NCBI GenBank assembly: GCA_012728235.1
Contig: JAAYFL010000086.1
Span: 1-52,407 of the forward strand
Direction of reading: 5' to 3'
Source: Synergistaceae bacterium
GTDB lineage: Bacteria > Synergistota > Synergistia > Synergistales > Synergistaceae
Length of the DNA: 52,407 nucleotides
The notes beneath the pieces are model-generated. The model was not told the DNA's origin, did no database searches, and saw only the letters and a program-made list of their open reading frames with translations. This document shows positions 1-52,407 of the stretch, piece by piece (position 1 is the first letter of the stretch; each line of letters begins with the position of its first letter). Made by a program: the position numbers and the translations under genes.

Positions 1-965
1 TAAAACATATCGTTTGTTCGGCATTTGAATTACCATTTCAAGAGGGCGAACTATTTGGTAAAAAGGACATAACGAAAATACTTAATTATCTTGCAAAAAA
101 CAAAATCCTTAATAAAATGTCTGAAAACGGAATTACAAAGTATTATTCATTTAAAGACAGCTTCCCTGCAGGAAAGCTGTCTTTAAGGTCTACAACATCT
201 AAGGTTTATACAATATATGATATAAGTACTCCAAAAAAACTTCGGGCTATTGGCTCTATCAGCAAACATACGGCTCCTATTACTGTACATCCCGAAGCCG
301 TGTATTTTCATAAAGGGAAATCGTACTTGGTCGAAAAGCTTGACTCCAAAAATATGTTATGTAATGCTAGGCCTCTCTCTCTTAATTACTATACAGAAGC
401 GAAATACACAACACATATTAACATTAACAAAATACTAGAACAATCAAATCTTTTCGGGTTTGGTGAAGTCACGATTTCAACAAGACCGTACATGTATAAA
501 AAAATCGATTTGACAACCCACGAAACTGTCGGATGGGGGAAAATAGATCTTTCTGACGAAACACTTCAAACAACTGCAACATGGATTTCTATCCCTACAG
601 AAGCAGCAAACGATATGGAATTAAAAATAGGGATGGAAGGACTCAAAATGCTTCTCAAGAATATCATTCCTCTATTTTTGATGTGTGATAGGGAAGATAT
701 ATTGGTACTTAGCAGGCAAAATGACCCTAATCTGGAACGACCTGCAATATTTGTGGCGGACAACATCCCGGGAGGAGTAGGCATAGCCGATGGCATGTAT
801 GAAACAATACATAAACTTCTCAGCTTCTCTTTAGATTCTATCTCCTCTTGCACATGTTCAAAGGGGTGTCTGGGTTGTGTCGGGATAATACCTTCTGAAT
901 ATAATCCAAAGACTGCCGTTCAAAGACTTATTTTAAAAATTCTTAATAAAAACCATGTTTCATAA
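1..965 (+). CDS. C-terminal part of an MrfA/YprA-like DEAD/DEAH helicase (DUF1998), 5' truncated
   Basis: The frame is open from the left edge (first full codon at base 3), so the gene begins outside the window and only about 320 C-terminal residues are visible. The end matches the DUF1998 zinc-binding tail of MrfA/YprA-type superfamily 2 helicases. A cysteine cluster, CTCSKGCLGC, lies at bases 849-878, just after a conserved stretch of the form ADNIPGGVGIAD. In Bacillus the family acts in DNA repair and the cysteines bind metal. The helicase motor domains are not in the window, so ATPase motifs cannot be checked. The stop is 26 bases from the convergent prepilin peptidase gene. An upstream ATG at 117 exists but is internal. 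The family call is fairly firm; the exact role is not. Confidence 0.75.
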   Translation, partial: KHIVCSAFELPFQEGELFGKKDITKILNYLAKNKILNKMSENGITKYYSFKDSFPAGKLSLRSTTSKVYTIYDISTPKKLRAIGSISKHTAPITVHPEAVYFHKGKSYLVEKLDSKNMLCNARPLSLNYYTEAKYTTHININKILEQSNLFGFGEVTISTRPYMYKKIDLTTHETVGWGKIDLSDETLQTTATWISIPTEAANDMELKIGMEGLKMLLKNIIPLFLMCDREDILVLSRQNDPNLERPAIFVADNIPGGVGIADGMYETIHKLLSFSLDSISSCTCSKGCLGCVGIIPSEYNPKTAVQRLILKILNKNHVS

Positions 966-991
966 TGTAAAAGAGTGACTGTTTTGTTTAT

Positions 992-1762
992 CTAATACCA
1001 TGGCCAAGGCAATGAAAATCTAAAATACGAAGAGATACATCTGCCAAAGAAAATAGCAAGAAGAGCTCCGCTCATCAAGAAAGGCCCCATTGGGATAGCA
1101 TCCTTGCGAGACACTTTTTTCATTAATAACAAAGGAGTTATATATACTCCTCCCGATAAAAAGCCCAGATAAAGAGCTAGAAGCGTCATTTTCCACCCCA
1201 AGAAAGCCCCTATGCCAAGCATTAAGACCGAGTCTCCAAATCCCATACCACCACGACTGCATATTATTATTAGAAGGATTATTCCAAAACCAAGCGTCAT
1301 TCCCAACAATCCGTCTATAACGCCGGCACTGCCCCCCAAAAGTCTCAAAGACAGACCAATAATCACCATAGCGAAGCACCAAAAATCATATATGTATCCG
1401 CTTTCTATATCAGTAAGGGTATGGAATAACAAAAATGGAAGCATTGCTAGGGAAAAAATTAGTGATTGTGAAAAGCCCAAATAACAGACGAGCAACGCCG
1501 CGATAAATCCCATAAGAAGCTCCGATATAATATGTCGCAAGCTAATTGGAGCATTGCAACTCCTACACTTCCCTCTTAATATTAGATAAGACAGTACCGG
1601 AAGCAAGTCATAAAAAGACAAAATTCTTCCACATTTATCACATGTAGAACGTTCAGTCCCCCACCATTTTCTTTCTGCAACTGTACGTAAGGCCACAACA
1701 TTGATGAATGAGCCCAATGAAGCACCTAATAAAAATGCAAAGAAAGCATAAAGAAACATCAT
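992..1762 (-). CDS. pilD: Prepilin peptidase / N-methyltransferase, A24 family
   Basis: This 256-residue polytopic membrane protein cleaves the leader of type IV prepilins or pseudopilins and usually methylates the new N terminus. The zinc-binding cysteine pairs are present at C41/C44 (CDKC) and C66/C69 (CRSC). The two catalytic aspartates of the family are recognisable at D118 (TDIESGYIYD) and D177 (GMGFGDS). About seven or eight hydrophobic segments follow the N-terminal loop. Length is typical for a bifunctional PilD. It lies 90 bases downstream of lpxL on the same strand and may be cotranscribed. No pilin or assembly ATPase is nearby, so the substrates are encoded elsewhere. Confidence 0.9.
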   Translation of the reverse strand: MMFLYAFFAFLLGASLGSFINVVALRTVAERKWWGTERSTCDKCGRILSFYDLLPVLSYLILRGKCRSCNAPISLRHIISELLMGFIAALLVCYLGFSQSLIFSLAMLPFLLFHTLTDIESGYIYDFWCFAMVIIGLSLRLLGGSAGVIDGLLGMTLGFGIILLIIICSRGGMGFGDSVLMLGIGAFLGWKMTLLALYLGFLSGGVYITPLLLMKKVSRKDAIPMGPFLMSGALLAIFFGRCISSYFRFSLPWPWY

Positions 1763-1852
1763 GTCTAAAACTCCTTAAAGTTTGCTGGTTAAGTAAGTGC
1801 TATGAAAATCAATATAAATACTTATAGTTAAATTTTATGTGAAAGGTAAAGG

Positions 1853-2713
1853 TCAATCTCCAGTTATCTCTCTAAAACGCCTGTGCTGCCAGAGCCACTG
1901 CCCCGGAGCTAAAAGTATCTGTTTCTCTATAGCTTTATTGACTAGAGTCGTTATTTCCTTTATGGTGCTATCTCGATTTGTACCTTTTTCCCAAATTATT
2001 GGAGAATCAAAAAATATTCTAATTTTGAACGGCTCTACTCGGTAAAAAGTAAAAGGCAAAAGAGTCGCACCTGTCAAATAAGCGAAAACTGCCGGGCCTA
2101 CAACACTCCCTGTTTCGTAACCAAAAAAAGGAACCTTTATCCCTTCTTCTCCTGCGTGTTGATCGGCCACAATTCCCAATATTCCGTTTTTTTTAAGATA
2201 TGAAAGCGCTCTTGTCATGGGTTCTTTTTTATCTATCAACTTCACGTTGCCGATGCTTCTGAGTTCTGCTATGAGTTCCTTTTGAAAAGAACTGTCAGAT
2301 TCTCTAACTATTGAGGCTGCCTCGCCCTGTTTCCCCATCCAAATATTCGCAAATTCCCAGTTCGCCATGTGAGTGGCAACACATATTGCACCTTTTCCTT
2401 TGGCAAATGCTTCATTTAAATACTCAAGACCACCAACATATTCTATCCAATCTTCAAACTTTGAAGGGTCCCGATGCAAAGCCAACAACTCTATTCCAGT
2501 CCAGACCATACTTTCATATGATTCAGAAAGAATTTTCTCCTCTTCTTCTTTTGATATATTCGGAAAAACAAGCCTAATATTCTCCCTTGCCACTTTTTTT
2601 CGAGGGCCTATCAGTTTAATCAAGAAAATCAAGAGCGCAGCAATAAAGTTCGCTCGCCAACCCGGTTTTATTAAATGTGCTATCTTAAGAGACAGCTTTA
2701 CTTTCCAATTCAA
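1853..2713 (-). CDS. lpxL: Lipid A biosynthesis lauroyl-type acyltransferase (LpxL/HtrB family)
   Basis: The 286-residue protein belongs to the Kdo2-lipid A late acyltransferases, which add a secondary acyl chain to lipid A at the inner membrane. The catalytic H(X4)E motif appears as HMANWE with H115 and E120. An N-terminal hydrophobic segment (about residues 22-36) fits a membrane anchor. The conserved region around GIVADQHAGEEG follows. Its presence implies an LPS-type outer membrane, consistent with the arn operon further right. Secondary-chain position (LpxL versus LpxM) cannot be decided from sequence alone. Confidence 0.88.
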   Translation of the reverse strand: MNWKVKLSLKIAHLIKPGWRANFIAALLIFLIKLIGPRKKVARENIRLVFPNISKEEEEKILSESYESMVWTGIELLALHRDPSKFEDWIEYVGGLEYLNEAFAKGKGAICVATHMANWEFANIWMGKQGEAASIVRESDSSFQKELIAELRSIGNVKLIDKKEPMTRALSYLKKNGILGIVADQHAGEEGIKVPFFGYETGSVVGPAVFAYLTGATLLPFTFYRVEPFKIRIFFDSPIIWEKGTNRDSTIKEITTLVNKAIEKQILLAPGQWLWQHRRFREITGD

Positions 2714-2885
2714 AAATTATAACCCTCACTTAAATACACAAAATTTTAAACATATAAAGTATATTGAGATAATAGCATATAAACAATAATCTTCGTCAAC
2801 GCACAATTATCTAAAGTATTGTAAAATAAATTAACAACTGACAATATTTTTAAAATTAATGCACAGCATGGAAAGGAGAATTTAA

Positions 2886-3266
2886 ATGAAAGAGATTGTA
2901 AACACAGATAAGGCTCCAGCAGCTATAGGTCCATATTCACAAGCCACAAAAATAGGAGGATTCCTTTTTCTTTCAGGACAGATTCCCCTTGATCCAAACA
3001 CAATGGAAGTCGTTCCCGGATGTATAGCTTGCCAAGTTGAACAAGTTATGAAGAACACAAAAAACATACTTGAGTCACAAGGGTTGGATTTCTCTGATGT
3101 GGTCAAGACTACAGTTTTTATTAAAGATATGAACGATTTCAGCAGAGTAAACGATGTATACGCAAAGTATTTTAACCAAAATCCTCCTGCTCGCTCCTGT
3201 ATTGAAGTAGCTCGCCTTCCAAAAGATGTTTTGGTAGAAATGGAATGTATTGCAGCATTAAGATGA
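2886..3266 (+). CDS. ridA: RidA-family reactive intermediate (enamine/imine) deaminase
   Basis: This small 126-residue trimer-forming protein hydrolyses 2-aminoacrylate and related imines released by PLP enzymes. The family signature near the C terminus is clear: an arginine in NPPARSCIEVARLP (R103) and the following EMECIAA segment with its conserved glutamate. The start is supported by AAGGAG at about 2873-2878. It is monocistronic: a strong hairpin follows directly, and the next gene is convergent. Clear family membership; the physiological substrate is inferred from the family. Confidence 0.93.
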   Translation: MKEIVNTDKAPAAIGPYSQATKIGGFLFLSGQIPLDPNTMEVVPGCIACQVEQVMKNTKNILESQGLDFSDVVKTTVFIKDMNDFSRVNDVYAKYFNQNPPARSCIEVARLPKDVLVEMECIAALR

Positions 3267-3282
3267 CATCCCTAATCAATAG

Positions 3283-3317
3283 GAGAGCTCCAAGGGCTAC
3301 CATCCCTTGGAGCTCTC
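3283..3317 (+). terminator. Terminator hairpin between convergent ridA and the CoA ligase gene
   Basis: A perfect 14-bp inverted repeat (arms 3283-3296 and 3304-3317) with a 7-base loop follows the ridA stop. The sequence after it on the plus strand is T-rich (TCATTTATATTGT), which fits termination of ridA. The reverse side is less T-rich, so termination of the opposite gene here is uncertain. Confidence 0.75.
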
Positions 3318-3355
3318 TCATTTATATTGTCTAAACTAAATATAAGCTAGATATC

Positions 3356-4990
3356 TTAAGACTCTGTTTGCTGAGCAACTAAGTTCTCGGCACAATACAT
3401 CTTTCTGAGCTTTGGCTTTTCAATTTTCCCTGTCGGATTTCTGGGGACATCAGCGAATATTATTTTACGAGGTCTCTTATATCTCGGCAAATTCAAGCAA
3501 TATTCATTAATATCATCTTCCGTGCACTTCATATTTGGTTTAAGCTCAATAATTGCCGCAGAAATTTCTCCCAGTCTCTTATCAGGCAGCCCTATTACCG
3601 CGACGTCCTTGATTGCCTCATTTCCTCTTAAGAAGTCCTCTATCTGTACTGGGTAAATATTTTCACCGCCGCTTATTATTACATCTTTCTTCCGGTCAAC
3701 CAAAAAAATAAATCCATCTTCATCCTGCATTGCCATATCCCCTGTAAACAGCCATCCGGATTTTAAGGCTTTCTTTGTGGCTTCTTCATCTTTGTAATAA
3801 CACTCCATCAGCCCCGGCCCTTTTACGATCAGTTCTCCCACAGAGCCCTGTTCTACTGATTCTCCTTTTTCGTCTACGATCTTAACCTTCCAGCCAAAGC
3901 CAGGAACTCCGATGGCTCCAACCTTGTGGATGTTGTCAACTCCAAGATGAACACACCCCGGTCCTATAGACTCACTCAACCCGTAGTTAGTATCATATTC
4001 ATGATGTGGAAAAATCTTTTTCCAACGAGCTATCAAACTTGATGGGACCGGTTGGGCACCAATATGCATTAAACGCCACTGCGACAGGGTAAGTTCTTTT
4101 AGATCAACTTCTCCATCATCAATTGCATCAAGTATGTCTTGAGCCCAGGGAACAAGAAGCCATACTATCGTGCATTTCTCCTGCGAGATCGTTTCTAAAA
4201 TGCTTATGGGGCTTACCCCTTTAAGCAAAACAGCACTGCCTCCGGAAATAAGACTACCAAACCAGTGCATTTTCGCTCCGGTATGATAAAGAGGAGGAAT
4301 GCAGAGAAATACGTCTTTTTTTGTCTGTCCATGGTGAGCCTGCTCAACTTTGGCAGAATGTATAAGGCTCTTGTGTCTATGTAGAATCGCCTTCGGAAAT
4401 CCTGTAGTCCCAGAAGAAAAATATATCGCCGCCTCATCATCTTCACAGAGGGGAACTCTCGGGCTATGGCTTGAAAGATTAGCCGCTAAATGAAGATAAT
4501 TTTCGGCAAATCTTGGACAGCTGTCTCCTATATAAAAGACCAGTTTTACATGAGGCACATTCCCGCTTAAATCTTCCATACGTCCGATAAACTCCGGGCC
4601 GAAAAATATTGCAGAAACGTCTGCAAGCTCAACGCAATAACATATTTCTTCAGCTGTATATCTAAAATTAAGAGGCACTGCTATGGCACCTGTTTTCAAT
4701 ATCCCAAAATAAACCGGCAACCAATCAAGGCTATTCATCATCAAAATGGCAACCTTGTCTCCCCTTTTTATTCCTCTGCTTAATAGCAAATTCGCACAAC
4801 GGTTAGCTTTTTCATCAAATGCACCCCAAGTTATTTCTCGACGATAGCTCTGAGTGGGGGAGGGTTCAATAAGCTCGTACTCTTTCCACGTAACACGGCG
4901 AATCTCTTTTATTTCAGGATTTATTTCAACTAGAGCTGTATCATTACAATATTCATGTGCATTCTTTTCAAGTAGTTCAGTAATTAACAT
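3356..4990 (-). CDS. AMP-forming acyl/aryl-acid CoA ligase (ANL superfamily)
   Basis: The 544-residue enzyme adenylates a carboxylic acid and transfers it to CoA. The P-loop YFSSGTTGFPK is near residues 190-200, the hinge region is GWLFTGDM followed by DRKKDVIISGGENIYP, and the C-terminal adenylation lysine sits in NPTGKIEK. The start is placed at the ATG at 4990, eight bases after GGGGG; a TTG two codons upstream is too close to that site. The gene is the only one behind a T-box leader whose specifier reads as tyrosine, which is unusual and suggests an aromatic acid such as 4-hydroxyphenylacetate as substrate. That substrate is inference. Sequence alone also permits a medium- or long-chain fatty acid. 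Confidence 0.85.
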   Translation of the reverse strand: MLITELLEKNAHEYCNDTALVEINPEIKEIRRVTWKEYELIEPSPTQSYRREITWGAFDEKANRCANLLLSRGIKRGDKVAILMMNSLDWLPVYFGILKTGAIAVPLNFRYTAEEICYCVELADVSAIFFGPEFIGRMEDLSGNVPHVKLVFYIGDSCPRFAENYLHLAANLSSHSPRVPLCEDDEAAIYFSSGTTGFPKAILHRHKSLIHSAKVEQAHHGQTKKDVFLCIPPLYHTGAKMHWFGSLISGGSAVLLKGVSPISILETISQEKCTIVWLLVPWAQDILDAIDDGEVDLKELTLSQWRLMHIGAQPVPSSLIARWKKIFPHHEYDTNYGLSESIGPGCVHLGVDNIHKVGAIGVPGFGWKVKIVDEKGESVEQGSVGELIVKGPGLMECYYKDEEATKKALKSGWLFTGDMAMQDEDGFIFLVDRKKDVIISGGENIYPVQIEDFLRGNEAIKDVAVIGLPDKRLGEISAAIIELKPNMKCTEDDINEYCLNLPRYKRPRKIIFADVPRNPTGKIEKPKLRKMYCAENLVAQQTES

Positions 4991-5040
4991 ACTCAATTCC
5001 CCCTTGCTCTCACAAATAATTCGTATTCAGGAGTCAAATA

Positions 5041-5335
5041 CAAAAATACCCCGCCCCCTGTGACAGAGGACGGGGTATAGCAACCCGCGGTACCACCTCA
5101 ATTTGACGGTGCCTCACGACAACGTCCTTACTGAGTACATTGTCTTAATAGACTTAGACTCATTTGCTATTACGGGCAAACCCGGCACAATTTAATCAGC
5201 CAAGACCTTTCACTGTGCTGCTCAAGGGATGTATTCAGATAACCAAGTTTATTGTCTCGCACCAGCCGACAACTCTCTGAAAAACTTTTAGAGATCGTAC
5301 TTCTTCCCCATCATTGCATTTATTCTGTATATCTC
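5041..5335 (-). promoter_or_regulatory. T-box riboswitch, specifier UAC (tyrosine), upstream of the CoA ligase
   Basis: Read on the minus strand, the T-box core GGTGGTACCGCGG occupies about 5097-5085. A GC-rich hairpin (5078-5046) followed by five Ts (5046-5042) forms the intrinsic terminator. Stem I shows the loop E partners AGTA (5301-5298) and GAA (5236-5234). The triplet immediately after GAA is TAC (5233-5231), so the specifier reads as tyrosine. Stem I is supported by pairing of AAGTTT with AAACTT, and the distal GGCTGGTGCGAG segment is typical. In this class, uncharged tRNA pairs with specifier and T-box and lets transcription through. The coding region starts about 50 bases after the terminator. 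Confidence 0.9.
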
Positions 5336-5340
5336 AGGAC

Positions 5341-5368
5341 ATTTTACCTATCACACCATTTATGTCAA
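5341..5368 (-). promoter_or_regulatory. Sigma-70-type promoter of the T-box leader
   Basis: On the minus strand TTGACA (5368-5363) and TAAAAT (5346-5341) are separated by 16 bases. Transcription would begin near 5334, just before stem I of the T-box. Between here and the tRNA promoter, bases 5369-5635 are AT-rich with no gene or structure that I can support. Confidence 0.7.
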
Positions 5369-5635
5369 GCAATAAAGTTATTTACGAACAATTATTTTAG
5401 TAAACATTGAGTTCAGTCCCAAAATTTATATATGATTCCATTCTTATAAATCCGAAAAACTATCTTCAAATGAAGAAAAATAAGAAATTCGCAGTAATTA
5501 TTATAATCAGTATAAATCAAGTCCATTAAACTCTATTTTGTGTTTTTTTCTCTTTCATTGTAAAATGATAAAAAGAGAAAAGGTGACACTATCGCTTATA
5601 TTCACAAAAATCTTTATTTAAAATAAAAATTTGTA

Positions 5636-5663
5636 TTGTCAAAATATAAATCAATGCTATAAT
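5636..5663 (+). promoter_or_regulatory. Promoter of tRNA-Asn
   Basis: TTGTCA at 5636-5641 and a perfect TATAAT at 5658-5663 are separated by 16 bases, placing the start about 20 bases before the mature tRNA 5' end. Confidence 0.7.
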
Positions 5664-5690
5664 GTTCACCGTTGATATTCCAACAGTTAT

Positions 5691-5766
5691 TCCTCGATGG
5701 CGCAATCGGCAGCGCGGGTGGCTGTTAACCACTAGGTTCGAGGTTCGAGTCCTCGTCGAGGAGCCA
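5691..5766 (+). tRNA. tRNA-Asn (anticodon GTT)
   Basis: A complete cloverleaf can be drawn. The acceptor arms TCCTCGA (5691-5697) and TCGAGGA (5756-5762) pair perfectly, followed by discriminator G and an encoded CCA. The anticodon loop is CTGTTAA with anticodon GTT, closed by GGTGG and CCACT. The T loop is GTTCGAGTC-like, and the D arm is GCGCAATCGGCAGCGC. It is a single tRNA gene with its own promoter and terminator. Confidence 0.96.
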
Positions 5767-5774
5767 AAAAGATA

Positions 5775-5807
5775 AGCCCTCTGTGCAAATGTACAGAGGG
5801 CTTTTTT
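5775..5807 (+). terminator. Intrinsic terminator of tRNA-Asn
   Basis: Arms 5775-5784 and 5793-5802 form a 10-bp GC-rich stem, followed by a run of six Ts. It lies 9 bases after the CCA end. Confidence 0.9.
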
Positions 5808-5935
5808 ATCCTGTAAAATTAGTAATATATCTAGCTTATGATTACATTAATATATGTACTGTATGCTATATTTTTTATTAATAACAGAGTAAATCGTTAT
5901 TCACATCAATGCAATCCTATTACAACAAACTTTTA

Positions 5936-5963
5936 TTGACTCTACATAATTTAATAATATAAA
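5936..5963 (+). promoter_or_regulatory. Putative promoter of the RND efflux operon
   Basis: TTGACT (5936-5941) and TATAAA (5958-5963) with a 16-base spacer lie 85 bases before the pump gene. No repressor gene or clear operator is adjacent. The surrounding 5808-6047 is otherwise featureless AT-rich DNA. Confidence 0.5.
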
Positions 5964-6047
5964 TAAATTCTAAAAATATATAATTAGCAGTTATAATATC
6001 CTAAATTATGTGACGCCATATAACTAAGCAGAGGAAGATCGTAGTTA

Positions 6048-9000
6048 ATGAAAATTACAAGCATCTCTTTACGCAGGCCTGTTACAGTCCTAATTTGCAC
6101 TATGGCTCTTATTATATTTGGAACTTACTCTTACTTTGGTATGGGTGTTGAACGCATGCCAAACATTGAATATCCCATTGTTGTGGTTCGAACAACTCTA
6201 GAAGGGGCAAGTCCAGCCATTATGGACAACGATGTTACCGATGTCCTCGAATCTCGTATAAATACAATAGAAGGGATAAAAAATATAAGCTCAAGCAGCT
6301 ACGAAGGACGTTCCGTTATAGTTGTAGAGTTCGACCTCGACAGAGATATCGATAACGCGGCCGCTGATGTTCGTGGAAAAGTGAGTCTGGCAACAAACCA
6401 ACTTCCCGATGAGTGTGAAGACCCTCGAGTAGACAAGTACGACCCTTCGGATAGACCTATTATGAATATAGCCGTCAAAAATGACGGACAAACATCATCA
6501 AAAGTACTCTCTCATTTCGTTGATAAAATTGTTCAAGAACGCTTACAAACAGTCAAGGGGGTAGGAAGCATACAGCTTGCTGGATTTAAAACAAGACAAA
6601 TTAGAGTCTGGTTAAATACAGATAGCCTCGAGTCATATAATCTAACCGCAAAACATGTAGGAGAAGCGATTCAAAACAAGCATGTCGAACTGCCTGCCGG
6701 ACGTGTCGAAACAGGAACAAAGGAATATGGCATTAGATTACAAGGAGAGTATCTTTCTGTCCCAGAGCTTGAATATCTACCCGTTGCTGTAAGAAATGGT
6801 GCTGTAATACGCCTTCGTGATGTGGCGAGAGTAGAAGACGCCTTTGAAGATAGTAGAAGTATTGCTCAATTTGAGGGGAACCCATCAATCATAGTTCAGA
6901 TAAGAAAGCAAAAAGGAGCCAACGAAGTTCTTCTATCTCGTTTGGTAAATGCACGTATAGAAGAACTAAATAAAATAGCGCCTCCTGGAATCAGCCTCGT
7001 TGTCGCACAAGATAATGCCACTTTTATTATGGATTCAATGAATGGAGTATTTTGGGATATTATATTCTCAATTATATTGACCTCCATTATAATGTTTGTT
7101 TTCTTAAGAACCATTAGAGCTACTATAATAGCTGTCATAACAATCCCGGTGTGTTTGTTAGGCAGCTTGTCAGTACTATACTTCATGGGAGTTACAATAA
7201 ACAACATGTCTATGATGGGACTTTCTCTGGCAGTAGGGATGGTTGTGGACGCAACTACCGTGTGTATGGAAAATATTACACGACATCGTGATATGGACAA
7301 AACTGCTTTCCGTGCTTCAGAGGATGGAACGAATGAAGTTGCTTTCTCTGTAATAGCCGGTGCTGCAACAACACTTGCTGTTTTTATCCCTGTTGCATTT
7401 ATGGGAGGCATGATGGGTAGATTTTTTAACTCATTTGGGATAACAGTTGCAACCACAATAAGTATCTCCCTTATCGTCTCTCTTACTCTAACTCCTTTTT
7501 TGTGTTCGAGATTACTAGGAAGAAAAAAAACAACCCTATTACAAAAAAAATTAGAACTTCCTCTATTGTGGCTTGAAGCAGAATATTCAAAATCTTTAAA
7601 ATACGCCATATCGCACAAAAAAACGGTTCTTATTTCCGGATTGATCCTTTTCGTGGTAGGCATCGCTTTCGCTTCGCTATTGGGAACAGAATTTTTCCCA
7701 AGTGAGGACCAAGGGCGAATTCGTGCCATAGTTGAACTCCCTGCAGACACATCTTTAGAAGTTACTTCCGCCACAACCAAAGAAATGATTGACCTATTGC
7801 AAAAAAACAAAAATGTCCTTTTCACCTATGGGATTGTAGGAAGCGGAGCCGGACAGGAGATATATCGCTCAACAATTAACATTCAACTTATAAATCGAGC
7901 TCACCGTCCTAAGTCTTCCTTGCTTATGAGGCAGTTCCGAAATGAACTCAGCGCTTTCAAAGATGCCGATGTAAAGATGGGTTCATGGGGCGCTTCTGAC
8001 ATAACCTTGGTAATACAAGGACCAACCAGTGAAGCCCTTGCAGATATAGGAGAACTGATAAAAAAGGATCTTGAAGAAAACGCACGTGGTCTTGTTGATA
8101 TCACAACGGACCTCCAAATGAATAAACCAAGAATAAATCTTGAACTTAACAGAGCTCTTGTAGATGACCTGAACATAAATATCCGCGAACTATCCGATGA
8201 GCTTTTGGCTTGGTTCGGAGGTAAAAACTATGGGTCTTTTAGCGAGGGAGGGAATCGCTACGATATAAGAATCAGAGCGGATGAGTCTTCTCGCAACAAC
8301 CCATCAAAAGTTTTAAACACTCTCGTAACTACAAAAGATGGAAGCATAATCCGAGCGGAAGGATTTTTCACTCCAACCATAGGAATGGCGCCCAATGTTA
8401 TAAAGAGATACAACAGGCAACGTTCACTAAAAATTGAAGCTAATGTTGAAAATATTCCTCCAGGTGAAGGGATAAGGATAATGGAGGAGACTTTTAAAAA
8501 ATACGCTCCAAACGACGGCACATACAGTATGACTCCTGCTGGCGATTCTGAAAAAATGAAAGAAAGTTTTGGATATATGATGATTGCGCTGTCATTTGCA
8601 ATACTGCTTGTTTATATGGTTATGGCCATCCAATTTGAATCCTTTTTACACCCTCTTACCGTAATGTTTTCTCTGCCACTAATGACAGCAGGCTCTTTTG
8701 GCCTTCTCGCATTAACCGGTTTGAGGCTAAATGTTATGAGTTTAATGGGGATAATTCTTCTTGTCGGAGTTGTTGTAAACAACGCAATTATACTTGTCGA
8801 CTTCATAAACCAACTTAGAGAACAGGGGGAGGACAAAGTACAGGCTGTGTTGAAAGCAGGCCCACTGCGTCTTAGAGCTATTCTTATGACTACGATATCA
8901 ACCATGGTAGGTTCTCTGCCTGTTGCTCTTGCACTCAGTCCCGGAGGAGAAACGCGACAGCCAATGTCCATAGCAGTCATAGGAGGATTGTTTACGTCTA

Positions 9001-9137
9001 CACTGCTTACTCTTTTAGTAATTCCTGTCATTTATCTAATATTTGACGATTTCGCAAGCAGTACAAAAGCCGGAATAAACAAATATAGAGCATACTTAAG
9101 GCTTAAAGAACAGCAAAAAGAGATTAAAAGAACATAA
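6048..9137 (+). CDS. RND-superfamily efflux pump, inner-membrane transporter (AcrB/MexB-like)
   Basis: At 1029 residues this has the usual RND length, with one N-terminal TM helix, a large periplasmic loop, a six-helix bundle, a second periplasmic loop and a final bundle. It would export drugs, bile acids or fatty acids using the proton gradient. The TM4 motif reads GMVVDATTVCMEN, so only one of the two AcrB-type aspartates is present, and the TM10 lysine position reads NN in VVVNNAIILVDF. Both changes also occur in other RND branches, so loss of function is not implied. TolC and adaptor genes follow directly, giving the order pump-OMP-adaptor and a complete tripartite system. The substrate is not predictable. 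Confidence 0.92.
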   Translation: MKITSISLRRPVTVLICTMALIIFGTYSYFGMGVERMPNIEYPIVVVRTTLEGASPAIMDNDVTDVLESRINTIEGIKNISSSSYEGRSVIVVEFDLDRDIDNAAADVRGKVSLATNQLPDECEDPRVDKYDPSDRPIMNIAVKNDGQTSSKVLSHFVDKIVQERLQTVKGVGSIQLAGFKTRQIRVWLNTDSLESYNLTAKHVGEAIQNKHVELPAGRVETGTKEYGIRLQGEYLSVPELEYLPVAVRNGAVIRLRDVARVEDAFEDSRSIAQFEGNPSIIVQIRKQKGANEVLLSRLVNARIEELNKIAPPGISLVVAQDNATFIMDSMNGVFWDIIFSIILTSIIMFVFLRTIRATIIAVITIPVCLLGSLSVLYFMGVTINNMSMMGLSLAVGMVVDATTVCMENITRHRDMDKTAFRASEDGTNEVAFSVIAGAATTLAVFIPVAFMGGMMGRFFNSFGITVATTISISLIVSLTLTPFLCSRLLGRKKTTLLQKKLELPLLWLEAEYSKSLKYAISHKKTVLISGLILFVVGIAFASLLGTEFFPSEDQGRIRAIVELPADTSLEVTSATTKEMIDLLQKNKNVLFTYGIVGSGAGQEIYRSTINIQLINRAHRPKSSLLMRQFRNELSAFKDADVKMGSWGASDITLVIQGPTSEALADIGELIKKDLEENARGLVDITTDLQMNKPRINLELNRALVDDLNINIRELSDELLAWFGGKNYGSFSEGGNRYDIRIRADESSRNNPSKVLNTLVTTKDGSIIRAEGFFTPTIGMAPNVIKRYNRQRSLKIEANVENIPPGEGIRIMEETFKKYAPNDGTYSMTPAGDSEKMKESFGYMMIALSFAILLVYMVMAIQFESFLHPLTVMFSLPLMTAGSFGLLALTGLRLNVMSLMGIILLVGVVVNNAIILVDFINQLREQGEDKVQAVLKAGPLRLRAILMTTISTMVGSLPVALALSPGGETRQPMSIAVIGGLFTSTLLTLLVIPVIYLIFDDFASSTKAGINKYRAYLRLKEQQKEIKRT

Positions 9138-9156
9138 AGCGCTCGGAGGAGAAATC

Positions 9157-10461
9157 ATGAGAACAGGACTAAAAGCAGTTCTAATATTTGTTCTTATACT
9201 GGCTACACGAACCGCATTCGCTACTAATGCGCCGATGGACATTTATGAAGCTATAGATCTTACTTTAAAAAATAATGCTACTCTACGTTCTTTAAAACAG
9301 GAGATTAATAAGGCCACTGCCTTTAAATTAAAGGCAGATGGCGCTTCTTTGCCGTCACTAACTGCCTCTGGCAATATAAACAAACAAAAAGAAAGTATTT
9401 TTGTTTCGGATGGATCTGAACTAAACCAAAGTAAATCAGCGCTAGGAATTATGGAACAAACGCTTTATTCAGGGGGTAAAAACAGCGCAATGCGCAGGCA
9501 ATCCTCACAGAAAAAAGCTATAGCAGAAATGATGATAGCCACAGGGGAAAACCGTGCTTTGGGCGAACTATTCGGTCGTTTTTATAATGTTCTCTTACAA
9601 AAAGAGTATATAAAAGCGGAAGAATCGGCCACAAAAACATCACAAGCACACTATAATAGGACACAAAACATGAATAAGCTGGGACTCTCAACCAAATTGG
9701 AAGTTATAAGAGCAGGTCAGCAGCTCGCGACCGATACTGCGAATTTAATTAAAGCTAAGGGGAACTATGAATCGGCCGAAATCTCTTTGATGAATTTTAT
9801 GGGAATTGAACCCAATGAGCGCAGAACCATTATCGGAGTTCTTGAAGTAGAGAATGTTTTGGGTAATAGAGACGAGTCCTTGTCACATGCCACAGAATTT
9901 AGGTCCGATCTAAAGCAGCTTCAAGAACAGCTAAAACTTCAGGGCAATCAACTGCTAATAGAGAAAAGTGGACTTATGCCAAAGCTGACTCTGACAGGTT
10001 CAGGGGGCTGGAATCACCCCAACTCTAGAAGAAACATAACAGACAACACCTGGACAACGCAGCTGAACATTTCTATTCCCATTTTTGATCGATCTGTTAC
10101 AAGAAGCAATTTAATTACAGCTAAAGCAACTCTTGAACAAGACAAAATAGCTTTGGAACAAAAAGAATTAGATATTAAATCCGAGATAGAAACAGCTTGG
10201 ACATCTATTACTACAGCTTCTTCCAGCCTCAAAGCTTCAGAGAAAGCGCTTGAACTGGCCGAAGAATCTCTTAGACTGGCGCAAGTTGGATATGAAGAGG
10301 GTGTAACTCCTCAAATTGACCTATTAACCGCACAAACAGCTTTAACTTCTGCAAAACTTAATTATGCTAATGCACAATATAATCATCTTATGACAATTGT
10401 GGCTCTAAAAGTAACAGAGGGGACGATTGTTAGATGGAGTGGAGAGAAAAACTTCAAATGA
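9157..10461 (+). CDS. TolC-family outer membrane efflux protein
   Basis: The 434-residue precursor has a signal peptide (about residues 1-22, ending AFA) and two copies of the long helical OEP repeat typical of TolC. The second repeat includes a segment of the form GVTPQIDLLTAQTAL. It forms the trimeric outer-membrane duct for the RND pump. CGGAGGAG lies 7-8 bases before its ATG, and the pump gene stops 19 bases upstream. Its stop overlaps the next start in an ATGA arrangement, so the three pump genes are translationally linked. Confidence 0.92.
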   Translation: MRTGLKAVLIFVLILATRTAFATNAPMDIYEAIDLTLKNNATLRSLKQEINKATAFKLKADGASLPSLTASGNINKQKESIFVSDGSELNQSKSALGIMEQTLYSGGKNSAMRRQSSQKKAIAEMMIATGENRALGELFGRFYNVLLQKEYIKAEESATKTSQAHYNRTQNMNKLGLSTKLEVIRAGQQLATDTANLIKAKGNYESAEISLMNFMGIEPNERRTIIGVLEVENVLGNRDESLSHATEFRSDLKQLQEQLKLQGNQLLIEKSGLMPKLTLTGSGGWNHPNSRRNITDNTWTTQLNISIPIFDRSVTRSNLITAKATLEQDKIALEQKELDIKSEIETAWTSITTASSSLKASEKALELAEESLRLAQVGYEEGVTPQIDLLTAQTALTSAKLNYANAQYNHLMTIVALKVTEGTIVRWSGEKNFK

Positions 10462-11672
10462 ATAAAACGACAAGATTAGTAAACGAAACATCTACAAAAG
10501 AAAAGAATAAAACGGGGAGAAGTTTTAGGATAATTATCCTTCTATCTATCTTTTTCCTGGTGTTTGTAGGGCTGTATAGCAGGCGGGAGAAGATTCTTTC
10601 TCTGTTTAAAACCAATAATAAAAAAGAACAACCTGCTTATGTAAAAGTAGAAACTGTTTCTACCGATAGGACAATACAATTAAGTATTGTCCAAAATATG
10701 TCCTTAGAGGCTATAAACAGAGTTAAATTAATCCCTCGTGTTACTGGAAGACTCGAAAAGTTGCATGTAAAAAAGGGTGACCCCGTCAGAAAAGAACAGG
10801 TGATTGCAACTTTAGAGCATACTCAGCAAGACTCCCAGATTGAAGCAGCAGTGGCAAGTGTTGCTTCTTCTATTGCTGAAACAGAGCGTGCAAAAGCTGA
10901 AATGATGAATGCCAAAACTAATCTCGAACGTTATAAAAGGTTAATTGCTGAGGGATTTAGCACACAACAGCAGTATGACTCTATTGAAACAACGTACTCA
11001 AGCACAAAAGCAAACTACAATGCCGCTATTGCAAAACAGCGTCAGCTCGCTTCTGAACTAAATAGAGTTCGTTCAGCAAGGGGAGATTATATAATCAAAT
11101 CTCCTCTTGACGGAACAGTTCTCGATGATTATTCTCTCGCTCCCGGAGCAATGATTTCTCCAAATACACCTATTTTTGATATAGCAGATCTTACACAATT
11201 AAAAGCAACTCTTAAGATTCCAGAATCAAAAATCTTTGTCGTTAAAGAAAATATGCCCGTTACTCTAAGATTTGATGCCCTTCCCGAAAAAGAGTTTAAC
11301 GGCACGGTAACCAGAATTGATAACTATGTGGCTCCGGATACCCGTACAAGCAATGTAGAAATAGCTTTAAATAATAGAGATACAGGAATGATTCTCCGCC
11401 CCGGCATGTTCGGACAGGCCTCGATAATAGAAAAAGAAAAGAAAGACTGCATCGTCATACCTGATGTAGCCCTTCGCGAAAGAGAAAGTGGTTTTTATGT
11501 TTTAACTGTTGTAGAAAATAAAGCCCTCCTTCGCCCTGTAGAAATAGGAATTAAACAAAATGGAGAGGTTGAGATAATAAAGGGACTTAACAAGGGAGAA
11601 AAAGTTATCATCTTCGGAGGAAGCAATCTAAAAAACGAAGACTATGTAAAGATTCAAGAAGACAATTCTTAA
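10458..11672 (+). CDS. RND periplasmic adaptor (membrane fusion protein)
   Basis: The 404-residue adaptor bridges the RND pump and TolC. After a short cytoplasmic tail, a TM segment (IIILLSIFFLVFVGLY) anchors it; no lipobox is visible. The order of parts is a split biotinyl-lipoyl domain (PRVTGRLEKLHVKKGDPV and later KSPLDGTVLDDYSLAPG), a coiled-coil hairpin, and beta-barrel and membrane-proximal domains. The start chosen is the ATG at 10458, which overlaps the tolC stop as ATGA and follows GGAGTGGAG. Another ATG at 10434 would overlap tolC further and add eight residues. Confidence 0.9.
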   Translation: MNKTTRLVNETSTKEKNKTGRSFRIIILLSIFFLVFVGLYSRREKILSLFKTNNKKEQPAYVKVETVSTDRTIQLSIVQNMSLEAINRVKLIPRVTGRLEKLHVKKGDPVRKEQVIATLEHTQQDSQIEAAVASVASSIAETERAKAEMMNAKTNLERYKRLIAEGFSTQQQYDSIETTYSSTKANYNAAIAKQRQLASELNRVRSARGDYIIKSPLDGTVLDDYSLAPGAMISPNTPIFDIADLTQLKATLKIPESKIFVVKENMPVTLRFDALPEKEFNGTVTRIDNYVAPDTRTSNVEIALNNRDTGMILRPGMFGQASIIEKEKKDCIVIPDVALRERESGFYVLTVVENKALLRPVEIGIKQNGEVEIIKGLNKGEKVIIFGGSNLKNEDYVKIQEDNS

Positions 11673-11702
11673 CCTTATAATTATTATTTAGGAGGAATTT
11701 TA

Positions 11703-12452
11703 ATGTTTAAATTAGTTCTTATTCGACATGGCGAAAGTAAATGGAACAAGGAAAACCGATTTACAGGTTGGACAGATGTTCCTTTGTCGGAGAGAGGTGT
11801 TCAAGAAGCAAGAGCTGCAGGAGAACTCCTGAAAAATAAAGGTTATTATTTTGATAAAGCCTATACTTCTGTACTAAAAAGAGCTATAAAAACTCTGTGG
11901 GGATTGCTTGAGGAAATGGATTTAATGTGGATTCCTATTGAGAAAACACCTATGCTAAATGAACGACACTACGGTAAATTACAGGGACTCGATAAAAGCG
12001 AAACCGCAGAACAGTACGGCGATGAGCAAGTTAAAATTTGGAGAAGAAGTTATGACGTTCCTCCTCCACTTCTAAGCAAATCAGATGAGCGTTTCCCTGG
12101 AACCGAACCTCGATACAAAGACCTAAAAGACGAAGAGCTTCCACTGGGAGAATGTCTCGCTGACACGGTAAAAAGAGTAATTCCATACTGGAGCAGCGAG
12201 ATTGCCCCAGAAATAAAATTAGGGAAAAAAATAATAATAGCGGCTCACGGAAATAGCCTTCGCGCTCTTATTAAATATCTTGACAACATCTCTGATAAAG
12301 ACATCTTGGAGTTAAACATCCCTACAGGGATTCCTCTCGTATATGAGTTAGATGAAAACCTAAAACCTATCAAACACTATTTTCTTGGGGATGAAGAAGC
12401 AATTGCTGCCGCGCAACAAGCTGTAGCCAATCAAGGTACTTCAAATAAGTAA
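11703..12452 (+). CDS. gpmA: 2,3-bisphosphoglycerate-dependent phosphoglycerate mutase
   Basis: The 249-residue enzyme interconverts 3- and 2-phosphoglycerate in glycolysis and gluconeogenesis. The phosphohistidine motif is [10 protein letters not shown] at the N terminus, followed by FTGWTD, the acid/base ERHYGKLQG region and the second histidine in AAHGNSLRA. The length is characteristic of the cofactor-dependent GpmA type. It has an ideal ribosome binding site (AGGAGG) and lies 30 bases after the adaptor gene, so it may be read through from the pump operon; a functional link is not obvious. Confidence 0.96.
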
Positions 12453-12486
12453 TATCAACACAATAAAATAGAGTAACTATGGATTT

Positions 12487-12526
12487 ATAAGCCCTGAATA
12501 TATATAATATATTCAGGGCTTATTTT
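12487..12526 (+). terminator. Intrinsic terminator after gpmA
   Basis: A 15-bp stem (12487-12501 with 12508-12522) containing AAGCCCTGAAT and its complement ends in a TTATTTT tract. It separates the pump-gpmA unit from the permease gene. Confidence 0.88.
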
Positions 12527-12570
12527 CTGCAATCGGTTGCAAATCTTTTAAAATTTTTCGGAGGTGTATT

Positions 12571-13947
12571 ATGGCTAGAAAAAAACTTGTTTACGGTATC
12601 AACGATCGTCCGACAACTCCTATCCTTATCCTTGCAGGTGCTCAACATGTACTTACTCTATTTGGAGCGACAACTCTTGTCCCTCTTATTTTTGGCCCTG
12701 CTATGGGTATGACGACACAGCAAATTGGAGCTTTTATCGGTTGTGTTTATTTCGCTATGGGAATAGCAACTCTAATACAGACACATCCTAAGCTTGGCTC
12801 AGGATTGCCTATAGTCCAAGGCTCTAGCTTCAGTTTTATTCCTCCTATTATGACAATAATAGGAGCATATAAAGCGATGGGGCCAGACGTGGTAATGCAA
12901 TATATCGGAGGCGCTCTAATAGTTGGAGGGCTCGTGCTAGCTCTTCTGGGCTATAGTAAAATAGTGGGACGTATAACAAAATTTATTACCCCCATAGTCA
13001 TTGGACCTACTATCATGGCTATAGGCTTTACTCTTGCTCCTGTAGCGATTCAGTCCAATGCCGCCAACTACTGGCCAATTTCTTTGCTAGTTGTGCTTCT
13101 TGTTTTTTTCTTTAGCATTGTCAGCAAAAATAAGTATTTCAATATCTTCGCTGTACTCGGTTCCATAACAATCGCATATATTCTATGCTTGCTTCTTTCT
13201 TTGGCCGGTGTTTTTTCACCAGATCATGCTGCTTTCATAAATCTCAAAGGGGTCATTGAAGCACCTTGGCTTCGACTCAACATATTTATGCCTTGGGGCG
13301 TGCCTAAATTCTCTGGATTGGCAATTGGTGCCATCTCTGCCGGATTTTTCTGCTGCATGATTGAATCTATAGGGGACTATCATAACTGTGCTTTTGCCGC
13401 CGGCATAGAAGATCCCACTCCAGATCAAATAAACAGAGGGCTTGGTGCAGAGGGTGCTACATGTGCTCTTTGCGGCGTGTTTGGCGCTGTGGGCACCACT
13501 TCATACACTGAAAACATCGGGCTTATTGGAATAACAGGGGTTGCAAGCCGACATGTTGTAAGGGCTGGTGCTGTTATCCTCATTATTTTATCTTTAATTG
13601 GAAAACTTGGAGCTCTCATTGCCACAATGCCATCTCCGATTATCGGTGGAGCATATATCACCCTTTTCGGCACCATAGGCGCACTTGGGATACAAAACCT
13701 CATGAGAGCAGACATGGGAAGCCAGAGAAACATTCTAATCGTTGGTTTTTCCTTCCTGATGGCACTTGGACTTCCCGGTTGGGTTGCAGAACAAGAACTT
13801 CTTTTTAAAAGTGGACTTGGTGATACTCTTGGCGGCACTATCTGGGCAATTATGAATACTCCTATGGCTGTTGCGGGAATACTGGCCGCTATTTGCGATA
13901 ACATAATACCAGGAACCGATGAAGAACGGGGCATTAAACCAAGATAA
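12571..13947 (+). CDS. NCS2-family nucleobase permease (uracil/xanthine type)
   Basis: The 458-residue protein has about 12-14 hydrophobic segments and the features of the nucleobase:cation symporter 2 family: the early GAQHVLTLFGATTLVP motif, GLPIVQGSSFSF, and TSYTENIGLIGITGVASR in the substrate and cation site region. It would import uracil, xanthine or another purine with protons. GGAGGTG precedes the ATG at a good distance. It is flanked by terminators on both sides, so it is probably monocistronic. The exact base cannot be assigned; ENIG in place of QNVG leans towards the uracil branch. Confidence 0.88.
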   Translation: MARKKLVYGINDRPTTPILILAGAQHVLTLFGATTLVPLIFGPAMGMTTQQIGAFIGCVYFAMGIATLIQTHPKLGSGLPIVQGSSFSFIPPIMTIIGAYKAMGPDVVMQYIGGALIVGGLVLALLGYSKIVGRITKFITPIVIGPTIMAIGFTLAPVAIQSNAANYWPISLLVVLLVFFFSIVSKNKYFNIFAVLGSITIAYILCLLLSLAGVFSPDHAAFINLKGVIEAPWLRLNIFMPWGVPKFSGLAIGAISAGFFCCMIESIGDYHNCAFAAGIEDPTPDQINRGLGAEGATCALCGVFGAVGTTSYTENIGLIGITGVASRHVVRAGAVILIILSLIGKLGALIATMPSPIIGGAYITLFGTIGALGIQNLMRADMGSQRNILIVGFSFLMALGLPGWVAEQELLFKSGLGDTLGGTIWAIMNTPMAVAGILAAICDNIIPGTDEERGIKPR

Positions 13948-13972
13948 AAAACATCATTAAATATTTCATAGG

Positions 13973-14020
13973 ATAATGGAGCGGAATCACATATTATTGT
14001 TATTCCGCTCCATTATTTTA
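13973..14020 (+). terminator. Intrinsic terminator after the NCS2 permease
   Basis: Arms 13973-13987 and 14002-14016 form a 15-bp stem containing GGAGCGGAAT and its complement, with a 14-base loop and a short T-rich tail. Bases 14021-14143 hold the arn leader, where AATGGT and ACCATT (about 14063-14083) form a weak dyad; no PmrA- or PhoP-type box was recognised. Confidence 0.85.
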
Positions 14021-14143
14021 TTAAATTCTTCTTTCATTATATAATTATGAATATTCAAGTAATGGTCTATCTGTATACCATTTATATTTTAATAAAGGTA
14101 ATATGGTAATACGACGAGTTTTTATTCGGAAGGAGATACTATA

Positions 14144-15808
14144 ATGATAGGGTTTCACAATAAGCACAAATCCTTCATTTACATTGCAATAATTTTTGCC
14201 ATATTGGCAATATACTTAATTCCTCTTGGATCTCACGCTCTTATTGAACCCGACGAGGGCCGGTATTCAGAAATACCTAGAGAAATGATAGAATCCGGAG
14301 ATTTTATAACACCCAAATTAAATTATATTAAATATTTTGAGAAACCAGTGCTTCACTACTGGATGAACGCTATTAGTTTCATGCTCTTCGGACAAAATGA
14401 ATTTGCTGCTCGATTATTTACAGCCAGCTGCGCAATCCTTGGAATTATTGCTACGGGGGCATTGGGATCTTTTATATTTGGTGGGGCCTCCGGACTTTTA
14501 TCTGCCATAATTACAGCTTTCTCTTTACTCTATTTTGCCATAGGCACAATAAATATTACGGATATGCCGCTTTCCTTTTTTATAACTATGGCACTCGTAA
14601 GTTTTTATTTTGCTCATATAGGAGAAAACAAAAAGTGGTATCTTCTTTTTTACGCTTCAATGGCGTTGGGAGTGCTGACAAAGGGATTGGTGGCAATCAT
14701 TCTTCCCGGTGGGGTAATATTTTGTTATATTCTTATCACACGCAAGTGGAAGCTGTTTATTGAAGCTCTATACATCCCGGGAATTATCCTATTCTTTTTA
14801 ATTTCCGTACCCTGGTTCTGGCTTGTTTGTAAAGAGAACCCTGACTTTTTTCACTTTTTCTTTATACAGGAACATTTTTTACGTTACGCTACTAAAATGC
14901 ATGGCAGATATGAGCCTTTCTGGTTTTTTATACCTATGATTCCGGCCGGCTTAATGCCCTGGACCGGATTTTTATTTTCTCTTTTTTCTAAAAAAAGCAT
15001 CCTTTTTTCCCCGGCCAATAAAAAAACTAAAGACTCGAATATTTTCCTTCTAGCTTGGTTTGGTGTTATTTTACTTTTTTATTCTCTATCAAGCTCAAAG
15101 CTTATTCCTTATATCGTTCCCTGCATACCTCCTCTTGCAATTCTTATTGCTGCAGACATATCTCGTATGGTTGAAAATAAGCGTTGGCACGGCCATGCCC
15201 TGTTATGGACTAGTGGGATTGCCCTGTTTTTCTCAACGGCATTTCTTGCCTATGCTTTTTTCGGAGACAGAGTGCCGTCAGAAAATACCTTGCCCATCGC
15301 GATAAAAACGTCTTTGGGACTTCTTATCGGCCCTTTTCTTGCACTGCTTTTATCTCATCCGAAAATCAAAAACTTTAAAGCGGCAGTAACAGCTTTAACC
15401 CTTTCATCTCTAATATTTATATATTCACTTTTAGGAGTATATGCCATTATTGGAGAAACTCGCTCCACCAAAGCACTGTCTGAGGTGATAATAAAAGAGA
15501 TACAACCTGAAGAAATTATTGTCTCTTATGGAGAAGTTCTCCAGGGACTTCCTTTCTACACGAAACAAAGAGTGATGCTAGTTGACTATTTTGGAGAGTT
15601 GGAATTCGGAGGAAAACAGAAAGAAGGAGATGGCTGGTTCCTCACAAAAGAGGAGTTCCTGCCAGAATGGATAAATAAAACAAGGTCATTTATTCTTGTC
15701 GTAGAAAAAAAACGAATGAATCTTCTCTTCCCTGACGGGAACACAAGAGAGACAAAGAGAATTGAAATAGGAGATTTTATCGTAATATTTAACAGGAGGA
15801 CTAAATAA
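14144..15808 (+). CDS. arnT: ArnT: undecaprenyl phosphate-Ara4N:lipid A 4-amino-4-deoxy-L-arabinosyltransferase (GT83/PMT fold)
   Basis: The 554-residue polytopic protein matches ArnT in length and topology. The first periplasmic loop carries EPDEGRYSEIPREM and the KYFEKPVLHYW motif of the family, which holds catalytic acidic residues. It transfers Ara4N from its undecaprenyl carrier to lipid A phosphate on the periplasmic face, reducing binding of polymyxin and cationic peptides. AAGGAG precedes the ATG. Being first in an eight-gene arn cluster makes ArnT much likelier than a generic PMT family member. Confidence 0.88.
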   Translation: MIGFHNKHKSFIYIAIIFAILAIYLIPLGSHALIEPDEGRYSEIPREMIESGDFITPKLNYIKYFEKPVLHYWMNAISFMLFGQNEFAARLFTASCAILGIIATGALGSFIFGGASGLLSAIITAFSLLYFAIGTINITDMPLSFFITMALVSFYFAHIGENKKWYLLFYASMALGVLTKGLVAIILPGGVIFCYILITRKWKLFIEALYIPGIILFFLISVPWFWLVCKENPDFFHFFFIQEHFLRYATKMHGRYEPFWFFIPMIPAGLMPWTGFLFSLFSKKSILFSPANKKTKDSNIFLLAWFGVILLFYSLSSSKLIPYIVPCIPPLAILIAADISRMVENKRWHGHALLWTSGIALFFSTAFLAYAFFGDRVPSENTLPIAIKTSLGLLIGPFLALLLSHPKIKNFKAAVTALTLSSLIFIYSLLGVYAIIGETRSTKALSEVIIKEIQPEEIIVSYGEVLQGLPFYTKQRVMLVDYFGELEFGGKQKEGDGWFLTKEEFLPEWINKTRSFILVVEKKRMNLLFPDGNTRETKRIEIGDFIVIFNRRTK

Positions 15809-15810
15809 TA

Positions 15811-16977
15811 ATGAGAAAAGACTTTCTTCCCTTCGCTAAACCCTCTATAGGAGAAGACGCTATAGCAGATGTAGCTGAATCCATGCGTTCTGGTTGGATT
15901 GCAATGGGACCGAAAACTATTCGCTTTGAAGAAGATTTTTCAAAATATAATAATGCAACTTGGTCTCTATCCGTCAATTCGGCAACAGCTGGCCTTCATT
16001 TGGCTCTTATGGCTCTCGATATTGGTCCGGGAGATGAAGTTATTACTACACCAATGACGTTCGCCGCAACGATAAATACAATTCTTTTTGTCGGAGCGAA
16101 ACCGATTCTTGCCGATATAGACAGAAATACTTTAAATATCGTTCCTGAAAACATTGAGAAGCTGATCACTCCGTCGACTAAAGCCATTATTCCCGTACAT
16201 TTCGCCGGAATGCCCTGTGACATGGACAAAATTGAAACAATAGCGAGAAAATACAATCTGGCTATCATTGAAGATGCCGCACACGCTCTTGGGGCATCAT
16301 ATAAAAATAAAAAAATAGGTGCTGACAAAGGAGCAAGAAGAGCAGCTGTCTTTAGCTTCCATCCCACAAAAAACATAACAACAGGAGAGGGTGGAATGAT
16401 CTGCACAGAAGATGAAGAGTTTGCGGAAAAAGTAATGGTTTTAAGACAAAATGGAATGTCAAAGGGCGCATGGAACAGATATTCAGCGAAGGGATCTTCA
16501 AATTATGACATATTCTTTCCTGGATTAAAATACACAACGACAGATATACAAGCAGCAATAGGAATTTCCCAGCTCAAACAGCTTGAACAATTTAACAAAA
16601 GACGCAGAGAAATCGTTGATTTTTACAAAAATGAACTTGCGGATTTAAAAGCGATTAAACTTCCCACCCCAGCACCTTGGGAACATACTCATAGTTGGCA
16701 TATATTTACTCCCCTTATTGACATAGACTACCTCGGAATGACAAGGGATGACTTTATGACAAAAATGAAAGAGAGAAACATAGGCACGGCGCTACATTAC
16801 CAGGCGCTACACCTATTCACATGTTTCCATGAAGTCACCGGTCTGGGTAGAGGTGATTTGCCGGAAGCCGAATATGTCTCCGACCGGATTTTATCCCTGC
16901 CTCTCTTTCCTGCAATGACAGATGAAGATACAGTGGATGTTGTCAGAGCAGTTCGTGACATTTGTGAGGGAAAATAA
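15811..16977 (+). CDS. arnB: ArnB: UDP-Ara4O (UDP-4-keto-pentose) aminotransferase
   Basis: The 388-residue DegT/DnrJ/EryC1/StrS aminotransferase converts UDP-4-keto-pentose to UDP-Ara4N with glutamate. The PLP lysine sits in FSFHPTKNITTGEGG, and the conserved IEDAAHALGA segment carries the PLP-binding aspartate. The length is close to the enteric enzyme. It starts 2 bases after the arnT stop, with AGGAGG overlapping the arnT end, so it is tightly coupled. Family members also make other amino sugars, but position in the arn cluster settles the role. Confidence 0.92.
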   Translation: MRKDFLPFAKPSIGEDAIADVAESMRSGWIAMGPKTIRFEEDFSKYNNATWSLSVNSATAGLHLALMALDIGPGDEVITTPMTFAATINTILFVGAKPILADIDRNTLNIVPENIEKLITPSTKAIIPVHFAGMPCDMDKIETIARKYNLAIIEDAAHALGASYKNKKIGADKGARRAAVFSFHPTKNITTGEGGMICTEDEEFAEKVMVLRQNGMSKGAWNRYSAKGSSNYDIFFPGLKYTTTDIQAAIGISQLKQLEQFNKRRREIVDFYKNELADLKAIKLPTPAPWEHTHSWHIFTPLIDIDYLGMTRDDFMTKMKERNIGTALHYQALHLFTCFHEVTGLGRGDLPEAEYVSDRILSLPLFPAMTDEDTVDVVRAVRDICEGK

Positions 16978-16978
16978 A

Positions 16979-17914
16979 ATGACACCTGAAATTTCAGTTG
17001 TAATCCCGGCATATAACGAAGAAGAAACATTACAGAAACTTTTTGATTCCTTGTACCGAGTAATGAAGGAGTTAAACCGCTCATTTGAGATTATTTTTGT
17101 AAATGATGGCAGCAAGGACAATACCCTAAATATTCTCCGTACTCTTTGTAAAAAGCATTCAGAAATAAGAGTCGTAGATCTTAATGGCAATTTCGGACAA
17201 CACATGGCAATTATGGCAGGATTTGGACAAGTACAAGGCAATAAGATAATTACACTTGACGCAGACTTACAAAATCCTCCGGAAGAAATTCCTAAAATTA
17301 TCGCTGAAATGGACAAGGGACATGATGTGGTGGGATCTTACAGAATTAACAGACAGGACCCAATATTTAGAAAAATTGCTTCCAAAATAGTAAATAAAAT
17401 TACGAATAAAATAGCCAAGCTTAATATAAGAGACTATGGCTGTATGCTTCGGGGCTATGATAGAAAAATTGTAGACATTATCAATGAAAGTCAGGAATCT
17501 ACAACTTTTATCCCAGCTCTTGGACAAAAATTCGCCGCCAACCCCGTAGAAATTCCGGTTGCACACAAGGAAAGAGAAAGCGGTACATCTAAATACGGAA
17601 TTTTCCAACTCATTAGACTTAATTTTGATTTAGTGACAAGCTTCTCTATCTTTCCTCTACAAATGGTGACAGTGGTTGGTATGTCTATATCTTTTTTCTC
17701 ATTCATACTTGTTTGTTACCTCTTTCTTCGCAGACTCGTATTAGGGCCGGAGGCTGAAGGACTCTTTACCTTGATGGCAATTCAATTTTTCCTAATAGGA
17801 ATTACTCTATTCAGTCTCGGGATCGTGGGAGAATATATGGGACGTATTTATAGAGAAGTAAGCAGACGCCCAAGATATACAATAAGAAAAATATTTGAGC
17901 ATAATGAGCCCTAG
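16979..17914 (+). CDS. arnC: ArnC: undecaprenyl-phosphate Ara4FN transferase (GT2)
   Basis: The 311-residue protein has a GT2 glycosyltransferase domain (VVIPAYNEEETL, FVNDGSKDNT, DADLQNPPEEIPK) followed by two C-terminal TM helices and GIVGEYMGRIYRE, as in ArnC and related polyprenyl-phosphate transferases. It loads Ara4FN onto undecaprenyl phosphate at the cytoplasmic face. The start is the ATG at 16979, directly after the arnB stop and behind GAGGGA; a longer reading from 16922 would overlap arnB by 56 bases and is unlikely. Its last codons overlap the following formyltransferase gene. Confidence 0.92.
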   Translation: MTPEISVVIPAYNEEETLQKLFDSLYRVMKELNRSFEIIFVNDGSKDNTLNILRTLCKKHSEIRVVDLNGNFGQHMAIMAGFGQVQGNKIITLDADLQNPPEEIPKIIAEMDKGHDVVGSYRINRQDPIFRKIASKIVNKITNKIAKLNIRDYGCMLRGYDRKIVDIINESQESTTFIPALGQKFAANPVEIPVAHKERESGTSKYGIFQLIRLNFDLVTSFSIFPLQMVTVVGMSISFFSFILVCYLFLRRLVLGPEAEGLFTLMAIQFFLIGITLFSLGIVGEYMGRIYREVSRRPRYTIRKIFEHNEP

Positions 17915-18776
17915 ACCTAAGATTTTACTGTTCGCATATAGTGAAGTAGGAAGTTTGTGTCTTGATGCATTAGTGAAAGACAAAGCAAATATTGTAGCTG
18001 TATATACTCACGAGGACGACCCAAATGAAGAGATTTGGTTTCGTTCCGTAAAAAGAATAGCGGAAGAAAATAATATTCCTGTTAAAACCCCTCGAAAACT
18101 AGAACCTGCTGATATTGAAGAAATAAGACTGCTTGAACCAGAGCTTATTTTATCAATCTACTACAGAGCTATGATTCCCAAAGATGTCCTTGATATTCCT
18201 CACCTTGGAGCATATAACATTCATGGCTCTCTCCTGCCAAAATATAGAGGCCGAGCTTGTATAAATTGGGCCGTTTTAAATGGTGAAAATGAGACAGGGG
18301 CAACTCTTCATGTTATGACGGAATTCGCAGACAGAGGAGATATAATCGCACAAAAATCTCTTCCAATCCTTTTTGAGGACACCGGACATGATGTCTTTTT
18401 AAAAGTTGCCGATGTCGCACGTAAGATTTTGATGGACTCAATAAATGCTCTTGAAACGGGGACTGCAATAAGAACCCCTCAGGATGAATCTCAAGCCACT
18501 AAGTTTGGGAAGCGTACTCCGGAGGACGGAAAGATTGATTGGGACAAAACGGCGATTGAAATATATAATCTTATACGTTCACTAACTCATCCCTTCCCAG
18601 GTGCATTCACTACTTGGAACGGCAAGAGGGTGTTTATTTGGGAAGCGAAACCGGAAGAGGGAACGGGGCCTCCCGGAGAAATAATCTCCAAAAATCCTAT
18701 GCTTGTAGGTACGGGAAGTGGATTGCTCAGAATAATCAATTTTCAGCCGGAAGGCGAACCAGAAAGGAATGCATAA
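17904..18776 (+). CDS. arnA: ArnA formyltransferase domain as a separate protein (UDP-Ara4N formyltransferase)
   Basis: The 290-residue protein matches the N-terminal half of enteric ArnA. The catalytic Asn and His are in NIHGSLLPKYRGRA, and the catalytic Asp lies in the ADRGDIIAQ segment. A C-terminal OB-like domain follows (FGKRTPEDGKIDW, HPFPGAFTTW). It uses 10-formyl-THF to formylate UDP-Ara4N. In enterobacteria this domain is fused to the decarboxylase; here a stop and a new start separate them by 3 bases. The start is ambiguous: ATG at 17904 or TTG at 17895, both overlapping arnC; the upstream ribosome binding site is weak, suggesting coupling. Confidence 0.88.
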   Translation: MSPRPKILLFAYSEVGSLCLDALVKDKANIVAVYTHEDDPNEEIWFRSVKRIAEENNIPVKTPRKLEPADIEEIRLLEPELILSIYYRAMIPKDVLDIPHLGAYNIHGSLLPKYRGRACINWAVLNGENETGATLHVMTEFADRGDIIAQKSLPILFEDTGHDVFLKVADVARKILMDSINALETGTAIRTPQDESQATKFGKRTPEDGKIDWDKTAIEIYNLIRSLTHPFPGAFTTWNGKRVFIWEAKPEEGTGPPGEIISKNPMLVGTGSGLLRIINFQPEGEPERNA

Positions 18777-18779
18777 AAA

Positions 18780-19799
18780 ATGAAAATTCTTATAACAGGT
18801 GTCAACGGTTTTATAGGAACACACCTTATGGAAGGAATTCTTGCTACAACTAATTGGGAAGTACAGGGCTTTGATATTGCTTCGGACAACCTTAAGCCAT
18901 TTGAAAACAATCCTCGTTTCAAGTTTTTTAAAGGCGATATGTTTAAAGAAACAGAATGGCTTGAAGAACAAATTAAGACAGCGGATGTGGTTGTTCCTTT
19001 AGCAGGAATTGCAAAACCCGCCTATTATCTTGAAAAACCTCTCTGGACTTTTGAGGTTGATTTCGAACAAAATTTAAAGATTGTGAGACTTTGTGCTGAA
19101 CACAAAACAAGAATTATTTTCCCTTCAACATCAGAAGTATATGGAATGAGCGAAGACGGAGTTTTAAACGAAGATGAAAGCCCTCTTATTACAGGTCCAA
19201 TTGCAAAAATGCGTTGGATTTACAGCTGCAGCAAGCAAATGATGGATAGAATGATCTTTGCATATGGACAGGAGAAAGACCTTGACTTTTCTATTTTCAG
19301 ACCCTTTAACTGGGTGGGACCGCGACTGGATACCTTTCACGATGCAGAAGAAAGAAAAGCACGTTCTATTACGCAAATGATTTACGATATCCTTTTCAGA
19401 GGAGAAATATCTCTTGTAGATGGGGGAGAACAGCGCCGCAGTTTCACATGGATAGGAGACGGCATTGAAGGTCTCATAAATATAATCGAAAACAAAAACG
19501 GAAAAGCCAAGGGAGAAATATTCAATATAGGAAATCCCAATAATAATTACTCCATAAAAGAGCTCGCAGAGATGATTATAGAAGAAATGAAAGGCTTCCC
19601 TGTCTATAAAGACAAAGCGGCTGTCGCAAAACTTAATATAGTGCAAGCCGACAAATATTATGGAAAAACTTATGATGATTTAAAAAATCGCGTTCCCTCT
19701 GTAGAAAAAATGGAAAGACTGCTCGACTGGAAACCAAAAACCGAAATGAGCGAACTTCTTCGTAAAACTATCAGCTGGTATGCCGAAGGAGAAAAGTAA
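18780..19799 (+). CDS. arnA: ArnA decarboxylase domain as a separate protein (UDP-glucuronate C4-oxidative decarboxylase)
   Basis: The 339-residue extended short-chain dehydrogenase corresponds to the C-terminal half of enteric ArnA. The NAD-binding motif ITGVNGFIGTH opens the protein. The Ser/Thr and Tyr-Lys region appears as PSTSEVYGM and YSCSKQMMDRM, and the ArnA-like FRPFNWVGPRLD and the conserved RRSFTWIGDGIEGL follow. It oxidises UDP-glucuronate and decarboxylates it to UDP-4-keto-pentose, the ArnB substrate. AAAGGAA precedes the ATG. With ugd in the same operon, the cell can make UDP-Ara4N from UDP-glucose. Confidence 0.9.
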   Translation: MKILITGVNGFIGTHLMEGILATTNWEVQGFDIASDNLKPFENNPRFKFFKGDMFKETEWLEEQIKTADVVVPLAGIAKPAYYLEKPLWTFEVDFEQNLKIVRLCAEHKTRIIFPSTSEVYGMSEDGVLNEDESPLITGPIAKMRWIYSCSKQMMDRMIFAYGQEKDLDFSIFRPFNWVGPRLDTFHDAEERKARSITQMIYDILFRGEISLVDGGEQRRSFTWIGDGIEGLINIIENKNGKAKGEIFNIGNPNNNYSIKELAEMIIEEMKGFPVYKDKAAVAKLNIVQADKYYGKTYDDLKNRVPSVEKMERLLDWKPKTEMSELLRKTISWYAEGEK

Positions 19800-19801
19800 T
19801 A

Positions 19802-20686
19802 TTGAATAAACTTGCTATTAAGGTAGATATCGACACATTACGAGGCTACCGTGAAGGTATGCCCAATATGCTTAATTTATTTAAAAAACACTCTATTAGT
19901 GCTTCTATTTTCTTCTCTTTCGGGCCGGATAATTCCGGAAAAGCTATTAGGCGTATTTTCCGTAAGGGTTTTATATCAAAAATGCTTCGTACTAAAGCTC
20001 CCTCTACATATGGAATCAAAACGCTCCTATATGGAACCTTGCTTCCTGCTCCACTAATCGTGTCATCTGCGCCGGAAATCCTTATTAGAGCGATAAATGA
20101 AGGGCATGACTGTGGAATTCATGCTTGGGATCATGTCCTGGTACAAGATAAATTGAACGATATTTCAAAAGAACAATTTATTGCTCTTTTTGAAAGAAGT
20201 GCTAAATCGTTTGAAAAGTTATCGGGAGTTAAGCCCACCTGTTACGCTGCTCCGGGTTGGCAAGTCTCTGCTGCCTCCCTAAAAGCGGAGGAAGAGCTCG
20301 AATTAGATTACTGCAGTGATGCCAGAGGTGAATACCCATTTCTCCCTGTTTTTGAAGGAAAAGAATATAAGGTCCCACAGATACCGACAACCCTTCCAAC
20401 TATGGATGAAATTTACGGCTTGCCTGGTATCGATGACGAAACGATTCCATCATATTGGCTGGAAAGAATGGATAAAGAGTATAACGTTTTGACTGTACAC
20501 GCTGAAATGGAAGGGCTTTCAAAATTAAATGTCTTTGATAACTTCCTCACTATAGCAAAAAAACAGGGAGTTCTATTTTCTACTCTTAAAGAGTATGCCA
20601 AAAGTGCGAAGTTCAACCCTTGTAAAATAAAAAACGGAACCATGACCGGTAGAGCAGGAACTCTTGCCATACAGGAGGTAAAATAA
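19802..20686 (+). CDS. arnD: ArnD: 4-deoxy-4-formamido-L-arabinose-phosphoundecaprenol deformylase
   Basis: The 294-residue NodB-fold polysaccharide deacetylase homologue has the length and landmarks of ArnD: KVDIDTLRGYREGMPNML with the metal-binding aspartates, SASIFFSFGPDN, and CGIHAWDHVLVQD with the histidines. It removes the formyl group after transfer to undecaprenyl phosphate, making the pathway irreversible. The start codon is TTG at 19802, with AAGGAG 10 bases upstream inside the end of the preceding gene. The next gene starts directly at its stop. Confidence 0.92.
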   Translation: MNKLAIKVDIDTLRGYREGMPNMLNLFKKHSISASIFFSFGPDNSGKAIRRIFRKGFISKMLRTKAPSTYGIKTLLYGTLLPAPLIVSSAPEILIRAINEGHDCGIHAWDHVLVQDKLNDISKEQFIALFERSAKSFEKLSGVKPTCYAAPGWQVSAASLKAEEELELDYCSDARGEYPFLPVFEGKEYKVPQIPTTLPTMDEIYGLPGIDDETIPSYWLERMDKEYNVLTVHAEMEGLSKLNVFDNFLTIAKKQGVLFSTLKEYAKSAKFNPCKIKNGTMTGRAGTLAIQEVK

Positions 20687-21058
20687 ATGGATAAAATAAG
20701 TTTATTTTTAATCCTTTCTTCTGCCGTAACCAATGCACTGGGCAGCACCATAATGAAGTTTGCCTATGGTGGAAAGGATGGACTTGTTATTTCCGGATGG
20801 CTAGAGACTTTTTTAAAAATACTTTTGAACCCTTGGATTATATTGGGGCTCGGGATGTTTGGGGTCTCGTTTTTCTTTATGGCTGCAGCTCTCTCTCGAA
20901 CAGACCTTACTCTTGCTTATCCTATTATGTCTGCCGCGGTCTATATGCTCTTACTTATTACCGGTATTTTAATATTTAAAGAAAACATAACTTTTTTAAG
21001 AATCTTAGGAATGAGTTTTATTTTAATAGGGATAACCCTGCTAACAATAAAAAATTAA
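20687..21058 (+). CDS. ArnE/ArnF-like small EamA-type flippase subunit
   Basis: The 123-residue protein has four predicted TM helices of the EamA/EmrE small transporter fold and ends ILIGITLLTIKN, as in ArnE and ArnF. In enterobacteria ArnE and ArnF together flip undecaprenyl phosphate-Ara4N across the inner membrane. Only one such gene occurs here, so it may act as a homodimer, or a partner is elsewhere. It begins at the base after the arnD stop, behind an ideal AGGAGG. Confidence 0.85.
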   Translation: MDKISLFLILSSAVTNALGSTIMKFAYGGKDGLVISGWLETFLKILLNPWIILGLGMFGVSFFFMAAALSRTDLTLAYPIMSAAVYMLLLITGILIFKENITFLRILGMSFILIGITLLTIKN

Positions 21059-21076
21059 TGAGGAGTTGCTATTAAT

Positions 21077-22414
21077 ATGAAAATATGTGTAGTTGGAACC
21101 GGATATGTCGGACTTGTAACAGCCACTTGTTTTGCTGAAAAAGGCAACGAAGTCTGTTGTATAGACATAGAAGAAAGTAAAATAGCAAAATTAAAAAAGG
21201 GTATAAGCCCTATTTATGAGCCTGGCCTCGAAGAGCTTGTTAAAAGCAACTCCGCTGCCGGCAGATTGTCCTTTTCTACGGACATTACAGTTGGACTTAA
21301 AGACGCCAAACTCTGCTTCATTGCTGTTGGTACGCCTCAAGGCAGTGACGGTTGCGCAGATTTAAATCAAGTAACGACAGCCCTTGACGAAATTGTATCT
21401 AATATCAACCACTCCTGCTTCATTGTTGTAAAGTCAACTGTCCCTGTAGGAACAGGAACGCTACTTTGTAAAAGAATTAAAGCTCTTGTATATGAACGAA
21501 ATATTGACATAAATCTTGAGGTTCTCTCAAACCCGGAATTTCTAAGAGAAGGAGTCGCGATAGAGGATTGTTTAAGCCCAGATCGCGTTGTAATAGGTGC
21601 GTCCTCAGATGAAGCTATAGCAATTATGAAAGAGCTCTATAAACCCTTCGCAACGGAAGATCGCATCTTTATAATGGACCCCCTTTCTGCAGAAATAACA
21701 AAATATGCTGCAAACACTATGTTGGCAGCACGAATTAGTTTTATGAACGAAATAGCAGGCCTTTGTGACAAAGTTGGAGCAGATGTTGTCGCAGTAAAAG
21801 AGGGCATAGCATCTGATAAAAGAATCGGCAAATATTTTCTTAATGCGGGCTGTGGATATGGTGGCTCATGCTTCCCTAAGGATGTAAAAGCACTTTATCA
21901 CGTCGGAGAGAGCCAGGGATTGGACATGACTCTTTCCACTGCTATAGACAAAGTAAATCGTAAACAGAAAGAAATCTTACACATAATGATAAGAGAGCGT
22001 TTTGGCAATGACTTGGAAGGGCTGAAAATTGCAGTCTTAGGACTTGCATTTAAGCCTCATACCGATGACATGCGTGAGGCTCCCTCTATAACTCTTATAA
22101 GAGGTCTTCTTAACTGTGGGGCCGCTGTTTACGCCTATGACCCTGTCGCCATGACTTCTGAAAATAAGAATTGGCTTTCCTCTGATGTAAATTATGGAGA
22201 AGGAATTGAAGAAATTCTTAAAGACGCTGACTGTGCGGTTCTGGTAACTGAGTGGCCTGAATTTAAAGAGATTAATTGGGGAAAAAATGCGCCTCTAATG
22301 AAAAATAAAATTCTATTTGACGGACGTAATATATATGATCCACAAACAATGGAAGATCTGGGCTTTGAGTACTACTGCATAGGCAGGAGCAACCGTCCAA
22401 CTAAACTAAAATAA
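21077..22414 (+). CDS. ugd: UDP-glucose 6-dehydrogenase
   Basis: The 445-residue enzyme oxidises UDP-glucose to UDP-glucuronate with 2 NAD. The N-terminal Rossmann motif is VVGTGYVGLVTA, the central domain carries NPEFLREG, and the catalytic cysteine is in GCGYGGSCFPKD. The UDP-binding C-terminal domain follows (LGLAFKPHTDDMREAPS). GAGGAG precedes the ATG. As last gene of the arn operon it supplies the precursor for the ArnA decarboxylase, so the cluster is self-sufficient from UDP-glucose. It could also feed capsule synthesis, but no capsule genes are nearby. Confidence 0.96.
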   Translation: MKICVVGTGYVGLVTATCFAEKGNEVCCIDIEESKIAKLKKGISPIYEPGLEELVKSNSAAGRLSFSTDITVGLKDAKLCFIAVGTPQGSDGCADLNQVTTALDEIVSNINHSCFIVVKSTVPVGTGTLLCKRIKALVYERNIDINLEVLSNPEFLREGVAIEDCLSPDRVVIGASSDEAIAIMKELYKPFATEDRIFIMDPLSAEITKYAANTMLAARISFMNEIAGLCDKVGADVVAVKEGIASDKRIGKYFLNAGCGYGGSCFPKDVKALYHVGESQGLDMTLSTAIDKVNRKQKEILHIMIRERFGNDLEGLKIAVLGLAFKPHTDDMREAPSITLIRGLLNCGAAVYAYDPVAMTSENKNWLSSDVNYGEGIEEILKDADCAVLVTEWPEFKEINWGKNAPLMKNKILFDGRNIYDPQTMEDLGFEYYCIGRSNRPTKLK

Positions 22415-22419
22415 AATAA

Positions 22420-22462
22420 AAAGAAACGGGCCGGATTAAAAATCCGGCCCGTTTCTTTTAGA
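22420..22462. terminator. Bidirectional terminator between ugd and speB
   Basis: An 18-bp perfect stem (22420-22437 with 22441-22458) with a 3-base loop carries AAAGAAA on one side and TTTCTTT on the other. It can terminate both the arn operon and the convergent spe operon. Confidence 0.92.
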
Positions 22463-22466
22463 AATT

Positions 22467-23321
22467 TCAAAGTATGGATAGTATAAGTTCACGGATAACC
22501 TTACATGCGGTCACCGTTGAAACTCCACTAGAGTCATAGTGAGGAGAAAGTTCATTTATATCGCAGCCGACAATATTTAATTTCCCAACTTTGTGGACAG
22601 CTCTTATTAAATCATCAAAAGAAACTCCCCCTGGCTCCGGAGTCCCAGTTCCAGAAAAAACAGACGGGTCTAAAACGTCTAAGTCTATAGTTAAATAAAC
22701 AGGCTTATCCTCAAGAGAGGCTATAACGTTATCAATGGTGGCTAAATCATATTTTCTCTGTATAACGTTTTTCTCCGCCCATATATCTTCATCTTTTGTC
22801 ATAGAACGTATTCCAAATTGAAAGATTTTTCCGTCATTCAGCAATTCAAAACAACGCCTTATAACCGTAGCATGAGAAAGGGTTTCTCCAATATAATCAT
22901 CACGCAAATCAGCATGAGCATCAAAATGAACCATGTTTAAATTGGGATATTTTTTGACCACTGCTCTTACCGAACCAAGGGTCACAAGATGCTCTCCACC
23001 CATCATTAAAGGAATTTTATTATCTGATATAATTTTTTGCGACATTTCTTCAATTTGTGATAGCACTTTTTTTGTATTTCCCATTGGGAATTCCAAATCT
23101 CCTGCATCGAAAACAGGTACATCTTCAAGATCTTTTTTAAGATTTGGAGAGTAAGTTTCTATACCAAAAGATTCGGCTCGTATTGCAGTAGGAGCAAATC
23201 TAGAACCAGGTCTATAGCTTGAAGTGCCATCAAATGGAGCTCCAAATAAAACAAGCTTTGATTCATCATAACTATTTTCACAAGCCATGAAAGGCAAAAA
23301 GTTTCTATTCAACTGCGACAC
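22467..23321 (-). CDS. speB: Agmatinase (ureohydrolase)
   Basis: The 284-residue binuclear manganese ureohydrolase hydrolyses agmatine to putrescine and urea. The metal ligands are visible in GGEHLVTLGS, VHFDAHADLRDDY and TIDLDVLDPSVFSGTGTPEPGG. It is the last gene of speD-speA-speE-speB and overlaps speE by 17 bases. Arginase and formiminoglutamase share the fold; the arginine decarboxylase in the same operon favours agmatinase. Confidence 0.92.
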   Translation of the reverse strand: MSQLNRNFLPFMACENSYDESKLVLFGAPFDGTSSYRPGSRFAPTAIRAESFGIETYSPNLKKDLEDVPVFDAGDLEFPMGNTKKVLSQIEEMSQKIISDNKIPLMMGGEHLVTLGSVRAVVKKYPNLNMVHFDAHADLRDDYIGETLSHATVIRRCFELLNDGKIFQFGIRSMTKDEDIWAEKNVIQRKYDLATIDNVIASLEDKPVYLTIDLDVLDPSVFSGTGTPEPGGVSFDDLIRAVHKVGKLNIVGCDINELSPHYDSSGVSTVTACKVIRELILSIL

Positions 23322-24162
23322 TCTCCAACAGTTCTTTTACATAATTTGGGAGAGCAAAGCAGCCTAAGTGCAAGTCAGTGTTATAGTATTTTGTTTTTAA
23401 ATTAAAATCATGCCACACAATTGGATTAAAATCTTTAATAGGATCTTTCTTCTTTGAGGCAAAACCAAACAACCAATGACCGGAAGGGTATGTTGGAATA
23501 TGCGCTTGATACACACGGGCTATCGGGAAGAAATCTCTTATTTTCTTGTGAGCGCTCTTCATTGAACGAGCAAAATCAGTATAGTATGGACATTCATGCT
23601 GATTCACAAGAATTCCATCTTCTGTGAGGGCCTTAAAACAGTTGCCATAAAATTCTTTCGTAAAAAGACCCTCTCCAGGACCAAAAGGGTCCGTACTATC
23701 TACAATTATAAGATCATATTTCTCAACTTTATTGCGGACAAACTTCAACCCATCTTCGTAAAAAAGAGTAACTCTCGGGTCCGACAATTTTGAGGCAGTT
23801 TGCGGAATATATTTGACACAAGCATCCACAACCATCTTGTCAATCTCGACCATGTCTATGCTTTTTATTGAGGGATATCGAGTAAGTTCGCGCACCGTAC
23901 CACCATCGCCACCGCCTATAACGAGCACGTTATTTATATTTGGGTTCGTGGCCAAAGGCACGTGAACAATCATATCGTGGTATATGAATTCATCTTTCTC
24001 CGTCAGCATCATTAAACCATCAAGAGTTAAAAATCTTCCAAATTCTTCAGAATCGAATATATCTATCCTTTGAAATTCGCTTTTCTCCGAATAGATTTGC
24101 TTATTGACCCGGATTGAGAATTTTATATCATCTGTGTGATTTTCTGTATACCAAAGTTCCAT
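23305..24162 (-). CDS. speE: Spermidine synthase (polyamine aminopropyltransferase)
   Basis: The 285-residue enzyme transfers the aminopropyl group of decarboxylated SAM to putrescine. The family motif VIGGGDGGTVRELTRYPS is present, followed by the MVEID segment and the catalytic aspartate region IIVDSTDPFGPGEGLF. It starts 2 bases after the speA stop and overlaps speB, so translation is coupled. With SpeD and SpeA/SpeB it completes arginine to spermidine. Confidence 0.95.
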   Translation of the reverse strand: MELWYTENHTDDIKFSIRVNKQIYSEKSEFQRIDIFDSEEFGRFLTLDGLMMLTEKDEFIYHDMIVHVPLATNPNINNVLVIGGGDGGTVRELTRYPSIKSIDMVEIDKMVVDACVKYIPQTASKLSDPRVTLFYEDGLKFVRNKVEKYDLIIVDSTDPFGPGEGLFTKEFYGNCFKALTEDGILVNQHECPYYTDFARSMKSAHKKIRDFFPIARVYQAHIPTYPSGHWLFGFASKKKDPIKDFNPIVWHDFNLKTKYYNTDLHLGCFALPNYVKELLESVAVE

Positions 24163-24164
24163 CT

Positions 24165-25610
24165 CTATTCCTCCAAAGTTTCAATATTCTTCATAGTAAT
24201 ATCTCTAGTCCCCATCATTGCACAACCTTTTTCTTTAGCATATCGCACATACTCTATTATTTCATTTGTAATGAGTTCTCCGGGAGCTAGAATTGGAATT
24301 CCGGGAGGATACGCCATAATAAGTTCTGCACTGACACGCCCTGCACACTTCTCTATAGGAAACGTGCGCTTTGCGGCATAAAACGCTTTCTGTGGAGAAG
24401 TAACTAAAATTGGCTCAATATATTCATGCTCCAACATATTCATAGGTTTTTTTCTAAAGCGACGGTAAATTTCAGAGAGAGCTCCCAATAGTCGCTCTAT
24501 CTCCAACTCTCGATCGCCCACTGATATTATCGCCAAAATATTCCCTATGTCACCAAATTCTATTTGTATCCCAAATTCATCGCGAAGAAGATCATAGACT
24601 TCAATTCCAGCCAACCCCATCGCTCGTGTGTGAATGCTTAATTTCGTTTTATCAAATGCAAAAGCTGTATCACCATTAATTATTTCGCTGCTAAAAGCTT
24701 TAAACCCGCCAATTTTATTTATTTCAGCTCTTGCATATTCAGCAAAGGCACTTACTTTTTTAAATATTTCTTTTCCATTTAAAAAGAGATTTTTTCTTGC
24801 AATATCAAGAGAAATCATCAAAAGATAGCTTCCGCTTGTGGTCTGAGTTAGATTAATAGTCTGTCTCATAGCTTCAGCATCAACCTTGTCTCCAATAAGC
24901 AACATGGAGCTTTGGGTTAAAGAACCTCCGGTTTTATGGACGCTTATTGCAGAAATATCGGCTCCGGCATCCATGGCAGATAAAGGCATATCTTCTCCAA
25001 AATAAAAATGGGTGCCATGCGCCTCATCCACTATAACCAACATTCCTGCAGAGTGTGCTACTTTTACTATCTCTTTGAGGTTGCTACAAACTCCATAATA
25101 TGTCGGATTATTTACAAAAACTGCTTTGGCACTTGGATTTTCTCTAATTGCATTTTTAATATCTTCTACCGACATCCCCAAACTGATACCAAGTTCAGGG
25201 TTAACCCCGGGATTTATATACACTGGTTCGGCACCACATATCACCATCGCATTAATAACACTTTTATGAACATTGCGAGGTAATATAATTTTATCGCCTT
25301 TTCCACAGCAATAAAATATCATGTTTTGCACCGCTGCGGTCGTTCCGTTTAACATAAAAAACGCATGTTCGGCTCTGAAAGCTTCCGCCGCTAATTCTTC
25401 CGCTCGTCGAATAGCTCCTGTAGGATGAGTAAGATTATCAAGAGGTTTGCTGGAATTGAGATCCATTGAGACGCACTGTTTGCCAAAAGCATCAATTAGC
25501 GCCTTATGTCCTTTGCCCTGCTTATGTCCCGGCACATCGAAAGAAACGATCCTATTCTCTATATATTGCCTTACAGCGTCATATATAGGCGTCTCTTCTT
25601 GTTTACTCAT
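24165..25610 (-). CDS. speA: PLP-dependent arginine decarboxylase (fold type I, Orn/Lys/Arg decarboxylase family)
   Basis: The 481-residue enzyme belongs to the short, single-domain members of the fold type I amino acid decarboxylases. The PLP lysine is in SVHKTGGSLTQSS, preceded by VDEAHGTHFYFG with the PLP-binding aspartate, and the C-terminal part carries YPPGIPILAPGE. The operon with agmatinase points to arginine as substrate; lysine or ornithine cannot be excluded from sequence. The start is the ATG at 25610, which overlaps the speD stop by 8 bases (ATGAGTAA); a TTG at 25628 is an alternative. Confidence 0.88.
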   Translation of the reverse strand: MSKQEETPIYDAVRQYIENRIVSFDVPGHKQGKGHKALIDAFGKQCVSMDLNSSKPLDNLTHPTGAIRRAEELAAEAFRAEHAFFMLNGTTAAVQNMIFYCCGKGDKIILPRNVHKSVINAMVICGAEPVYINPGVNPELGISLGMSVEDIKNAIRENPSAKAVFVNNPTYYGVCSNLKEIVKVAHSAGMLVIVDEAHGTHFYFGEDMPLSAMDAGADISAISVHKTGGSLTQSSMLLIGDKVDAEAMRQTINLTQTTSGSYLLMISLDIARKNLFLNGKEIFKKVSAFAEYARAEINKIGGFKAFSSEIINGDTAFAFDKTKLSIHTRAMGLAGIEVYDLLRDEFGIQIEFGDIGNILAIISVGDRELEIERLLGALSEIYRRFRKKPMNMLEHEYIEPILVTSPQKAFYAAKRTFPIEKCAGRVSAELIMAYPPGIPILAPGELITNEIIEYVRYAKEKGCAMMGTRDITMKNIETLEE

Positions 25611-26421
25611 ATATGTTTTGACCGGCAAAAATCTCTATCATTTCTCTACGAAGCATTTCTGTAATTTTAAGACGTTCTTTCGGACCGAACTCATGAACAT
25701 CATTATTAAACAAATAATTTTGTAGAGAAAGTTCTTTTATTAACATATTTGTATGAAAAACATTTATTTGATAAACATTAGTGTCTTGTGCATCATATTT
25801 TGCCAGAGTATTAGGATCTATAAAATCTTGGATTGAAGTTATTTTATGATCAATAAAGCATTTGCGGCCCCCCATTTCACGAGTAAATCCGCGAACACGA
25901 TAATCTATTGTTATGATGTCAGAATCAAAACTTCCTATTAGATAGTCTAGCGTGCGCAAAGGAGATATTTTCCCGCATGTCGACACGTCAATATCAACTC
26001 TAAAGGTTGAAATGTCTTGATTGGGATGGAACTCAGGGTATGTGTGTACAGTAAGGTGGCTTTTATCAAGATGTCCGCAAACAGTCTCCCTTTTGGAAAG
26101 AACATCATAGCCGCCATTACATGATTCATCTAAATCTTTTTCATTAACGGGCATTTCTGCGATAAGAACGGTAACACTTGCTCCCTGCGGCTCATAATTT
26201 TGTTTTGATATATTAAGAACATGAGCGCCTATCATAGAAGTAACATCGCAAAGTATCTTGGTTAAGCGCTCTGCGTTATATTGTTCATTTATATAAGCAA
26301 CATACTCATTTTTGGCCCTTTCTGTTTTTGCGTAGCAAACATCATAAATATTAAAACTTAATGTTTTTGTAAGGTTATTAAACCCGTATAACTTAATTTT
26401 TTCATTAATTAATTCTGACAT
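25603..26421 (-). CDS. speD: S-adenosylmethionine decarboxylase proenzyme
   Basis: The 272-residue proenzyme has the length of the E. coli-type SpeD rather than the short Gram-positive/archaeal type. Self-cleavage at the serine in DKSHLTVHTYPE would create the pyruvoyl cofactor, and the CGHLD and DVSTCGKISPL regions are conserved. It makes decarboxylated SAM for spermidine synthase. AAAGGAG is 6 bases before the ATG. It is the first gene of the spe operon, directly behind a terminator hairpin and an upstream structured RNA. Confidence 0.94.
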   Translation of the reverse strand: MSELINEKIKLYGFNNLTKTLSFNIYDVCYAKTERAKNEYVAYINEQYNAERLTKILCDVTSMIGAHVLNISKQNYEPQGASVTVLIAEMPVNEKDLDESCNGGYDVLSKRETVCGHLDKSHLTVHTYPEFHPNQDISTFRVDIDVSTCGKISPLRTLDYLIGSFDSDIITIDYRVRGFTREMGGRKCFIDHKITSIQDFIDPNTLAKYDAQDTNVYQINVFHTNMLIKELSLQNYLFNNDVHEFGPKERLKITEMLRREMIEIFAGQNIYE

Positions 26422-26461
26422 TTTGGTCTCCTTTCTAAACAGCTTCCTCCTGTATTGTACG

Positions 26462-26508
26462 AAAAAACAACCACTTGTAACTACATACTAGCAGTCACAA
26501 GTGGTTGT
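26462..26508 (-). terminator. Terminator hairpin 40 bases upstream of speD
   Basis: A perfect 12-bp stem on the minus strand (26508-26497 with 26478-26467), an 18-base loop and six Ts (26467-26462) form a textbook intrinsic terminator. It lies between the structured RNA and the speD ribosome binding site. It either ends the structured RNA or acts as an attenuator of the spe operon. Confidence 0.85.
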
Positions 26509-26579
26509 ACTTGATTATGATCTCTACGTTATTTGTTTAATGTTTTAGCAAATATAGGTAGTTTATTTGAGCCTATACA

Positions 26580-26850
26580 GTAATAAATTACTTTTACTGC
26601 TCATGTCGACCATTCACAAGTACTACAACTTATGAACACAACTTCCGCGGATTCTTCCCGCTGTAAAATTTGAGCTTTCGCTCATCAACACGATATCACA
26701 ATCGCTAGTTCGGCATTTGACCGGGCTGTCCGTATGCCCTTACTTCACCGTTTATACGGGTTAGGTCAATAAAACTAAATGCATAAAATAGTTTGTGATG
26801 ATAGGCTGAAAAAACTATATTAACTAACTCATACTATCACAGTGTGTTTT
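26580..26850 (-). ncRNA. Structured RNA of uncertain class (decayed group II intron domain I, or spe operon leader)
   Basis: This coding-free segment is GC-richer than its flanks and packed with complementary arms. On the minus strand TTGACC (26769-26764) pairs with GGTCAA (26722-26717). Inside it, CCGTAT (26759-26754) pairs with ATACGG (26735-26730). Next come a GNRA hairpin, TGAGC-GAAA-GCTCA (26684-26671), a GCGG/CCGC hairpin (26661-26647), and a 9-bp stem TTCATAAGT/ACTTGTGAA (26636-26613). The motif order recalls domain I of bacterial group II introns, including an EBS1-like terminal stem. I see no domain V, no clear GUGYG 5' end and no reverse transcriptase. A regulatory leader of speDAEB is the alternative. 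That it is a structured RNA is fairly firm; its identity is not. Confidence 0.5.
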
Positions 26851-26866
26851 TAACACATATAAAGAA

Positions 26867-26896
26867 AATATACAAGTGAAACTTACATAATTTCAA
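26867..26896 (-). promoter_or_regulatory. Candidate promoter for the structured RNA / spe leader
   Basis: On the minus strand TTGAAA (26896-26891) and TATATT (26872-26867) are 18 bases apart, placing a start near 26860, just upstream of the structured region. Confidence 0.4.
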
Positions 26897-26942
26897 AACT
26901 TATAAAATACAGAGCAAAGATATTTCTTGTTAAGGGTCTTGT

Positions 26943-28532
26943 TTAACTTATAGGATACGCCTCCGGATCAAACTGGTCCTGTCGTCCCACATCAACTTTA
27001 TTCTCTCGTGCATATTTATTAGGAATAAAATCTTTGGCAATCTGCGGGAACAGAACATAACTTAATATATCTTCCGGCTGTGTTGCAAAATGGCCTATCT
27101 CCTTACGTGCATTCTCCAGTTCAGGAGCTATGTTCTCTCCAGGTCTATTGGAAATAGGCTTCTCATCACCAAGGACTTTCTTCTGAATATCAGGATCAAC
27201 AGGCGCCGGAGTTTTCCCGTAGTATCCAAGAAAATACTGTTTTACTTCCTTGGGAACAACACTCCAACGTTCGCCGGAAATAACATTTATCGTAGCCTGG
27301 GTACCAACTATCTGACTTGTAGGAGTTACAAGGGGAGGATATCCCATCTCTTTACGAACTCTGGGAACTTCTTCCATAACAGCTTTAAATTTATCAAAAG
27401 CATTGCTCTCTTTTAGCTGACTCTGGAGATTTGAATACATGCCCCCTGGAATCTGGTAGAGCAATATATTTACATCAACCCCACTAATTCCCATAATAAC
27501 ATTTTCATATTTTTTCTTTAAGCCTTCATAGTATTCAGAAACAGGCAATAGTTTTTCAAGCGAAAGCCCTGTGTCAAGAGGTCCTCCCTGAAGAGCAGCT
27601 ACAATCGTCTCTGTCGCCGGTTGGCTTGTTCCCATTGCGAAAGGAGAAATAGCACAATCAACTATGTCCGCTCCTGCCTCAAGAGCAGCCAAATATGTCA
27701 TTGCCGCCATACCGCTTGTGTAATGGCTGTGTATTTGAAGCGGAAGATCTACTTCTTTTTTTATAGCTTTTACTAAAGATGTAGCTGCAACAGGAGACAA
27801 AAGCCCGGCCATATCTTTTATACAGATAGAATCCGCTCCCATTCCTGCCATCTCTTTAGCTTGCTTAGCAAAAAGATCCAATGTATGGACCGGTGAGATG
27901 GTATAGGATATCGTCATCTGAAGCTGCCCGCCCTCTTTTTTAACAGCCTCTGCTGCAACTGACATATTGCGAGTATCATTCAAAGCATCAAAGACACGTA
28001 TTATATCTATGCCGTTTCCTACCGCATATTTTATGAATTCACGTACTACCTCATCCGAATAATGTCTATAGCCAACAACATTTTGTCCGCGTAAGAGCAT
28101 CTGTGTTTTTGTTTTTTTAAGGCGCTTTCTAAGAAGTCGTAGCCTCTCCCATGGGTCTTCATTCAAAAAACGCATACATGTATCAAATGTAGCGCCTCCC
28201 CACATCTCTATAGAGTGGTAACCTATTTCATCCATAGCTTCGGCAATGGGAAGCATATCATCTGTACGCAATCTTGTTGCCATTAAGGATTGGTGCGCAT
28301 CGCGGAATCCTGTTTCCATGATTCCAACCTTAGGCCTCATCTTTTCTACAATCTTTTCTTCTGGTGATTTTTCCTTTACAGAAAAGACTGCTTCCACGGC
28401 GGCAATAGGTGCAGATCCTTTTTTCACTTCTTTTTCTTTTCGTTCTTCGGCCTCTGCCTGTGTCATTATTTTTGTTGCTATTACACGACCATTGCTATCT
28501 TTTATTTCATACTTAACATTTTCATTTTTCAT
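26943..28532 (-). CDS. Carboxyltransferase subunit of oxaloacetate decarboxylase / pyruvate carboxylase (OadA/PycB), without a biotin domain
   Basis: The 529-residue protein carries the DRE-TIM carboxyltransferase domain, with METGFRDAHQS, the metal-ligand QIHSHYTSGMA and SICIKDMAGLL, then the conserved PycB_OADA helical domain (PGGMYSNLQSQL). It interconverts oxaloacetate and pyruvate using carboxybiotin. The protein ends at DPEAYPIS with no MKM biotin attachment motif, and its first ~65 residues are a charged extension not seen in classic OadA. The biotin carrier must be a separate protein. It starts 6 bases after nifJ, so both act on pyruvate from one transcript. Decarboxylase versus carboxylase cannot be decided here. 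Confidence 0.88.
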   Translation of the reverse strand: MKNENVKYEIKDSNGRVIATKIMTQAEAEERKEKEVKKGSAPIAAVEAVFSVKEKSPEEKIVEKMRPKVGIMETGFRDAHQSLMATRLRTDDMLPIAEAMDEIGYHSIEMWGGATFDTCMRFLNEDPWERLRLLRKRLKKTKTQMLLRGQNVVGYRHYSDEVVREFIKYAVGNGIDIIRVFDALNDTRNMSVAAEAVKKEGGQLQMTISYTISPVHTLDLFAKQAKEMAGMGADSICIKDMAGLLSPVAATSLVKAIKKEVDLPLQIHSHYTSGMAAMTYLAALEAGADIVDCAISPFAMGTSQPATETIVAALQGGPLDTGLSLEKLLPVSEYYEGLKKKYENVIMGISGVDVNILLYQIPGGMYSNLQSQLKESNAFDKFKAVMEEVPRVRKEMGYPPLVTPTSQIVGTQATINVISGERWSVVPKEVKQYFLGYYGKTPAPVDPDIQKKVLGDEKPISNRPGENIAPELENARKEIGHFATQPEDILSYVLFPQIAKDFIPNKYARENKVDVGRQDQFDPEAYPIS

Positions 28533-28538
28533 GAGTCA

Positions 28539-31500
28539 TTAATCCTCCATCGGCATTTTTGCCATGTGACTGTAGTAACGCCAACGTTTTTTAATTTCTT
28601 CCTCTTGCTCTTTTAACAACATTTCCGCGAGTTCTGGTTCGGTGTTTTTGAGACGTCTATACCTATTTTCGTTGTAAATATAATCCTCTAGTTTTATTGA
28701 AGGCTCTTTACTATCCACAATTAGAGGATTTTTTCCTTCTTTTATAAGATTGGGGTTATAGCGCATAAGTATCCAGTGCCCAGACTCTACCGCTTTCTTT
28801 TGCTGGTCCAATCCCTTAACCATATTTAATCCATGGGCTATACAGGGGCTGTAAGCTATTATTATTGAAGGTCCATTATAAGCCTCTGCCTCTTTAAAAA
28901 CCTTTATTGTATGTGCGTCGTTTGCTCCAAGAGCAACTCGTCCAACGTAAACATTTCCATAGCTCATAGCAATAAGAGCAAGGTCTTTCTTTATCTGACG
29001 TTTACCTGCTGTGGCAAATTTAGCAATAGCCCCTAATGGAGTGGCCTTTGACATCTGGCCGCCTGTGTTTGAATATGCCTCCGTGTCTAGAACGAGTAGG
29101 TTTATGTTTTTGCCGGAAGCGATAACGTGATCCAACCCGCCAAATCCAATGTCATATGCCCAGCCGTCCCCTCCAACACACCAAACGCTCTTTTTGACGA
29201 GATTATCTGCCAGAGAGAGAAGTTCTTCTGCTTGTTCAGTATCAAGCTCTTCAAGACGGGCTTTAAGTTCCGCGACAGAACGTTCAACCGATTTGATTTC
29301 TTCTTCGGTATCTTGGGGAGCATTAAGAATCTTTTCCACCAGCTCTTCGCCAAGTTGATCCCTCATATTGTGAAGGGTTTCTGCCGCATACTCTGCGTGT
29401 TTATCAAGAGTTAGCCTAAAGCCGAGCCCAAACTCAGCAGCATCTTCAAATAGAGAGTTGCTCCATGAAGGGCCTTTCCCCTCTTCATTTACCGTCCAAG
29501 GCGTTGTTGGAAGATTTCCTGAATATATAGAACTACAGCCGGTTGCGTTCGCAATCATTGCTCGATCTCCAAAAAGTGCAGAAAGCAATTTTAAATAAGG
29601 AGTTTCTCCGCAACCGGAGCAAGCTCCGGAGAATTCAAAGAGCGGTCTTAGCAGTTGTACATCTTTTACCAAGTCTGTATTGAGTTTGCTTCTATCTGCT
29701 TCAGGTATGTCTAGGAAAAATCTCCAGTTATCACTTTCAGGTCCACGCACTTCCATTTGATTTACCATTGTAAGAGGACGATCCGTTGAACCCTCTTTTG
29801 CCTTTACCGGGCAATTTGCGACACATAGTCCGCAGCCGGTACAATCTTCTGTGGCAACCTGAATTGTGTATTTCATTCCTTCAAAATTTTTCCATTTTGC
29901 ATCCAGTGACTTAAAGGTTGCGGGAGCATCTTTTAAAATCTCGCCATCATAGACTTTTGCCCTTATTGCTGCGTGCGGACAAACTATTGAACATTTGCCA
30001 CACTGTATACAAAGCGAAGGATCCCATGACGGGACGTCTATGGCAATGTTACGCTTCTCATATTGAGTAGTACCGCTTGGGAAAGTGCCATCCTCTGATA
30101 ACGCCGAGACAGGCAAGCTATCTCCTTTGAGTGCCATCATGGGAGCAAGTATAGATTTAACGTACTCAGGTGCATCATCAGACACAGGAGATTTAATATC
30201 AAATGTGCTGGTCGCACTTTCCGGAACCTTTACTTCACATAGATTCGCGAGAGTTGCATCAACCGCAGCTATATTTTTATCAACTACTAACTGTCCTTTT
30301 ACTCCATAAGTGTTTACTATGGAATCCTTGATCGCTTTTATTGCTTCTTCTCTTTCTAATACACCACTTATCGCAAAGAAACATGTCTGCATTATCGTAT
30401 TTGTACGTTCGCGCAAGCCGGACTCTCTTGCGATTTTTATTGCATCAATCGTATAAAACTTAAGTTTTTTGTTGATTATATGTTTTTGAGTCGTGAGAGG
30501 AAGCTTATCCCATACCTCATCCGCTGAGAAGGGGCTATTAAGAAGAAAAGTCCCTCCGGGGGCAGCTGCCTCTAAAATGTTTAGTTTTTCAAGAAAAGAG
30601 AAAACATGACAAGCAACAAAGTTCGCCTTGTTTATCAAATAGCTTGCAAGTATGGGATTCGGTCCAAAACGCAGATGGCTAACTGTTATGCCACCAGACT
30701 TTTTGGAATCGTAGCTATAATATCCCTGAGCATATAGATTGGTTTCGCTTCCTATAATTTTTATTGAGTTTTTATTAGCACCGACCGTACCATCAGCACC
30801 AAGCCCATAGAAAAGACAGCGTACTGTTTCAGGATCCTCTGTGTCAAATGATGGGTCATAATCCAAACTTGAAAAGTTTACATCATCATTTATGCCTATC
30901 GTAAAGCTGTCTTTGGGAGCTTCTTTTTTCAGTTCGTCAAAAACACCTTTAACCATGGCCGGGGTAAAATCTTTCGAAGAAAGACCATACCGTCCACCTA
31001 CCACAGTTATATCCCTGCAGGCAAGGGCTCTCTTAACATCCATACAAAGTGGTTCACAAATCGATGTTGCTTCTTTACAACGGTCTAAAACTGCAACCTT
31101 CTTTACTGTTCGAGGAAGAGTATCAACAAATCTCGAAATATCGAAGGGGCGGAAAAGACGTATCACCAACACACCAACTTTTTCGCCATCTTTGTTGAGT
31201 TTATTTGCTGTTTCTCTAGCGACTGAAGCGCCAGATCCCATCAGTACAATAACTCTCTCCGCATCTTCTGCTCCGTAGTAATCAAAGAGATGATAGCTGC
31301 GGCCCATACGTTTTGCAAACTCATCCATCGCTTTTTGAGTAATGTCAGGCACAGCCTTATAAAAAGAAGAAGAGGCCTCTCTTGCTTGGAAGAAAACATC
31401 CGGATTTTGTGCTGTTCCACGTATAAAAGGCATATCTGGGCTAAGCCTATTGTAACGATGACTTCTTACTAAATCGTTGTCAATGAGAGCCCTCATATCG

Positions 31501-32066
31501 TCATAATCAATTTCTTCTACCTTCATCTCTTCATGGCTTGTTCTAAAGCCATCGAAGAAATGAACGATTGGCACACGGCTTTCTAGAGTTGCCATTTGTG
31601 CTATCAATGCCATATCCATTGTCTCTTGAACTGTAGAAGAGCAGAGCATAGACCATCCGGTCGATCTTACTGCCATTACGTCAGAATGGTCTCCAAAAAT
31701 AGACAAAGCATGTGTGGCCAGAGTTCTCGCCGTTACGTGCATGACCGTACTCGTCAGCTCTCCAGCTATTTTATACATATTTGGAATCATGAGAAGAAGT
31801 CCCTGTGACGCGGTAAATGTTGTGCTGAGGGCTCCGGCTTGCAAAGCGCCATGATAGGCTGCGGATGCTCCTGCTTCACTTTGCATTTCCTGTATAAGAG
31901 GAATAGTTCCCCAGATATTTGGGCGATTTTCGGCAGTCCACTGATCTGACCATTCGCCCATAGGTGATGACGGTGTTATAGGATATATTGAGATAACTTC
32001 GTTTACTGCGTGTGCTACGTGCGCTACGGCTTCATTGCCATCAAGGGTTACCATTTTACGTGTCAT
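28539..32066 (-). CDS. nifJ: Pyruvate:ferredoxin (flavodoxin) oxidoreductase
   Basis: The single-chain 1175-residue PFOR converts pyruvate and CoA to acetyl-CoA, CO2 and reduced ferredoxin. The N-terminal domain begins TLDGNEAVAHVAHAVNEV with YPITPSSPMGEW, and the gamma domain has FYGLGADGTVGANK. The two 4Fe-4S motifs are CIQCGKCSIVCP and CTGCGLCVANCP, and a further cluster cysteine pair lies in GACSGCGETPY. The TPP site is in WCVGGDGWAYDIGFGGLD. GGAGG precedes the ATG. It is the main fermentative electron source and the likely partner of the hydrogenase matured by HydF. Confidence 0.97.
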   Translation of the reverse strand: MTRKMVTLDGNEAVAHVAHAVNEVISIYPITPSSPMGEWSDQWTAENRPNIWGTIPLIQEMQSEAGASAAYHGALQAGALSTTFTASQGLLLMIPNMYKIAGELTSTVMHVTARTLATHALSIFGDHSDVMAVRSTGWSMLCSSTVQETMDMALIAQMATLESRVPIVHFFDGFRTSHEEMKVEEIDYDDMRALIDNDLVRSHRYNRLSPDMPFIRGTAQNPDVFFQAREASSSFYKAVPDITQKAMDEFAKRMGRSYHLFDYYGAEDAERVIVLMGSGASVARETANKLNKDGEKVGVLVIRLFRPFDISRFVDTLPRTVKKVAVLDRCKEATSICEPLCMDVKRALACRDITVVGGRYGLSSKDFTPAMVKGVFDELKKEAPKDSFTIGINDDVNFSSLDYDPSFDTEDPETVRCLFYGLGADGTVGANKNSIKIIGSETNLYAQGYYSYDSKKSGGITVSHLRFGPNPILASYLINKANFVACHVFSFLEKLNILEAAAPGGTFLLNSPFSADEVWDKLPLTTQKHIINKKLKFYTIDAIKIARESGLRERTNTIMQTCFFAISGVLEREEAIKAIKDSIVNTYGVKGQLVVDKNIAAVDATLANLCEVKVPESATSTFDIKSPVSDDAPEYVKSILAPMMALKGDSLPVSALSEDGTFPSGTTQYEKRNIAIDVPSWDPSLCIQCGKCSIVCPHAAIRAKVYDGEILKDAPATFKSLDAKWKNFEGMKYTIQVATEDCTGCGLCVANCPVKAKEGSTDRPLTMVNQMEVRGPESDNWRFFLDIPEADRSKLNTDLVKDVQLLRPLFEFSGACSGCGETPYLKLLSALFGDRAMIANATGCSSIYSGNLPTTPWTVNEEGKGPSWSNSLFEDAAEFGLGFRLTLDKHAEYAAETLHNMRDQLGEELVEKILNAPQDTEEEIKSVERSVAELKARLEELDTEQAEELLSLADNLVKKSVWCVGGDGWAYDIGFGGLDHVIASGKNINLLVLDTEAYSNTGGQMSKATPLGAIAKFATAGKRQIKKDLALIAMSYGNVYVGRVALGANDAHTIKVFKEAEAYNGPSIIIAYSPCIAHGLNMVKGLDQQKKAVESGHWILMRYNPNLIKEGKNPLIVDSKEPSIKLEDYIYNENRYRRLKNTEPELAEMLLKEQEEEIKKRWRYYSHMAKMPMED

Positions 32067-32147
32067 ATCTTAATTTCCTCCTAAATCCACTCTGACTTCG
32101 CTCAAAATATTTTTAAGCTATTAATTCTCTGTTCTACCGATAATTTT

Positions 32148-32191
32148 ATTATACTAAAAAATATTAACAAAAAAGAGACATTAATTGTCTC
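32148..32191 (-). promoter_or_regulatory. nifJ promoter region with a 6-bp dyad
   Basis: On the minus strand a TATAAT -10 lies at 32153-32148. No good -35 hexamer is visible, but an inverted repeat GAGACA-TTAAT-TGTCTC (32175-32191) is centred about 35 bases upstream, where a regulator could act. The rest of 32192-32483 is AT-rich; it holds only a TTTTGTA-AAAA-TACAAAA hairpin (32348-32365) without a T tract. Confidence 0.4.
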
Positions 32192-32483
32192 AATTTTGTG
32201 TGAAACCCTGTAACACAGCTATTTGTTTTACAGCATTATATACATTATATGCTTAGAATATTAATGAGAATTTATAATGCTAAATTTACTGAAATAATGC
32301 ATCGAAAATGAGACTATTTTCAAATTGAGTTTTAGCATTTTAGCATATTTTGTAAAAATACAAAACATTTAGTTCATCTATAGTAAAAACGTAAAGTTTA
32401 TTTTATTCAAGATTTTTATTAATTTGAATTTTTTACTAGGAAATAGAGATGATCGTGGTAGTTCCTACTTGTTATTACACGAA

Positions 32484-33203
32484 TCATTTTTTGTTTTGAT
32501 ACTGACTTTTTTCCAGTGCTGTAAAAAAATCGCTCTTGGGTAAATACTTTAGCGGATTAAGCGGATGTCCCTTGCTGTTTCTTATTTCGAAATGCACATG
32601 ATTTGCAGTCGCTCGTCCTGTTGAACCTACTGTTGCAATAGTGTCTCCTTGTTTTACTTTTTCTCCAACTCTAACCTTTATAGTGGAACAATGTGAATAA
32701 AGTGACCAAAGTTTATTATCGTGGTTTATTATCACAACATTGCCATACCCTCTAAATCCCTTCCCTCCATTTGAACAGATTTCTACTATTCCATCTAAGA
32801 CAGCATATATAGACGTTCCTTTAGGCGATAAAATATCTATTCCCGAATGCCTTCTGCCTTTGCCAGAGATATTGTATTTGCCAGCAATACAACCTGTTGG
32901 AAGAGGCCATTTAAGATTCTTTGCTAAACAGGGAGCACCACCAAAAAACGATTCTTGCTCCTCTTCCCATATTTCGTCACTTACAGAGGATATCTTTCTA
33001 AATGCTGTTTCAAGAGCGCTTTCTTGAAGGCTTTTATAATCGATTGAGGATGCAACTCCGGCATTTAACATAATAAAAAAAATAAAAAGGCAAGTCACAA
33101 TTAAAATTAAGCTGCTTTTCAAAATTTTAATTGTAATTTTGCCGCAATATATCATTAAACTATGGCTAATATTGTTTAATTTAATATTTGATAAGAAGGT
33201 CAA
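32484..33203 (-). CDS. M23 (LytM-type) metallopeptidase, membrane anchored
   Basis: The 239-residue protein has a hydrophobic segment near residues 28-50 and a C-terminal M23 domain facing the periplasm. The zinc ligands are present: HSGIDILSPKG (HxxxD), then HVHFEIRNSKGHPLNP (HxH). Such proteins cut peptidoglycan cross-links or regulate amidases. The start is uncertain. TTG at 33203 is almost on top of GGGAGGGG, which would suit a start slightly further in, where only non-AUG codons occur. It follows the hydrolase gene on the same strand by 29 bases. Confidence 0.85.
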   Translation of the reverse strand: MTFLSNIKLNNISHSLMIYCGKITIKILKSSLILIVTCLFIFFIMLNAGVASSIDYKSLQESALETAFRKISSVSDEIWEEEQESFFGGAPCLAKNLKWPLPTGCIAGKYNISGKGRRHSGIDILSPKGTSIYAVLDGIVEICSNGGKGFRGYGNVVIINHDNKLWSLYSHCSTIKVRVGEKVKQGDTIATVGSTGRATANHVHFEIRNSKGHPLNPLKYLPKSDFFTALEKSQYQNKK

Positions 33204-33232
33204 CCCCTCCCAAGTAAAAATTTTATGCCATT

Positions 33233-34063
33233 TTATATTCGTTTATGCTTGTTTTTATATTCTTTTTCGTTTTTATGGCGAATAACAAACTCTACCATTT
33301 CATTGGCTATATCCCTTGTTCTAATTTCGTCGTTCATACGAAATGAATGATCGACACATTCAATTTCCTTATAAATCTTTTGTTCGGCAGGTATTCCAAT
33401 TTTATCCAACAAATCCGCACAACTTGCTCTAGAAAAAATTTCGTCATGTTCTCCTCTAAAGGAAATTACCGATTTTGTCTTCACTTTTGCCAAAAGGCTT
33501 TTTGAAATTGACTTTTCAACTGTAGATAATATAGGCAAATTTCCCATGCTTTCTACTATTTTAGGATTTGGAGTTATTCCTATTCCCCCCAGAATAATCA
33601 TTTCCGGAGTAAATTCTATATTCCTTGAATGAAACATTTCCTCGGAAGCTGCCGAAAGAGCAATCGCTCCACCTAACGAAAAACCCCAAATCCAGACAGG
33701 CTTTCCATCAGATTTTTTAAGCACATAGTGAATTGCTCTAAAATCATCTTCCTGTTCCTGACAAAATGTTTTTCCGGCAAACGCGGCTTTTATCCAAGCT
33801 GAGGAGTCATCATCATAATTATGCCGATCACGCACCATGCGACTGGTTTCTACCATCCAGGTAGAGTATCCTTTCTGGGCGAGGAGTTCTGCAAAAAAAA
33901 GGATTTTGTTATTTGGTCTTAAATTTGCGGTGCTATGTACTCCATGAAGCAAAATAATTTGAATGCCTTTTGGACTATAAGGAACACAACCACTAATGTG
34001 AACCTCTTTATCTCCAAAGGTCCCGTCCACAACTATTTTCTCTTGAAAGATCTTATTCTGCAT
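33233..34063 (-). CDS. Alpha/beta hydrolase of unknown substrate
   Basis: The 276-residue cytoplasmic protein has the alpha/beta hydrolase plan. The oxyanion loop follows LLHGVHSTANLR, the nucleophile elbow is WGFSLGGAIA, and the acid and histidine of the triad appear in RGEHDEIFSRA and VDHSFRMND. There is no signal peptide. It lies 55 bases downstream of ptb and upstream of the M23 gene, possibly in one transcript. Esterase, thioesterase or lipase activity is possible; nothing in the context picks one. Confidence 0.75.
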   Translation of the reverse strand: MQNKIFQEKIVVDGTFGDKEVHISGCVPYSPKGIQIILLHGVHSTANLRPNNKILFFAELLAQKGYSTWMVETSRMVRDRHNYDDDSSAWIKAAFAGKTFCQEQEDDFRAIHYVLKKSDGKPVWIWGFSLGGAIALSAASEEMFHSRNIEFTPEMIILGGIGITPNPKIVESMGNLPILSTVEKSISKSLLAKVKTKSVISFRGEHDEIFSRASCADLLDKIGIPAEQKIYKEIECVDHSFRMNDEIRTRDIANEMVEFVIRHKNEKEYKNKHKRI

Positions 34064-34118
34064 TAATTGCGTTTATGCGAAGGAACAACAAGTGGTATAT
34101 TGCGAAAAAGTATTGCAA

Positions 34119-35048
34119 TTATCTCTGTTTATTTGCTGCCAGTGCGACTGCAGCGGATATTGAGTACAGCTTCGTCTCAGCGCAATCAGCTCTACTTGTA
34201 AGCACTATTGGAGACAAGCCTCCGAGAACAAGTGCTGCTGTTTTATTTTCAGAAAAATAAATTATAGATTTTCCCAAAACATTTCCTGCCTCTATATTAG
34301 GAACCAATAAGATATCTGCATAGCCCGCAACATCTGAAACAATACCTTTGTGATTTGCAGCTGATGGTGAGATGGCGATATCTAGTGCCAGTGGACCATC
34401 TACCAAACAACCTTTAATCTGTCCTCTTTTATTCATTACAGTTAATGCCGCAGCATCCAAAGTAGAGGGCATATCTGGGTTTACAACTTCCACCGCTGCT
34501 AGGGCTGCAACTTTCGGACATTCAATTCCAAAGCCGCGAGCAAGTTCAACCGCATTATTTACTATATCAACCTTAGTATTTAAGTCGGGATACTGATTAA
34601 AAGCTGGGTCTGTTATAAAAATGATGCGATCATATCCTTTTATCTCATGGAAATAGCAGTGCGTTAGAACTCTTTTCCCATCGCGAAGACCAACTTCTTT
34701 GTTTAAGACCGCTCTCAAGAAACTCTTAGTATCTAGCATGCCTTTCATAAAAACTTGAGCCTGTCCTCCAGACACAAGCGAAACCGCTTTTAGAGCAACA
34801 GAATAAACATCACCGCGCTCATCAACAACTTCGTAATCAGAAATATTTACATTTATAGAGGATGCGGCCTCCTTAATCTTATCTGCATTACCTACTAATA
34901 TCGCGTTTGCAATGCCAAGTTTCCTTGCTATTTCAACAGAAGCGATAACTTCAGCATCTTCAGCACAGGCGACACTCAGTTTTACAGGACCTACATCCTT
35001 TGCATATTCTGTTAACTTTGAAAGTGTCTTTATTTGTTTCATATTCAT
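34119..35048 (-). CDS. ptb: Phosphate butyryltransferase (phosphotransacylase family)
   Basis: The 309-residue enzyme converts an acyl-CoA (butyryl, isobutyryl or isovaleryl) and phosphate to the acyl phosphate, from which a kinase makes ATP. The PTA/PTB fold is shown by the SVACAEDAEVI start, VFMKGMLDTKSFLRAVL, and the late GYADILLVPNIEAGNVLGKS motif. The length fits Ptb rather than the longer Pta. No butyrate kinase gene is adjacent. In an amino-acid fermenter it would serve branched-chain acyl-CoA conversion. GGGAGGG precedes the ATG. Confidence 0.9.
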   Translation of the reverse strand: MNMKQIKTLSKLTEYAKDVGPVKLSVACAEDAEVIASVEIARKLGIANAILVGNADKIKEAASSINVNISDYEVVDERGDVYSVALKAVSLVSGGQAQVFMKGMLDTKSFLRAVLNKEVGLRDGKRVLTHCYFHEIKGYDRIIFITDPAFNQYPDLNTKVDIVNNAVELARGFGIECPKVAALAAVEVVNPDMPSTLDAAALTVMNKRGQIKGCLVDGPLALDIAISPSAANHKGIVSDVAGYADILLVPNIEAGNVLGKSIIYFSENKTAALVLGGLSPIVLTSRADCAETKLYSISAAVALAANKQR

Positions 35049-35151
35049 ACATAACCCTCCCTTGTATTACTAATTCTTACATAGTTAGCTTTCGAAAACA
35101 ACCAATGCCTTCTCTCTAACAGACCTTTATTATTCCTTGTCTTTTTATGTT

Positions 35152-35763
35152 TTAAGATCTCATCCCAAGTGAAATAATCCTTGTAAAAGCTTTTTCCGGC
35201 GACATGTTTAAATATTCTATCTCGCTTTCCGGATAAAAGAAAACCAAGCCAGTGGTAGGATTTGGAGATGTAGGCACAAAGATTGTTAAATTCACGATAC
35301 CATCTTCCCCAGTTTCTTTTTTAGTAACAAAGCCTATAATATAGCCCGGACCACAGGGGACTTTGACTGTACCCAAATATGAACGATCTCCTTTTCCTGA
35401 GGTTAGGGCCGAAACCATATCTTTAAAGGCCTGATATACTCCTCCAATCAGAGGCGTTTTAGAAATTAATTGTTCAATAAAATTTAAAAACCATTTTTCC
35501 TTGCGTCTCAATTTGCGGCCGGTATAAATAAGTAAATATAAAACTAAAACAGCAACTAAAGACGCTCTCCAAACCGAATTAGTAATACCAAAAAGTAAAT
35601 TTCCAAAATACTGAGCTATCGAAAAAAGGTAGTAAACTATAAGAGCAATGATAACTAATGGGAGAAATGCAACACATCCCAAAGAGAAATCTCTCAGAAC
35701 TTTCCTAAAAAAACCACGAGAATTCTTTGCTTCTACGGCCTTTGTCTGCATATTTTCTGGCAT
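35152..35763 (-). CDS. DUF502 family membrane protein
   Basis: The protein (203 residues from this start) has two TM helices early in the sequence, a GRKL-rich linker, and the conserved DUF502 soluble part with PLIGGVYQAFKDM, GTVKVPCGPGYIIGFVT and IFVPTSPNPTTG. The function of the family is not established. The start is taken at the ATG at 35763 behind GGGTGG; an in-frame ATG at 35796 adds eleven residues. It is divergent from plsC. Confidence 0.82.
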   Translation of the reverse strand: MPENMQTKAVEAKNSRGFFRKVLRDFSLGCVAFLPLVIIALIVYYLFSIAQYFGNLLFGITNSVWRASLVAVLVLYLLIYTGRKLRRKEKWFLNFIEQLISKTPLIGGVYQAFKDMVSALTSGKGDRSYLGTVKVPCGPGYIIGFVTKKETGEDGIVNLTIFVPTSPNPTTGLVFFYPESEIEYLNMSPEKAFTRIISLGMRS

Positions 35764-35855
35764 AAATACCACCCCACATCTTGCCAATTTTATCATATCT
35801 GCGCTATCCTGTTACAATAAAGTAAGAAATGAGCCAAAATATAGGAGGCGTTTCT

Positions 35856-36506
35856 ATGCTATACAATTTTGTTCGATTCATCGTTCTTGTTTATTTTAAA
35901 CTTTACCATAGGCTTTCTATATATGATAAAGATAAAGTGCCCGTGAATAAACCAATTATATTTGCATCAAACCACGCAAGCTACCTTGATCCTCCCGTTG
36001 TGGGACTTGCTGCGTTCCCTATTCGTCTCAGATTTATTGCTTGGGATAAACTTTTCAGAGTTCCTCTATTCGGAACATTCTTACTTGCAATGGGAGCTGT
36101 GCCTGTTTCTTCAAACGACAAAGTAAGCTCCGCGGCACTTCTTAGAATGGTAATCGGATTTCTAGAAAATGGTGAAAATGTTTTTATTTGTCCTGAAGGA
36201 CACAGAAGCGAAGACGGAACCCTTCAGCCTCTAGAGGGAGGAGTTGCTGTGCTGTCGCTAAAAACTGGAGCTCCAATTATACCGACCTGGGCCGGAGGCA
36301 CTTTTCGCTCACTCGCTCCTCATATGAAGTTCCCTCGCCCACGCAAAGTCACTGTCACATTTGGAGATATTATTGACCCATCAACCTTTCCTTCTGAATT
36401 TGATGAAAAGGAAAAACGAAAATATATTCTTGAAAAAATTGAAGAGTTTTACATAAAAATGGATCTGAAAGACAGAGAAAAATACCCACGTAAAAAGGAC
36501 AAATAA
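35856..36506 (+). CDS. plsC: 1-acyl-sn-glycerol-3-phosphate acyltransferase
   Basis: The 216-residue enzyme acylates lysophosphatidic acid to phosphatidic acid at the inner membrane. The H(X4)D motif is NHASYLD, and the substrate motif is CPEGHRSEDG. The P motif region APIIPTWAGG follows. AGGAGG at 35843-35848 is 7 bases before the ATG at 35856, so the in-frame ATG at 35829 is rejected as the start. Length is normal for short PlsC proteins. Confidence 0.92.
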   Translation: MLYNFVRFIVLVYFKLYHRLSIYDKDKVPVNKPIIFASNHASYLDPPVVGLAAFPIRLRFIAWDKLFRVPLFGTFLLAMGAVPVSSNDKVSSAALLRMVIGFLENGENVFICPEGHRSEDGTLQPLEGGVAVLSLKTGAPIIPTWAGGTFRSLAPHMKFPRPRKVTVTFGDIIDPSTFPSEFDEKEKRKYILEKIEEFYIKMDLKDREKYPRKKDK

Positions 36507-36567
36507 CAAATTATCGCTGTGTTATAATATTTTCAATAAACTTCACAACATCCAAGGAGGATGATTT

Positions 36568-37848
36568 TTGTTGAGTTCGGACATAATTGGCAGTATTATC
36601 CTGCTAGCCGTACTTTTGCTCTTATCAATTTACTTTAGCGCGGCTGAAACTTCAATTACGGCGGCAGGGAAAAGCAAGCTTCTTATGCTTTCATTTGAGT
36701 ATCCACATAGAAAAAACGGGCTTCTCTGGCTGTCTGACAATACTTCAAAAGCCATTAATGTTACTTTAGTTGGAAATAATTTAGTCAACATTGCAGCAAG
36801 TGTCGTGGCTACTTCTTTAGGCATAAAACTTCTCGGCAAATTTGGACCTGTTGTTGTTGTTGCAGTTATGACATTCTTTATTGTTATCTTTTGTGAAATA
36901 TTACCCAAAAATTATGCAATAGCAAAAAAAGAAAGAGTGTTAATCTCCTCTCTTCCTCTTTTACATTTTTTTAGTTTTTTAATGACCCCCATAACATTTT
37001 TACTCTCCATTATTCTCAAAATTATTGGGAAAATTACCGACACGGATCTCGTCTCTTTTAGTTCGTTAATCTCCCGTGAAGAGATAGACTACCTCGTAAC
37101 CGAGGGAAGTGCTTCCGGTGCTTTGGAAGAAGATGAGAGCAAAATGATACACGGTGTTATCGGTTTTGAAGAAACAAGAGTGTCAGAGGTTATGGCCCCC
37201 CGCACAGATGTCTACTCAATTGAAGAAGATGGAAGTGCTGCTGATGCGGTCAAAATCTTCGTTGAAAGCGGACATTCAAGAATTCCCGTATACAAGGAAG
37301 ACTTAGACAACGTCATTGGAATGCTGTACGCCAAAGACCTACTACTACCCTTAGCAGACGGTGAAAAAGATATAAAAATAGTTGATATTATGAGAAAACC
37401 AATGTTCGTGCCGGAGACGATGAAAATTGACGAAGCCCTAGATATTATGAGAAAAGCAAAAAAACATATTGTTATCGTTGTTGATGAATACGGCGGAATG
37501 GCTGGCTTGGTTTCAATGGAAGACCTCATTGAAGAAATTGTCGGGGATATTCAGGATGAATACGACTCAGAAGCTCCTGAAATCCAAAAAGAAGCGAATA
37601 ATACATATCTTGTTCAGGGACAAGTAAATTTAGAAGATTTGGCTGAAGCGCTAAATTATCCTTTTGATGAGGCCTTCGAAGAAGTAGACACACTAGCGGG
37701 AATGATGCTGGAACTCGCTGGAAATTTCCCCAGCCAAGGAGAAACATTTTCTTATGGCCCTTGGAAAATTACTGCTCTGGAAGTTCAAAACCATCGCATC
37801 GTACAAGTACGAATGAAGTATGACGGTAGCGATTCAAATTCTAAATAA
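36568..37848 (+). CDS. CNNM/CorC-type membrane protein (DUF21-CBS-CBS-CorC_HlyC)
   Basis: The 426-residue protein has an N-terminal DUF21 transmembrane domain (about residues 1-150), a CBS pair (about 210-330, including RIPVYKEDLDNVIGMLYAKDL and a second DEYGGMAGLVSMEDL repeat end), and a C-terminal CorC/HlyC domain. Relatives have been linked to magnesium or other divalent cation export. Two adjacent TTG codons at 36568 and 36571 can start it; AAGGAGG at 36554-36560 fits either. An ATG at 36561 is out of frame. The older hemolysin label is not supported by anything here. Confidence 0.88.
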   Translation: MLSSDIIGSIILLAVLLLLSIYFSAAETSITAAGKSKLLMLSFEYPHRKNGLLWLSDNTSKAINVTLVGNNLVNIAASVVATSLGIKLLGKFGPVVVVAVMTFFIVIFCEILPKNYAIAKKERVLISSLPLLHFFSFLMTPITFLLSIILKIIGKITDTDLVSFSSLISREEIDYLVTEGSASGALEEDESKMIHGVIGFEETRVSEVMAPRTDVYSIEEDGSAADAVKIFVESGHSRIPVYKEDLDNVIGMLYAKDLLLPLADGEKDIKIVDIMRKPMFVPETMKIDEALDIMRKAKKHIVIVVDEYGGMAGLVSMEDLIEEIVGDIQDEYDSEAPEIQKEANNTYLVQGQVNLEDLAEALNYPFDEAFEEVDTLAGMMLELAGNFPSQGETFSYGPWKITALEVQNHRIVQVRMKYDGSDSNSK

Positions 37849-37884
37849 AACAAACTTCTTTAATTAAATTAAAATATTTACATA

Positions 37885-37919
37885 AAAAATAGCCCATATT
37901 ATTGACAGGGCTATTTTTT
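37885..37919. terminator. Bidirectional terminator between the CorC-like gene and the Gx transporter gene
   Basis: Arms 37885-37895 and 37908-37918 form an 11-bp stem (AAAAATAGCCC and complement) with A and T runs on the two sides, so it can serve both convergent genes. Confidence 0.85.
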
Positions 37920-37948
37920 ATTAACTTTTTAAGTTCTAGCCTTAGATT

Positions 37949-38440
37949 TTATTTAAGATGTTCCAATCTTATGCAGAGCGTCTCCGCAAGCTTTCCCACA
38001 ATCCAACCGGAAATAGTTCCTATTACAAGAAGAGGAAGAAGGTAGTACATCAATCTAAAGTCTCCAACTACAAAAGATGCAACTAAAGTTTGCCCTAAAT
38101 TAAATGCCCACGCTCCTGCGACGCTAATCCATGAAAGAGAAAAATATTTCTCTAATTTTGTGTAAAGTAAAACCATTGTTACTGTAGCTAGCAATCCCCC
38201 TGTGATAGCACAAAAAAATGAAAAAAAATTGCCGGTTATCAGCAGGGCCAAAAAGACTCGCAGTATTGTTACCATAAAAGCTTCCCTAGTCCCCATCATA
38301 ACAAGTGCGGATAAGGCGAATACATTGGCTGTGCCAAGCTTCACTCCCGGCATTGGAAAAGGCAAAAGCCCCTCTATAAGATTAAAGACCAATGCAAGAG
38401 AGACGAAAAGAGATGATAAAATTATTTTTCTCAACGTCAT
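37949..38440 (-). CDS. Gx transporter family protein (heptaprenyl diphosphate synthase component I family)
   Basis: The 163-residue, five- or six-TM protein has the GVKLGTANVFALSALVMMG and ITGNFFSFFCAITGGLLA signatures of the Hpre_diP_synt_I/Gx family, related to ECF substrate-binding components. The old label as heptaprenyl synthase component is probably wrong; transport of a small molecule is more likely. Its ATG at 38440 shares a base with the stop of the upstream NusG-II gene (TGATG), so translation is coupled. A longer reading from 38506 overlaps that gene and is less likely. Confidence 0.8.
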   Translation of the reverse strand: MTLRKIILSSLFVSLALVFNLIEGLLPFPMPGVKLGTANVFALSALVMMGTREAFMVTILRVFLALLITGNFFSFFCAITGGLLATVTMVLLYTKLEKYFSLSWISVAGAWAFNLGQTLVASFVVGDFRLMYYLLPLLVIGTISGWIVGKLAETLCIRLEHLK

Positions 38441-38811
38441 CAGAATGTCACCGCATCCACTTCTGCTTCCCCTTTTAGCCTTATCGAAAGATGATTCGGA
38501 AGACATATGGAGGAGTCTCCTTTATATTTTAGCCAACCACGTTTTATACAATCCTTATCGGGACAATCAGCACTTATAACTGCGACTCTTCCCTCTTCTA
38601 TAAGTATGATATTTTTACCGTTTTTATATTCAATAAGAATTTCTTCAGTCAAATTTTTGTTTAGCTCTATTTCTTTAATTAAAACTCCGTCACTACGAAC
38701 TTCCACACTCAAACCATTCTGAGGCCTACAATATCTTAATGTATACACAAGAATAGTCAGTGATAAAAGCAACAAGAATATGGCAGATAGCACCTTGTCA
38801 CCGCGTTTCAT
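38440..38811 (-). CDS. NusG domain II-containing membrane-anchored protein
   Basis: The 123-residue protein has one N-terminal TM helix (about residues 8-25) and a NusG domain II-like extracytoplasmic part with two cysteine-bearing segments, SADCPDKDCIKRGW and SICLPNHLSI. Proteins of this type recur next to ApbE and Gx genes in anaerobes; their role is not established. The start at 38811 has GGAG six bases upstream and overlaps the apbE stop by 14 bases; an upstream ATG at 38832 is possible. Confidence 0.82.
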   Translation of the reverse strand: MKRGDKVLSAIFLLLLSLTILVYTLRYCRPQNGLSVEVRSDGVLIKEIELNKNLTEEILIEYKNGKNIILIEEGRVAVISADCPDKDCIKRGWLKYKGDSSICLPNHLSIRLKGEAEVDAVTF

Positions 38812-39877
38812 CTTTTTCTCCGATGACATCAACCCTTATAGCTGGATCTTTTATAGTAAAAGATTTTTTTAATCTTTCTGTAATAATGGCTCTCTCGCAA
38901 TTTTTGACAACCAATACTGCCTGAATATTTTTATGTAAATTAAGAAATTCTATGCTTTTTTTCTCGCCCATTATAAAGAAAGCTGTACAAAGAGCATCAG
39001 CCTCTGCTGAATTTTTTGAAATAATTGTCACCGACTCTAAATCAGAGTTCGACGGGTGGCCGCTACTTGGATCGAAAATATGGTGATAAATTACACCGTT
39101 TTCTTCAAAATAACGCTCATACGGACCAGATGTTACAACAGATGTATCTATCGCATCGATAACTGCGAAATATCGGCCTCTTGGACTCTTCGGATGCTGC
39201 AGCCCCAGCCTCCAGGCTCTATTTTGGGGAGCTTTTCCTACGACAGCAATATTTCCACCCAAGTCAATTAGTGCTGAAGAGATTCCCTCTTTTTTTATGT
39301 TTTCTGCCAATCTGTCTGCTATCCATCCTTTTGCAATGCCGCCTAAATCGAGACTCTGATTTTCGCCGATAATTACCATATCTTTTGTTAAACATACTTT
39401 TTTATAGCCCACATAGGGGAGAAGAGCATCCACCTCTATCTTTTCCGGCAATCGAGCTGACTCCGTACCTATACCCCAAAGCTTTACGATAGCTCCGATT
39501 GTAGGATCAAAAGCTCCATTCGTATCCTCAGCATACTTGAGAGAGTCGGTTATTATCCGCACTGTCTCTTCGCTGACAATGGATTGCTCTCCTGAATTTA
39601 TTTTCGATATTTCTGAAGTCCTAATATTGACAGAGAATAACCCTTCATACCTGCTTATCTCTGACATCGCATTCTCCATTACTCTCTCTAATTTTTCTCT
39701 GTCTGCACCATATAGAGTAAGTCGAACAATAGTCCCTAATTTATAAGATTCTTGCTCAACCTTAATGGACTTTGGTGATATGGTTTTAAGCCAAGAAATG
39801 AGCAATACAATGGCAACAAGGAAAATCAGTATGCTTTTATAATTTTTCAACACTATGTTTTTTATTTTTAGCTTCAA
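38798..39877 (-). CDS. apbE: FAD:protein FMN transferase
   Basis: The 359-residue enzyme attaches FMN through a phosphodiester bond to Ser/Thr of extracytoplasmic proteins such as RnfG, RnfD or NqrC. An N-terminal TM or uncleaved signal segment (about residues 14-29) is followed by the ApbE motifs: ENTNGAFDPTIGA-like, SLDLGGIAKGWIADRL, and the TSGPYERYF-to-YHHIFDPSSGHPS region that binds magnesium and FAD. It is first of a three-gene overlapping set. No Rnf or Nqr gene is in the window, so its targets are elsewhere. Confidence 0.93.
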   Translation of the reverse strand: MKLKIKNIVLKNYKSILIFLVAIVLLISWLKTISPKSIKVEQESYKLGTIVRLTLYGADREKLERVMENAMSEISRYEGLFSVNIRTSEISKINSGEQSIVSEETVRIITDSLKYAEDTNGAFDPTIGAIVKLWGIGTESARLPEKIEVDALLPYVGYKKVCLTKDMVIIGENQSLDLGGIAKGWIADRLAENIKKEGISSALIDLGGNIAVVGKAPQNRAWRLGLQHPKSPRGRYFAVIDAIDTSVVTSGPYERYFEENGVIYHHIFDPSSGHPSNSDLESVTIISKNSAEADALCTAFFIMGEKKSIEFLNLHKNIQAVLVVKNCERAIITERLKKSFTIKDPAIRVDVIGEKDETR

Positions 39878-40061
39878 TGAATAGCCCCCGATATAAAAAT
39901 ATCTTTTATTATATAGCCATTAAAAATCCCGCTGTGTTAGATTACATAAAATGTCATAAATTAATGTTTATACAAAGGATATAGTAGGGGATATAATAGC
40001 GTTATTTTATAAAAAAGAAAACTGCCTTAGAAAGAAGTTGACGGAATTTTTCAAGAAAATA

Positions 40062-40086
40062 AGCATAACAGTGATATAGTTATGCT
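40062..40086. promoter_or_regulatory. 8-bp dyad in the apbE-hydF divergent intergenic region
   Basis: AGCATAAC (40062-40069) and GTTATGCT (40079-40086) form a perfect inverted repeat with a 9-base spacer and no T tract. A TTGACG hexamer lies just upstream at 40038-40043. It may be an operator for hydF, apbE or both. The rest of 39878-40193 is AT-rich, with nothing else I can support. Confidence 0.4.
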
Positions 40087-40193
40087 GTTAGAATAAAAGG
40101 AATACATTTTACATAATTAAGCTGAAAACTCTTTAATTTATCTACATTAATATCTTTATTGTTATATACAACTTATTGATAGGCGGTGATTTT

Positions 40194-41423
40194 TTGAGCT
40201 TCAATGAGACCCCCCGTGCCAACAGATTACATATCGGGTTTTACGGAAGGCGAAACGCAGGAAAATCAAGTTTAATAAATCTTTTAACAGGACAAAATAC
40301 GGCTCTCGTCTCCGAGTTTGCGGGAACTACAACAGACCCAGTTATAAAGAGCATGGAGCTTCCTCCTCTTGGCCCCATTACTATTATTGACACTGCCGGG
40401 CTTGATGATGAGGGGAGTCTTGGAGAGCTTAGAATTTCGAAATCGAAAAAAATGATGGAGCAAACTGATCTCGCCATTCTTGTAATACCTGCTCATTGTG
40501 CCGAGAATATTGAAGATGAAAAACTTTGGTTAAACGATTTAATCACTATGGATATCCCCGTGCTCGGCGTTATAAACCAAATAAAGGAATCAACTACAGA
40601 AAAAATAACCTCTATTAAAGAAACTATTGAAAAAGAGTTAGGAATTCCTTTTATTGTGCTCTCCTCTCTTGATAAAAGGGATAGAGCAGAACTCCTTTCT
40701 GCAATAGTACAAAATGCTCCTACAGCTTTTGAGAGCTCAACGCTTGTCGGCGACCTTTTTTCACCAGGCGCACTTGTAGTCCTAGTCATGCCACAAGATA
40801 TTCAAGCTCCAAAGGGACGTCTTATACTTCCACAAGTACAAGTAATGCGCGATATTCTTGATAACGAAGGATTTGTCTTGGCATCTTCCGTAGACAAACT
40901 CCCCATGCTTCTGGATTCGCTAAAAAATCCTCCTGATTTAGTTATCACTGATTCACAGTATTTCTCCGAAGTGAATAGCTTGTTGCATGAAAATATTCCT
41001 TTAACATCTTTTTCCATTATTTACGCGAGAAATAAGGGAGATTTGGACTTATTTATTCATGGTGCAAAGTTTATTGCCAACTTAAAAGAATATGACAAGG
41101 TTCTTATAGCCGAAGCTTGTACACATGCTCCTCTTACAGAAGACATAGGAAGAGAGAAAATTCCACGCTGGCTGAAGACTAAATTTGGAGAAAATTTACA
41201 AGTTGATATCGTATCCGGGATTGACTTTCCTGATAACCTTAAAGAATACGCTCTTATAATCCATTGTGGTGGCTGTATGTTTACTCGAAAACAGCTTATG
41301 TCGCGCCTTATAAAGGCAGACAACCTCGATATTCCCATAACTAACTATGGTTTGACTATTGCTTTTCTCAATAATATTTTAGACCGTTCAACCGAAATAT
41401 TCACAAATAAAGAAATTAAATAA
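40194..41423 (+). CDS. hydF: [FeFe]-hydrogenase maturation GTPase HydF
   Basis: The 409-residue scaffold and carrier protein assembles the 2Fe subcluster of the hydrogenase H-cluster. The GTPase domain has FYGRRNAGKSSL (P-loop), TTTDPV, and IIDTAGLDDEG. The C-terminal cluster-binding part carries EACTH and HCGGCMFTR, the CxH and CxxC ligands. The start is TTG at 40194 behind GGCGGT; an earlier TTG at 40176 would overlap that site. HydE, HydG and a hydrogenase are not in the window, but their existence is implied. The cell should make hydrogen from ferredoxin reduced by PFOR. Confidence 0.96.
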   Translation: MSFNETPRANRLHIGFYGRRNAGKSSLINLLTGQNTALVSEFAGTTTDPVIKSMELPPLGPITIIDTAGLDDEGSLGELRISKSKKMMEQTDLAILVIPAHCAENIEDEKLWLNDLITMDIPVLGVINQIKESTTEKITSIKETIEKELGIPFIVLSSLDKRDRAELLSAIVQNAPTAFESSTLVGDLFSPGALVVLVMPQDIQAPKGRLILPQVQVMRDILDNEGFVLASSVDKLPMLLDSLKNPPDLVITDSQYFSEVNSLLHENIPLTSFSIIYARNKGDLDLFIHGAKFIANLKEYDKVLIAEACTHAPLTEDIGREKIPRWLKTKFGENLQVDIVSGIDFPDNLKEYALIIHCGGCMFTRKQLMSRLIKADNLDIPITNYGLTIAFLNNILDRSTEIFTNKEIK

Positions 41424-41461
41424 ACGCTCTTTAATTTATATTTTCATAAAACACAACATTT

Positions 41462-41500
41462 CCCCGTTCTTTCTAGTTGTTATGTAAAAAGAGCGGGGAT
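41462..41500 (+). terminator. Intrinsic terminator after hydF
   Basis: CCCCGTTCTTT (41462-41472) and AAAGAGCGGGG (41488-41498) pair over 11 bp with one T-G wobble and are followed by ATTATTG. Confidence 0.75.
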
Positions 41501-41643
41501 TATTGTAATTACAAAAATATTTACTTTTATTATTTATAACGGCAATGCCGCAACTCCTTATGCTACAATTATTAAAGCTGTGTTATTACAGGCAGAAACA
41601 GTAAATGTTTGGATACTCTCTTATCTACTAAGGGGGACTTGTG

Positions 41644-43281
41644 ATGTTAAAAATAAAAATACCGGAAATGCGAGATGTTACTGTCAAAGCTTTTACGACA
41701 GTGCAAGAGCTTCTTAGAATGATCGATTTTCCAAACAAAGAAAGTGTTGTTGCTTGCAGGGTAAATAAGGTTCAACGCTCACTTTCTTGGGTTTTGTCAA
41801 TAGATTCTTATGTTGAATTTATCACAACTGATAGCATTGAAGGCATAGATGTATACCTACGCACTCTTTCCTTTATGCTTACATCTGCTGCAATCAGAAA
41901 AACCGGACTAAAACTTCACCTTTCTCAATCGATGAATCAATCTTTCTACTATAAATCCATTGAAAAACCAATAACTATGAAACATAGAGATCTTATTTTT
42001 AATGAGATGCAGCGTATGGTAAAGGAAAAAATCGCTATTGAAAGAGAAGAGGTTTCTGTGGACGAAGAACGATCAATAATGACCTCTCAAGGCTATTACG
42101 ACAAAGAAAGGCTTTTATTTTGGACCGGAAAAGATCCCATTACCTTATATAAGTGTGAGGGAATCTATGACTTCTTCGGACAAGCCGTTGCCATTTCAGC
42201 GGCAGACACCCCCGTTTTTGACCTTCATTTATATGAAGAGGGGCTCTATCTTTCCGGACCGACTTTTGAAAACTTCAGGGAGGTCATTGAACTCAAAGTT
42301 GATAAAAAAGTTTTTGCAATATTGCAGGATTATTCAAAATGGCTAAATCATCTCTCAGTAGATTCTATGGATTTAATACATAATTTAGTTGCTCGTGGAC
42401 AGACAAGGGATTTCATAATGCTAAGCGAAGCTCTTCACACAAAGAAAATCTCTGCGATAACGGACGAAATCGAGTCTCACCCCGATGTTCGTTTAATCTG
42501 TCTGGCCGGCCCCTCAAGCTCAGGAAAAACAACAATTTCACGAAGACTCCGCATTAATCTTTTGGCCTCTTGTATTGACTCACAAACTATAGAACTCGAC
42601 AATTACTTTGTAGACAGAAAAAGTACGCCAAAAGATTCAGAGGGTAATTATGACTTCGAAGCGCTAGAAGCAATCAATATTTATTTAATAAACAAACACT
42701 TGAAAGCACTTCTTTCCGGAGAAGAAATTGCTGTTCCAAGGTTTGACTTTATGAACGGACTTAGTCAAGAGGGGTATTCTCTCAAGCTAAAACCTAGACA
42801 GCTGCTAATTATTGAAGGTATACATGGACTAAACGAAAAATTGACAGAAGGCATTCCGCCTGAAAAAATATATCGTATTTTTGCAGGGCCTCTTACCGGA
42901 ACGAATCTGGATTTACACAATAGAATTGGCACAACGGACACGAGACTTTTACGACGGTTAGTGCGTGACAATAACAAAAGAGGACATCCGCCAGAGACAA
43001 CTTTAAAACAGTGGCCATCCGTTGTCAGAGGCTCTTTTCGTTATGTTTTCCCCTATCAAGAAAGTGCTGACATTATATTTAATTCTGCTTTGGCCTATGA
43101 GCTGCCCGTACTTAAGGGTTATGTAAAACCCTTGTTAAAATCTATCAGCGAAGATTCTGAGGCATACGGCGAAGCACAAAGGCTGCTCTCTCTTCTGCAG
43201 TTTGTTCCAGTAATTCTACCTGACGATGTTCCAAACTTTTCTATTCTCAGGGAGTTTATTGGGAAAAGTTGCTTTGAATAA
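41644..43281 (+). CDS. TGS-like/uridine kinase-like nucleoside kinase
   Basis: The 545-residue protein fuses an N-terminal TGS-like and threonyl-tRNA synthetase editing-like part (to about residue 200) to a C-terminal uridine kinase/phosphoribulokinase domain. The P-loop GPSSSGKTTISRRL is near residue 290, followed by ELDNYFVDRKSTPKDSEGNYDFE and PRFDFMNG. This architecture is common in Firmicutes and other anaerobes and is annotated as nucleoside kinase; the true substrate of the fusion is not settled. GGGGG lies 9 bases before the ATG at 41644; a GTG immediately before it is an alternative. It is monocistronic. Confidence 0.85.
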   Translation: MLKIKIPEMRDVTVKAFTTVQELLRMIDFPNKESVVACRVNKVQRSLSWVLSIDSYVEFITTDSIEGIDVYLRTLSFMLTSAAIRKTGLKLHLSQSMNQSFYYKSIEKPITMKHRDLIFNEMQRMVKEKIAIEREEVSVDEERSIMTSQGYYDKERLLFWTGKDPITLYKCEGIYDFFGQAVAISAADTPVFDLHLYEEGLYLSGPTFENFREVIELKVDKKVFAILQDYSKWLNHLSVDSMDLIHNLVARGQTRDFIMLSEALHTKKISAITDEIESHPDVRLICLAGPSSSGKTTISRRLRINLLASCIDSQTIELDNYFVDRKSTPKDSEGNYDFEALEAINIYLINKHLKALLSGEEIAVPRFDFMNGLSQEGYSLKLKPRQLLIIEGIHGLNEKLTEGIPPEKIYRIFAGPLTGTNLDLHNRIGTTDTRLLRRLVRDNNKRGHPPETTLKQWPSVVRGSFRYVFPYQESADIIFNSALAYELPVLKGYVKPLLKSISEDSEAYGEAQRLLSLLQFVPVILPDDVPNFSILREFIGKSCFE

Positions 43282-43368
43282 AAACATTTATCACAGCTGT
43301 AATAAGGAAGGTTTTGGAGAGAAAAATCACACGGTAGACGGAGAAAAATATAATATCTAAAATTTTAA

Positions 43369-44367
43369 TTAATACAACCAGTTTAAGTTGTTAGGAGAAA
43401 AAGAAATCCAAACCTGCGTTGATGGATAAATTTTATCTTTTTGCATCTGTCCAAGAGGCATGAGCACTTTTATCATCGATTCTCCAACTTTTACGAAGAC
43501 ATATACGCTTTCTTTTTTGGAATCAAGCGTTGTCTGTACGACAGTTCCTTTAATAATATTTAGGCTATCTGAGCGAGGTTGTTCAACTGTTGTTATCTTA
43601 ATTTTTGAAGGACTTATTGAACCGGCCAAAATATTTTCTGTTTCACAACAAAATCCTCGAATAATTTGACCGTCAGAAAAATTTCGAACTGCGAAATCTC
43701 CGTTGATTTCCCAGCTTCCCTGAATAATGTTCTCCGCCTCTTTGCCGACAATACGCCCTTTATATAGGGTGACAATTACCGTAGATACCTCATGTAGCCA
43801 AGTCAAATCATGTGTCGCTATTATAACGGTCGTACCCCATTCTTTCCATGCAGAAAGAGCCGCTGCTTTCACCAACTGTGCACTTTGTTCATCTACATTG
43901 GCCGTTGGCTCATCAAGAAGCAATACCTTGGGGCGTAGTGCCAAACGCATTGCCAGAGCGACCCTTTGTGCCTCTCCGCCAGAAAGTCTGTACCATGGCC
44001 TATTTATAAAATTGTCCGGATTAAGCCCTACTCTTAAAAGGGAATCACATACCCGCTCTTTAACATTAAAATTCTTTCCGCGAAGTTTTAGTCCATAAGC
44101 AATGTTTTCAAAAATGGTTCGTTTTAGGAGATATGGTTCCTGCAGAAGATATGTGATTTCTTCGCGCAATTCGGTTTCGATTCCGGAAGATTTATTCCCC
44201 TTATATAAAATACTTCCTTCAGAAATAGGTTCAAGGAATGCCAATATTTTTAGAAAAGTGGACTTCCCACTTCCATTAGGCCCCACAACCCCCATAACAT
44301 CACCTTCCTCTATCGAAAGAGAAGGGATGTTTAGAGTTACATCACCCGTACCGTACCTATGTTTCAA
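43369..44367 (-). CDS. tupC: Tungstate ABC transporter ATP-binding protein (TupC-like)
   Basis: The ATPase has Walker A GPNGSGKSTF, the signature LSGGEAQRVALAMRL, Walker B VLLLDEPTANVDE, and a C-terminal TOBE-like oxyanion-binding region (about residues 240-330). TTG at 44367 is the first standard start. However, the frame stays open upstream with a typical ABC N terminus (LNGSLYNISALKHRYG), back to an ATT at 44406 that follows GGAGAA by six bases and overlaps tupB. I suspect that ATT is the real start. Gene order after tupA and tupB makes tungstate the likeliest substrate. Confidence 0.88.
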   Translation of the reverse strand: MKHRYGTGDVTLNIPSLSIEEGDVMGVVGPNGSGKSTFLKILAFLEPISEGSILYKGNKSSGIETELREEITYLLQEPYLLKRTIFENIAYGLKLRGKNFNVKERVCDSLLRVGLNPDNFINRPWYRLSGGEAQRVALAMRLALRPKVLLLDEPTANVDEQSAQLVKAAALSAWKEWGTTVIIATHDLTWLHEVSTVIVTLYKGRIVGKEAENIIQGSWEINGDFAVRNFSDGQIIRGFCCETENILAGSISPSKIKITTVEQPRSDSLNIIKGTVVQTTLDSKKESVYVFVKVGESMIKVLMPLGQMQKDKIYPSTQVWISFSPNNLNWLY

Positions 44368-44393
44368 AGCGCTTATGTTATAGAGACTTCCGT

Positions 44394-45104
44394 TTAATTT
44401 AGAAATTGTAATTTCTCCGTTCTACGTCGAATGAGAGAGAGAGTAAAATTCAAGACAATTGATATCGCAATAAGAATTACTCCTAAAGCTATTCCCAATG
44501 CGAAATCCCCTTTGCCTGTTTCCAGTGAGATGGCCGTAGTTATTGTTCTGGTATACCACTTAATATTGCCTCCAAGCATCATAGCTGAACCGACTTCGCC
44601 AATTATCCTGCCATATGACGTAAGAGCTGCAACCAGTATTTGAAATCTACTTTCCCATAAACTCGTTATAGCGAGTTGAAAACCCGAAGCACCCACCGTT
44701 TTAAGAGTCATTTTGAGTCTACTATCTAATTCTTCCACGACCGTCGCAGTATAAGCTATTACTATAGGCAATCCTAATATTAATTGACCAATAGCCATGC
44801 CTCTTATAGTAAAAAGAAGTTCATATCTACCAAATGGACCATTGCGACAGATAAAAGCATATACAAGCAACCCTATTACCACTGTCGGCAAGGAAAGGAG
44901 TATATCTACCAAATAGCGCAGAAATGATTTGCCAGGAAAATCGTGATAGCCTATGAGGAACCCAAGTGGAAGGCCCAGAGAAAGTATGCCGAACATAGAC
45001 AAAGCTGTAAGACGCAAAGTTGTTGTCACAATATTGGCGGTCTCTTCATCCATTGAAAAGATTAGTTTTATGCCCTGAGCCAAACCCTCTAATATAAAGT
45101 CCAA
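44394..45104 (-). CDS. tupB: Tungstate ABC transporter permease (TupB-like)
   Basis: The 236-residue permease has about five TM helices and the EAA-type coupling loop with the tungstate/molybdate-family motif GEVGSAMMLGGNIKWYTRT. It pairs with the TupC-like ATPase and the TupA-like binding protein to import tungstate. It lies 76 bases downstream of tupA, with a strong hairpin between them. Confidence 0.9.
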   Translation of the reverse strand: MDFILEGLAQGIKLIFSMDEETANIVTTTLRLTALSMFGILSLGLPLGFLIGYHDFPGKSFLRYLVDILLSLPTVVIGLLVYAFICRNGPFGRYELLFTIRGMAIGQLILGLPIVIAYTATVVEELDSRLKMTLKTVGASGFQLAITSLWESRFQILVAALTSYGRIIGEVGSAMMLGGNIKWYTRTITTAISLETGKGDFALGIALGVILIAISIVLNFTLSLIRRRTEKLQFLN

Positions 45105-45131
45105 ATGAGAACACCCCTTTAGAAGAAGAAA

Positions 45132-45157
45132 GGCGGGACTTTGGCCAAAGTCCCGCC
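45132..45157 (-). terminator. Hairpin between tupA and tupB (partial terminator or mRNA stabiliser)
   Basis: A perfect 26-base palindrome (13-bp arms, GGCGGGACTTTGG and complement) follows tupA. On the minus strand it is trailed by TTTCTTCTTCT, a weak T tract. It probably lowers read-through so that the binding protein is made in excess over the permease. Confidence 0.65.
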
Positions 45158-45180
45158 AAACAATGAGTTAAGCGTCTACA

Positions 45181-46017
45181 CTACTTGCCATTTGCGTTGG
45201 GAAAGAACAGCTGTTTTCCTTCTAGTTTAAAACCGGCTATATCCTTTTGTACTTTTGGAGATGTAATCCACTCAATATACTTAAGTGCCAAATCATATTT
45301 GACATGGGCATGCTTGGCAGGGTTAACCGCCATTACACTGTACTGATTTAAAAGATTTTTATCTCCTTCTACAACAATGACCAGTCCTTTTTTCCCTTTT
45401 AATGCTGCATCATACTTTACAAAAGTCCCACGGTCGGTGAGGCAATAACCCTGTCTCTCGTCAGCGATATTGATTGTTTTTAACATTCCTTGTCCAGCTT
45501 GTACATACCAAGAAGCCTTATCAAAATCTTTTATTCCCGCCTTATCAAGAAGTTTAAGTTCGGCGGAGTGTGTTCCTGATTTATCAGCGCGGCTGACAAG
45601 GGGTAGTTTTTTATCCGCAATAATTTTCAACGCTTCTGTGACAGGTTTTCCCTTTATTCCGGCTGGGTCACTATCGGGACCTATAAGTACGAAGTCGTTG
45701 TACATTACTTGCCGACGATTAGTCGCAGCTCCCTCGGCCATAAACTTATCCTCTGCCGCCGGATCATGAGTCAGAACCACGTCCACATCTCCGTTTCTGC
45801 CGTGATTAAGCGCTTTCCCAGTACCCACTGAAATCCACTTGATTTCAATATTTGTATCTTTAAGAAGAATGGGGGCAAGGTAATCCAAAAGCCCTGTGTT
45901 GTCTGTGCTAGTTGTTGTCGCCATCTTGAGCACTGGAGCTGCTTGTGCGCTCCCTCCAAAAAGAAAAAGACAAAGAACAAGAGTCGTAATTATGGAGCGA
46001 TACTTTTTGATTTTCAT
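45181..46017 (-). CDS. tupA: Tungstate-binding periplasmic protein (TupA-like)
   Basis: The 278-residue precursor has a signal peptide (VLCLFLFGGSAQAA) followed by the TupA family motif MATTTSTDNTGLLD. Later conserved pieces include GRNGDVDVVLTHD and SRADKSGTHSAELKL. It captures tungstate in the periplasm for TupBC. The start is the ATG at 46017, with AGGAGG nine bases upstream. An open frame continues upstream to 46182, but that stretch is the riboswitch and is not coding. Tungsten import suggests tungstopterin enzymes such as formate dehydrogenase or aldehyde:ferredoxin oxidoreductase. Confidence 0.92.
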   Translation of the reverse strand: MKIKKYRSIITTLVLCLFLFGGSAQAAPVLKMATTTSTDNTGLLDYLAPILLKDTNIEIKWISVGTGKALNHGRNGDVDVVLTHDPAAEDKFMAEGAATNRRQVMYNDFVLIGPDSDPAGIKGKPVTEALKIIADKKLPLVSRADKSGTHSAELKLLDKAGIKDFDKASWYVQAGQGMLKTINIADERQGYCLTDRGTFVKYDAALKGKKGLVIVVEGDKNLLNQYSVMAVNPAKHAHVKYDLALKYIEWITSPKVQKDIAGFKLEGKQLFFPNANGK

Positions 46018-46021
46018 AAAA

Positions 46022-46245
46022 CATGGCCTCCTCATAATTTGTTCATAGCCTGAAGTGTGCCATTCGAAGGAGGGTTGACATGGCGAGACTCCTTTAGAGC
46101 ACGCCACATTGGCAATCCGAACCTCTTTCCACAATGGGAGACGGAACTGTTTCCTATTCCGCCCTAACGGCTTTTTCTCCATAGCAAGTGCCTTAGAAAA
46201 AAAAGCTTCAAGGTCTATGACGGTGGATGCTGCAATACATCCGTT
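46022..46245 (-). promoter_or_regulatory. Moco/Tuco-type riboswitch controlling tupABC
   Basis: On the minus strand the leader contains the Moco-core pattern AGGGCGGAA, a hairpin closed by CGGAA/TTCCG, then CTCCCATTGTGGAAAG and a GGTTCGGATTGCC tail. This parallels the E. coli moaA leader in order and spacing as I recall it. Upstream is a GGATG/CATCC hairpin near the probable 5' end; a TAATAT -10 lies at 46254-46249. Downstream, CCTCCT (46073-46068) can pair with the tupA ribosome binding site AGGAGG (46032-46027), and TGGCG/CGCCA forms a further hairpin (about 46106-46079). Regulation therefore looks translational. Whether molybdenum or tungsten cofactor is sensed is unknown; the transporter suggests tungsten. 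Confidence 0.75.
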
Positions 46246-46377
46246 GTCATATTACACTATTTCCTCTTTTTTTAAAATATTTAATTTATTAAAGATATAT
46301 TTCTTTCTAGAAAATATAAAAATATCAAATAAAATTCTAATTTTAAAATAACAGCGTAGAGGCCTATCTCCCTGTTT

Positions 46378-46462
46378 TTTTCCACAAAGATATCCACAGA
46401 GATAATCACACAATATACAGTGTTTCGTGGAAAAGAACCCTGTATATATAGCGTTATCCACT
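46378..46462 (+). promoter_or_regulatory. nrdJ control region: tandem NrdR boxes and three DnaA-box-like sites
   Basis: A near-consensus NrdR box, ACACAATATACAGTGT, is at 46408-46423. A second, weaker box (CCTGTATATATAGCGT) is at 46439-46454, 31 bases on, which is the usual three-turn spacing. DnaA-box-like nonamers occur at 46378-46386 (TTTTCCACA), 46390-46398 (ATATCCACA) and 46454-46462 (TTATCCACT). All lie upstream of or touching the putative -35. Bases 46255-46377 are AT-rich with nothing else seen. Confidence 0.7.
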
Positions 46463-46491
46463 TTACAATCTTGTGTCCTCTCTGATAGTAT
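46462..46491 (+). promoter_or_regulatory. Putative nrdJ promoter
   Basis: TTTACA (46462-46467) and TAGTAT (46486-46491) with an 18-base spacer follow the NrdR boxes. A GCGAAT-AAT-ATTCGC hairpin immediately precedes the ribosome binding site and could modulate translation. Confidence 0.45.
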
Positions 46492-46537
46492 TACTCGTGA
46501 GCGAATAATATTCGCAATTAAGGGGGAAATGATTATA

Positions 46538-48238
46538 ATGCTAATAAAACCATCATTTAATAAGTCTGCGCAAGACATTTTGTTGGATCGCTATCTTTGG
46601 AAAGATGACAATGGCGCCGTAAAAGAAACACCGGAACAGATGTTGCTAAGAATTGCAAAACACGTATCTTCAGCGGAGAAAACAACTCCTTTGCAGTACA
46701 AATGGGCTGATGAGTACTATGAAATTATGGCGAAACTTTTGTTTTTGCCCAACAGTCCCACAATAATGAATGCCGGCCGACCCGCCCCCCACGGTCAGCT
46801 AGCTGCCTGTTTTGTTATAGGCATAGAAGATTCAATGGAAAGTATTTGTGAAGCTATCCGTAAACAAATGCTTATACATAAAAGTGGTGGTGGTACCGGC
46901 TTTAATTTTTCCAATCTTCGTGGCTGCGGAGCTAAAGTAAACAGCACAAACGGACGTGCTTCGGGCCCGATTTCATTTATGAGTCTTTTTGATAAAGCCA
47001 CAGAAACAGTTCAGCAGGGCGGTATGCGTCGCGGTGCAAATATGGGAATACTAAACGTAGACCATGACGATATTCGTGAATTTATCCACTGTAAAGATCA
47101 GGATGGCACGATAAGCAATTTTAATATTTCCGTAGGAATATTTGATGACTTTATGGAGAAAGCTCAAGCAAATCCTGATGGAGAAGAAGCCGCTCTCCTT
47201 TACGATATTGCAGAATCTGCATGGCGCTCCGGTGATCCCGGCATTATTTTCTTGGATGCTATAAACCGTGGCAATACAACCCCTGATTTAGGGCCGCTTA
47301 CAAGTACCAATCCCTGTGGAGAGTCTCCGCTTTATGCCAATGAGGCATGCAATTTGGGATCAATAAACCTTTCAAAAATGGTTAAAGATGGCAAGTTTGA
47401 TTTTGAACTGTTAAAGGATGTCACAGCAGTTGCAACACGCTTCCTTGATAGCGTTATAGATGTAAACCACTATCCTCTACCTGAGATAGGAGAAGCGGTA
47501 ACTTTAACAAGAAAAATCGGACTCGGCGTCATGGGGTGGGCGGACTTGCTCTTCCAGCTTCTTATTCCTTACGACAGTGACGAAGCATTGGATTTGGCGG
47601 ATCAAATCATGTCTACAATACAAGAGACATCACATTCTGTTTCTGTTGCTCTCGGAAAAGAAAAAGGCATCCCTGCGTCATTGGAACACCTCGGACGTCG
47701 CAACGCCACTTTGACATGTATTGCTCCGACAGGAACTATTGCTTTATTGGCAGATTGCTCTTCCGGGATTGAACCTCTTTTTGCGTTAGAGCATTCAAGA
47801 GTGAGAACTCAAATAGATGGGACAAAGGTTGTAATGAAACAGGCCAATCGCTACTATGAGAAAGCCATGAAAAACAATTTATCCGAAGACATTATTAATT
47901 CTGTCTTTATTACGTCTCATCAAGTCGCACCGATATCACACGTAAAGACACAAGGGGTTTTTCAAAAATATACAGATCTTGCTGTTTCCAAAACAATAAA
48001 TCTCTCTAATGACAGCACAGTTCAAGATGTTATTGATTCCTATACCCTTGCTTGGAAAGAAGGTTGTAAAGGGATTACAATTTATCGTGACGGATCGAAA
48101 TCCGTGCAAGTTCTTTACCGCAAAGAGGAAGATGCCGCAAAAAAACCTGAAGCAGAAAACACAAAAGAACCTGTTCCAGTCCTTGCAACAACAGCAAAGA
48201 AACCCTTAAAACTTATGCTTAAACGTAACAGCTACTAA
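46538..48238 (+). CDS. nrdJ: Adenosylcobalamin-dependent ribonucleotide reductase (class II)
   Basis: The 566-residue enzyme reduces ribonucleotides using a thiyl radical made from adenosylcobalamin. The active site is in NPCGESPLYANEACNLGSINLSKM (radical cysteine, glutamate and partner cysteine; written here only as a landmark in two parts, NPCGE and EACNLGS), with the other redox cysteine in LAACFVIG and the phosphate-binding APTGTIALL region. No ATP cone is obvious. The usual C-terminal redox cysteine pair is absent: the chain ends PLKLMLKRNSY without cysteine. The start is ATG at 46538, eleven bases after AGGGGG; a nearer ATG at 46529 is only two bases away from it. Confidence 0.92.
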   Translation: MLIKPSFNKSAQDILLDRYLWKDDNGAVKETPEQMLLRIAKHVSSAEKTTPLQYKWADEYYEIMAKLLFLPNSPTIMNAGRPAPHGQLAACFVIGIEDSMESICEAIRKQMLIHKSGGGTGFNFSNLRGCGAKVNSTNGRASGPISFMSLFDKATETVQQGGMRRGANMGILNVDHDDIREFIHCKDQDGTISNFNISVGIFDDFMEKAQANPDGEEAALLYDIAESAWRSGDPGIIFLDAINRGNTTPDLGPLTSTNPCGESPLYANEACNLGSINLSKMVKDGKFDFELLKDVTAVATRFLDSVIDVNHYPLPEIGEAVTLTRKIGLGVMGWADLLFQLLIPYDSDEALDLADQIMSTIQETSHSVSVALGKEKGIPASLEHLGRRNATLTCIAPTGTIALLADCSSGIEPLFALEHSRVRTQIDGTKVVMKQANRYYEKAMKNNLSEDIINSVFITSHQVAPISHVKTQGVFQKYTDLAVSKTINLSNDSTVQDVIDSYTLAWKEGCKGITIYRDGSKSVQVLYRKEEDAAKKPEAENTKEPVPVLATTAKKPLKLMLKRNSY

Positions 48239-48261
48239 AATTCATCTAACTTATTTATATT

Positions 48262-48307
48262 ATAAAACAGGATGGGTTCCCAAATTTGGGACCCCATCCT
48301 GTTTTAT
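48262..48307 (+). terminator. Intrinsic terminator after nrdJ
   Basis: Arms 48262-48276 and 48293-48307 pair over 15 bp (ATAAAACAGGATGGG and complement), capped by a second palindrome TCCCAAATTTGGGA. The 3' arm supplies GTTTTAT. Confidence 0.9.
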
Positions 48308-48421
48308 GCTCTATAATTTTATTATTAAATTATTAATTTATTTTATTTATAACTTAACAATAACAACATCTATTTTTATAATTATGATAATTCTGATGCA
48401 ACGAGGACAGGAGTGCATTTT

Positions 48422-49924
48422 ATGCTTAAGAAAAAAACATTAATAAAGATGGCCGTGGCGCTCATATTATTGTGCACTCCATGCTCGCGGGCCTATGCTT
48501 TAAAAATTTATATTACAGCTCCCAAACTTGAAGAGCAGGTACTAGAATCCGGAAGAGATTTCTACGTAATTGGCCGAATAGACAGAGAGGGGAGAAAAGC
48601 TTCTGACTCTCCAATAGACATCAAAGTAGAAGTTGTTCTTACAGGAGATGCAAGAGATGGGAAAATGAAACCGGTACGAAGTGTACAAAGTCGTGTTGAT
48701 AAAAAAACCGGAGTCACTCCCATGCGTGATATTTTACTAAAATATGATGGCAAAGCACCACACGTTAAACTAACAGATGAAGAACTGCTTAAATCACCCC
48801 CTCCCGATCTTGTTTATCACAGTGAAACTCCAGAAAGTTTCTATGATCCGAGAGTAAAAGCTGTTGTGACAGAGAATAGTTTTGCCGTTTTAATTCAGGG
48901 TGGTTGCACAAAATCTTTTGACAGCAGCTATAAAGAAATATATGAAAAAGATTTGGAATGGGGACTATATAGGGTATTACTAACCGTCATATCCGGTGAC
49001 ACAACGCTCAGTGAACATGACGTTTCGCTAAACAGCCATTCTTTCGATATAATGTTTGGTTCTGTTCAAGAAAAAATTCTCGCTCGTTTTTCTCCCATTC
49101 AACACGTAAAAAAAGTGGAAAAATTCGTTGAGAAACGAGGAATAAGAATGTACAGAGACCCCTTTCCTGGGTACTGGAGCATAGGGCTCCCCTCCGCATA
49201 TGAAATACCTTTAAGATGGAGAGAAAATGATGGTTTAGAGTATGTTAGCGGAAAAATCCATGCGATTTTATACAATATTGCTCAAGAGAAATGTGCAACT
49301 CAATCAGTTGAAATAGGACGCATTGCTTTTGAAGGCTTTCTCAATTCTGACGAGGTTCTTTATTATTATTACGATATAGGAGAACCTCTCCTTAATATCA
49401 AAACTCCTTCCGGAATAAAATCGATTGAGGGCGAAATAATTCCATTTGGATATGAGAAGAAAATTCGTTTTACACGTGCAGAATTTAACAACAAAAGTAC
49501 CTATAACCCTGCCGACGTCATTGACGTGGTGGATACAAACGTTTACAATTCCGTAGCTGTTAACCGAGGGGAAGACTTTGTTGTCAACGGCGTGGTTACT
49601 CCAATTCAACCTCTCCTCTCTGAAGTGGAGCCAAATAGCGACGGAACCTTTTCTGTCAACAATAGAATCTCATATCTCCATTACGATTTTGTTAACATGA
49701 TAGAAGGAACTCTTCATTCAGAAAATAAACCAGTTCTGTTACAAAGAACTTTTGAGGAAAATAATAAAAAACTAACAGAAGAATCAATATATGAATTTCG
49801 ACATGCTTTCAGATTTCCCCAAAAAATGGACGGGAAAATAGTTACTGTTATAGTAAAAGGGTATGATGTAAAAGGCGACGAAGTAGCGGGAACTGAAGAA
49901 AAGTTCTATTTGCGTGTAAGATAA
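48422..49924 (+). CDS. Exported protein of unknown function
   Basis: I do not recognise this 500-residue protein. It has a clear signal peptide (hydrophobic core AVALILLCTP, cleavage after a SRAYA-like site), and the mature part is rich in beta-prone stretches with no TM segment. Features include SPPPDLVYHSETPESFYDPR, a proline- and aromatic-rich middle (RDPFPGYWSIGLPSAYEIPL), and a repeated theme of short beta segments ending GEEKFYLRVR-like, which suggests Ig-like or beta-sandwich modules. Two lone cysteines occur in the mature chain. GGAG precedes the ATG at 48422; a GTG three codons earlier is too close to it. It lies between nrdJ and a MATE gene without visible operon links. Confidence 0.75.
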   Translation: MLKKKTLIKMAVALILLCTPCSRAYALKIYITAPKLEEQVLESGRDFYVIGRIDREGRKASDSPIDIKVEVVLTGDARDGKMKPVRSVQSRVDKKTGVTPMRDILLKYDGKAPHVKLTDEELLKSPPPDLVYHSETPESFYDPRVKAVVTENSFAVLIQGGCTKSFDSSYKEIYEKDLEWGLYRVLLTVISGDTTLSEHDVSLNSHSFDIMFGSVQEKILARFSPIQHVKKVEKFVEKRGIRMYRDPFPGYWSIGLPSAYEIPLRWRENDGLEYVSGKIHAILYNIAQEKCATQSVEIGRIAFEGFLNSDEVLYYYYDIGEPLLNIKTPSGIKSIEGEIIPFGYEKKIRFTRAEFNNKSTYNPADVIDVVDTNVYNSVAVNRGEDFVVNGVVTPIQPLLSEVEPNSDGTFSVNNRISYLHYDFVNMIEGTLHSENKPVLLQRTFEENNKKLTEESIYEFRHAFRFPQKMDGKIVTVIVKGYDVKGDEVAGTEEKFYLRVR

Positions 49925-50012
49925 CATATAGAGATGTGGGACATCAACATTATGGAAAGGAAGAATCGTCATAACTACAGAGATTAATACCGGGGGAAGT
50001 CAAACTCATAAC

Positions 50013-51356
50013 ATGATGCTAAAGGAAAAAACTACAACGTTATTACTCCGCTTTGCCTTGCCTTCCATGTTTGGGATGATTGCTGGTGCAATATATAATA
50101 TTGTTGACAGAATTTTTGTCGGACACTATGTGGGATCTACCGGCTTGGCTGCAATTACAACAGCCTTTCCTATAATGGTGCTAATGACAGCTCTATCTTC
50201 TCTTGTAGGAGTCGGTGGAAGCTCACGAATTGCTATTCTCTATGGTGCAAAAAGAAAAAGAGCTGCCGAACATGTCCTTTCTCAGTCAATAGTGCTTCTA
50301 TTTTTTATTGGCTGTCTGGTTTCTGTCATAGGCTTTTATTTCACGAATAATATTTTGCACCTCTCCGGAGCCAGTGAAACCCTACTCCCAATGGCTCGCG
50401 ATTATATGTATATGATTCTTCTTGCAGGCCCTCTTGCATTGATATCCTTTGCGCTAAACCCTCTGATTCGTTCATGTGGCAGCCCACGATATGCAATGAC
50501 AACTCAAATTCTTGGTGCAATTGCAAACATCATCCTAGACGCAATATTTATTGTTTATTTTAAAATGGGAGTAGAAGGTGCAGCCTTGGGAACTGTTTTG
50601 GCCCAAGCGGCCGTAACTGTTTTCGGGCTTGCTTTCTTTACTTTTAAAAACACTCCATTGAGAATAAGGTTCTATTTTATGGTACGCCCTAAAATTGAAA
50701 TCATAAAAAGGATTATGACTGTAGGAAGCGCGAATTTTATTATGCAGCTTGCCTTCGTTATTTTGGTCACCATTATGAATCGCAAGGTACTTTTTTACGG
50801 TGGAGAAATAGGATTATCGGCATTCGGAGTGTTCTTCAGTATAGACACTCTTTTATTCCTTCCGGCCTTTGCCATAGCCGACGCAGTGCAACCTATCATT
50901 GGATATAACTATGGTGCCGGCCTTCCTAAGAGAGCAATAGAAACTATTAAAAAATCTCTAGTTCTTGTCACTTCTTTCTATACTTGTAGTTGGATTCTCG
51001 CTCAATTTTTTGCTAGAGAAATTATAATGCTGTTTAGTGATGAACCCGAACTCCTCGCATTAGGAATCCCTGGAATGAGAATAGGGTATTCCGGTCTTGT
51101 TTTTTTTGGATTAACTGTTATCACGAATGCTGCGCTTCAAGGTCTTGGAAAAGCGAAAGAATCTCTAATGCTTTCGACTATGAGGCAAGGACTTTTCATG
51201 TATCCCCTCGTTTTCATCCTTCCTCGCTTCTTTGGTTTTTGGGGGATATGGGCTACTTTCCCGGCAGGAGATTTCTTAGGAGCATTCACAGCTTTCTTTT
51301 TCATGAGACGCACAATAAAGTGGCTAAAATCGCCCGAAGCTTTGATAATAAAATAA
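50013..51356 (+). CDS. MATE-family multidrug/cation efflux transporter
   Basis: The transporter (447 residues from this ATG) has twelve TM segments in two related halves. Family landmarks include LPSMFGMIAGAIYNIVDRIFVG at the N terminus, LNPLIRSCGSPRYAM, and PIIGYNYGAG in the second half. It would export cationic compounds with sodium or proton exchange. The start is doubtful: the best ribosome binding site (GGAAAGGAAG) lies before 49971, where the in-frame codon is ATA, and the 14 codons between (reading TTEINTGGSQTHN) look like a normal MATE leader. The N terminus may therefore begin at a non-AUG codon. Confidence 0.9.
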   Translation: MMLKEKTTTLLLRFALPSMFGMIAGAIYNIVDRIFVGHYVGSTGLAAITTAFPIMVLMTALSSLVGVGGSSRIAILYGAKRKRAAEHVLSQSIVLLFFIGCLVSVIGFYFTNNILHLSGASETLLPMARDYMYMILLAGPLALISFALNPLIRSCGSPRYAMTTQILGAIANIILDAIFIVYFKMGVEGAALGTVLAQAAVTVFGLAFFTFKNTPLRIRFYFMVRPKIEIIKRIMTVGSANFIMQLAFVILVTIMNRKVLFYGGEIGLSAFGVFFSIDTLLFLPAFAIADAVQPIIGYNYGAGLPKRAIETIKKSLVLVTSFYTCSWILAQFFAREIIMLFSDEPELLALGIPGMRIGYSGLVFFGLTVITNAALQGLGKAKESLMLSTMRQGLFMYPLVFILPRFFGFWGIWATFPAGDFLGAFTAFFFMRRTIKWLKSPEALIIK

Positions 51357-51489
51357 TCTGTTTATAAAAGCATAGACAGAGAAAATGAGCGGTGCTACGA
51401 TATTTCTCCTGTGAAATAAATTCATGAGAGTCTAACACGCACTACTACATGATGTGAACTATAACTTTTTGTTTGTTTTGTCCCTTACG

Positions 51490-51526
51490 AAAAAACCTTA
51501 CTCCATAAAATACTTTATCAGTAAGG
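51490..51526 (-). terminator. Intrinsic terminator overlapping the end of the small membrane-protein gene
   Basis: On the minus strand CCTTACT (51526-51520) pairs with AGTAAGG (51502-51496), with ATAAA/TTTAT extending the stem inside and six Ts after it (51495-51490). Confidence 0.75.
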
Positions 51527-51662
51527 TAAAGACTGCAACTCCTACAAAAATAGCCACAGTCCCTCCCGTAGAGATTGAGGAGGATTTTGAAGCCTCCGCC
51601 GTAGCAGAACACAACAAGAGAGTAATAGGGGTAAGCAACAATATACTTTTCGTTTTTTTCAT
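51498..51662 (-). CDS. Small membrane protein with signal-like N terminus
   Basis: The 54-residue product has a basic start (MKKTKS), a hydrophobic signal-like core ending SATAEAS, a serine/glycine-rich linker, and a second hydrophobic segment (GGTVAIFVGVAVFTLLIKYF). I do not recognise it. Reality of the gene is supported by the balanced membrane-protein composition and by an intrinsic terminator built into its 3' end. An upstream in-frame TTG at 51686 would add eight residues; the ribosome binding site is weak for either. Confidence 0.5.
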   Translation of the reverse strand: MKKTKSILLLTPITLLLCSATAEASKSSSISTGGTVAIFVGVAVFTLLIKYFME

Positions 51663-51875
51663 ACCGTTGGATAAACCACCTTTCAAGACGATTCTGTCTC
51701 TATTTTTATATATTTATTTTACTTCCCTTATCAATATCATATCAATATTGCCCTGTTTTTAATAGTCAAGCAATCTCCCTTATACATTATCCTCTTGTAT
51801 AAATAAAAATAAGTGTTATTCACATTTGTCTTTTTAGGGATAATGATAAAATTAAGGAGCATTGGGGGAGAAAAA

Positions 51876-52247
51876 ATGGATTATCACATACGTAATTTTA
51901 AGGATACGAAACGCATAATATCCAGAGATTTATGTGACTTGGCAGAGCTGTTGCATCCCGGCAAAGAAAAGCTCCCATTCGATTCTTTTTCCGTGTCGCA
52001 TGCTATGCTTTCTCCTCACAGTAAATCTCTTCCACATAAACTTGTTGAATCGACAGAAATATATATAGTCATAGAAGGAGCCGCAACGCTTCATTTAAAC
52101 CAAGAAAAGATAGAATTAAAAAAGGGGACAACTGTAGTGATTCCTGCATCGGCAGAGCAGTACATAGTCAATGACTCTGATGATAGCTTAGAGCTTTTAT
52201 GCATAGTTACTCCGCCATGGAGCTATGATGATGAGATAATCAATTAA
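51876..52247 (+). CDS. Single-domain cupin protein
   Basis: The 123-residue protein is a small beta-barrel cupin. The first cupin motif is degenerate but recognisable in SLPHKLVESTEIYIVIEGAA, with GTTVVIPASAEQYIVND as the second. One histidine and one glutamate of the metal set are visible. The start is the ATG at 51876, five bases after GGGGGAG; an upstream in-frame start at 51813 is rejected. Possible roles include sugar-phosphate isomerase-like or regulatory binding. It is followed by a histidine phosphatase gene 24 bases on, likely in one operon. Confidence 0.8.
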   Translation: MDYHIRNFKDTKRIISRDLCDLAELLHPGKEKLPFDSFSVSHAMLSPHSKSLPHKLVESTEIYIVIEGAATLHLNQEKIELKKGTTVVIPASAEQYIVNDSDDSLELLCIVTPPWSYDDEIIN

Positions 52248-52271
52248 TTTTTTATAATAGAGAGGTTAGAT

Positions 52272-52407
52272 ATGACAAAAGGACTTAATATTTTTTTAAT
52301 GAGACACGCAAAACCGGACCTTCCTCATGGAGGAAGGCTTTATTACGGACAAACAGATTATCCTCTTTCAAAGGAAGGCGAAACTCATGCCATGCAAATT
52401 GGAGAGA
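52272..52407 (+). CDS. Histidine phosphatase superfamily protein, 3' truncated by the window
   Basis: Only the first 45 codons are visible. They read through LMRHAKPDLPHG (the RH phosphohistidine motif) and GQTDYPLSKEGETHA, which fits the histidine phosphatase (phosphoglycerate mutase-like) superfamily. The pattern resembles alpha-ribazole phosphatase CobC of cobalamin synthesis as well as general phosphatases, so the substrate is open. GAGG precedes the ATG at 52272. Confidence 0.8.
   Translation, partial: MTKGLNIFLMRHAKPDLPHGGRLYYGQTDYPLSKEGETHAMQIGE

Follow-up and report, generated by a model that had tools for sequence, protein, structure and literature searches.

In almost all cells, polyamines occur bound to RNA. 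Lysine and cobalamin riboswitches are large RNAs in which a multihelix aptamer is followed by a switching terminator. In the literature searched, only one polyamine riboswitch class is established, a spermidine riboswitch derived from SAM-I, and its authors state that more polyamine classes must exist (PMC10853860). That riboswitch has a SAM-I-type four-stem aptamer, precedes speE, speB, speD, and ldcC, and acts as an OFF switch by transcription termination, using a terminator and an antiterminator (PMC10853860). Two further RNAs are linked to polyamines: the odc1 motif, consisting of a pseudoknot domain and a uORF, and the potE motif, a weak candidate located some 200 nt from its gene (PMC8632094). 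In pneumococcus, the sRNA F59 (SN20, srn235, Spd_sr49) lies between SP0915 and SP0916, is ~318 nt long, and is described as an RNA of undecided function or, as a guess, an FMN sensor (PMC2887815, PMC3395615, PMC12323649); a promoter and a rho-independent terminator have been reported for the transcript (PMC2887815). The product of SP_0916 is an arginine decarboxylase (PMC7531197).

We analyzed a contig of 52,407 nt from a Synergistaceae bacterium (GenBank assembly GCA_012728235.1, contig JAAYFL010000086.1; hereafter, the window) and characterized a leader RNA upstream of its polyamine genes. The leader lies on the minus strand, with the conserved core at 26768–26568 and the terminator at 26508–26467, followed by speD, speA/ldc, speE, and speB (Table 1). 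We read it as a cis-acting, transcription-terminating riboswitch for feedback control of polyamine synthesis, with spermidine, or at any rate a polyamine, as the likeliest ligand, and give the spermidine reading a probability of roughly 0.6. The RNA occurs once in this genome. The 520 bases upstream of speD contained no open reading frame of 80 codons or more, and the region 26900–26440, folded as a minus-strand transcript of 461 nt, reached −132.9 kcal/mol (z −5.26), a value that none of 100 shuffles equaled. A terminator scan returned just the one site, against 0.3 expected, 45 nt from the speD start at 26421. The original prediction, which left the strand unstated, had described a coding-free, strongly folded leader with a terminator shortly before a speDAEB operon, and on all these points it proved correct. 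Its claim that the leader has its own promoter is plausible: clear −35/−10 pairs are found at the corresponding place in several relatives (TTGCAC..TATAAT in L092 and TTGACA..TATAAT in L100), but the candidate in the window is weak, and the number of promoter-like sites in the window scan was not significantly above expectation (5 vs. 2.5 ± 1.6).

Table 1. Features of the leader RNA and the downstream operon in the window (w/, paired with)
Feature	Position	Strand	Description or support
Conserved core with P1–P4 (candidate aptamer)	26568..26768	−	R1 78.7 bits, E 2.9e-19; covariation
Part covered by RF02440 SpF59_sRNA	26710..26768	−	50.1 bits, cut-off 37.2
P1	26718..26768 (26768-26764 w/ 26722-26718)	−	UGACC/GGUCA; encloses variable hairpin and P1b
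P1b	26739-26736 w/ 26726-26723	−	GGGC/GCCC; loop AUACGGACA, nearly invariant
Unpaired GCCG after P1	26711..26714	−	identical in 72/72 distinct members
P2 hairpin	26691..26704	−	CGAU/AUCG, loop UGUGAU
P3	26604..26690 (26690-26685 w/ 26609-26604)	−	UGUUGA/UCGACA; encloses P3a, GC-rich hairpin, P3b
P3a	26684-26680 w/ 26675-26671	−	
GC-rich hairpin within P3	26661-26647	−	
P3b	26637-26628 w/ 26621-26612	−	GUUCAUAAGU/ACUUGUGAAU
P4	26603-26599 w/ 26572-26568	−	UGAGC/GCUCA
P4b	26598-26594 w/ 26583-26579	−	conserved bulge UAUAG in P4/P4b region 26568..26603
Strand common to P3b and antiterminator	26617..26623	−	GUACUUG, complementary to CAAGUAC 26513-26507
Antiterminator 3′ strands	26507..26522	−	GAUCAU 26522-26517 (partner AUGGUC 26613-26608), CAAGUAC 26513-26507 (partner GUACUUG)
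Intrinsic terminator	26467..26508	−	18 bp, then U-run; terminator scan and comparison across members
Possible promoter	26848..26875	−	TTGTAT-16-TTAAAA; location taken from relatives; weak, no significance in the consensus scan
speD, adenosylmethionine decarboxylase, first gene under the proposed control	25603..26421	−	TIGR03331 415.9 bits, cut-off 255.8
Orn/Lys/Arg decarboxylase (speA/ldcC type)	24165..25628	−	PF01276 264.3 bits
speE, spermidine synthase	23305..24162	−	TIGR00417 315.6 bits
speB, agmatinase	22467..23321	−	TIGR01230 296.4 bits

The only Rfam match here at the curated threshold was RF02440 (SpF59_sRNA, "ldcC RNA"), which aligned over its whole model (1–54 of 54). The original prediction had placed the RNA in no known family, and this above-threshold match shows otherwise; what stands is that the family has no established function and that its model covers about one-quarter of the RNA. 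When relatives found with RF02440 were compared side by side, conservation extended ~140 nt past the 3′ end of the model, and the 54 nt represent only the 5′ quarter of an RNA of ~200 nt. Helices P2, P3, P3a, P3b, and P4 lie outside the model, as does a pseudoknot present in most members. By sequence and structure, RF02440 and the window RNA are one family, and both stand directly before polyamine decarboxylase or synthesis genes; in Rfam, however, the entry is 54 nt long and typed "Gene; sRNA," whereas conservation spans ~200 nt and suggests a leader acting in cis. Its position before polyamine genes favors a cis-acting leader over an sRNA. Judging by names and position, RF02440 probably corresponds to F59/SN20/srn235/Spd_sr49, and the pneumococcal RF02440 RNA directly precedes the polyamine decarboxylase gene SP_0916. 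In the literature searched, outside of which lay most subscription journals and all of bioRxiv, we found no account of the full ~200-nt RNA and no paper that calls RF02440 a riboswitch.

To define the family, RF02440 was searched against genomes of four phyla, giving matches in 8 of 151 Synergistota genomes (the window's phylum; the near relative L001 is named Synergistaceae), 17 of 398 Bacillota genomes (the phylum of a Paenibacillus genome), 2 of 100 genomes in the phylum of a Brachyspira (Spirochaetota), and 7 of 51 genomes in the phylum of a Mucispirillum MAG (Deferribacterota). A Lactococcus lactis genome used as a control matched RF02440 as well. An alignment of 14 Bacillota and Deferribacterota members (A1) was made with plain MAFFT, with the structure not used, and the covariance model R1 built from it has 200 positions and 56 pairs and contains no Synergistota or Brachyspira sequence. 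R1 nevertheless matched the window over positions 1–200 of 200 (Table 1), and it found matches in 43 of 87 genomes of one family, 24 of 398 Bacillota genomes, and 15 of 188 genomes of the window's phylum. In total, we collected 86 members from Synergistota, Bacillota, Spirochaetota, and Deferribacterota. At 76 other speD loci, R1 gave no match below E 2 (best E 2.4; some of the contigs lack the upstream region), so most speD loci are without this RNA and we rejected the idea of a general speD regulator. We likewise rejected phage-borne copies, as the 12 viral-contig matches to GGCCATACGGACAGCC carried none of the remaining conserved motifs and seem to be fortuitous.

Leaders of the Synergistota type also occur in genomes assigned to other groups. 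L191, from a genome drawn as Bacillota (G232), carries a Synergistota-type leader in which AUCACAA and UUGUGAU are kept and P1 has diverged, pointing to either horizontal transfer or misbinning. The leader of L002, from a MAG labeled Oscillospiraceae (STF2_151), is also of the Synergistota type and precedes a speD 80% identical to that of the window; the label may be wrong. Two members from the Brachyspira phylum (L090 and L110) combine a Synergistota-type leader and a shortened P3 region with the same CAAGUAC beside the terminator, which suggests transfer between phyla.

The covariation test suggested in the original prediction was positive, and the leader holds a conserved, covarying, aptamer-like structure. 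In the structure-free alignment A1, 94.4% of the cells pair, and 14 pairs have changed on both sides, compared with 4.8 ± 1.4 in shuffled data (0 of 500 shuffles as many); sliding the partners by one to three columns lowers the pairing to 32–46%. Among the 72 distinct members, two-sided changes were seen at 26 of 56 pairs and in 244 cells, again matched by 0 of 500 shuffles, although this alignment was made to the model and leans toward the model's structure. The outer pair of P1 varies among UA, GC, and CG across members and the pairs of P1b among GC, AU, and GU. In total, 59 columns are at least 95% identical, and these include unpaired ones: the loop of P1b, the GCCG following P1, and the UAUAG bulge of P4. 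The GNRA hairpin pointed out in the original prediction (GAGC-GAAA-GCUC, 26683–26672) is incidental, as relatives have UUAA, CAGA, AUCA, UUGA, or AGCA in the loop.

The pattern of conservation also bears on the idea that the genes are attenuated through translation of a short leader peptide. Some polyamine operons elsewhere are under leader-ORF control; here, however, conservation tracks base pairs, and no short open reading frame with a ribosome-binding-like sequence was common in place or sequence among ten members. We rejected this reading, to which we give hardly any weight. The original prediction had further raised a 3′-truncated group II intron reduced to domain I, possibly co-opted, citing a resemblance in short motifs, and nothing else speaks for it. 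Group II intron models gave no match up to E 10 in 26400–26960, and none reached the curated threshold anywhere in the window. The genome holds one copy, and, in contrast to a mobile element, the same complete element stays ahead of polyamine genes from one phylum to another. A group II relic was accordingly rejected, and its chance of being right is next to nil.

Beyond the core, the loop of P2 is complementary to the sequence AUCACAA in the 5′ flank (26799–26793), and the two may form a kissing contact; both are invariant in near relatives. In members of the Bacillota/Deferribacterota type, a pseudoknot (P0/P4) joins the bases immediately 5′ of P1 to the strand that separates the two arms of P4. 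Across 50 distinct members, the energy of this pairing was −9.97 for the RNA's own strands and −7.52 ± 0.30 for permuted ones (0 of 10,000 permutations as low, common descent being ignored). For the 14 members of the window's type, the corresponding values were −2.99 and −3.16, and we rejected the pseudoknot for this type as its own energy was no better than the permuted one.

Comparison with known riboswitches placed the RNA outside the classes considered. SAM families gave no match to the window RNA up to E 10, and SAM-I, cobalamin, lysine, and other known classes were rejected for lack of an Rfam match, in agreement with the original prediction. Compared with the SAM-I-derived spermidine riboswitch, the window RNA has different helices and different invariant bases; the two share the kinds of genes they precede, this RNA being associated with polyamine genes in 84 of 86 members, and the transcription termination reported for that riboswitch is proposed for this RNA too. 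The window RNA would work like that riboswitch, yet it is not a member of its class. Lysine and cobalamin riboswitches resemble it in size and in having a multihelix aptamer with a switching terminator but control other genes. The odc1 and potE motifs were set apart by their descriptions alone. Elsewhere in the window, on the minus strand, we observed a T-box leader (RF00230, 121.2 bits) at 5063–5323, away from the speD leader and with a tRNA nearby on the plus strand (5691–5763), and a molybdenum/tungsten cofactor riboswitch motif (RF01055, 62.8 bits) at 46107–46224. RF00230 gave no match at the speD leader itself.

A terminator is found before the first gene in most members outside Deferribacterota. 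The 3′ strand of P3b consists of variable bases followed by CUUGUG and is complementary to the region of the terminator 5′ arm, where CAAG or CAGG is present in 49 of 53 distinct cases; the strand therefore has two possible partners, the 5′ strand of P3b and the terminator arm. The mean duplex energy of this strand with its own terminator arm was −10.19 kcal/mol, compared with −7.79 ± 0.28 for arms permuted among members (0 of 10,000 as low, in a test that ignores common descent), −5.06 for shuffled arms, and −4.93 for random 15-mers of the same RNA. The automatic terminator finder was doubtful in ten to twelve loci, and these were left out of the counts on duplex energies and antiterminator folding. 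In the window, a transcript ending at 26491, with the 5′ arm of the terminator just made, folds into the antiterminator (−72.2 kcal/mol vs. −64.9 with the aptamer enforced), while the complete leader folds as aptamer and terminator. In equilibrium folding, only 18 of 58 members had an antiterminator above 0.5 at the decisive stage, and among near relatives the antiterminator dominated in the window and in L087 but not in the others; in Synergistota-type members, the 7-bp antiterminator helix and the terminator stem have only 2 nt in common. Competition between an aptamer strand and the terminator arm is supported across members by complementarity, with weak folding support in many.

We propose that, when spermidine is plentiful, the ~200-nt RNA would bind it and keep its conserved fold, presumably with no protein partner. 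In this state, P3b would occupy the strand ending in ACUUGUG, the terminator before speD would form, and transcription would stop. With spermidine scarce, the ACUUGUG strand would pair with the CAAG-type sequence in or beside the 5′ arm of the terminator, and this antiterminator pairing would hinder the terminator so that speD, speA, speE, and speB are transcribed. In this scheme, ligand binding, the identity of the ligand, and the direction of the switch are predictions; the analysis itself shows the structure and its covariation, the spread of the RNA, its gene association, the terminators, and the alternative pairing.

Some leaders depart from this arrangement. Those of the Mucispirillum phylum (L089, L111, L112, L114, L115, and L116) are without the P2 hairpin, and no convincing terminator was found in the Deferribacterota leaders; a G-rich run immediately ahead of the start codon is possibly sequestered instead, and these leaders may act on translation. 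Two truncated members before speD, L190 (1501–1707) and L192 (1501–1678), have no P1–P2 sensor part but still keep the ACUUGUG strand, P4, and the terminator, and are possibly natural unregulated versions.

The genes behind the RNA were studied across all members. In 84 of 86, the RNA directly precedes, on the same strand, speD, an Orn/Lys/Arg decarboxylase gene, or a carboxynorspermidine-synthase-like gene. For the first 73 members, the nearest downstream gene was speD in 56, the decarboxylase in 9, the synthase-like dehydrogenase in 6, and an M28-type lipoprotein peptidase in 2, and for the 13 later members, speD in 7 and the decarboxylase in 6. A constant position before speD, suggested as a check in the original prediction, was thus found in part: speD is the commonest neighbor but shares this place with the other genes. 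We call the dehydrogenase "synthase-like" because it scores 418 bits, below the NCBIfam carboxynorspermidine synthase cut-off of 800; in both of the two operons checked, the following gene is nspC above cut-off. The sole members not before a polyamine gene are L164 and L168 (L171, L170), where the next gene encodes an M28-peptidase-like lipoprotein with a PA domain.

This gene context bears on a trans-acting sRNA, for which the terminated leader would itself be the product and base-pair with other messages. F59/SN20/srn235 is listed in several pneumococcal screens, and a review reports a lung phenotype (PMC3395615, PMC4387999), but such screens list TPP and T-box leaders as sRNAs too. Since members from four phyla almost all lie immediately ahead of polyamine genes and in the same orientation, and since a terminator arm matched to an aptamer strand is needless for action in trans, we regard a trans-acting sRNA as very unlikely.

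The choice of spermidine as the signal follows from the two routes behind the RNA. In the carboxyspermidine route, putrescine and aspartate semialdehyde are the starting materials for spermidine, and no decarboxylated SAM is needed. Because both spermidine routes stand behind the same RNA, spermidine is a likelier signal than SAM, decarboxylated SAM, or MTA. The polyamine part of the "polyamine/SAM-responsive attenuator" in the original prediction is hence well supported, by the covariation, the gene context, and the complementary terminator arm, while a response to SAM is unlikely, as members also precede a route independent of SAM. The structural, genomic, and terminator evidence would fit equally a cis-acting attenuator of polyamine genes that uses the same terminator and antiterminator and responds to another signal, either a different small molecule common to these pathways (putrescine, agmatine, carboxyspermidine, or spermine) or a protein that binds the RNA. 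Putrescine, too, is common to both spermidine routes. End-product feedback is nevertheless the simplest logic, and known protein-binding sites in RNA usually need less than ~200 nt with many invariant unpaired bases; we consider another signal rather unlikely.

For spermidine feedback, a polyamine OFF switch implies that loss of polyamine import should raise the operon behind the RNA. In pneumococcus, deletion of potABCD lowered the cellular polyamines and raised speA (SP_0916) 16.9-fold and speE 14.4-fold in qRT-PCR, a rise that was absent from the study's own RNA-seq data (PMC8540371). An inhibitor of polyamine import raised the SPD0809–SPD0815 genes 1.4- to 1.9-fold, and DFMO lowered some of them (PMC10887117). 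These studies were not designed around the leader, and their data fit in part with a polyamine OFF switch.

More tentatively, and at somewhat below even odds, we suggest that the RNA represents a second class of spermidine riboswitch, structurally unrelated to the SAM-I variant, that is present in at least four phyla, controls both spermidine routes, and has been concealed in Rfam behind a 54-nt streptococcal sRNA. In that reading, it would have two architectures, a Bacillota/Deferribacterota type that the P0/P4 pseudoknot closes and a Synergistota/Brachyspira type, including the window, without it. With its defined core, its two structural subtypes, and a mechanism testable in vitro, the RNA is a ready candidate for a further polyamine riboswitch class, and this assignment would correct a database entry that now reads "sRNA of unknown function." The RNA could also account for the way in which bacteria that use different spermidine routes, probably streptococci among them, throttle synthesis when polyamines can be imported.
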